Part shown: positions 1 to 34,443 of the stretch, in pieces | How the letters are laid out: each line of letters starts with the position of its first letter | How positions within the stretch are numbered: position 1 is the stretch's first letter | Origin: Arthrobacter silviterrae | GTDB lineage: Bacteria > Actinomycetota > Actinomycetes > Actinomycetales > Micrococcaceae | DNA length: 34,443 nt | NCBI RefSeq assembly: GCF_011045165.1 | Contig: NZ_JAAKZI010000038.1 | Span: 1-34,443 of the forward strand | Direction of reading: 5' to 3' | The notes under the pieces: generated by a model | What the model saw: only the letters and a program-made list of their open reading frames with translations | Database searches by the model: none | What the model was told of the DNA's origin: nothing | Translations under genes and position numbers: made by a program

Positions 1-282
1 GGCCACCAGGGCCGCCTTCACCGCCGCGAGCCCTGATTCCAGGACCCGCAGCTGCTCCAGCGCCGCGGCCGTGCCCGCCTGCACGGCCCGGGCGGTGGAG
101 GCACGGGAGGCCGGTTCCGGGTCGGGGACAGGGTACGGGATGAACGCCGGCAACCCGGCCAGGGAGGCGCTGCCGGGGCCAAACGGTTCAACGGCGGGCA
201 GGGACACGGCGGCCAGCACCGCCGCCACATCCTGTGCGGCGGGGGATTCCCCGTTCCCGGGGCCGGTCACCAACCCGTCCAT
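1..282 (-). CDS. N-terminal part of a protein, possibly DUF222/HNH endonuclease family (runs off left edge)
   Basis: An open frame reads leftwards from an ATG at 282 and leaves the window without a stop, giving 94 residues. The N-terminus is rich in Ala, Pro and Gly. It ends in a predicted helix containing EQLRVLESGLAAVKAALVA, which resembles the first helix of DUF222 domains that precede HNH nuclease domains in Arthrobacter. No nuclease motif lies inside the window, so the family is an inference from a short resemblance. The start is supported by a -10-like TAGTGT six bases upstream with TTGCGT 17 bases further up, which would give a leaderless transcript. The gene faces away from the acetyltransferase upstream of it. 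Confidence 0.5.
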   Translation of the reverse strand, partial: MDGLVTGPGNGESPAAQDVAAVLAAVSLPAVEPFGPGSASLAGLPAFIPYPVPDPEPASRASTARAVQAGTAAALEQLRVLESGLAAVKAALVA

Positions 283-288
283 GAACCC

Positions 289-317
289 ACACTACCCGCA
301 CCGTAACCGAAACGCAA
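289..317 (-). promoter_or_regulatory. Candidate leaderless promoter of the left-edge gene
   Basis: On the minus strand TTGCGT (317-312) is followed after 17 bases by TAGTGT (294-289), then six bases, then the ATG at 282. The spacing places the transcription start at or next to the start codon. No Shine-Dalgarno sequence is visible. The region just upstream (about 318-345) is unusually AT-rich for this window. The rest of the 283-508 gap shows no gene and no convincing terminator. Confidence 0.45.
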
Positions 318-508
318 TAGTTACTAGGACAAATATTCTATATCCCCTGCCGCCGAGCCCCGCCTTTCCGCGCCACCGCCACCGCGCACAAACCAGGCCC
401 GGCACCGGAAGCAAGCCCACCGGCGTCGAGCATCACCAGCAGCGAGCCTGGCCGGCAGCGGCAGCAAAGCCGCGGGAGCAAAGCGGCCGGGGCAAAAAAC
501 TGCGTGGA

Positions 509-1498
509 TCATCCGCCCAGATGCTTCTCCCAGGCCACGGTGCGGCGCACGGGCCGGTAGCCCATTCCTTCGTAGAGCCCCAACGCGCCCGTGGGGTTTT
601 CAGTGTCAACATCCAGGCAGGCGTGCTCCATCCCTGCCGCCCTGTACCGGGCCATGGCATCGGACAGCAGGGCGGACGCAATCCCACGCCCGCGCCAGGC
701 CCGCCGCACGCCAAGAATTTCCGTGTACCCTTCCTGCCTGCCCTCTTTCGCAAACCGCTCAGGGTCGTACATGGAAAGCTGGTATCCGGCCACCTCCCCG
801 GTGCGGGTGTCAAGCGCCACGGCAGACCACGCGGCCCGGAAGTTCTCAGATTTCAGCAGAAAGCCCCATTGCTGGACACTCCGCGGCTCCGAGCCCCAAT
901 GGTCTGCAAATGCCTCATTGTGCGCGAGCCGGACCGGTTCGGCCAAGGCCTGCGTAAAGAGCGACAACACAATCCCCGAGGGCACCGCGACAGCGGGCGC
1001 ACCGGAAAGCGGCCGGGCCATCTCGGAAAAGTACCGCACCGGTAGATAACCGGCCCCGGCAAACAACCCGGTATGCGCCGGATTCACTTCTTGGGTGTAA
1101 CTTCGCACCATCCCCGGCGGCAGCCCTTCCGAGGCGAAGCGGGCACGCAGCCGGTCCTCCTGCCAGAACAGCATGCCGGCGCCAATCCCCCGCCTCTGCC
1201 ACTGCGGGTCAACGCCACCGAAGGCATAGCCCACCGCGGCGCCGGGATTTTTGGACACGCTCGCATAGGCCCTGTGCACCCCGTCGGCATCAAAACCCGC
1301 CAGCGTGTTCTCCGCAGAGGGGTTGACGGAATCCTCGAAGCTTGTTGCCAGCTCCGAACGGGTCTCATGCCAGTGCGCGTTCTCGGCCGCGGCAATTCGC
1401 TCCACCAGGGCCAGCCAACCGTCAATGTCGCCGTCGGCCAGCGGCCGGAACGCCAGGCCGCCGGCCCATGGAAGGGAGTTATCGGGGAGGGCCGTCAT
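509..1498 (-). CDS. Tandem-GNAT acetyltransferase
   Basis: This 329-residue protein has two GNAT-like halves. The first carries QRRGIGAGMLFWQEDRLRA, an acetyl-CoA pyrophosphate-binding loop (Q/RxxGxG/A). The second carries WRGRGIASALLSDAMARY followed by ENPTGALGLYEGMGYRPV, the classical C-terminal GNAT strand and helix. The two-domain layout and length recall mycothiol synthase MshD, but tandem GNATs have many substrates and the sequence alone does not identify one. The ATG is preceded by a run of six G that can serve as ribosome binding site. It starts 10 bases after the cydDC stop on the same strand, so it is probably the last gene of the cyd transcript. Confidence 0.85.
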   Translation of the reverse strand: MTALPDNSLPWAGGLAFRPLADGDIDGWLALVERIAAAENAHWHETRSELATSFEDSVNPSAENTLAGFDADGVHRAYASVSKNPGAAVGYAFGGVDPQWQRRGIGAGMLFWQEDRLRARFASEGLPPGMVRSYTQEVNPAHTGLFAGAGYLPVRYFSEMARPLSGAPAVAVPSGIVLSLFTQALAEPVRLAHNEAFADHWGSEPRSVQQWGFLLKSENFRAAWSAVALDTRTGEVAGYQLSMYDPERFAKEGRQEGYTEILGVRRAWRGRGIASALLSDAMARYRAAGMEHACLDVDTENPTGALGLYEGMGYRPVRRTVAWEKHLGG

Positions 1499-1507
1499 CC
1501 CCCCAGC

Positions 1508-4500
1508 CTAAACGCCGGCCGCCTCCTGCACCACAGCCTCCCTGCCGTTCGCCAGCCCAAGCGACAGGTGGGTGTCAGCGGTCGCAGCCAGGCCGGCGTC
1601 ATGGGTCACCAGGACCACCGCGACATCGGCCAGGGAAGCGCGCAACTGTTCCACAAGTTCCTGCGATTCGTCCTCGCCCAGGTGCGCGGCCGGTTCATCG
1701 AGAAGCACGACGGCGGCCCCCGCCACGAGCGTCCGTGCCACCGACACGCGGGTCCGCTGCCCGCCGGAGAGATGATGGCCCCCCGGCCCAACCCGGGTCG
1801 CCAGGCCCTCCGGGAGCGCCCGGAACCACGGCCCGAGCCCCACGGTTTCCAGGGCTGTTTCCAACTCCCTGTCCGTGGGGGCGCTGGCGGCAGGGCGGGC
1901 CAGCGCGAGGTTGGAGCGCAGTGTCGAGTTGAAGAGATATGCCTCCTGGGGACACCAGGCAATCCGCGCCAGGGCCTGCGGCGACGCCGGCCCGCCGTTG
2001 ATGGTGTAGCTGCCACGTTCAGGCTTGAGGAAGCCGAGCAGCACGGCCAGCAGGGTCGATTTGCCCGCGCCGGAGGGCCCGCTGACACTCCACCACCGCC
2101 CGCGCTCCGTGCCCCCGCTGATGCCTGTGAACACCGGCTCCGGGGCGCCCGGGTACCGGGCCGTGATCCCATCCACGCGCACGGAGGCACCGGGATCCAT
2201 CTCAATGACACGGTCCGGAATGGCTGCGGGCGGTGCAGCCACCACCCCGCCTGCCCCCGTTGTGGCACTGTCCAGCAGCGGCATGGTCCGCGCCATCATG
2301 GTGCCCAGCACGGGCAACTGTTCCACGGCTTCAATGTACTGGCCCAGCGGTTCTGCCAGCGCCAGCATCAGCAGGGCCGCCACGGCCGCTGCTCGGGGGT
2401 CCGCCCCGGCGGCGATGGAGCATGCCGTCACGGCGACGGCGGCCGCCGACGTCAGGATCGACACGGCCGACTGGCCCAGTCCGTTGGCAAAGGCGAGGCG
2501 GCGCAACGGTGCGGAGACTGCCAGGTCGCGGGCGGCAAAGGCGCGGGCCTGGACCTCCCCCACCCCGTTGGCGGCCAGCTGGTCCGCTGCAGCCAGCAGG
2601 GTGGTGGCCCTGGACGCCAGCCAGGAACGGTGCACGGCGGCCGCAGCCGATGACCGGCGCTGGGCCGCGTACACCACCACGGGCAGCACCAGCAGCACCA
2701 GGACCCCCAGCAGGACCACGGGCCATGCGGCCGCCGGAACCAGCCACACCGTGGCGGCCAGCACCGCCAGAAACGAAAGGATGGCGGCCGGAATGGGCAC
2801 GGCAGCGCGGGGCAGCGCGTCCCGCAGCTCGTCGACGTCGGCCACCAGGGTCCCCAGGGAACCGCCCGAGCGGGTCAGCCGCCCCCAATGGCGCACGTTC
2901 GATCCCAGCGCGTCCCACAGCTTCAGCCGCAGGTCGGCGGCCCAGCGGAAGACGGCGTCGTGCGTCAGCAGGCGTTCGCTGTAGCGGAGCACGGAACGGC
3001 CCACGCCAAACGCCCGCACGCCAACAATGAGCGTCATGAGGTACATCATGGGCGGCTGGGCCGCGGCCCACACGATGAGCCAGCCGGAAACGCCGGACAA
3101 GGCAGCTGCGCTGAGTGTTGCAAGGGCGGAAACCGCAACACCGGCCAGGAAGCGGGGCGAGCGCAGAGGCAGCTGCCGGAGCCAGCGCCACTTGAATGTG
3201 GCCGGGCCCGCAAGGGCATGACCCGGCGCGGTGGGGGGAATTTTGGCGGCGGGTGTGCCGGAGCGCAAGGGCCCGGTCCCATGGGTTTCGGCAGGCGGAA
3301 CCACCGGCGAGACAGGCTCAAACACCGGGCTGGCAGGCGAAACCAGCGGGCCGGCAGGCTCAACCACCGGGCCGCGCAACAGGCCCGCCAGCGCCGAGTC
3401 ATGGGTGGCCACGACCAGGGCCACCGTGCCGCGCAGGGCACAGATGGCCCGGCGAACCATGTGGGCCGACACGGGATCCAGGTGGGCCGTGGGCTCGTCG
3501 AAGAGGACAAGTTCCACTGAAGGGTCGGTGGCGGTTCGCGCCAGCGCCCGGGCCACGGCCACGCGGCGCAGCTCCCCGGGGCTGCACTCAAGGGGGGAAC
3601 GAGCCGCCAGGTGGCCCGCATTGACTTGTTCCAGGGCCCATTGCACGGCACCGTCCGGCACCTCCAGGCCCAGCTGCCCGGCGGCGTAGAGGGCCACCTC
3701 GGCTGCCATGGTGTCTTCAGAAAAGACGGGATGCTGCGGCACCCAGGCAAGGGCATCCCGTGAGGCAGTGCGCAGCCTGCCGCTGACTTCGGCATCCCCC
3801 GGAAGCCCTGCCAACACCGCCAGGGCAGTGGACTTGCCCGTGCCGCTGGCGCCGGCGAGCACCAGCACGCCCCCGCGCGGCACCACAGCCGAGAAGCCGG
3901 ACAGGGCTGCCTCCGTCCGCCCCGGATACCGGACGCGCAGGTTCTCGGCCCGCACGACGGCGGCACCGGCGTCGGGCGCGGAAGCGGTGGCCTGGCGGGT
4001 GGCCGGGATGGCGACGGCCGCACCGGAGCCGGGAGCGGCCACAGGCCGGTCCGTGCCCAGGATCTCATTGACGCGGCGCAGTGCCTCGACGCCGTCCTCG
4101 CTGCCGTGATGGGCGGCGCCAACGTCGCGCAGCGGCCGGAAGCATTCGGGGGCCAGCATGAGGGCCAGGAGCCCCGCCTCGAGCGTCATGCCGCCGTAAA
4201 CCAGCCTGACGCCGATGAAGACGGCCACGACAGCCACCGAGATGGTGCTGATCAATTCCAGCGCCATGGATGAGAGGAAGGCGGTGCGGAGGGTGGCCAT
4301 GGTGGATTTGCGGTACTGCTCGGAGACGTCTGCGAGCGCCCGGCGCTGGGCCCCTGCACGCCTCAGGCCCACAAGCACGGGAAGGCCCCGGGCCAGCTCG
4401 AGGAGGTGGTTCGACAGCCTGTCCAGGCCCCGGGCAGCGAGCTCCACCCGGTCCTGGGTGTGGAAGCCGATCAGCACCATGAAGACCGGCACCAGCGGCA

Positions 4501-4984
4501 CGGTGAGTGCCACGACCAGGGCGCTGACCCAGTCGGTCAGCAGGATCTGCAGGCCGATGAGGGCGGGCAGCACGGCGCAGCTGACGAGTGCGGGCAGGTA
4601 CGCCGTGAAGTAGTTGTCCAGCCCGTCCAGCCCGCGGCTGGCCAGCATCCCTTCAGCACCGGTGCCGGTGCTGCCCGCACTGTTGCCGGACAGCCGGTGG
4701 GCCATGAGACGTGCCCGCAGTTCCTCCTTGGTGCCCAGGGCCGCCCGCCGCGCCAGCACCTGCTGGCCCCACACGGCAGCGGCCAGCGCGGCGGCGCCGA
4801 GCCCGCCCTGGATGGCCAGCCGCAACATCTCGGGCTGCCTCCCGCCGGCCCAGCCGCCCAGGGCGTGGGCCAGCGCGGCCATGAGGAGCACCAGGCCCAC
4901 GGCCTTGAGCGCGGCCAGGCCGGCGAGCCCGGCGAGAGCTATGCGGGTGCTCTTCCCGGCGGGCAGGGCGGGGCGGGGACTCAT
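1508..4984 (-). CDS. cydDC: Fused CydD-CydC thiol/heme ABC exporter required for cytochrome bd assembly
   Basis: The 1158-residue protein contains two complete ABC exporter halves in one chain. Half one has membrane helices in about residues 15-285, Walker A GASGTGKST (378-386) and Walker B LVLFDEPTAHLD. Half two has helices from about 610, Walker A GPSGAGKST, signature LSGGQRTRVSVARTL and Walker B VVLLDEPAAHL. The halves are joined by a Pro/Val/Ser-rich linker at about 540-595. In other bacteria CydD and CydC form a heterodimer that exports cysteine/glutathione or handles heme and is needed to mature cytochrome bd; fusions occur in actinobacteria. The first half has CSPGEL in place of LSGGQ, so the two ATP sites are probably unequal. 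The start was set at the ATG one base after the cydB stop; a longer in-frame extension would overlap cydB. Confidence 0.93.
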   Translation of the reverse strand: MSPRPALPAGKSTRIALAGLAGLAALKAVGLVLLMAALAHALGGWAGGRQPEMLRLAIQGGLGAAALAAAVWGQQVLARRAALGTKEELRARLMAHRLSGNSAGSTGTGAEGMLASRGLDGLDNYFTAYLPALVSCAVLPALIGLQILLTDWVSALVVALTVPLVPVFMVLIGFHTQDRVELAARGLDRLSNHLLELARGLPVLVGLRRAGAQRRALADVSEQYRKSTMATLRTAFLSSMALELISTISVAVVAVFIGVRLVYGGMTLEAGLLALMLAPECFRPLRDVGAAHHGSEDGVEALRRVNEILGTDRPVAAPGSGAAVAIPATRQATASAPDAGAAVVRAENLRVRYPGRTEAALSGFSAVVPRGGVLVLAGASGTGKSTALAVLAGLPGDAEVSGRLRTASRDALAWVPQHPVFSEDTMAAEVALYAAGQLGLEVPDGAVQWALEQVNAGHLAARSPLECSPGELRRVAVARALARTATDPSVELVLFDEPTAHLDPVSAHMVRRAICALRGTVALVVATHDSALAGLLRGPVVEPAGPLVSPASPVFEPVSPVVPPAETHGTGPLRSGTPAAKIPPTAPGHALAGPATFKWRWLRQLPLRSPRFLAGVAVSALATLSAAALSGVSGWLIVWAAAQPPMMYLMTLIVGVRAFGVGRSVLRYSERLLTHDAVFRWAADLRLKLWDALGSNVRHWGRLTRSGGSLGTLVADVDELRDALPRAAVPIPAAILSFLAVLAATVWLVPAAAWPVVLLGVLVLLVLPVVVYAAQRRSSAAAAVHRSWLASRATTLLAAADQLAANGVGEVQARAFAARDLAVSAPLRRLAFANGLGQSAVSILTSAAAVAVTACSIAAGADPRAAAVAALLMLALAEPLGQYIEAVEQLPVLGTMMARTMPLLDSATTGAGGVVAAPPAAIPDRVIEMDPGASVRVDGITARYPGAPEPVFTGISGGTERGRWWSVSGPSGAGKSTLLAVLLGFLKPERGSYTINGGPASPQALARIAWCPQEAYLFNSTLRSNLALARPAASAPTDRELETALETVGLGPWFRALPEGLATRVGPGGHHLSGGQRTRVSVARTLVAGAAVVLLDEPAAHLGEDESQELVEQLRASLADVAVVLVTHDAGLAATADTHLSLGLANGREAVVQEAAGV

Positions 4985-4985
4985 G

Positions 4986-6056
4986 TCAGGCTCCCCCTGC
5001 CGCGGCAACGCCCTTGCCTGTTGCGGAGGCCGGCCCGACGGCGGGGGCGAAGTCGTGCGGGTCCGGCAGGTGGGTGATGCTGATGCGCTTGCGGAAGATC
5101 CAGTAGGTCCAGGCCTGATAGGCCAGCACCAGCGGCACGCCCACGGCGGCCACAATGGTCATCAGTCCCAAGGTGTAGGCCGAGGAGGAGGCATTGGTGA
5201 CCGTGAGGTTCCAGGCGCTGTTGAGGGTGGACGGCAGCACCACGGGGAAGGTTGCACTGAAGATGGCCGTGCTGCCCAGCACCAGGAAAGCGCCCAGGGA
5301 CAAAAAGCTCAGCCCCTCCCTGTCCTTGCGGTTGGCCAGCCATGCCGCGGCTGCCGCCAGCACGGCAGCGGCGATCAGGGCCCAGCTGAAGGCTTTGCCA
5401 TTCTGGAGTGCCACCGCAATGGCCCAGGCCGCCATCGGCAGCAGAGCCGGAACCAGCCAACGGCCCACCAGGCGGCGGGCGCGGTGGCGGACGGCGCCGT
5501 CGGTCTTCAGGGCCAGGAAGGCGCCCGCCTGGAGGAGGCAGAAGCCCACCAGTGCCAGCCCGCCGAGCACTGCGTACCAGGTGAACCAGGCGAAGGGGCC
5601 GCCCACGCGGTCGCCGTTGGCATTCAGGGGCAGGCCGGTGGTGGTCAGGGCCAGCATGGCACCGATGCCAAAGGCAGCCACGAAGGAACCGACGGCGATG
5701 GCCCAGTCCCAGGTCCTGCGCCATATGTCCGAGTGGACCTTGCCGCGGTATTCAAATGCCACGGCCCTGAAGATGAGGGCCAACAGCACAAACACCAGGG
5801 GGATGTAGAGGGAGGAGAACAGTGAGGCGTACCAGAACGGGAAGGCGGCAAATGTGGCGCCGCCGGCGGTGATCAGCCACACCTCATTGCCGTCCCACAC
5901 GGGGCCCACGGTGTTCAGCAGCAGGCGCCGTTCCTTTTCGTCCCGGGCAAACGTCTTCATGAGCATTCCCACGCCAAGGTCGAATCCCTCGAGGAAGAGG
6001 TATCCGGTCCACAGCACGGCAATGAGAATGAACCACAGGGTGGGGAGGAAGTCCAT
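4986..6056 (-). CDS. cydB: Cytochrome bd ubiquinol/menaquinol oxidase subunit II
   Basis: The 356-residue polytopic protein starts MDFLPTLWFILIAVLWTGY and continues FLEGFDLGVGML, the characteristic N-terminus of CydB. The following GPVWDGNEVWLITAGGATFA block is also diagnostic. CydB packs against CydA in the cytoplasmic membrane to form the quinol:O2 oxidoreductase. The gene lies 72 bases after cydA and one base before cydDC on the same strand, so the three are almost certainly one transcript. The gap to cydA holds a GC-rich stem-loop (6107-6129). Confidence 0.96.
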   Translation of the reverse strand: MDFLPTLWFILIAVLWTGYLFLEGFDLGVGMLMKTFARDEKERRLLLNTVGPVWDGNEVWLITAGGATFAAFPFWYASLFSSLYIPLVFVLLALIFRAVAFEYRGKVHSDIWRRTWDWAIAVGSFVAAFGIGAMLALTTTGLPLNANGDRVGGPFAWFTWYAVLGGLALVGFCLLQAGAFLALKTDGAVRHRARRLVGRWLVPALLPMAAWAIAVALQNGKAFSWALIAAAVLAAAAAWLANRKDREGLSFLSLGAFLVLGSTAIFSATFPVVLPSTLNSAWNLTVTNASSSAYTLGLMTIVAAVGVPLVLAYQAWTYWIFRKRISITHLPDPHDFAPAVGPASATGKGVAAAGGA

Positions 6057-6106
6057 TGAATGAATCCTTAGTCCAGGGATGTTGGCGGAACAGGTGCGGG
6101 GGCTGC

Positions 6107-6129
6107 GCCCGGCCGGCGGGCGGCCGGGC
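6107..6129 (-). other. GC-rich stem-loop between cydA and cydB
   Basis: Nine bases GCCCGGCCG (6107-6115) pair perfectly with 6121-6129 across a five-base loop, immediately downstream of the cydA stop. There is no T tract on either strand, so it is unlikely to end transcription. An mRNA-stabilising or processing role between cydA and cydB is possible but not shown. Confidence 0.45.
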
Positions 6130-7724
6130 TAGTAGGCAAAGGCAAGGACATCGCCGCCGCCCTCCCCGCCCGGGTGCGTGCCGCCGTCGTCCTTCCCGCC
6201 TGGGCCGCCCGGATGGGCCAGCTCCGGCATGGCGGAGACGGTCCCGCCGCGGATGTACTTGACCAGCAGCACCACCTCCACCACCAGCAGGACGGCGTAG
6301 ACGGTGGCCAGGGACGCCAGCGAGAAGACCATCTCCCCCGCCGAGACACCCGGCGAGACGGCTGCCGCGGTGAACATGAACACCTGGTCAACGCCGCTCA
6401 TGGAGGGATTGGGGGCCACCACAAAGGGCTGGCGGCCCATTTCGGTGAAGATCCAGCCCGCGGCGTTGGCACCAAACGGGGCCAGGATGCCGAACAGGGC
6501 CAGCCGCATGAGCCACTTGGCCTGGGGAACGGTGCCCTTGCGGGTGATCCACAGGGCCACCGCGGCGGCCAGGGCTGCCAGCCCGCCGAAGCCGATCATC
6601 ATGCGGAATCCCCAGTAGGTGACGGGCATGACCGGGACATAGTTGATTTCCTGGCCGGCCCGCGTTCCGTACAGCGGGTCGTCGGGCAGGTACTTGCCAT
6701 ACTTTGCCTGGTATTCGGGCACCAGCGTGTTGACGCCCTTGATGTCCGTGGTGAAGTCGTTGTGGGCCAGGAAGGACAGCAGCCCGGGGATTTCCATGAC
6801 TGCCACCACCTTGGAGCAGTCGCGGCTGCTGAGATCGCCGACGGACAGGACGGAGAAGCTGGTGCCGTCGTGGCAGGCGGCCTCGGCGGCGGCCATCTTC
6901 ATGGGCTGCTGTTCAAACATGAGCTTGCCCGACAGGTCACCGGACACGGCGGAGCCGGCAAAGGCGATCATGGCGACGACGGCGCCGATGCGCAGCGACT
7001 TGATCCACACGGCGTGGTCCCGCTTGTCGCGGCCCGGGATGGTGGCTGATTCGCCGACGATAACGTGCCCGCGGGCGTCGACGGTGTCGATGCCGTCACG
7101 ACGGCGGCGCCACAGGTGGTACCACGCGATGCCCAGCAGGAAGCCGCCGGCCACGGCCAGGGCGCCGGTGATGGTGTGGAAGAACGCCACCAGGGCAGTG
7201 TTGTTGGTAAATACGGCCCAGGCATCCACCATCTGGGGGTGCCCGTTGACCATCCTCACGCCGACGGGGTGCTGCATCCATGAGTTGGCGACCAGGATGA
7301 AGTAGGCGGACAGGATGGACCCGCACACGGCGATCCACAGGCAGGCCAGGTGGATCTTTGCCGGCAGCCTCTTCCAGCCGAAGATCCACAGCCCCAGGAA
7401 GGTCGACTCAACGAAGAAGGCCAGCAGTGACTCCATGGCCAGCGGGGCGCCAAACACATCGCCCACAAAGCGGCTGTATTCACTCCACGCCATCCCGAAC
7501 TGGAACTCCTGGACGATGCCCGTGGCCACACCCATGATGAAGTTGATCAGGAACAGCTTGCCCCAAAACTTCGTCGCCCGCAGGTACTCTTCCCTGCCGG
7601 TGCGGTGCCAGGTGGTCTGCAGGATCGCCACCAGGGCCCCGAGCCCGATGGTCAGGGGGACCATCAGGAAGTGGTACACCGTCACTATCCCGAACTGCCA
7701 CCTGGCAATGTCCAGTGCTTCCAT
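6129..7724 (-). CDS. cydA: Cytochrome bd ubiquinol/menaquinol oxidase subunit I
   Basis: The 531-residue protein begins MEALDIARWQFGIVTVYHF, the standard CydA start. Visible ligands are His18 (E. coli His19), His183 in FFHTITGAL (E. coli His186) and Met376 in FRMMIG (E. coli Met393). Glu98 and Glu106 of the AMESLLAFFVEST helix and the quinol-loop pair Lys276/Glu281 (KMAAAEA) are present. It oxidises quinol and reduces O2 to water with high affinity. The start was placed at the ATG at 7724, with AGG seven bases upstream; an in-frame GTG at 7742 adds six residues and is less likely. It is first in the cydA-cydB-cydDC-GNAT run. Confidence 0.96.
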   Translation of the reverse strand: MEALDIARWQFGIVTVYHFLMVPLTIGLGALVAILQTTWHRTGREEYLRATKFWGKLFLINFIMGVATGIVQEFQFGMAWSEYSRFVGDVFGAPLAMESLLAFFVESTFLGLWIFGWKRLPAKIHLACLWIAVCGSILSAYFILVANSWMQHPVGVRMVNGHPQMVDAWAVFTNNTALVAFFHTITGALAVAGGFLLGIAWYHLWRRRRDGIDTVDARGHVIVGESATIPGRDKRDHAVWIKSLRIGAVVAMIAFAGSAVSGDLSGKLMFEQQPMKMAAAEAACHDGTSFSVLSVGDLSSRDCSKVVAVMEIPGLLSFLAHNDFTTDIKGVNTLVPEYQAKYGKYLPDDPLYGTRAGQEINYVPVMPVTYWGFRMMIGFGGLAALAAAVALWITRKGTVPQAKWLMRLALFGILAPFGANAAGWIFTEMGRQPFVVAPNPSMSGVDQVFMFTAAAVSPGVSAGEMVFSLASLATVYAVLLVVEVVLLVKYIRGGTVSAMPELAHPGGPGGKDDGGTHPGGEGGGDVLAFAY

Positions 7725-7767
7725 CAACGAGCCTCGTTCCACGTCTTGAGCCGTCCAGCGGTGAAAT

Positions 7768-7784
7768 TTCTACATTATGTAGAA
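7768..7784. promoter_or_regulatory. Operator dyad 1 in the blaI-cydA intergenic region
   Basis: TTCTACATTATGTAGAA is a perfect 8+1+8 palindrome. It contains the TACA/TGTA half-sites known for BlaI/MecI operators. It sits over the predicted cydA transcription start. Its centre is 24 bases from that of the second dyad, so two repressor dimers could bind on roughly the same helix face. Confidence 0.7.
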
Positions 7785-7790
7785 GTCTAA

Positions 7791-7809
7791 GTTCTACCCT
7801 GCGTAGAAC
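7791..7809. promoter_or_regulatory. Operator dyad 2 in the blaI-cydA intergenic region
   Basis: The arms GTTCTAC and GTAGAAC are perfect inverted repeats around a five-base centre. They share the TTCTAC-N5-GTAGAA pattern with dyad 1. This copy contains the predicted cydA -10 hexamer. A further half-site CTCTAC occurs at 7855-7860, just before the blaI ribosome binding site, which would fit autoregulation. Confidence 0.7.
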
Positions 7810-7820
7810 ATTGCTGTCAA
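7791..7820 (-). promoter_or_regulatory. Predicted sigma-A promoter of the cyd operon
   Basis: On the minus strand a consensus TTGACA (7820-7815) is followed after 18 bases by TAGAAC (7796-7791). Transcription would start near 7784, about 60 bases before the cydA ATG. The -10 hexamer lies within one operator dyad and the predicted start point touches the other, a layout typical of repression by steric block. Confidence 0.6.
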
Positions 7821-7877
7821 AACCTGTACATTGGACTTGGAAACAAAAGTTTTGCTCTACGAATAGAAGGATCTTGC

Positions 7878-8258
7878 ATGGCAACTCTTGGGGACCTGGA
7901 ACGGGCCGTCATGGATCTTTTGTGGGAACATCCCGAAGCCATCACGGCCAACGCCTTGCGGGACCTGCTTTCGCAGCGCCCGTCGGGGGACGGCGACGGA
8001 CAGGAATCGCGGCCGCTGGCAGTCACCACCGTACTGACAGTGCTGTCGCGGCTGGAAAAGAAGGGCCTGGTGGAGCGCGAGCGTTCTTCCCGCCCGCACC
8101 GCTACCGTGCCGTCACGAGCCGTGCCGACCACACGGCGGAGCTCATGCTCGAGGTGCTGGGCTCCGCCCCCGACCGCGAAGCCGTGCTGGCCCGCTTCAT
8201 CGGCACCGTCAGCGAAGGCGAGGCCGCGACCCTGCGCAAGCTTTTGGGCCGCGACTGA
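7878..8258 (+). CDS. BlaI/MecI/CopY-family transcriptional repressor
   Basis: This 126-residue protein is of typical length for the family. It starts LGDLERAVMDLLWEHPEAITANALRDLL and continues AVTTVLTVLSRLEKKGLVERERSSRPHRYRAV, the winged-helix domain with its recognition helix and wing. A C-terminal dimerisation helix region follows (about 85-126). Family members dimerise on TACA/TGTA palindromes and are inactivated by proteolysis or metal. The start ATG has GAAGGA seven bases upstream. The gene is divergent from cydA across two dyads and is followed 32 bases later by an M56 protease, the usual two-gene layout. The cyd operon is the evident target, by inference from position. Confidence 0.92.
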   Translation: MATLGDLERAVMDLLWEHPEAITANALRDLLSQRPSGDGDGQESRPLAVTTVLTVLSRLEKKGLVERERSSRPHRYRAVTSRADHTAELMLEVLGSAPDREAVLARFIGTVSEGEAATLRKLLGRD

Positions 8259-8278
8259 ATCCGTCCGCCGCCACACGG

Positions 8279-8284
8279 TAGGTT
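8279..8284 (+). promoter_or_regulatory. Possible -10 box of a leaderless transcript of the M56 protease gene
   Basis: TAGGTT ends six bases before the ATG at 8291, in the 32-base gap after blaI. No clear Shine-Dalgarno sequence precedes this ATG. No good -35 hexamer is visible, so read-through from blaI is the alternative. Confidence 0.3.
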
Positions 8285-8290
8285 TGCAGT

Positions 8291-9244
8291 ATGTATTGGA
8301 CCTCGTGGCTCCTGGCCGGGCTGGCCATTGCCCTGGCCTGGCCGGTCCCAGTAGCGCTCTCCCGCGCCAAGTGGCCCGCCACGGCACCCTTTGCCGCGAT
8401 GGTGCTGTGGCAGTCCCTGGCGCTGGCCGGCGGGCTCTCCATGATCGGGGCCATGCTCTGCTACGGCCTGGTGCCGCTGGGCGGGAACCTGGCGGCCGGG
8501 CTGGGCGGGCTTTTGGACATCTTCCTGGGCCGCGAATCACTTGACGCGCTGGGCCTGGTCCACGCATTCGCACTCAGTGCCGCAGCCCTGCTTTCCGCAC
8601 ACCTTGTCTTCACCCTCTGGCTGACGTACTTCCGCATCAACCGCCAGCGGCGCCGCCACCGCGACCTGCTGGCCCTGCTCAGTTCCCCGTCCCATGACCG
8701 CCCGGACACCCTGGTCATCAACCATGAGGCCCCCGTGGCGTACTGCCTGCCGGGAGGGTCCCGGTCCGTCACTGTTCTCTCCGACGGCCTCATGACCCTC
8801 CTCTCCCCCGAAGAGCTCCGTGCCGTGCTGCTGCACGAGGAAACCCACCTGACCCAGCGCCACCACCTGCTGTTGTGGGCCTTTGCGGCGTGGCGTTCGG
8901 CCCTGCCGTGGCTGCCCACCTCACGGCTCGCCCAGCGCGCAGTGTCCTCCCTGATTGAGATTCTGGCCGACGACGTGGCACTGCGCTCCGTCAGCAAGTC
9001 CACCCTGGTGACGGCCATCGCCCTGGTGGCCAGCGGCCCCGCCCGGCTGCCTGCCACGGCCCTGGTGGGCGGTGGTGCGGACCAGATTGACACCCCGGCG
9101 ACGACGTCGGCCAGGCTCAGCCGGCTGCTGGCCCCCACACCGCCGCTGGCGCGCAAGCTTCAGGCACTGGTGTTGGCGGGTGCGGCACTGCTGCTGGCCC
9201 TGCCGACAGCGCTCCTGCTGGTTCCGGGCATGCTGGGCGGCTGA
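8291..9244 (+). CDS. M56-family (BlaR1/MecR1-like) membrane metalloprotease
   Basis: The 317-residue protein has hydrophobic segments at the N-terminus, around residues 25-60 and 90-115, and at the C-terminus. Its zinc-protease motif is LLHEETHLTQRHH, an HExxH, followed by SLIEILADDVAL as the downstream ligand region of M56 peptidases. BlaR1-type proteins cleave their partner BlaI after sensing a signal. This one ends soon after the protease domain, so it lacks the extracytoplasmic penicillin-binding sensor of BlaR1. The signal is therefore not a beta-lactam bound in that way. Partnership with the preceding BlaI-type repressor is inferred from adjacency. Confidence 0.88.
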   Translation: MYWTSWLLAGLAIALAWPVPVALSRAKWPATAPFAAMVLWQSLALAGGLSMIGAMLCYGLVPLGGNLAAGLGGLLDIFLGRESLDALGLVHAFALSAAALLSAHLVFTLWLTYFRINRQRRRHRDLLALLSSPSHDRPDTLVINHEAPVAYCLPGGSRSVTVLSDGLMTLLSPEELRAVLLHEETHLTQRHHLLLWAFAAWRSALPWLPTSRLAQRAVSSLIEILADDVALRSVSKSTLVTAIALVASGPARLPATALVGGGADQIDTPATTSARLSRLLAPTPPLARKLQALVLAGAALLLALPTALLLVPGMLGG

Positions 9245-9293
9245 CCACCCCGATCCTCCCTGACGACCCCGGCGCCCCCTCCACCCTCCGACG

Positions 9294-9379
9294 CTCCCTC
9301 AGCTTTCGGGGTGTTTTCGCCGACGCTCCCTCAGCACGGTGAGGGAGCGTCGGGAGAAAAGGCCCAAAAGCTGAGGGAG
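9294..9379. repeat. 86-base near-perfect inverted repeat between convergent genes
   Basis: Two 40-base arms (9294-9333 and 9340-9379) are inverted copies matching at 34 of 40 positions. The inner 14 pairs, CCGACGCTCCCTCA with its complement, are perfect around a six-base loop. The outer 13 pairs, CTCCCTCAGCTTT with its complement, are also perfect. The unit CCGACGCTCCCTCAGC additionally occurs as a direct repeat at 9288-9303 and 9320-9335. It lies between the 3' ends of the M56 gene and parE and can fold on either strand, so a bidirectional terminator role is plausible. A dispersed palindromic repeat element is the other reading. Confidence 0.85.
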
Positions 9380-9393
9380 GGTTTTGGCGGGGG

Positions 9394-11505
9394 CTAGGCG
9401 TCGATGCGGTCGGCGTCGAGGTGTTCGCTGCCTGCCACTATGAATTCCTTGCGCGGCGCCACATCGGAACCCATCAACAGCTCAAAGGTGTGCTCGGCGC
9501 GGTCGGCGTCGACGCTGGTGACGCGCCGAAGCATGCGGTGGCGGGGGTCCATGGTGGTTTCCGCCAGCTGCTCGGCGTCCATTTCACCCAGGCCCTTGTA
9601 GCGCTGGATGGGCTGCTTGTAGCCCTTCCCCGACTTTTCCAGCTTGGCCAGCAGCGCGTGCAGTTCCTTCTCCGAGTAGGTGTACACCATTTCATTGGGC
9701 TTGGACCCGGCGTTGACCACCTCCACCCTGTGCAGGGGCGGGACGGCCGCATACACATTGCCGGCGTCGATCATGGGTCGCATGTAGCGGAAGAACAGTG
9801 TCAGCAGCAGGGTGCGAATGTGGGCGCCGTCGACGTCGGCGTCCGTCATCAGGATCACCTTGCCGTAGCGGGCGGATTCAAGGTCGAAGCTGCGCCCGGA
9901 TCCCGCCCCGACCACCTGGATGAGCGCGGCGCACTCGGCGTTGGCCAGCATGTCCCCCACGGACGCCTTTTGGACGTTGAGGATCTTGCCGCGAATGGGC
10001 AGCAGCGCCTGGAAGTCGGAGGAGCGCGCCAACTTGGCCGTGCCGAGGGCACTGTCCCCCTCCACGATGAACAGCTCGCTTTTCTTCACGTCACTGGTGC
10101 GGCAGTCGGCCAGCTTGGTGGGCAGCGAGGACGTTTCCAGCGCGTTCTTGCGGCGCTGTGTTTCCTTGTGCACGCGGGCCGAGATGCGCGACTTCATCTC
10201 GGACACCACCTTTTCCAGCAGTGTCGCGGCCTGGATCTTTTCCCCGCGCGCGGACGACTCCAGCTTGGCCTTGAGCTCCTTCTCCACCACCTTGGCCACA
10301 ATGTTCTTCACGGCCGGGGTGCCCAGGATTTCCTTCGTCTGCCCCTCAAACTGCGGTTCGGCCAGCCGGACGGTCAGCACGGCGGTCAGCCCGGCCATGA
10401 CGTCATCCTTCTCGATCTTGTCGTTGCCGGCCTTGAGCTTGCGCGAATTGGCTTCAATGGTCTTGCGGAAGGTCTTCAGCAGGGCCAGTTCAAAACCTTC
10501 CTGGTGCCGCCCGCCCTTGGGTGTGGCGATGATGTTGACAAAGCTGCGCATGGTGGTGTCATAGCCAATCCCCCACCGCAGCGCGATGTCCACTTCACAA
10601 ACGCGCTCGACGGCGGTGCTCTCCAGATGGCCCTCGGCATTGAGCACCGGCACGGTTTCCGTAAAGGAGCCGCTGCCCTGCAGGCGCCAAATGTCAGTCA
10701 CCTGGCCGCCGACCGCCAGGAAGTCGACAAACTCCGAGATGCCGCCGTCGTGCCTGAACACCTCTTCGTGGGTGGCGAACTCGCCGGCCGTGCCCGGCAG
10801 CCTTCTGTCGTCCTGCACCGTGATCCGCAGCCCGGGCACCAGGAAGGAGGTTTGCCGGGCCCGGGCCACCAGCTCTTCGTAGGAAAATTTTGCGTCAGGC
10901 GTGAAGATCTGGCGGTCGGCCCAGTACCGGATGCGGGTGCCGGTGACGCCGCGCTTGGTGGTGCCCACCACGTCCAGGCTGGATTTTTCGGTGAAGGGTT
11001 CGAAGGGCACGTCCGGGCTCAGCGACCGCCCCGTGTCCTTGAAGTGGCCGGGCTCACCGCGCCGGAAGCTCATCTGGTACGTCTTGCCGCCGCGGTCCAC
11101 CTGGGCGTCCATGCGGGAGGACAGCGCATTGACAACGCTGGCGCCCACGCCATGCAGACCGCCCGAAGCCGCATAGGAGGTGCCGCCGAACTTGCCGCCA
11201 GCATGGAGCTTCGTGAGCACCACTTCCAGGCCAGTGAGTCCGGTTTTTGGTTCCACGTCCACCGGGATGCCGCGGCCGTCGTCGTGCACCTCCACGGAAT
11301 TGTCCCTGTGCAGGATCACCGTGATGTTTTGCCCGTAGCCGGCCAATGCCTCGTCAACGGAGTTGTCGATAATCTCCCAGAGGCAGTGCATCAGGCCGCG
11401 GGAGTCTGTGGAGCCGATGTACATGCCGGGCCGCTTCCGCACGGCTTCCAGCCCCTCCAAAACGGAAAGGTGGCGGGCGCTGTAATCGGAACTTTGACGG
11501 GCCAA
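9394..11505 (-). CDS. parE: DNA topoisomerase IV subunit B (ParE/GyrB family)
   Basis: The 703-residue type II topoisomerase ATPase subunit has a GHKL fold with EIIDNSVDEALAGY, DDGRGIPV and GLHGVGASVVNALS. The TOPRIM domain has ELFIVEGDSALG and MTDADVDGAHIRTLLLTLFF, and the C-terminus has QRYKGLGEMDAEQL. Together with a GyrA-like ParC it decatenates or relaxes DNA using ATP. A second gyrB-like gene near the primary sigma gene is the usual site of actinobacterial parE, which is why ParE is preferred over GyrB. The start codon appears to be TTG at 11505, with AAGGAG ten bases upstream. The gene is divergent from the DUF7455 gene. Confidence 0.93.
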   Translation of the reverse strand: MARQSSDYSARHLSVLEGLEAVRKRPGMYIGSTDSRGLMHCLWEIIDNSVDEALAGYGQNITVILHRDNSVEVHDDGRGIPVDVEPKTGLTGLEVVLTKLHAGGKFGGTSYAASGGLHGVGASVVNALSSRMDAQVDRGGKTYQMSFRRGEPGHFKDTGRSLSPDVPFEPFTEKSSLDVVGTTKRGVTGTRIRYWADRQIFTPDAKFSYEELVARARQTSFLVPGLRITVQDDRRLPGTAGEFATHEEVFRHDGGISEFVDFLAVGGQVTDIWRLQGSGSFTETVPVLNAEGHLESTAVERVCEVDIALRWGIGYDTTMRSFVNIIATPKGGRHQEGFELALLKTFRKTIEANSRKLKAGNDKIEKDDVMAGLTAVLTVRLAEPQFEGQTKEILGTPAVKNIVAKVVEKELKAKLESSARGEKIQAATLLEKVVSEMKSRISARVHKETQRRKNALETSSLPTKLADCRTSDVKKSELFIVEGDSALGTAKLARSSDFQALLPIRGKILNVQKASVGDMLANAECAALIQVVGAGSGRSFDLESARYGKVILMTDADVDGAHIRTLLLTLFFRYMRPMIDAGNVYAAVPPLHRVEVVNAGSKPNEMVYTYSEKELHALLAKLEKSGKGYKQPIQRYKGLGEMDAEQLAETTMDPRHRMLRRVTSVDADRAEHTFELLMGSDVAPRKEFIVAGSEHLDADRIDA

Positions 11506-11712
11506 GGCTGGCGTACTCCTTATGAATGCGGTTGACGGGGCGGCGGACGCGAAGCCCGCAACCCTTTCAAGGTTAACGCTTCATTGCCCCCTCCACAGGC
11601 AGGCATGCCGCACCGGCCGGGCTACGCGGTAAGCGAAAGTGCGCGGTGGTGGACATGGAACGGCCCTGTGCAGTGGTTGTATTAGGTACAGGAACTAGAG
11701 AAGGAGGCCATC

Positions 11713-11937
11713 ATGACTACCACCGCCATTGCCAGCCGAGAGCTGAACACGATGGATCGTTGTGACCGTTGCGGCGCACAAGCGTATGTGCGAGTAGTGC
11801 TGGAGTCCTCCGGCGGGGAACTGCTTTTCTGCGGACACCACGCCCGCTCCGTGGAAACCACATTGCGCCCATTGTCGGCCGAATGGCATGACGAAACTGC
11901 CCGGCTGCACGAAAAGGCACCGGTTTCAATCGACTAG
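11713..11937 (+). CDS. DUF7455 small zinc-ribbon protein
   Basis: This 74-residue protein has a Cys-x2-Cys knuckle (RCDRCGAQAYVRV) and a second Cys-x2-His knuckle (LLFCGHHA). It probably binds one zinc ion. Short proteins of this type are conserved in actinobacteria next to the primary sigma factor gene; their function is unknown. The ATG is preceded by a very strong AAGGAGG at 11701-11707. The gene ends at a good intrinsic terminator and is divergent from parE. Confidence 0.85.
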   Translation: MTTTAIASRELNTMDRCDRCGAQAYVRVVLESSGGELLFCGHHARSVETTLRPLSAEWHDETARLHEKAPVSID

Positions 11938-11952
11938 GCACAAGCACTTGAA

Positions 11953-11986
11953 GGGGCTGCGGACATGGTTCGCGGCCCCTTTTTTT
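11953..11986 (+). terminator. Intrinsic terminator after the DUF7455 gene
   Basis: GGGGCTGCG pairs with CGCGGCCCC (one G-T wobble) around a nine-base loop and is followed by seven T. It is the only classical stem plus T-tract terminator on the plus strand in this window and marks the end of the DUF7455 transcript. Confidence 0.85.
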
Positions 11987-12004
11987 GTGCCCTGGAGCCG
12001 GCAC

Positions 12005-12022
12005 GGCTAAGGTGCCTTAGCC
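12005..12022. promoter_or_regulatory. 18-base palindrome upstream of the small ORF and LAL regulator
   Basis: GGCTAAGGTGCCTTAGCC is a perfect 8+2+8 palindrome 18 bases after the terminator T-run and 126 bases before the next start codon. It has no T tract and reads as an operator rather than a terminator. It recalls DtxR/IdeR boxes only loosely (TTAGG/CCTAA-like halves) and the bound protein is unknown. Confidence 0.45.
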
Positions 12023-12147
12023 TCCCACTCCACGCAGCGGTGCCGCAAATAAGGCAACTGCCCGATGTTCGTCCACGCCGTCCGGCGAAGGATGGAATCA
12101 TCACAAAAAAGGTTCACACCAATGAACCTGGGCAGAAAGGGATGAGC

Positions 12148-12384
12148 ATGTCTGACTTCATGGCGCTGCTGCTGGCACAACAAACGGAACGCGAACGCAC
12201 TGTGGCACTCGAACAGCGAAGGCTGTTGCTCGAGGCTCACGGCACCGATCCCCGCTTCCACCGGGCCCCAGGAGTGTTCCAGCGCCTGCAGGCCCACTTC
12301 CTGAAAAGTGTGCGGTCTCCCGGACGTGACACGGAGGTGCCCGCCCACCGGGCAGCGGGCAGCGCAATTCACGGCAACGCATGA
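12148..12384 (+). CDS. Small hypothetical protein upstream of the LAL regulator
   Basis: A 78-residue frame begins MSDFMALLLAQQTERERTV and contains a charged, probably helical N-terminal half with repeated Glu/Arg. No known domain is recognised. The chosen ATG has AGAAAGGG six bases upstream; an ATG two codons earlier is directly abutted by that motif and is less likely. The stop overlaps an ATG (ATGA at 12381-12384) of the regulator frame, which suggests translational coupling if that upstream start is used. Confidence 0.6.
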   Translation: MSDFMALLLAQQTERERTVALEQRRLLLEAHGTDPRFHRAPGVFQRLQAHFLKSVRSPGRDTEVPAHRAAGSAIHGNA

Positions 12385-12425
12385 CGGGGCTGCCGGCCAC
12401 TGGGCGTCAGTGGCAGGATGAAGGC

Positions 12426-15296
12426 ATGCAGTGGCCACAGCACAGCAGCGAACTGATCGGGCGCGAACCTGAAATGGGCGCCTTGGCAGACTCCTACCAA
12501 CTTGCCGGGGAAAGCAAGCCCCAAGCCGTCATCATCTCGGGTGAGGCCGGCCTGGGCAAGACCCGCCTGGTGCAGGAGTTTCAGCACGGCCTGCCGCACG
12601 AGGCCCGGGTGCTGGTGGGCCAGTGCGTGGACCTGGGCCCCCTCGCCACGCCTTACGCCCCCATTGTCGCCATCCTGCGCGCCCTGGCAGCGGACATCGG
12701 GGTGGCCGCCCTGATGGAGCTGGCCGGTCCGGGTGGTGACGCCTTGGCGCTGCTGCTGCCCGAGGCCGGCGTGGCCGGGCGTCCGGGACCGAGCCCCAAC
12801 CGGGTTCTGGAAGCTGTCAGCACGGTTTTTGAAAAAGCCTCCGTGTCGCGGCCCCTGGTGGTGGTGGTCGAGGACCTGCATTGGGCGGACGACTCCACCC
12901 TGGCAATTCTTCGTTTCATTCTGCGTGCCTTCAATGGCGGCCGGTTCCTGTTGGCCATGACCTACCGCAGCGATGACCTCCACCGCGGCCACCCGCTCAA
13001 GGCCTTTCTGGCCGAAGCGGAACGGGGGCGGTATGTCAAGGCTGTGGCTCTGGCCCGGCTGGACAGGGGCCAGGTGCGCCAGCTCATGGAGGCCGCCACC
13101 GAGGACGCCGTCGACTTCGAATTCGTTGAAAATGTCTTCGCCCGCAGCGACGGCATCCCGTTTTTCGTGGAGGAACTGCTTGGCCTGGGTGACTGCGCAG
13201 CGCCCGGGGACCTGCCCTCCTCACTGAAGGACCTGCTGCTTGCCCGGTACGAACGGCTGGAAGAACCGGTCCAGTACTTTCTGCGCGTCCTGGCAGCCGG
13301 CGGGGTCAGCGTCCGCCATTCCCAGGCAGAGCTCGCCTTCGACCACCCGCAGGAAGAATTTGAGGCGTCAGCCCGGGCTGCCCAGCGGGCCAGGCTGATC
13401 GACGTGGACGGCGAGTGCTATTCATTCCGGCACGCCCTGGTCAGGGAGGCCATCCACGCCGACCTGCTCCCCGGCGAGCGGACCCGGTTCCACACCCGCT
13501 ACGCCCAGGCCCTGGAAGCCGCGGGAGCCATCCACCGGGACGCCGCGGAAATTGCATTCCACTGGGACGCAGCCAACGATGTGGAGAAAACCTTTGCCTC
13601 ATCCCTGGCGGCCATGGCCCAGGCCAGGGCAAACTTTGCCTATTCGACGGCCGCCAAAATGGGCGAACGCGCCCTGGAACTGTGGGATCGTGTGATTGAC
13701 CCATCGGTCGTTGCCGGAATCCCGCAGTACCGCTTGATGGCCCGCACGGCAGCCGCGCACAGCCTGGCCGGCGACGGCGAACGGTCCCTGGCCGTGATCA
13801 GGCTCGCCGCCGCGGACCCTTCCGCCACGGGGACCGACAGGGCACGCCTGCTGGCGGCCCAGGCGCGATATCTTGGCTTCAACGCCAAGCCCGGGTCCGA
13901 TGCCCTCTTGCTGGAGGCCATTGAGCTGACACCGCCGGGGTCCGACGACATCCTGCGGGCGTCACTGTTGAACAGCCTGGCCGCACGGTACATGCTCGAG
14001 GCCCGCCTGCAACAGGCCGTGGAAACGTCCACAGCTGCACTGTCGCTCTCCTCCTCAAGCGGCAATGCCGCGGAGCAGTCCATTGCCGCCAATCTCCGCG
14101 GCGTCAGCCGCATCAATGCCGGCGACATTGCCGGCGGCCGCAGCGACCTGGAGGCGGCGGAAAGGCTGGCCCAGGGCGACACCCAGGCACTGCTGCGTTT
14201 CCGCGTGAACTATTCGGACATTCTGAACCTGCTGGGTTTGTACAGTGAATCCATCCAGGTCGCGGAAGCGGGCATCGTCAAGGCGCGGGAGCGGGGCGAG
14301 GAACGCACATCTGGGGCCATCCTGTCCTCCAATGCCGTTGACCCCCTGTTTGCCCGGGGTGACTGGGCCGGCGCCCAAGCCCTCCTTGACCGCAACCTTT
14401 CCCTTTCGCCACCCAGTTCGTTCCACGCCTACCTGCTGAGGTCAAGGATTTGGTCAACGCTGTGGGGCGGGGACGTGCCCGGCGCGGAGGCGCTGTTCCG
14501 GCAGTGGCAGCCCCTGTTGCGCGCGCTGGCGGGGGTGGAAATGCAATCCCGGCTGCATCTGGCCACGCTTGGCGCTGAATTGGCGTGGGCCGGGGGCCGG
14601 CTGGATGCGGCCTGGCAGGAGGCCTGCTTCCTCCTGGACCCGGAATTCCTGCCGCTGCCGGGGTACGACCTGCCGCTGCTGGCGGTTGCGGCACGTGTGC
14701 TCGCCGCCCGGCGCCGCGCCGGTGCCCGGATCGATGACGACGCCGGACGGCTGCGTGCCGTGCTGGACCGGGACTCCTTCTGGCCCACCCATCCGGCGTG
14801 GCAGGCATTGTTTGACGCTGAATTGGGCGGCCCCGGGCTCGACGGCGGCGAGCTGGCAGCCTGGCACCGGGCAGGGACGTTCTCGGCAGTGCTGCCGGCC
14901 CATCTGGGACCCTATATTGCCTGGCGGACAGGCCAGGCCGAGTTTGCCAGTGGGCGGCGGTCCGAGGCGGCCGCCACGCTGTCAGCGGCCGTTGAAGGCG
15001 CCGAGGGGCTCGGCGCGCTGCTTTCCGCCCGCCTGGCGCGGAACTTCGCAGCCCAGGCGGGGCTCTCACTCGACGGACCCAAACAACGACACGGCGGCGA
15101 CGGCCTCACAGAACGGGAACGCCAGGTCCTGGCCCTGGTTGCCGGCGGACTGAGCAACCGCCAGATTGGCGAGCAATTGTTCATCAGCGCCAAGACGGCC
15201 AGCGTCCACGTCTCCGCGATCATGCGCAAGCTTGGCGTGTCAAGCCGCATCGAAGCAGCCGCACGGGCGCTCTCCGGCCAACCGGGCAAAAAATGA
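12426..15296 (+). CDS. LAL-type LuxR-family transcriptional regulator with AAA ATPase domain
   Basis: The 956-residue protein has an N-terminal NTPase domain with Walker A GEAGLGKT (39-46) and Walker B LVVVVEDLHWADD. A long helical, TPR-like middle region follows. The C-terminal GerE/LuxR helix-turn-helix reads LTERERQVLALVAGGLSNRQ and continues with ISAKTASVHVSAIMRKLGV. This is the large ATP-binding LuxR (MalT-like) architecture, in which ligand and ATP drive oligomerisation and activation. The inducer and targets cannot be read from the sequence. The ATG at 12426 has AGGATGAAGG just upstream; an in-frame ATG at 12381 overlapping the previous stop would add 15 residues. It sits between DUF7455 and sigA and ends at a shared stem-loop. 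Confidence 0.9.
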   Translation: MQWPQHSSELIGREPEMGALADSYQLAGESKPQAVIISGEAGLGKTRLVQEFQHGLPHEARVLVGQCVDLGPLATPYAPIVAILRALAADIGVAALMELAGPGGDALALLLPEAGVAGRPGPSPNRVLEAVSTVFEKASVSRPLVVVVEDLHWADDSTLAILRFILRAFNGGRFLLAMTYRSDDLHRGHPLKAFLAEAERGRYVKAVALARLDRGQVRQLMEAATEDAVDFEFVENVFARSDGIPFFVEELLGLGDCAAPGDLPSSLKDLLLARYERLEEPVQYFLRVLAAGGVSVRHSQAELAFDHPQEEFEASARAAQRARLIDVDGECYSFRHALVREAIHADLLPGERTRFHTRYAQALEAAGAIHRDAAEIAFHWDAANDVEKTFASSLAAMAQARANFAYSTAAKMGERALELWDRVIDPSVVAGIPQYRLMARTAAAHSLAGDGERSLAVIRLAAADPSATGTDRARLLAAQARYLGFNAKPGSDALLLEAIELTPPGSDDILRASLLNSLAARYMLEARLQQAVETSTAALSLSSSSGNAAEQSIAANLRGVSRINAGDIAGGRSDLEAAERLAQGDTQALLRFRVNYSDILNLLGLYSESIQVAEAGIVKARERGEERTSGAILSSNAVDPLFARGDWAGAQALLDRNLSLSPPSSFHAYLLRSRIWSTLWGGDVPGAEALFRQWQPLLRALAGVEMQSRLHLATLGAELAWAGGRLDAAWQEACFLLDPEFLPLPGYDLPLLAVAARVLAARRRAGARIDDDAGRLRAVLDRDSFWPTHPAWQALFDAELGGPGLDGGELAAWHRAGTFSAVLPAHLGPYIAWRTGQAEFASGRRSEAAATLSAAVEGAEGLGALLSARLARNFAAQAGLSLDGPKQRHGGDGLTERERQVLALVAGGLSNRQIGEQLFISAKTASVHVSAIMRKLGVSSRIEAAARALSGQPGKK

Positions 15297-15340
15297 CCCG
15301 GAGCGGGTGCAAAATTGCAAGCACCCGTTCCGGGTCATTT
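15294..15340. terminator. Bidirectional terminator between the LAL regulator and sigA
   Basis: A 17-base arm starting at the regulator stop (15294-15310) pairs with 15321-15337 with one mismatch, around a ten-base loop. On the minus strand the stem is followed by six T, so it is a good terminator for sigA. On the plus strand the T run is only three bases. Confidence 0.8.
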
Positions 15341-15364
15341 CCAAGCTGGACCGGCGAGTGGGGA

Positions 15365-16621
15365 TTAGTCCAGGTAGTCCCGCAGCACCTGCGACCGCGA
15401 GGGGTGTCGCAGCTTGGACATGGTCTTGGATTCGATCTGGCGGATGCGCTCACGGGTGACGCCGTAGACCTTGCCGATTTCGTCTAAAGTCTTCGGCTGG
15501 CCGTCGGTCAGGCCAAACCGCATGGCAACCACGCCGGCTTCGCGTTCGGACAGGGTGTCCAGCACCGAGTGGAGCTGTTCCTGCAGCAGCGTGAAGGAGA
15601 CTGCGTCGGCGGGAACAACTGCCTCGGAGTCCTCAATCAGGTCACCGAATTCGGAGTCCCCGTCCTCGCCCAGCGGCGTGTGCAGCGAGATGGGCTCGCG
15701 GCCGTACTTTTGGACCTCGACCACCTTTTCCGGCGTCATGTCCAATTCCTTGGCCAGCTCTTCGGGCGTGGGTTCGCGGCCCAGGTCCTGGAGCATTTGG
15801 CGCTGGACGCGGGCCAGCTTGTTGATGACCTCCACCATGTGCACGGGGATGCGGATGGTGCGTGCCTGGTCGGCCATGGCCCGGGTAATGGCCTGGCGGA
15901 TCCACCAGGTGGCGTAAGTGGAGAACTTGAAGCCCTTGGTGTAGTCAAACTTCTCGACTGCACGGATCAGGCCCAGGTTGCCTTCCTGGATCAGGTCAAG
16001 GAACAGCATGCCGCGGCCTGTGTAGCGCTTGGCCAGTGAGACGACCAGGCGCAGGTTGGCCTCGAGCAGGTGGTTCTTGGCACGCTTGCCGTCGTGGACG
16101 ATGCGCTGGAGGTCGCGCCGGAGCTGCTCGTCCATCTTGCCGTCGTCGGCTTCAAGCTTCTCGTGCGCGAACAGGCCGGCCTCGATGCGCAGGGCGAGGT
16201 CCACTTCCTGCTCGGCGTTGAGCAGGGCAACCTTGCCGATTTGCTTCAGGTAGTCCTTGACGGGGTCCGCCGTGGCCCCTGCCGACATGACCTGCTGGAC
16301 GGGTGCGTCGTCGTCGTCCGAGTCGGAGTAGACAAATCCGGTGCCGGTCGCAACGGGCTTTTCACTCTTTTCGGCACCGTCCTCGCGGTCGTCGTCCTCG
16401 GCAGTGGGGCCTTCGGCGGCAGAATCGTCATCCGTGGCGTTCTTGGCACGGGTCTTGCGCGGCGCGGCAGCCTTCTTGACGGGAGCCGCACCCCCGGCTG
16501 ACTTCTTGGCAGCAATGGTGGCGGCCCGCTTCTGTGCCGGAGTCAACGGCTCAGCAGCTGGCGTTGCCGGGTCTTGAAGCTTGTTTGTTGCGGAGTCATT
16601 GCTCTTGGCAGTAGCAGACAC
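15365..16621 (-). CDS. sigA: Primary RNA polymerase sigma factor (SigA/HrdB/RpoD)
   Basis: The 418-residue group 1 sigma factor has a Lys/Ala/Asp-rich N-terminal region. Region 1.2 reads [20 protein letters not shown]. Region 2 includes [19 protein letters not shown] and [17 protein letters not shown]. Region 3 is at [15 protein letters not shown], and region 4.2 at [19 protein letters not shown]. It directs RNA polymerase to housekeeping promoters. The start is a GTG at 16621 with AGAAAGG eight bases upstream. A candidate SigR/SigH-type promoter lies about 112 bases before the start codon, and transcription ends at the stem-loop at 15294-15340. Confidence 0.97.
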
Positions 16622-16732
16622 AGAAAACCTTTCTTGCGGCGGTCTGTGGGGTTACCTTGGGGCAACACCACTATGACCCTGTCAAGTCCGTGTTGCTTTT
16701 GGCATCACTTGGCTTGGAGGGTCTTACGGTAT

Positions 16733-16759
16733 AACTCCCCGCGTCCCGGCATTGTTCCC
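16733..16759 (-). promoter_or_regulatory. Candidate SigR/SigH-type (disulfide-stress ECF) promoter upstream of sigA
   Basis: On the minus strand GGGAAC (16759-16754) is followed by exactly 18 bases and GTT (16735-16733). This matches the GGAA(T/C)-N18-GTT pattern of SigR in Streptomyces and SigH in mycobacteria. The hrdB gene of Streptomyces coelicolor is known to have a SigR-dependent promoter, so the position is biologically consistent. A separate consensus TTGACA is at 16685-16680 but lacks a convincing -10 at the right distance. Confidence 0.55.
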
Positions 16760-16870
16760 GCCGGGCGCAGGTGAATCATTCCGTGACGGCACCAAACCGT
16801 GGCGCTGCACAAAACACGGACCCAACCGGGTCGCGGCTTACATTGTCTCATGTTCTGCCGCTGGATTTGC

Positions 16871-18181
16871 TCAGGCCGCTTCCTCCTCAAATTCGTCGCG
16901 ACGGTAGCCGGGCCATGCAGTGCGCTGGTCCTTGGCCCAGGCAGCAACGAACCCCGTGTCCAGCAGGCGCTCGAGCAGATAGGCCAGCTTGTACCCCGGC
17001 TGGCAGCCCTGGGAGGCTTGAAAGTAGGTCCCGGCCCAGGTCCCCCGGCCGCGGCACCACTGGATCCAGCCGAGCAGACAGAGCACCGGCGCCTTGGCCG
17101 GGCCCTGCAGTGATCCGGCAAGGAAGAGCAGCAGTTCCTCGGCACGGTCCATCCTCTCCCAATTCGGGCGGGCTGCCCTCGGGTGGGCTGCTCCCCCGCC
17201 AACCGCACTGCCGCCCAGCAGGATGTCGCTAAATGTGGCCGCCGCCCCGCAGGCGTCCAGATCCAAAGGATCCGAAAGGCCACCGACGCCGCCCTGGCGG
17301 CCACCGGACAGGAAAACTTCATAATCCTCGGCCTGGTTGCCGCCAAACCAGTTGGGCGGCACCACTGGCCGGGCAGTTGCTGATTCCAGGAAGCCCATGT
17401 CGAAGAGGCCGGCCAGGGCCAGCTCCGGCGTATCGGCCAAGGAGACCATGACGGCGTCGCGCATGGAGGTGTTGCCCAGGCTGGCCGCAAGGAAGGCCGA
17501 CATGCCGGCGTCGGGATGTTCCGGCCAGTGGGCCAGCGACCTTTCCCAGGCACCCAGGGTGACGGCTGCCTGGTTTACGGCCAAGGCGGTCCCCGCCAAG
17601 CCATCAGCAAGGGCAGGCCGGAGTGCTTCCACCTTCCCGGCAAAAGCCCGGTCAGTCACGGCCGTCATCTTGGGGATGCGCTCCCGGGGATTTTCCTCGA
17701 CGGCGCTGCCGCGGAACACAAACTCTGCATTGACAAAGCTGCCGGTGATGGTCGAGTTGCTGCGGCCGGGCCACGGGCAGCATGACGGATTCGAGCACTC
17801 GACGCTGCGCCAGTGCCCGCTGCCGACATACCAGCTGTCCCGCACCGGCAGGCCCTCGGCGGCAAAAGCCCGTTGCAGCGCCTCATGGAGATCGCGCAGC
17901 GGAAAATTGTCCGGCTCGGTCCAGTCCTCGCCGGCGAACAAGGCAATGAGGCAGCCGTCGGCCTGCAGGTCGCTGGCCAGCTGGACCGCGGCGACGCGGG
18001 CGAACCCGTCCAGGTCCACAGTGCCCGAGGGCGGCAGGTCCAGGCGCATGGTGGCCCGCAAGGCCTTGCCGCCCATGCCGATGCACACCACGCTGTTCTC
18101 CGGCCAGTAGCCGACAATGTGGGGTATGAACGCCAGCAGGTCCTCGCCGGCACTGACTCTGATTTTCTCTTGTTTTCCCAT
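16871..18181 (-). CDS. DUF4192 domain-containing protein
   Basis: The 436-residue protein begins with VSAGEDLLAFIPHIVGYWPE and NSVVCIGM, the N-terminal signature of DUF4192. It also has the family's cysteine cluster WRSVECSNPSCCPWPGR. DUF4192 proteins are common in actinobacteria near the primary sigma gene; no biochemical role is established. The start was set at the ATG at 18181 with GGGGG just upstream; an in-frame extension of 20 residues lacks family similarity. A DnaA-box-like sequence lies 62 bases upstream. Confidence 0.88.
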   Translation of the reverse strand: MGKQEKIRVSAGEDLLAFIPHIVGYWPENSVVCIGMGGKALRATMRLDLPPSGTVDLDGFARVAAVQLASDLQADGCLIALFAGEDWTEPDNFPLRDLHEALQRAFAAEGLPVRDSWYVGSGHWRSVECSNPSCCPWPGRSNSTITGSFVNAEFVFRGSAVEENPRERIPKMTAVTDRAFAGKVEALRPALADGLAGTALAVNQAAVTLGAWERSLAHWPEHPDAGMSAFLAASLGNTSMRDAVMVSLADTPELALAGLFDMGFLESATARPVVPPNWFGGNQAEDYEVFLSGGRQGGVGGLSDPLDLDACGAAATFSDILLGGSAVGGGAAHPRAARPNWERMDRAEELLLFLAGSLQGPAKAPVLCLLGWIQWCRGRGTWAGTYFQASQGCQPGYKLAYLLERLLDTGFVAAWAKDQRTAWPGYRRDEFEEEAA

Positions 18182-18242
18182 GCCCCCAGACTTCCGCGCA
18201 TCGGGGCGGCAAAAAAGGCCGCAAGCCCCCAAAGCGTCCATC

Positions 18243-18251
18243 TGTGGATAA
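18243..18251 (-). other. DnaA-box-like sequence upstream of the DUF4192 gene
   Basis: The minus strand reads TTATCCACA, identical to the classical DnaA box consensus. It lies in the 144-base gap between the MFS and DUF4192 genes. A single 9-mer may occur by chance in this much sequence, so binding is only a possibility. Confidence 0.4.
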
Positions 18252-18325
18252 CACCGCGCTGCTTCGCACTCAAATGATCAAGCACTTCCGCTCACACGTG
18301 GCCGGAGGGCAGCGGGGAAGCCCGG

Positions 18326-19738
18326 TCAGTCCTGCCCGGCAGGGCCGCCGTCGTGCTTTCCAGCGGTGTCGCGGCCAGCAGTGTCCCTGCCCGCAAGCCG
18401 CCCGGCCCGCAGCTCGCTCCTGTACTGGGCCCGGCGCCGGGCATTGTCGGCCAGCGCCTGCCGCAGCGGCGGAACTGTCTCGCCCGCCAGGGCCATTCGG
18501 CGGCGCACCTGGTTGCGCATCCCAATCACGGCACCCACGCCGATGGCCAGGACGATGAATTGGAAGGACAGCGCAATCCGGAACGAGTCCAGCGAATACA
18601 GGTTGCCGCCGGAGAAGCCGCTGTTCTTGAGCAGGTCAAGAATCAGGCCCACCACGTACATGGTGATCAGGGCCGCGATGAATCCGCCCACATTGACGAT
18701 GCCCGTGGCGGTCCCGATGCGGCGCGACGGATTGAAGGTCCGGGCAAAGTCAAAACCGATCATGGATGCCGGGCCGCCGAGGGCCAGGATCAGCACCAGC
18801 ACCACCAGCAGCCACAGGGGTGCCGGCCCCGGGTAAAGGATAACGGAGAGCCACGCGGCCGTAATGGCAAACGTTACGGCCAGGACCATGGTGGAGCGGC
18901 GCATGGGGTGCCGGCCCACCCAGCCGCCCAGCAGGGGTCCGCAGATGATCCCGACCACCACAAAGAGGCTCAGCAGGACGCTGGCCTCGGTCGGGTCCAG
19001 GCCCTGGCCAGACACGAGGAACGGGTAGCCCCAGGTCATGACAAACACATTGCCCGCAAATTGTGTGGCAAAGTGGCTCCACATGCCCAGGCGCGTGCCC
19101 GGCTGCTGCCAGGCCCGGGCCAGGTCCTCCGCCGTTTCCTTGATCCCGGCCAGTTCGACGGCGGGCCCCGACATTTCCGGTGCATTGCGCAGCGCCGCGG
19201 TGGAGAGGACGCAGGCCACCAGGCCCAGCCCGGCGAGCCCAAGGAATGCCGGGCTCCAGCCCCAGGCATGGAGCACCAGGGCAAACGGCGCAATGGAGAT
19301 CAGCTGGCCGAACTGCCCGAGCTGGCCCGTCAGCTGCGTGAGCAGGGGCACGCGCCGGGACGGAAACCAGGCCGGGATGAGCCGGATGACGGAGATGAAC
19401 GTCATGGCGTCGCCGGCGCCGACAAAGATGCGGCCCACCACGCCCCCGGGCACGGAGGTTGCCGCGGCAAGCTGAATCTGCCCCACCGTCATGAGGGCGG
19501 CACCGGTGGCAATCATGACGCGGGGACCAAAGCGGTCCACCAGTACGCCCACGGGGATCTGCAGCCCCGCATACACCAGCAGCTGGATGACCGTGAACGC
19601 GGACAGGGCGGACGCCGATGCGCTGAAACGCGCTGTGGCCTCAAGCCCTACCACCCCGAAGGAGGTTCGTTGGGTCACTGCAATGAGGTAGGCGAAAACG
19701 CCGACTCCCCAAACGGTCCATGCGCGTTTACTGTCCAC
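18326..19738 (-). CDS. MFS transporter
   Basis: This 470-residue membrane protein has about 12 hydrophobic segments. The loop 2-3 signature is VGVLVDRFGPRVMIATGAALM, an MFS motif (G-x3-D-R-x-G-R/K). A second related motif occurs after helix 8 (LLGGWVGRHPMRRSTMV). The C-terminal tail is hydrophilic and rich in Arg, Ala and Gly. The substrate cannot be read from the sequence. The start is a GTG at 19738, supported by TAGTCT six bases upstream and no Shine-Dalgarno sequence. It is on the same strand as its neighbours but spaced from them. Confidence 0.88.
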   Translation of the reverse strand: MDSKRAWTVWGVGVFAYLIAVTQRTSFGVVGLEATARFSASASALSAFTVIQLLVYAGLQIPVGVLVDRFGPRVMIATGAALMTVGQIQLAAATSVPGGVVGRIFVGAGDAMTFISVIRLIPAWFPSRRVPLLTQLTGQLGQFGQLISIAPFALVLHAWGWSPAFLGLAGLGLVACVLSTAALRNAPEMSGPAVELAGIKETAEDLARAWQQPGTRLGMWSHFATQFAGNVFVMTWGYPFLVSGQGLDPTEASVLLSLFVVVGIICGPLLGGWVGRHPMRRSTMVLAVTFAITAAWLSVILYPGPAPLWLLVVLVLILALGGPASMIGFDFARTFNPSRRIGTATGIVNVGGFIAALITMYVVGLILDLLKNSGFSGGNLYSLDSFRIALSFQFIVLAIGVGAVIGMRNQVRRRMALAGETVPPLRQALADNARRRAQYRSELRAGRLAGRDTAGRDTAGKHDGGPAGQD

Positions 19739-19744
19739 GGAACA

Positions 19745-19750
19745 AGACTA
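19745..19750 (-). promoter_or_regulatory. Possible -10 box for a leaderless MFS transcript with GTG start
   Basis: TAGTCT on the minus strand ends six bases before the GTG at 19738. No Shine-Dalgarno sequence and no clear -35 are visible. The spacing matches other genes in this window. Confidence 0.35.
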
Positions 19751-19820
19751 TTCGTCCCCGGTCCGCAAGCCATGGCCGGGCGGCTACGATTCCCGTCACA
19801 TTTGGCCGGCCGCAACCCAA

Positions 19821-20780
19821 TTAGGGGCGGCCGGGGCCGTCCAGGGGACCGGCGTCGCGGCTGGCCAGGTAGGCTTCCACGGCTGCCCCGAGCTCATCGG
19901 CGCCGGGCAGTTCGTCGTTGTCCCCGGCAAGAAGGGAACGCCGGGCCGTGCCGTCGCTGTGGGCGTCATACTGCGTCTCAAGGTTCTTCACGACGGCGGC
20001 CACTTCCGCCGAGCCCTCCACCTGTTCGGTGATTTGGCGTTCCACGGCCCGCCCGGCTTCCCGGAGCCGTTCGCTGGGCAGCATCAGCGAGGCTGCGGCG
20101 CCCAGGTATTCCAGGCCGGCGACGGCGGCAGGCGGGTACTCGGCGTCGGCCAGGTAGTGGGGCACGTGAATGGCGTAGCCCACCACGTTCCGGCCCTCCG
20201 CTGCCAGCCGGTATTCCAGCACATGCCCGATGGCGGACGGCAATTCCAGGGTGGTCTTCCACGCTGAAATTCCCTCGATGAGTTCGGGCCGGTTGCCGTG
20301 CACGGTGGCCCCGATGGGACGGGTGTGCGGCACCGGCATGGGAATGGAGTGCACCCATGCCGTCAGGTTGACGTCCAGGCGGCGGACCAGGCCCAGCACG
20401 GCCAGGGTGAACCGTTCCCACTGCAGGTCCGGCTCACTCCCGAACAAGAACAGGAAGGGCTTTCCGAGGGCGTCCACCATGCGGTAGAGCACCAGCGACG
20501 GCGCCTGGTAGTCGCTGAGGTGGTCCTCCGTGAAAGTCATCCGGGGACGCCGGGAGCGGTAGTCAATGAGCTGGTCGATGTCGAAGACGGCCAGGGGCTC
20601 TGCGGCCAGGTGGTCGGTCAGCTCCCCGGCAATCTGGGTGATGACATGGCCGGCATCGGAAAACCCGGTGAACGACATCAGCAGGTTCAGCCCCCGCAGG
20701 TCCTCGGCCGCCAGCAGCGCCTCATTGAGGGCATAGAGGGACTCGGGGTCCTGGAACGGGGCATGCGCAATGTTGTTCAT
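19821..20780 (-). CDS. PAC2-family protein
   Basis: The 319-residue protein matches the actinobacterial PAC2 family (fold of proteasome assembly chaperone 2). Visible blocks are LLMSFTGFSDAGHVITQIA, FDIDQLIDYRSRRPRM, LFGSEPDLQWERF and a C-terminal helical part. The bacterial members are of unconfirmed function; a role with the proteasome is suggested by the name but not shown here. The start ATG has GAGGAAG four bases upstream. It is the next gene after gcvT on the same strand, 126 bases away. Confidence 0.87.
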   Translation of the reverse strand: MNNIAHAPFQDPESLYALNEALLAAEDLRGLNLLMSFTGFSDAGHVITQIAGELTDHLAAEPLAVFDIDQLIDYRSRRPRMTFTEDHLSDYQAPSLVLYRMVDALGKPFLFLFGSEPDLQWERFTLAVLGLVRRLDVNLTAWVHSIPMPVPHTRPIGATVHGNRPELIEGISAWKTTLELPSAIGHVLEYRLAAEGRNVVGYAIHVPHYLADAEYPPAAVAGLEYLGAAASLMLPSERLREAGRAVERQITEQVEGSAEVAAVVKNLETQYDAHSDGTARRSLLAGDNDELPGADELGAAVEAYLASRDAGPLDGPGRP

Positions 20781-20906
20781 CTGTCTTCCTCACACTGGTG
20801 TCTCTCACCAGCACAACGCCGCAGGCGCCGGGAATCATCCCGGGCACCGTGGCGCACATGGTTTATCTCGCGGCAGCCCGTGCACCACGGGTGCCGGGGC
20901 TCTGTT

Positions 20907-22055
20907 TCAATCCTTCGCGTTGACCTGCACAAAGGGCGGCTTGACCACGGTGACGCCCAGCCGGCGCCCGCGGATGTCCAGCGCCAGGGTGTCCCCGAGC
21001 GCAACAGACGGGGCCACCAGGGCCAGCGCGACGCCGTTGCCAAGGGTCGGCGAAAAGGTGCCGGACGTCGTCGTCCCCACCACGGCGCCGGCGCCGTCCA
21101 GGACAGCCGCGCCGGCACGGGGCACGCCGCGCTCGGTCGCGAGCAGGCCCACGGACTTCCGCGGCGCCCCGGCCGCCTTTTGGGCCACCAGTGCGTCCCG
21201 GCCCCAAAACCCTTCCTTCTTCCAGCCCACGGCCCAGCCCACACCGGCCTCCAGGGGCGAGATGGCCGTGGACAGCTCGTGGCCGTGCAGGGCGTAGCCC
21301 ATTTCGGTGCGCAGGGTGTCCCGGGCCCCGAGTCCGGCAGCCTTGCCGCCGGCCCTGCCCACCTCCGCCGCCAGCGCCTCCCACACGGCGGGGGCGTCGG
21401 CCCAGCGCGGCACAATTTCATAGCCGTGCTCGCCCGTGTAGCCCGTGCGGCACACCGTCAAGGGCAGCTCGGCGCCGCCGATCACGGCCACCGCATCAAC
21501 AAAGGACATGTACTGCGCTGGTTGGGGCAGGCCCAGTGCCTCCATGACGGCCGCCGAGGCCGGGCCCTGGACGGCAAAAACCGCAAAGTCCCGGTGGAGG
21601 TCCCTGATCTCGAGGTCCTTGGTCTCCGGGGCGGAACCTTCGGCGTCGCGGGCCTCCACCAGCGCCGCGACAACCGCCGCGGTGTTCGCCGCATTGGGAA
21701 TCAGGAACACGTCCCCGTCACCGCGCAAATAAGCAATGAGGTCGTCAATGACGGTGCCTTCGGGCGTCAGCGCGAGCGTGTACTGGGCACTGCCGGGCGC
21801 GATCCTGAAGAGGTCGTTGGAGAGGCACCGGTTGGCAAACTCCCGTGCTCCGGGCCCGCGGATTTCAGCCTTGCCCAGGTGCGAGACGTCAAAGAGGCCG
21901 ACGGCGGTGCGCACGGCCGTGTGCTCGGCCACCACTCCGCCGCCGTCGTACTGCAGCGGCATCAGCCAGCCGCCAAACTCGGCCATCTTGGCGCCGTGGG
22001 CCACGTGCCATTCATGCAACGGCCCGTACAGCAGCTCCTGGGTATTTTCACTCAT
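20907..22055 (-). CDS. gcvT: Aminomethyltransferase (glycine cleavage system T protein)
   Basis: The 382-residue protein begins [20 protein letters not shown] and continues GWLMPLQYD, then [15 protein letters not shown], all typical of GcvT. The central [18 protein letters not shown] block (tetrahydrofolate site) and the C-terminal [16 protein letters not shown] block are present. It moves the methylene group from aminomethyl-lipoyl GcvH to tetrahydrofolate and releases ammonia. The start was set at the ATG at 22055, since the 39-residue in-frame extension is not family-like. A TACCGT box seven bases upstream would make it leaderless. gcvH and gcvP are not in the window. I looked for a glycine riboswitch and there is no room for one. 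Confidence 0.93.
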
Positions 22056-22062
22056 GCCCCAT

Positions 22063-22068
22063 ACGGTA
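22063..22068 (-). promoter_or_regulatory. Possible -10 box for a leaderless gcvT transcript
   Basis: TACCGT on the minus strand lies seven bases before the gcvT ATG, within the 134-base divergent gap shared with pepA. No clear -35 hexamer is seen. GGGG just before the ATG is a weak alternative ribosome binding site. Confidence 0.3.
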
Positions 22069-22132
22069 CCGCAGGCCGGGGCGGCCCACCCCCCGGTGCC
22101 CGGCAGCAACGGCCCCCCGCGCCGAAAGAGAC

Positions 22133-22138
22133 TACGAT
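22133..22138 (+). promoter_or_regulatory. Possible -10 box of the pepA promoter
   Basis: TACGAT fits the actinobacterial TAnnnT -10 pattern. It lies 51 bases before the pepA GTG start. No recognisable -35 is present 17 bases upstream. Confidence 0.35.
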
Positions 22139-22189
22139 CTTTAGGAGTGTGACCTTTCATAACCAACACCACGTGAGGACCTTTTTACA

Positions 22190-23719
22190 GTGAGTGCGAA
22201 CCACCCCATATCCTTTAACGTCATCAGCTCGGACCTCAAGAAGGCTTCGGCGGATGCGCTTGTCATCGGCGTCGGCAAGGGTGCCGACGGTGCCGTCCTG
22301 CTCGACTCGCCCCTCACCGCCTCCACGGTCAAGTCCCTGAAGGAATCCCTGGCGGCCCTGGGCGTCACGGGTGACGCGGACCAGTTGGTGCGCCTCCCCG
22401 GACTGCCGGACACCGGCGCGAAAGTGCTGGTCCTGGCCGGAGTGGGCAAGCTTGCCGGCACCGAAATCACCGAGGAATCCCTGCGCCGCGCCGCCGGCTC
22501 GGCCGTCCGCCAGCTGGCAGGCCTGGCCCACGTGGTGCTCGCGCTGCCGACGACGGCGGTCGAGCAGGTTTCCGCGCTGGCTGAGGGGGCCGCACTGGGC
22601 GCCTACCAATACGACAGCCTGCACTCGAACAAGGCAGGGAACAAGGCTGCCGTTGCCAAGGTCACCATTTACTCCGCACTCGCCAAGGACCCCAAGCTGG
22701 CGGCCGCGCTGCTGCGGGCCTCGACGGTGGCCAAGGCGGTCAACGCCACCCGCACCCTGGTCAACGAACCCCCGAGCCGCCTCTACCCGGCCACATTTGC
22801 TGAAGCCGCCAAGGACCTGGCCAAGGGCCTGCCGGTCAAGGTGACCGTCATGGATGAAAAGCGCCTCCTGAAGGACGGCTTCGGCGGCATCATGGGAGTG
22901 GGGCAGGGCTCCTCGCGCCCGCCGCGCATGGTGAAGATGGAATACAAGTCGGACAAGGCCGTTGCGGACCTGGCCCTGGTGGGCAAGGGCATCACCTTTG
23001 ACTCCGGCGGCATCTCAATCAAGCCCGGCGCCGGCATGATCACCATGAAGTGCGACATGGCCGGCGCAGCCGCCGTGCTGAACACCGTCCTGGCCGTGGC
23101 GGAACTGGGCCTCCCCGTCAATGTCACCGGATGGCTGTGCATTGCCGAGAACATGCCCTCCGGCACCGCAATCCGCCCCTCCGACGTGCTGACCATCCTT
23201 GGCGGCAAGACGGTGGAAGTCCTGAACACCGACGCCGAAGGGCGCCTGGTCATGGCCGACGGCCTCGTGGCCGCCTCCCATGAATTTCCCGACGTCATCA
23301 TTGACGTTGCCACCCTGACCGGCGCGCAGGTGGTGGCACTGGGCCACCGCACAGCCGCCGTGATGGGCGACGACGGCGTGAGCGCAGCGCTGAAGGCTGC
23401 CGCAGACCGGGCCGGCGAACTCATCTGGCCCATGCCGCTGCCCGAGGAACTGCGCCCGTCGCTGGACTCCCCCGTGGCCGACCTGGCCAACATTGGTGAG
23501 CGCATGGGCGGCATGATGACGGCCGCCGTGTTCCTGCAGGAATTCATCGGCAAGGACAAGAACGGTGAGACCATCCCCTGGGCACACCTGGACATTGCCG
23601 GGCCTGCCTTCAATGAAGGCGCCCCGTACGGCTACACACCCAAGCAGGGCACAGGCATGGCCGTGCGCACGCTGGTGGCCTACGTGGAGGACGTCGTGGC
23701 CCGCAGCAACCAGCGGTGA
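22190..23719 (+). CDS. pepA: Leucyl aminopeptidase (M17 family)
   Basis: The 509-residue protein has the full M17 active site. GKGITFDSGGISIKPG provides Lys266, Asp271 and Lys278. MKCDMAGAAAVL provides Asp289, and the family signature NTDAEGRL provides Asp348, Glu350 and Arg352. M17 enzymes are cytoplasmic hexamers that use two metal ions to remove N-terminal residues from peptides. The start is a GTG with GAGGA 11 bases upstream. It is divergent from gcvT. Downstream is a 258-base gap leading to lpdA. Confidence 0.95.
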   Translation: MSANHPISFNVISSDLKKASADALVIGVGKGADGAVLLDSPLTASTVKSLKESLAALGVTGDADQLVRLPGLPDTGAKVLVLAGVGKLAGTEITEESLRRAAGSAVRQLAGLAHVVLALPTTAVEQVSALAEGAALGAYQYDSLHSNKAGNKAAVAKVTIYSALAKDPKLAAALLRASTVAKAVNATRTLVNEPPSRLYPATFAEAAKDLAKGLPVKVTVMDEKRLLKDGFGGIMGVGQGSSRPPRMVKMEYKSDKAVADLALVGKGITFDSGGISIKPGAGMITMKCDMAGAAAVLNTVLAVAELGLPVNVTGWLCIAENMPSGTAIRPSDVLTILGGKTVEVLNTDAEGRLVMADGLVAASHEFPDVIIDVATLTGAQVVALGHRTAAVMGDDGVSAALKAAADRAGELIWPMPLPEELRPSLDSPVADLANIGERMGGMMTAAVFLQEFIGKDKNGETIPWAHLDIAGPAFNEGAPYGYTPKQGTGMAVRTLVAYVEDVVARSNQR

Positions 23720-23730
23720 CCAATCCCATA

Positions 23731-23759
23731 GTGACTATGACCACAAACGGCTTTACTGT
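23731..23759 (+). promoter_or_regulatory. Weak candidate promoter between pepA and lpdA
   Basis: GTGACT (23731-23736) and TACTGT (23754-23759) are separated by 17 bases. Both hexamers are weak matches to the housekeeping consensus. If real, transcription would begin about 210 bases before lpdA and include a short ORF and a stem-loop. Confidence 0.3.
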
Positions 23760-23778
23760 GACAGGGCCGAGGTGGAGC

Positions 23779-23826
23779 ATGGAAGTTCTGACCGCTAAGG
23801 TGAGTGCTGAAAGCTTTTGTCCCTGA
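23779..23826 (+). CDS. Possible 15-codon leader ORF upstream of lpdA
   Basis: ATG at 23779 opens a 15-residue peptide, MEVLTAKVSAESFCP, ending at TGA. GAGGTGGAG lies directly upstream and could serve as ribosome binding site. It has no run of a single regulatory amino acid, so an attenuation role is not evident. It may be a chance ORF. Confidence 0.2.
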   Translation: MEVLTAKVSAESFCP

Positions 23827-23877
23827 CACCCGTGTGCCACCGACCCTTGATGGCATTGGCATTGGTGATCCTGGACA

Positions 23878-23917
23878 TGTCAGGCCTGCCGTCCGCATCC
23901 GGACGGCAGGCCTGACA
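23878..23917. terminator. Perfect 18-base-pair stem-loop between pepA and lpdA
   Basis: The arm 23878-23895 pairs with 23900-23917 without mismatch around the tetraloop CATC. There is no T tract on either side. It could end the pepA transcript in the U-less style reported for actinobacteria, or sit in the lpdA leader, whose start codon is 60 bases downstream. Confidence 0.6.
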
Positions 23918-23977
23918 CAACAATTGATGAGATGGCGCGCGACCCCGTGCGCCACCCGAACGCGAGGGAGCGTCTAA

Positions 23978-25360
23978 GTGGCCGAACAGGCAGCTGGGCA
24001 AGAATTCGACATCCTGATTCTCGGTGGCGGCAGCGGCGGATACGCCGCGGCATTGCGGGCCGTCCAATTGGGCAAGACCGTGGGGCTGGTGGAGAAGGCC
24101 AAGTTGGGCGGGACCTGCCTGCACAACGGCTGCATTCCCACGAAGGCACTGCTGCACGCAGCAGAAGTTGCCGACCACGCCCGCGAAGGCGCCAAGATCG
24201 GCGTCAACGTTGAGCTCACGGGCATCGACATGAACGCCGTGAACGCGTACAAGGACGGCATCATCGCCGGCAAGTACAAGGGCCTCCAGGGCCTCATCAA
24301 GGGCAAGGGCATCACGGTCATCGAGGGTGAGGGCAAGCTCACAGCAGCAAACACCGTCACCGTCAATGGCGTGAACTACACCGGCAAGAACATTGTGCTG
24401 GCCACCGGTTCATACTCCCGCAGCCTGCCCGGGCTGGAAATTGGCGGCAAGGTCATCACCTCCGACCAGGCGCTCACCATGGACTACCTGCCCAAGAGCG
24501 TCATTGTGCTCGGCGGCGGCGTCATCGGCGTCGAATTTGCTTCCGTCTGGAAGTCCTTCGGCGTGGATGTCACCATCATCGAAGGCATGGCCTCCCTGGT
24601 CCCGAACGAGGATGCCTCGATCATCAAGGTCCTCGAGCGGACCTTCCGCAAGCGCGGCATCAAGTTCAACACGGGCACCTTCTTCCAGGGCGTGGAGCAA
24701 ACCGCCGACGGCGTCAAGGCCACCCTCGTCGACGGCAAGACGTTCGAGGCCGACCTCATGCTGGTCGCCGTCGGGCGCGGCCCGTCAACGGCCGGTCTCG
24801 GCTATGAAGAAGCCGGCGTCACCGTCGACCGCGGCTTCGTCATCACCAACGACCGGCTCCACACCGGCGTCGGCAACATCTACGCCGTGGGCGACATTGT
24901 CCCGGGTGTCCAGCTGGCACATCGCGGGTTCCAGCAGGGCATCTTCGTGGCCGAGGAAATCGCCGGCCTGAACCCTGTGGTGGTTGAGGACATCAACATC
25001 CCCAAGGTCACCTTCTGCGACCCGGAAATCGCCTCCGTCGGCTTGAATGAAAAGCAAGCGAAGGAGAAGTTCGGCGACGCCAACGTTGAGTCCACCGAGT
25101 ACAACCTTGCGGGCAACGGCAAGAGCGCCATCATCGGCACTGGCGGCATCATCAAGTTCGTCCGCGAAAAGGACGGACCCGTGGTGGGCGTTCACATGAT
25201 CGGCACCCGGGTGGGCGAACAGATCGGCGAGGCCCAGCTGATCGTGAACTGGGAAGCCTACCCCGAGGACGTTGCAGGCCTGGTGCACGCGCACCCCACC
25301 CAAAACGAAGCCCTCGGCGAGGCGGCCATGGCATTGGCCGGCCGCCCGCTCCACGGCTAG
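23978..25360 (+). CDS. lpdA: Dihydrolipoyl dehydrogenase (E3)
   Basis: This 460-residue flavoprotein has FAD-binding [10 protein letters not shown] at the N-terminus. The redox disulfide is [13 protein letters not shown] (Cys47 and Cys52). The NAD-binding motif is [13 protein letters not shown], and the second FAD motif is NIYAVGDIV. The catalytic His439-Glu444 pair lies in HAHPTQNE. It reoxidises dihydrolipoyl groups on 2-oxoacid dehydrogenase E2 proteins and on GcvH, making NADH. The start is a GTG with GAGGGAG eight bases upstream. It is followed by the E2 gene after a stem-loop and an AT-rich promoter region. Confidence 0.96.
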
Positions 25361-25370
25361 CAGTACCTCA

Positions 25371-25404
25371 TTAGTGCACCCGGCGCCTGCGCCGGGTGCA
25401 CTAA
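25371..25404. terminator. Perfect 16-base-pair stem-loop after lpdA
   Basis: TTAGTGCACCCGGCGC (25371-25386) pairs perfectly with 25389-25404. The nominal two-base loop means the top pair or two must open. No T tract follows. It separates lpdA from the AT-rich region in front of the E2 gene. Confidence 0.6.
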
Positions 25405-25418
25405 GCTCAAATACAAAT

Positions 25419-25440
25419 AATCATTACTTAATCATTACTC
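25419..25440 (+). repeat. Two tandem 11-base repeats in front of the E2 gene
   Basis: AATCATTACTT is followed directly by AATCATTACTC. The spacing of 11 bases is one helical turn, so two proteins could bind side by side on the same face. The surrounding 25405-25450 stretch is strikingly AT-rich for this genome and probably contains the promoter of the E2 gene. Confidence 0.6.
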
Positions 25441-25499
25441 ATGAATTTCATGTCCGGCGCCTGGACAAGGCACCGCACAAAAAGGAGAACGGGGACGAA

Positions 25500-27266
25500 A
25501 TGTCTGAATCCGTGAACTTGCCCGCCTTGGGTGAAAGTGTCACCGAAGGAACCGTCACGCGGTGGCTCAAGCAGGTCGGCGAACGAGTTGAAGTGGACGA
25601 GCCCCTGCTCGAGGTTTCCACCGACAAGGTTGACACCGAAATTCCGTCGCCGTTTGCAGGCATCCTGGAGCAGATCCTGGTTCCCGAGGACGAGACAGCA
25701 GAAGTCGGCGCCCCCCTGGCCATCATCGGATCCGGCGACGGCGCCGGCGCTGCAGCCCCCGTTGCTGAAGCTGCCCCGGTGGCCGAAGCAGCCCCCGCCG
25801 CGGAACCAGCATCTGCGGCCGAGCCGGTCGAGGCACCCGCCCCTGCCGCAGCCCCCGCAGGCGACACCTTCGAGGTCAAGCTTCCCGCACTGGGCGAGTC
25901 CGTCACCGAAGGCACCGTCACCCGCTGGCTGAAGGCAGTCGGCGAAACGGTCGAGGTTGACGAGCCGCTGCTGGAGGTGTCCACGGACAAGGTTGACACC
26001 GAGATCCCCTCCCCCGTTGCAGGCACCCTGCTGGAAATCCGCGTCCCCGAGGATGAGACCGCGGAAGTCGGCGGCACCCTGGCAGTCATCGGTTCCGGCG
26101 CCCCCGCACCGGTCACGGCTCCGGCGCCCGCCGCAGCACCTGTTGCAGCACCTGCGCCCGCCGCAGCACCTGCACCCGTTGCGGCTCCCGCACCGGTGGC
26201 AGCGCCTGCACCGATGGCAGCGCCTGCACCGGTCGCCGCTCCGGCACCGGTGGCAGCACCTGCACCCGCCGCAGCACCCGCACCCGTAGCAGCACCCGTT
26301 CCCGTTGCCGCGCCCTCGGCACCGGCAGCTTCCGAGTCCAACTACGTGACCCCGCTGGTCCGCAAGTTGGCCAACCAGCACGGCCTGGACATCAGCACGG
26401 TCGCCGGCACCGGCGTCGGCGGACGCGTCCGCAAGCAGGACGTCCTGGCCGCCGCTGAGGCCGCCAAGGCTGCGACAGCACCTGCCCCCAGCGCAACCGC
26501 AGCCCCGGCACCCAAGGCCGCTGCCGCCGTCGTGCCTTCCTCACTGCGCGGAACCACGGTCAAGGCCCCCCGCATCCGCCAGGTCATTGCCCGGCGCATG
26601 CGCGAGTCGCTGGAAGTTTCCACGCAGCTCACACAGGTGCACGAGGTCGACATGACGCGCATTGTCAAGCTGCGCAACCAGGCCAAGGGCGCGTTCCAGG
26701 CCGTCAACGGCACCAAGCTGACGTTCCTGCCGTTCATCGCCAAGGCTGTGACGGAGGCGCTCAAGCAGCACCCGAAGGTCAACGGCGAGTACAACGAGGA
26801 AACGCAGGAGATCACTTACCACAACGCCGAGCACCTGGCGATTGCGGTGGACACCGACAAGGGCCTGCTGGTACCTGTCATCTCCAACGCCGGCGACCTC
26901 AACCTGGCCGGCCTGGCCGGGCGCATCGCCGATGTTGCCGCACGCACCCGCAGCGGCAAGATCGGCCCGGACGAGCTGTCCGGCGGCACGTTCTCCATCA
27001 CGAACATCGGCTCCGTGGGCGCCCTGTTCGACACCCCGATCATCAACCAGCCCAACGTTGCCATCCTGGGCACCGGCGCGATCGTCAAGCGCGCCGTGGT
27101 GGTGGCCGATGCAGACGGCGACGACACCATCGCCATCCGCCACATGATGTACCTGTGCCTGACGTACGACCACCGCCTGGTGGACGGCGCGGACGCCGGA
27201 CGCTTCCTGCAGACCTTGAAGGCCCGCCTGGAAGAGGGCGCGTTCGAGGCCGACCTGGGCCTGTAA
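25500..27266 (+). CDS. sucB: Dihydrolipoamide acyltransferase (E2) with two lipoyl domains
   Basis: The 588-residue protein has two lipoyl domains (about 1-78 and 123-200), each with a lipoylated lysine in STDKVDTE (Lys43 and Lys164). An Ala/Pro linker spans 201-275. The E1/E3-binding domain is at about 281-318 ([15 protein letters not shown]). The catalytic domain ends in YDHRLVDG with His558 and Asp562. It is usually annotated as 2-oxoglutarate dehydrogenase E2 (SucB). In Mycobacterium the equivalent DlaT is the pyruvate dehydrogenase E2, and that may be the case here too. Start: ATG at 25500 with AAAGGAG upstream; an in-frame extension back to 25272 overlaps lpdA and is rejected. Confidence 0.95.
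26100..26324 (+). repeat. Ala/Pro-rich coding repeat in the E2 inter-domain linker
   Basis: The sequence encodes about 75 residues built from variants of APAPVA and APAPAA, in loosely tandem 18-base units. Such flexible linkers let the lipoyl domain swing between active sites. The region is the likeliest place in the gene for length differences between strains. Confidence 0.8.
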
Positions 27267-27286
27267 CACACCCGCACCACAGCTTC

Positions 27287-27317
27287 GGGGTTGCCTTCCT
27301 CACAGGAAGGCAACCCC
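27287..27317. terminator. Perfect 14-base-pair stem-loop after the E2 gene
   Basis: GGGGTTGCCTTCCT (27287-27300) pairs perfectly with 27304-27317 around the loop CAC. A mixed TTGCTGG follows rather than a T run. Confidence 0.65.
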
Positions 27318-27343
27318 TTGCTGGTTTGTGGACACTTTGTCGC

Positions 27344-27349
27344 TAAGAT
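27344..27349 (+). promoter_or_regulatory. -10 box of a probable leaderless promoter for the small membrane protein gene
   Basis: TAAGAT ends six bases before the ATG at 27356 and no Shine-Dalgarno sequence is present. The ten bases GCTAAGATAC recur in front of the tricorn gene on the other strand. TTGCTG at 27318-27323 is the nearest -35-like hexamer, at a long 20-base spacing. Confidence 0.5.
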
Positions 27350-27355
27350 ACTGGC

Positions 27356-27718
27356 ATGACTGTACTTCAGAGCATCCTGGTATTCCTGCACGTCCTCGGC
27401 GCCGCTGCGATCGTGGGCGGCTGGTTTGCCACCTTCAAAAAGCCCACCGTTTTGCCCATCCAGCTCTGGGGCGCCATCGCCCAGCTCGTGACGGGCCTGG
27501 CGCTGATGGGACTGGCCGAGGCCGGCTCGCCCGCGCCGGGCATGGCGTTCCACATCAAGATGACGGTGAAGATCCTCATTGCCATCTCCGTGCTGGTTCC
27601 TGCCATCATCGGCTACCGCAAGGCGTCCAAGGGCGAGGCTGTCCCCACCGGACTGGCCCATGCAGTTGGCGGCATGGCACTGATCAACATCGGTGTTGCC
27701 ACGATTTGGGCCCTCTAG
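27356..27718 (+). CDS. Conserved small integral membrane protein
   Basis: The 120-residue protein is almost entirely hydrophobic, with four predicted membrane helices. They fall at about residues 5-25, 37-54, 66-86 and 98-120, separated by short charged loops. No enzymatic motif is visible and no function can be assigned. The start fits a leaderless TAAGAT-N6-ATG arrangement. It lies between strong stem-loops on both sides and so is probably transcribed alone. Confidence 0.8.
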   Translation: MTVLQSILVFLHVLGAAAIVGGWFATFKKPTVLPIQLWGAIAQLVTGLALMGLAEAGSPAPGMAFHIKMTVKILIAISVLVPAIIGYRKASKGEAVPTGLAHAVGGMALINIGVATIWAL

Positions 27719-27734
27719 CACCAACTGACCTCGC

Positions 27735-27791
27735 GGCGCCTTCCTCCCTCCCGGTTTGTGACCACCGGGAGGGGCCCGGAAGGCGCCGTTT
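27735..27791 (+). terminator. Long two-part stem-loop after the small membrane protein gene
   Basis: GGCGCCTTCC (27735-27744) pairs with GGAAGGCGCC (27778-27787). Inside it CCCTCCCGG pairs with CCGGGAGGG. Only three T follow the outer stem. It ends the membrane protein transcript before the osmC-type gene. Confidence 0.65.
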
Positions 27792-27899
27792 CGCGTTTTG
27801 GGCATAGGGTGGAACTACGCGCCAACCTGACGGCGCTTCACAGTGCACGCCCAGCCGCTTCACAGGAGCTGGGCCACCACCACGAACCAAGGAGTGAAC

Positions 27900-28328
27900 A
27901 TGGCTACGATTCGCAACGCCCACACCGGCTGGGTCGGCGACCTTCCCACCGGTGCTGGACAGGTTACCCTGGACAGTTCCGGACTCGGCACCTTTGACGT
28001 CACCTGGAAGGCCCGCGCCGAAGCCGCCGAGGGCAAGACCAGCCCCGAGGAGCTCATCGCCGCTGCCCACTCGTCATGCTTTGCCATGGCGTTCTCCAAC
28101 GAGCTCAGCAGTGCCGGCCATGCCGCCGACTACGTCAACACCTCCGCTGCCGTCACGTTTGTCCCCGGCACGGGCATCACCGGCAGCCACCTGACGCTGG
28201 CCGCCAAGATCCCCGGCATCAGCCAGGAGGACTTCGACCGCATCGCGAACGCCGCCAAGGCCGGCTGCCCCGTTTCGGCCGCGCTGGCTGGCATTGAAAT
28301 CACCCTGGACGCCACGCTCGACGCATAA
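27900..28328 (+). CDS. OsmC-family peroxiredoxin
   Basis: The 142-residue protein has the OsmC pattern TSPEELIAAAHSSCFAMA, with the peroxidatic Cys60 and Glu51, and the resolving Cys123 in AGCPVSAALAG. OsmC/Ohr enzymes are cytoplasmic dimers that reduce organic hydroperoxides, often with lipoyl proteins or LpdA as reductant in other bacteria. The nearby lpdA and E2 genes make that link attractive here but it is inferred. The start ATG is preceded by AAGGAG seven bases upstream; an upstream in-frame start at 27843 lacks family similarity. Confidence 0.92.
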   Translation: MATIRNAHTGWVGDLPTGAGQVTLDSSGLGTFDVTWKARAEAAEGKTSPEELIAAAHSSCFAMAFSNELSSAGHAADYVNTSAAVTFVPGTGITGSHLTLAAKIPGISQEDFDRIANAAKAGCPVSAALAGIEITLDATLDA

Positions 28329-28338
28329 CGAGCCCAGT

Positions 28339-28385
28339 GTACGGATAAGGCGGCCCCCATGTTGTGGGGGCCGCCTTATCCGTAC
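28339..28385. terminator. Perfect 21-base-pair stem-loop between convergent genes
   Basis: The arms 28339-28359 and 28365-28385 match without a single mismatch around the loop TGTTG. It lies between the 3' ends of the osmC-type gene and the tricorn gene and reads equally on both strands. No T tract follows either way. It is the longest perfect stem in the window. Confidence 0.75.
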
Positions 28386-28416
28386 CATCGGGGTGTCCTG
28401 GCCGCGTTGGCGACCG

Positions 28417-31400
28417 TCAGGGGCGCGGCGGCAGCGGCGCCGGGGCCACATTGCGGTAGCCCTCCAGTGCCGGCGGCCGCACGGTCGCAATCTCCTGCTG
28501 CATTTCCAGCAGCACGCCGATGGCGGCCTCCAGCTGGGGGTCGTTGCCCGCCAGGTGGTCGTGCGGCGGGAACGGCACCTCGATGTCCGGGTCCACGCCG
28601 TAGTTTTCCACGTGGAAGCCCTGGCCTTCGCGGAACCAGAAGGCATAGCGGGGCTGGGTGACCGCCGTGCCGTCGGCCAGTTGGAACTTGCCGTCTATGC
28701 CCACCACACCGCCCCAGGTGCGCATGCCCACCACGGGGCCGATCCCCCTCAGCTTTGCGACGGCGGTGATGATGTCGCCGTCGGACCCGGCGAACTCGTC
28801 CGTCAGGACCACCACGGGTCCGCGGGGCGCCTGCGAAGGATAGATTTCCGGTGCGCGACCGCGGGCCAAGGCCCAGGCGTCCATGCGGCGGCCAATGACC
28901 TCCGCCACCAGCTGGGACGTGTGGCCGCCCCGGTTCCGGCGCACGTCAACCACCAGGGCGTCCGCGGCCGTCTCGGTGTCCAGGTCGCGGTGCAGTTGGG
29001 CCCAGCCGCGCGGCATCATGTCGGGAATGTGGACGTAACCGAAGGCCCCGTTGGATGCCTTGCGAACCATGGCGCGGTTCGTGGCCACCCACCGCTGGTA
29101 GCGCAGCCGCTCCTCGCTCTTGAGCGGAACGACGGCGACCCTCCGGCGGGCGGGCTGCCCGCCCTGGGTTCCGGGCCGGCTGCGCAAGGTGAGTTCCACA
29201 ATCTTGCCGGCAGTGCCTGCCAGCAGCGGCCCCGGCCCGCCCGCGGGGACCGGCCTGCCGTTGACGGCCTCCAGGATCTCCCCCGGACGCACCGCCACCC
29301 CAGGCGCGGCGAGCGGCGAAAAGGCCTGCGGGTCTGAGGACTCGCCGGTGAATATCTCCTTCACGGCATAGCCGTCGGGGGTGGCCTCCAGCACAGCGCC
29401 CAGGTGGCCCTGGGCTCCGGCACCTTCCTCGACAATGGGTGCGGGGGTGACGTAGGCGTGCGAAGTGCCCAGCTCGCCATGCAATTCCCACAGCAGGTCC
29501 ACCAGGTCGCTGTGGCTGCCCAGGCGCTCCACGATGGGCCGGTACCGGTCGTGGACTCCTTGCCAGTCGACCCCTGCCATGTCCGGGGTGTAGAAAAAGT
29601 CGCGCTGCAGCCGCCAGGCCTCCTCAAATGCCTGTCCCCAGGCTTTGACGGGGTCCAGGCGGAGCACGATCCGGTCCAGCTCGACGTCAAAGGCAGCGTC
29701 GTTGTCCTTGGCCGGCTTGTTGCCGGCCGGGAGCACCTGGACGGCACTGCCAAGGATTGTCACCAGCCACTTGCCATTGCCGCTCACCCTGAAACGGTCC
29801 AGTTCCGGCACAATCACGGTGGTCTTGCCCGTCACCAGGTCAAAGTGTTCCAGGCGGGCGGCAGGCGGCTTGGCTGAAGCAATGGCCAGGCCGTCCCCCG
29901 TTGCCCCGGCTGACTGCTCCACCTGCCACAGCAGGCTGCCGCCAATGGCGGCCAGGTCCACATAGCGGTCCTGGGCCACCGGGACGGCAATGATGCGCGC
30001 GGGGAGCCCGTCAGCATCAACCGCCACGGCCACCGGCGCATCAATGGCCTCCCCCGCCGCGTCCGGATCCTTCGGTGCCGGGGCTCCCCCCACATGCGGT
30101 CCAAACGGCGACGGCGTCCCAGCCGCGAGGGCTATCAGGAACGGCTTGACGGACAAGGGGAAGCCGAGGTCAAAGGAATGGGTGTCGTACACAGGGTCAA
30201 AGCTGCGCTGGGAAAGGAAGGCCACAAATTTGCCGTCGGGGGTGAAGACGGGCCGGTGGTCTGCAAAGCGGCCGTCGGTCAGTTCGACTATGCGCTCCCC
30301 GGCACCGCTGGCGGGCGCCACGGCCGCCATGCGCAGCCTGGCACGCTTCTCGTCCTGGTCCAGGGGTTCGCTCCACGCCAGCCAGGCGGAGTCGGGGCTG
30401 AATGCCAGCTCGGACACCGGCCCGGCGGGAGTTTCGGAAACCACTTCCATGGATCCCTTGTCGACGTCCACCAGCAGGACCTCGCCAAATTCGGTGCCGA
30501 CGGCAATGTACTTCCCGTCCGGGCTGGCCACGGCTTCGGCGGCACGGGTGCGTTTCGGGTAGTCGATGCGCCGCAACTCCGCGGCCGGGGGTGCTGCCTG
30601 CGCCACGGCGCCGCTGCCTTCCGCGGCAGCAGAACCCAGCTCCGGCGCATGCGGGGGGGATGCGGCGTCGCGTTCCGGGGTGGAGGCGACATGGAAAGTT
30701 TCACTGTTGACGGCCTGCGCCGAGACGGGCTGCGGCAACTGGCCGCCGTCGGGCTCCCCCTCGGCAGCCGCCGGGGCATCGGACGCAGTCAGGCCCACGG
30801 GCGCCGCGGGGGAAACCGGGCCGGCCGTCTCACCGGCCGCCGCCAGAGGGGCGATGTACAGCGCCTCCTCGCCCCCGGTGTCGGCCACATACAGGACATG
30901 CCCGTCGCCAAGCGCGCGTGCCAGCCGCGCCCGGACGCCCGGTTCCGCCGCCAGGACCCGTGCGGGCCCCCCGCGGTGGGTCAGCCAGTGCACGGTGCCG
31001 TGGCTTTCCACGATGCTGGCCTGGCCGGAGTCGGCCGGAACCACCTGGCCCAGGTGCTTGCCCGGGTCCAGCGGGCGCGGGGTCCTGGAGCCGGCCGGGG
31101 CGCCGAGTGTGATTTCCAGCTGCCGGGCCTCGGCGTCGAGGTTATCCAGCACGAACAGGTTTCCGGCAGATTCAAAGACAATCCGGGTCCCGTCAGTGCT
31201 GGCGTGGCGGACGTAAAACCCCTCAAAGTCGGTGTGCCGGCGCAGTCCCGAGCCGTCCGGCAGCACGGAGTACAGGTTGCCGTGCCCTTCGTGATCGGAC
31301 AGGAAGGCGATGCGCCCGCCAACCCACATGGGGTCGCAAAGATTGCCGTCCAGTTCGGGCACCAGCCGGGTGAACTCGGCAGAGCCATCCGCATCGATCC

Positions 31401-31923
31401 ACAGCTTTCCCCCGGTGCCTCCGCGGTACCGCTTCCAGGCGGCCGGCTCCCGCGACAGCACGGAGGAGAGCACCATGGGCCGTTCATCGCCCACGACGGG
31501 ACCATAAGCAATGCTGTCCACGGGCCCGTACCGCAGCGGATTGAGCCTCCCGCCCGGCAGTCCGACGGCGTACGCCCACGTCAGGCGGGAATCCGGCTGT
31601 TCGCAGGCGCTGGTCACCAGCACGTCCCCTTCCGGGGTGAATCCCTTGACCAGGGTGGACGGATGGCCCCAGTAGGTCAACTGTTCGGCCGCGCCCCCGG
31701 AGACGGGGGCCGCCACCACTTCCGGTGCCTCGCCGCGGGTGACGGTCCAGACCAGGTGGCTTCCGTCGGGGGTGAACCGCGGGTTGCGTGGCGGGGACGC
31801 CTCGGCGGACACGCGCCAGGCCCGTCCGCCGGCCAGCGGGGCAATCCAGACGTCGTCCTGGGCCACGAATGCAAGCAGGTCCTGGTTGACATGGGGGTAG
31901 CGGAAATAGCTGGAGGAGGTCAT
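28417..31923 (-). CDS. Tricorn-type protease (S41 family)
   Basis: The 1168-residue protein opens with beta-propeller repeats (RFTPDGSHLVWT, AFSPDSAWLAWSE, VFTPDGKFVAFLS). A PDZ-like domain follows (about 850-900), then an S41 C1/C2 catalytic core. The tetrad seen in archaeal tricorn is present: Ser821-His822 in GELGTSHAY, nucleophile Ser1047 followed by Asp1048 in DEFAGSDGD, and Glu1106 in HVENYG. Tricorn degrades peptides released by the proteasome or other proteases. A low-complexity stretch rich in Ala, Pro and Glu (361-450) joins the two propeller parts. The ATG lacks a Shine-Dalgarno sequence but has TAAGAT six bases upstream. Confidence 0.93.
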   Translation of the reverse strand: MTSSSYFRYPHVNQDLLAFVAQDDVWIAPLAGGRAWRVSAEASPPRNPRFTPDGSHLVWTVTRGEAPEVVAAPVSGGAAEQLTYWGHPSTLVKGFTPEGDVLVTSACEQPDSRLTWAYAVGLPGGRLNPLRYGPVDSIAYGPVVGDERPMVLSSVLSREPAAWKRYRGGTGGKLWIDADGSAEFTRLVPELDGNLCDPMWVGGRIAFLSDHEGHGNLYSVLPDGSGLRRHTDFEGFYVRHASTDGTRIVFESAGNLFVLDNLDAEARQLEITLGAPAGSRTPRPLDPGKHLGQVVPADSGQASIVESHGTVHWLTHRGGPARVLAAEPGVRARLARALGDGHVLYVADTGGEEALYIAPLAAAGETAGPVSPAAPVGLTASDAPAAAEGEPDGGQLPQPVSAQAVNSETFHVASTPERDAASPPHAPELGSAAAEGSGAVAQAAPPAAELRRIDYPKRTRAAEAVASPDGKYIAVGTEFGEVLLVDVDKGSMEVVSETPAGPVSELAFSPDSAWLAWSEPLDQDEKRARLRMAAVAPASGAGERIVELTDGRFADHRPVFTPDGKFVAFLSQRSFDPVYDTHSFDLGFPLSVKPFLIALAAGTPSPFGPHVGGAPAPKDPDAAGEAIDAPVAVAVDADGLPARIIAVPVAQDRYVDLAAIGGSLLWQVEQSAGATGDGLAIASAKPPAARLEHFDLVTGKTTVIVPELDRFRVSGNGKWLVTILGSAVQVLPAGNKPAKDNDAAFDVELDRIVLRLDPVKAWGQAFEEAWRLQRDFFYTPDMAGVDWQGVHDRYRPIVERLGSHSDLVDLLWELHGELGTSHAYVTPAPIVEEGAGAQGHLGAVLEATPDGYAVKEIFTGESSDPQAFSPLAAPGVAVRPGEILEAVNGRPVPAGGPGPLLAGTAGKIVELTLRSRPGTQGGQPARRRVAVVPLKSEERLRYQRWVATNRAMVRKASNGAFGYVHIPDMMPRGWAQLHRDLDTETAADALVVDVRRNRGGHTSQLVAEVIGRRMDAWALARGRAPEIYPSQAPRGPVVVLTDEFAGSDGDIITAVAKLRGIGPVVGMRTWGGVVGIDGKFQLADGTAVTQPRYAFWFREGQGFHVENYGVDPDIEVPFPPHDHLAGNDPQLEAAIGVLLEMQQEIATVRPPALEGYRNVAPAPLPPRP

Positions 31924-31929
31924 TTACGT

Positions 31930-31935
31930 ATCTTA
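31930..31935 (-). promoter_or_regulatory. -10 box of a probable leaderless promoter for the tricorn gene
   Basis: TAAGAT on the minus strand ends six bases before the ATG at 31923. No Shine-Dalgarno sequence is present. The upstream gap to the kinase stop is only 29 bases, so the promoter lies partly in the end of the kinase gene. Confidence 0.45.
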
Positions 31936-31952
31936 GCCATTGCTCAGGCCGG

Positions 31953-33650
31953 TCACGGGAGAATCTCCTGAATCACCCAGCGTTTGTTGACCTGCACCAG
32001 CAGGATCGACAGGTGCTGCCGCCGTTCCGTGTCCTGCCGGTGCACCACGGTGCCGGATGAATCCTGTTCGGCAAAAGGGCTGGTGGTGACCGTGGCAGTC
32101 ACGGTTGCGGTGGGAGTGGGTGCATCAGATCCGCCCGTCAGGAGCCTCGCCTGGGCAAGCTGCGCGCCTTCGACGGCAATGTCCAGCCCGGCCAGCGTGT
32201 GCCCGGACTGCACCAAGCTCCGTGCAATGGCTGCATCGGCCAGCATGGCCGGGGAACCGGCCGCATTGACAGCTTCCAATAGCGGCAGGTCCGCGTTCGA
32301 CAGCGCGAAGGAGCGCAGCCAGGCGAGGGCCGGCAGGGCTGTGGCCGGATCCGTGGACATGAGGGCGGTGCGGATGGCCGGCGGCACCCTTGCCGCCACC
32401 GATCCCAGCGGTGCCTGGACAGGCACGTTGCCACCGGCAACCGCCCCTGTTCCTGCGCCACTTGCCGCCACCGTCGGTGCCCCATCCCGTCCGGGGTGCC
32501 CCGTGGCGCCTGCCGTGAGCTGCCAGCCGGCCAGTGTTCCCGCCACTACGGCCATGGCGGCCAGCCCGGCCAGCCAACGGAGCTTTCGGGGGCTCGTCCC
32601 GGGCCCGCTCTGAGCAAAGGCGATCGGGGGGTCCTGCCGCTTCCGTGAACGGCGCCGCCTGGGCCGGGCCGGGCGGAGGGGCCGCTTGAGCACCGTGCCG
32701 GCCAGGCGTCCCCAGCCGGTCCGGGGCCCGGTCTGCCGTGCCCTGCGGGTCAGAAGGTCCGGCAGGACGCTCGGGTGCACCGAAGCGGCCAGGGCCACCG
32801 GCTCCGCCCGGGCGCTGCGAAAGACTGCCTGGGCGAAGGCAGCCGCCGTGGGCCGCTGCCCGGCATTGTCGGCCAATGCGGCCTCCAGTGCCGCGGCAAG
32901 CTCCACCGGAACGCCGGGAACATGCATGCTCAGGGGCATGCGGTCCCGGGTGGCCGGCGGCGGCTGGCCCGTCAGCGCGAACCACCCCACGGCCGCCATG
33001 CCGTAAACGTCCGTTGCCGCCGAAGGATGCCCGTCGGAGAGCGGGCGGAACCCCGGTGTTCCGCCGCCGGAAACCTCGCCCTGCCCCACCAGGCGGCCAA
33101 ATCCCAGATCGCCAAGCACCGGCTTGCCGTGGGCTGTCAGGAGTACATTGCCGGGGGAAACATCGCCGTGGACCACCCCGTTGGCCTGCAAAAATGACAA
33201 CACCTGGCCCAGCGGGGTCAGGATCGTCACCACCTCCCCCACCGTCAGGGGACCACGGGCCGCCACGATGTCACGCACCGACCCTCCCGCGGCGTGGTCC
33301 ATCAGCAGAGCGCTGCCTCCCTCCCAGGCGCCGCCCAAACTGACGACACCATGGATCCGGAGCAGGTGCTCGTGGTCATAATGGGCCAGGATGCGCCACT
33401 CCTGTGTGATCTCGCTCGCATTGTTACGCCCATCCCCGAATTCCGCTGCTGTGCCGCCCTGCCGGCCAGCCCCGCCGGGCAGGTAGCACTTGGCAGCCAG
33501 CGGTGCCGAGCCGTCCTGCGGCTGCACCAGCCACACCGAGCCCTGCGCCCCGCCGCCAAGCCAGCGGACCGTGTCATATCCGGCGATCTCCGGTACACGC
33601 CGCTCGCCGCCTTGCTCCCCGTTTGCCTCCATATACCAGTGATAGACCAT
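31953..33650 (-). CDS. Membrane-anchored Ser/Thr protein kinase-like protein with altered catalytic motifs
   Basis: This 565-residue protein has a glycine loop (LGGGAQGSVWLV), an ATP-site lysine in LAAKCYL, and a catalytic loop HGDVSPGNVLL at about 161. Its Mg-binding motif reads DLGFG instead of DFG. A basic stretch (RRRRSRKR) precedes one membrane helix at about 358-378, and about 185 residues lie outside, with a Thr-rich region. HGD in place of HRD and the altered DFG make activity uncertain, though the key Asp residues are kept. The start at 33650 has AGGA nine bases upstream; an ATG three codons earlier abuts that motif. The kinase is divergent from lipB. Confidence 0.85.
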   Translation of the reverse strand: MVYHWYMEANGEQGGERRVPEIAGYDTVRWLGGGAQGSVWLVQPQDGSAPLAAKCYLPGGAGRQGGTAAEFGDGRNNASEITQEWRILAHYDHEHLLRIHGVVSLGGAWEGGSALLMDHAAGGSVRDIVAARGPLTVGEVVTILTPLGQVLSFLQANGVVHGDVSPGNVLLTAHGKPVLGDLGFGRLVGQGEVSGGGTPGFRPLSDGHPSAATDVYGMAAVGWFALTGQPPPATRDRMPLSMHVPGVPVELAAALEAALADNAGQRPTAAAFAQAVFRSARAEPVALAASVHPSVLPDLLTRRARQTGPRTGWGRLAGTVLKRPLRPARPRRRRSRKRQDPPIAFAQSGPGTSPRKLRWLAGLAAMAVVAGTLAGWQLTAGATGHPGRDGAPTVAASGAGTGAVAGGNVPVQAPLGSVAARVPPAIRTALMSTDPATALPALAWLRSFALSNADLPLLEAVNAAGSPAMLADAAIARSLVQSGHTLAGLDIAVEGAQLAQARLLTGGSDAPTPTATVTATVTTSPFAEQDSSGTVVHRQDTERRQHLSILLVQVNKRWVIQEILP

Positions 33651-33671
33651 TTTTGACATTCCTGCCGAAAG

Positions 33672-33695
33672 TTATCCACAGGACCGTTGTCCACA
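33672..33695 (+). other. Pair of DnaA-box-like sequences between the kinase gene and lipB
   Basis: TTATCCACA (33672-33680) and TTGTCCACA (33687-33695) are in the same orientation, 15 bases apart. The first matches the classical DnaA box; the second matches the form common in high-GC actinobacteria. The first overlaps a TAACTT -10-like box of the kinase gene, so DnaA could affect its transcription. Confidence 0.5.
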
Positions 33696-33733
33696 GGGGC
33701 GTTTTCGGATTTAGGCGAATTTCCTTCGTCGCC

Positions 33734-33739
33734 TAAAGT
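33734..33739 (+). promoter_or_regulatory. -10 box of a probable leaderless lipB promoter
   Basis: TAAAGT lies seven bases before the lipB ATG and no Shine-Dalgarno sequence is visible. TTAGGC 17 bases upstream is a weak -35 match. Confidence 0.4.
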
Positions 33740-33746
33740 GGCAGCT

Positions 33747-34443
33747 ATGACTGTTGAGTTCACAGAGGTCGGTTTTGCCCCGGATTTTGTCGACTACAGC
33801 GGTGCCTGGGACCAACAGCGCAAGGTGCACGACGCCGTCGTCGCCGGCGCTGCGGGAAACACGGTGCTGCTGCTCGAACACTCCGCTGTTTACACGGCTG
33901 GAAAACGTACCGAAGACCATGAACGCCCCTTTGACGGCACCCCCGTCATCAATGTTGACCGGGGCGGCAAGCTGACCTGGCACGGCCCGGGCCAACTGGT
34001 GATGTACCCGATCGTGCGCCTCAAGGATGCCCATGGAATCCGGGAATACGTCCACACCCTGGAAGAGATCATCATAGAAACGCTGGCCGCCTTTGGTGTG
34101 GCCGGAGTCCGGGTTGAAGGCCGCGCCGGCATCTGGCTGCGGGCCGACGGCACCGCCCCGGACCGCAAGATTGCCGCCATCGGCATCCGCGTCCACGACG
34201 GCGTCACCATGCACGGGATCGCCATCAACGCCAACAACGACCTGGCACCCTACGCGCAAATCATTGCCTGCGGCATTACCGATGCAGGCACCACCACCAT
34301 CGCGGCGGAAACCGGCAACGACGTCGGGCCTGCAGCACTGGTGCCCATCCTCGAGGCCGCCACCCGCCGCCTCCTGGGCCCCCTGGTCGAGGATTTCACC
34401 CCTGGCCCAGTAGAGACCGGCACCGCTGCAGTGCAGCACCCGG
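33747..34443 (+). CDS. lipB: Octanoyltransferase LipB (runs off right edge)
   Basis: 232 residues are visible without a stop. The signature RGGKLTWHGPGQLVMYP is diagnostic for LipB. The catalytic pair is Lys141 in DRKIAAIGIR and Cys175 in IIACGIT. LipB moves octanoyl from acyl carrier protein to the lipoyl domains of E2 and GcvH, the first step of de novo lipoylation; LipA then adds sulfur. lipA often follows lipB in actinobacteria but is beyond the edge. Its substrates are probably the E2 protein in this window and GcvH, the partner of GcvT. The gene is divergent from the kinase. Confidence 0.94.
   Translation, partial: MTVEFTEVGFAPDFVDYSGAWDQQRKVHDAVVAGAAGNTVLLLEHSAVYTAGKRTEDHERPFDGTPVINVDRGGKLTWHGPGQLVMYPIVRLKDAHGIREYVHTLEEIIIETLAAFGVAGVRVEGRAGIWLRADGTAPDRKIAAIGIRVHDGVTMHGIAINANNDLAPYAQIIACGITDAGTTTIAAETGNDVGPAALVPILEAATRRLLGPLVEDFTPGPVETGTAAVQHP

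Follow-up and report, generated by a model that had tools for sequence, protein, structure and literature searches.

A BlaI-type repressor and its membrane protease partner look like a controller of respiration in Arthrobacter and related soil bacteria

In its bare form, a link between BlaI repressors and respiration is already known in Mycobacterium tuberculosis. There, BlaI is reported on the promoters of cytochrome bd and ATP synthase (PMC5473688, citing Sala 2009), and its binding at the Rv1303-atp promoter has been demonstrated together with repression (PMC12565901). The gene sigC is counted in the BlaI regulon (PMC8265638), and SigC prevents copper starvation (PMC7924339). PMC5473688 describes the mycobacterial partner protein, BlaR, as having no antibiotic sensor and its signal as unknown. 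In other actinobacteria, terminal oxidase genes are also under the control of HrrSA (PMC7337898) and of Rex and Crp (PMC7739888). In the open-licence PMC literature we found no earlier description of the arrangement analysed below, that is, a divergent cydA-blaI module with a tandem operator, the joint loss of operator and BlaI, and a wider regulon of haem, oxidase and Hmp genes. The main text of a study of cydAB induction in M. smegmatis makes no mention of BlaI. For the Arthrobacter locus, we consider it very likely that BlaI, bound to two dyads in the intergenic gap, represses both cydABDC and itself and governs a respiratory and haem regulon, and that the protease, most likely, relieves this repression.

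The window, by which we mean the whole 34,443-bp stretch of Arthrobacter silviterrae DNA analysed, carries the cyd genes and the divergently oriented blaI-protease pair (Table 1). In the gap between them, TTCTAC-N5-GTAGAA occurs exactly at two places, 24 bp apart from start to start. These are the only exact copies in the window, and 0 of 100 dinucleotide-preserving shuffles of the window contained one. The original prediction of two matching palindromes in this gap proved accurate. The additional half-site that it proposed was rejected: the match near 7855-7869 needs three mismatches, is one of nine such matches spread over the window, and is unconserved in the alignment, where the region extends into the presumed ribosome-binding region. 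The shuffles held a mean of 1.62 matches at three or fewer mismatches, fewer than the nine three-mismatch matches of the window. Among the neighbouring genes, a single ORF of more than 1,100 amino acids joins cydD and cydC; it reaches 5155 when called mechanically and probably starts at the ATG at 4984. P0006 (9421-11535, plus strand) was discarded as a shadow ORF, the real gene being that of a gyrase-B-type topoisomerase subunit on the opposite strand.

Table 1. Features of the window and further dyads elsewhere in the A. silviterrae genome
Feature	Position	Strand	Basis or remark
Operator dyad 1, TTCTACATTATGTAGAA (TTCTAC-ATTAT-GTAGAA)	7768-7784	.	12/12 half-site bases invariant in 12/12 sequences; covers inferred cydA start point
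Operator dyad 2, TTCTACCCTGCGTAGAA (TTCTAC-CCTGC-GTAGAA)	7792-7808	.	Half-sites invariant in 12/12 sequences; covers inferred cydA -10 and inferred weak blaI -35
Inferred cydA promoter, TTGACA (7820-7815), 18 nt, TAGAAC (7796-7791)	7791-7820	-	Read by eye
Inferred blaI -10, TACATT	7827-7832	+	Conserved GTAnATT block in alignment
cydA, cytochrome bd subunit I	6129-7724	-	PF01654, 8.5e-150
cydB, cytochrome bd subunit II	4986-6056	-	TIGR00203
Fused cydDC, single ORF	1508-4984	-	TIGR02857 and TIGR02868 in same protein
blaI, BlaI/MecI/CopY-type repressor, 126 aa	7878-8258	+	Pfam Penicillinase_R, 1.7e-19
Membrane zinc protease, BlaR1-like, without beta-lactam sensor, 317 aa	8291-9244	+	Motifs, fold
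Dyad before hmp, flavohaemoglobin	own genome		
Dyad before cytochrome b561-molybdopterin oxidoreductase	own genome		
Dyad before small membrane protein without family assignment	own genome		
Dyad before hemQ	own genome		
Dyad before fatty acid desaturase	own genome		
Dyad before ABC transporter divergent from SufR-like/sufB cluster	own genome		
Dyad before TlpA-like thioredoxin	own genome		
Dyad before qcrC-like cytochrome c, adjoining ctaE	own genome		
Dyad in atp leader, between wecA-like gene and atpI-like/atpB genes	own genome, L017:5116		

Promoter positions are less firmly placed than the dyads. A consensus promoter scan found no promoter, and a reading by eye agrees with the original placement of the dyads on the cydA -10 and start point. 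We hold this placement as provisional because the TTGACA -35 is kept in just 6 of 12 aligned gap sequences, the window's own among them.

Conservation singles out the dyads. When the gap of the window was aligned with those of 11 relatives (12 sequences), none of the 24 half-site positions varied, in contrast to the 5-base spacers and the majority of the remaining columns, which drift; mean column identity is 56%. Among 30 loci of the family Micrococcaceae, the window's own included, 28 combine a divergent cydA with two or more exact dyads, and in 26 of these two of the dyads stand 21-26 bp from each other; the 2 loci without an adjacent cydA still have one dyad before blaI. We also read 80 named loci, the best 80 of 384 confirmed, which represent the closest relatives (mostly Arthrobacter, Pseudarthrobacter and Paenarthrobacter) and overlap with the genomes of the 120-genome set discussed below. 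Among these best 80 of 384, a divergent cydA with at least two exact dyads is present in 78, always with a first gap of 23-26 bp, and one dyad is retained before blaI in the 2 that lack an adjacent cydA. The region upstream of blaI holds at least one exact dyad, and a protease gene follows blaI, at all 80 loci. Exact dyads number two in 19 of the 78 and three in 59. The three-dyad loci have a longer intergenic region (256-431 bp), with the pair towards cydA and a third dyad towards blaI (87-100 bp beyond the pair in 55/59), as would be expected for two separated promoters. For the original prediction, missing dyads in relatives with the divergent gene order would have counted against the idea; close relatives keep them, and we saw no divergent locus without dyads among the Micrococcaceae loci read. 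One record titled Sporosarcina beigongshangi (NZ_JADHDY010000017.1) contains an Arthrobacter-type blaI-cyd locus with a BlaI 89% identical, and is probably mislabelled or contaminated.

The dyads track both BlaI and cydA. Two genomes (G004 and G035) have cydA and blaI at separate places; in both, the pair, 24 or 25 bp apart, stands just upstream of the distant cydA, and one dyad stands before blaI as well. A set of 120 genomes comprises 104 with a close BlaI, 4 with a distant BlaI only and 12 without a match at E <= 1e-10. The 104 contain 557 exact sites (mean 5.36), against 46 for the pattern read backwards, although one of them, G090, has none; the 4 genomes with distant BlaI contain 4 exact sites and the 12 without a BlaI match contain 1. 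A full cydA is retained in seven of these 12; no dyad at two or fewer mismatches lies closer than 600 bp to it in any of them. Four Micrococcaceae genomes with a diverged BlaI (53-58% identical) have a single cyd dyad each instead of the pair, exact in three and with one mismatch in the fourth. Both states, BlaI with dyad and neither, occur inside two genera. We regard this shared absence as the strongest evidence that BlaI reads TTCTAC-N5-GTAGAA sites. Taken with conservation and with the fact that the pair follows cydA, it supports the original assignment of the dyads to BlaI-family operators on the cyd promoter. In other words, the two dyads are very probably docking sites for the adjacent BlaI-type repressor, and the operator pair appears to be real, well conserved, rightly attributed by that prediction and part of a wider respiratory regulon.

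Beyond the family, we inspected 40 genomes from other families (39 genera), hand-picked among the matches listed from the 156 of 246 genomes with a BlaI match; family f22, for example, was left out, and second BlaI copies outside the listed matches were not considered. Among the matches listed, blaI adjoins cydA in 18 of the 40, a figure that may be low for these genomes and is not a class-wide rate. In 17 of the 18, blaI is divergent and less than 1 kb from cydA; in the other (G191) the two genes share a strand and flank the protease gene. From the 21 genomes where a cydA lies elsewhere we took 20 upstream regions (one cydA each, G299 left out). The pattern T[ACT]CTAC-N5-GTAG[AGT]A, chosen after sites near blaI in families f10 and f27 had been seen, occurs at one mismatch or fewer in 17 of the 20 (8 exact) and in none of 400 base-shuffled copies of these regions; the other 3 have no such dyad at that threshold. 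In these distant families the expectation that divergent order goes with dyads stood for most loci and failed at one (L158, family f6), which has no dyad at one mismatch or fewer; two more (L163 of f23 and L167 of f38) have one-mismatch dyads only. Half-sites vary, with TACTAC or TCCTAC in f27 (L165) and TACTAC in the cyd regions of f10, which is probably Mycobacteriaceae and where the listed blaI and cydA were not adjacent in the four genomes tested. Five loci of family f4 (L150, L151, L153-L155) have a cydA of a different subfamily (42-45% identical), yet keep the blaI neighbour and the dyads. There, it would seem, the oxidase was swapped and the switch was kept. The BlaI-cyd link extends well past Micrococcaceae, and may be class-wide.

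The repressor itself is readily classified. BlaI scores 70.7 bits against Penicillinase_R (PF03965, cut-off 22.6) and is the single match to this family in the genome at E <= 0.001. Searched as a single sequence, it has one PDB match at E <= 0.001, namely 2g9w (E 2.9e-16, residues 3-123), titled conserved hypothetical protein and presumably M. tuberculosis BlaI; a profile search retrieved MecI (E 2.5e-4). Against the CopY/TcrY model TIGR02698 it reaches 23.5 bits, where the cut-off is 121.95. Since none of 16 aligned sequences contains a cysteine, BlaI is without a cysteine metal site, and we rejected CopY-type metal sensing by BlaI on this ground.

The protease (P0002) has an intact site, H182EETH with E223xxxD227 (E223-x-x-A-D227), in which HExxH, E223 and D227 are invariant in 33/33 sequences. 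HExxH and ExxAD are present in all 37 relatives examined, whose proteins measure 250-407 aa with starts chosen by script. The spacing from HExxH to E is 41 residues, as in BlaR1 (H201 and E242; PMC9834060). The Pfam M56 score of 22.1 bits is below the cut-off of 31 and the M48 cut-off is passed; among the 33 relatives at E <= 0.001, M56 is matched in 25 and M48 in all 33. The divergent pair was originally described as a BlaI repressor and an M56 protease, of which the first part is confirmed and the second is favoured by BlaR1-like motif spacing and best fold matches but falls short by the Pfam threshold. In the AlphaFold2 model (pLDDT 92.4) the last predicted helix spans residues 288-315 and the protein ends at 317; the chain stops two residues past this helix and includes no penicillin-binding sensor domain. 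Foldseek places BlaR1 chains at the top (8exs, probability 1.00, E 1.8e-3, with a modest TM of 0.40) and Ste24p and ZMPSTE24 close behind. We base the relation to BlaR1 on fold and motif spacing because a profile search from the protease alignment gave M48 peptidases and weak matches only. The motif spacing, the model's fold matches and the absence of a sensor domain together suggest a protein that works like the protease module of BlaR1, and not as a beta-lactam receptor.

One residue of the protease deserves attention. C152, in the motif A-Y-C-x-P, is invariant in 33/33 sequences and lies in a strand 30 residues before HExxH; an aligned M48 peptidase has alanine there. It is a candidate redox, NO or metal switch. 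Because C152 is invariant and BlaI is free of cysteine, the protease would be the better sensor candidate of the two. This bears on the idea that BlaI controls cyd while the protease is dispensable, the sensor being BlaI itself, another protease or a small ligand. There is a precedent in CopY, a BlaI-related repressor that binds metal directly (PMC5772342). We nevertheless judge this unlikely, given the missing cysteine in BlaI, the protease gene behind blaI at every one of the named loci (best 80 of 384) and the motifs kept in all 37 relatives.

A second possibility is the classic beta-lactam response, in which cell-wall stress signals through the pair and respiration is a side target. M. tuberculosis BlaI does repress blaC, amoxicillin-clavulanate alters the expression of cydAB and atp genes in that species (PMC8265638, PMC5473688), and the same scheme has been proposed for its beta-lactam tolerance. 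Against this, the window protease has no sensor domain, the mycobacterial BlaR lacks one as well according to the text cited (PMC5473688), and no beta-lactamase occurs among the site-adjacent genes of the A. silviterrae genome that were checked by Pfam. The beta-lactam-linked switch of the original prediction accordingly finds no counterpart here; we rejected it as the main function, and regard the scheme as a whole as improbable.

Control of respiration by BlaI would, in our preferred reading, reach well beyond cyd. An exact match occurs 5 times in the A. silviterrae genome, and the reversed pattern used as control matches once. At one mismatch or fewer the genome has 11 dyads, nine of them (3 exact and 6 one-mismatch) beyond the cyd pair; the backward control also gives 11, and we therefore set this number aside and argue the regulon from location and conservation. 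Each of the 11 dyads falls between genes or no more than 90 nt from where a called gene begins, compared to 1 of the 11 control matches, the other 10 being inside genes. For ten of the 11 the distance to a start is about 70 bp at most. This count takes in the site L003 on the premise that a later ATG is the true start; with the start as called, L003 would fall in the opening 24 nt of the ORF. Genes at the sites were called with a GC3-based ORF caller; 46 locus proteins were checked by Pfam, and tblastn was used for the neighbours hmp, hemQ, membrane protein and ccs; the names atpI, wecA-like, ctaB and hemQ were read from sequence or Pfam family.

Several of these sites are conserved. Among 16 relatives hand-picked from the 120 genomes, the ABC/suf dyad is present in 14 and absent at two or fewer mismatches in 2, and the atp dyad is present in 15 of the 16 atp leaders (L186-L201). 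The atp dyad differs from the other sites in its distance to the gene, with about 570 bp between it and the atpI-like ORF downstream. All 15 copies depart from the pattern at the same single base pair, so that one half-site ends in ATAGAA (or, read from the opposite strand, is TTCTAT), which suggests that this site may be deliberately kept weaker. In five other relatives, the hmp and hemQ dyads are each found in 5/5, the small membrane protein dyad in 4/5 and that of the histidine phosphatase/TlpA pair in 3/5. Three genomes examined for their many sites (G012, G008 and G060, with G012 alone from genus g13) add hemA/hemE, ctaC (COX2), SURF1, CtaG/CopD, CopC, sdhC and a UbiA-family gene that is probably ctaB. 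Other targets fit poorly: the desaturase, isocitrate lyase, membrane proteins without assignment, a DnaJ-C28-domain gene and a dyad that stands after an HU-like gene.

Some further sites were seen in passing. Five genomes of genus g13 (G012, G042, G066, G089, G107) have 9-15 exact dyads each, an expanded regulon. The small membrane protein forms a family by tblastn homology, with a dyad just upstream in several relatives (L014:5060-5536, L050:4107-4514, L058 near 3619-3978, L061 near 4076-4411, L064:3644-4033, L207:1009-1437 and L212 near 1119-1496). Two members tested had no Pfam match, and the protein is possibly a respiratory assembly factor. A gene read as truncated-globin-like, without a Pfam match (L068:3625-4050), has an exact dyad just upstream (L068:4059-4075) and adjoins a pyridoxamine-oxidase-like gene; another gene of the latter kind has a dyad in L054.

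These sites speak against the self-contained module of the original prediction, both through the nine further dyads of the same genome and through those that relatives carry at genes for haem, cytochrome oxidase and ATP synthase. A strictly local system, in which BlaI and the protease control cydABDC and themselves while the other dyads are accidental or serve different regulators, would account for the densest dyad cluster being at cyd and for a one-mismatch count no higher than the control. It accounts poorly for the location of all 11 dyads, for the conservation of the hmp, hemQ, ABC/suf and atp sites, and for the near disappearance of dyads genome-wide where BlaI has no match (1 in 12 genomes), and we consider it very improbable. 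That the dyads belong to another regulator sharing these promoters, such as Rex or Crp, which control cydAB in other actinobacteria (PMC7739888), or an Rrf2-family protein encoded immediately before hmp and its dyad, is hardly credible, as missing dyads track missing BlaI and the region upstream of blaI holds dyads even where cydA is elsewhere.

From the operators, their conservation and loss, the motif-defined regulon and the protease site, we infer the following sequence of binding, repression, signal and cleavage for the respiratory switch. Two BlaI dimers, sitting 24 bp from each other, would occupy the cydA promoter and reach into that of the divergent blaI, and by blocking RNA polymerase at cydA and blaI would repress both. 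The same BlaI would bind CTAC-N5-GTAG dyads before scattered respiratory and haem genes; since dyads precede such genes, BlaI may be seen as a regulator of respiratory-chain assembly. When respiration is impaired, the membrane protease, a BlaR1-type gluzincin without the penicillin-binding sensor, would most likely cut BlaI. Candidate signals are NO, low O2, shortage of haem or copper, and loss of electron flow. Cleavage would then derepress cytochrome bd, haem supply, NO defence and the remaining targets together.

A more far-reaching version holds that in actinobacteria the BlaI-M56 pair originally served respiration, not beta-lactam resistance, and that the pair is a class-wide master switch for building the aerobic chain with a C152-gated protease as its sensor. 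Oxidation, nitrosylation or metal binding at C152, in the strand next to the active site, would gate the cleavage of BlaI, and the targets would be cytochrome bd, bc-aa3, haem, cytochrome c maturation, ATP synthase and NO defence. We offer this version tentatively, as a possibility more doubtful than probable.

What, then, might the pair report on? The linkage to cyd in many families, the absence of the operator without BlaI and the haem, oxidase, Fe-S and ATP synthase targets argue for a switch that reads the respiratory chain. The unexplained signal of the sensor-less mycobacterial BlaR would thereby receive a simple reading, namely the state of that chain. Annotation as penicillinase repressor and BlaR1 can mislead surveys of resistance. 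Since the same dyads precede other respiratory genes in related soil bacteria, this BlaI-type pair looks like a respiration controller, and the question becomes directly testable in these harmless organisms.

How does the locus compare with described systems? The CopY/TcrY copper repressors belong to the same superfamily, as the weak TIGR02698 score reflects, but BlaI here has no cysteines and has a protease gene as partner. Rex, HrrSA and Crp share the control of terminal oxidase genes but are other proteins with another mode of signalling; to our knowledge, none of these systems pairs a BlaI repressor with a membrane protease. The BlaI-BlaR1 and MecI-MecR1 systems of Staphylococcus aureus resemble the pair in repressor family, in BlaR1 as top fold match and in the 41-residue HExxH-E spacing; they differ in that the Arthrobacter protease has no penicillin-binding sensor and that no bla or mec target was seen, cytochrome bd and respiration genes taking their place. 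A further close system is BlaI-BlaR of M. tuberculosis (Rv1846c-Rv1845c), with the 2g9w match to the repressor and a protease that is likewise sensor-less. In contrast to that system, blaI here is divergent from cydA, the operator is a tandem one with the half-site TTCTAC, and in place of a beta-lactamase, none of which was seen as a target, the putative targets include genes for haem, cytochrome c maturation and Hmp.
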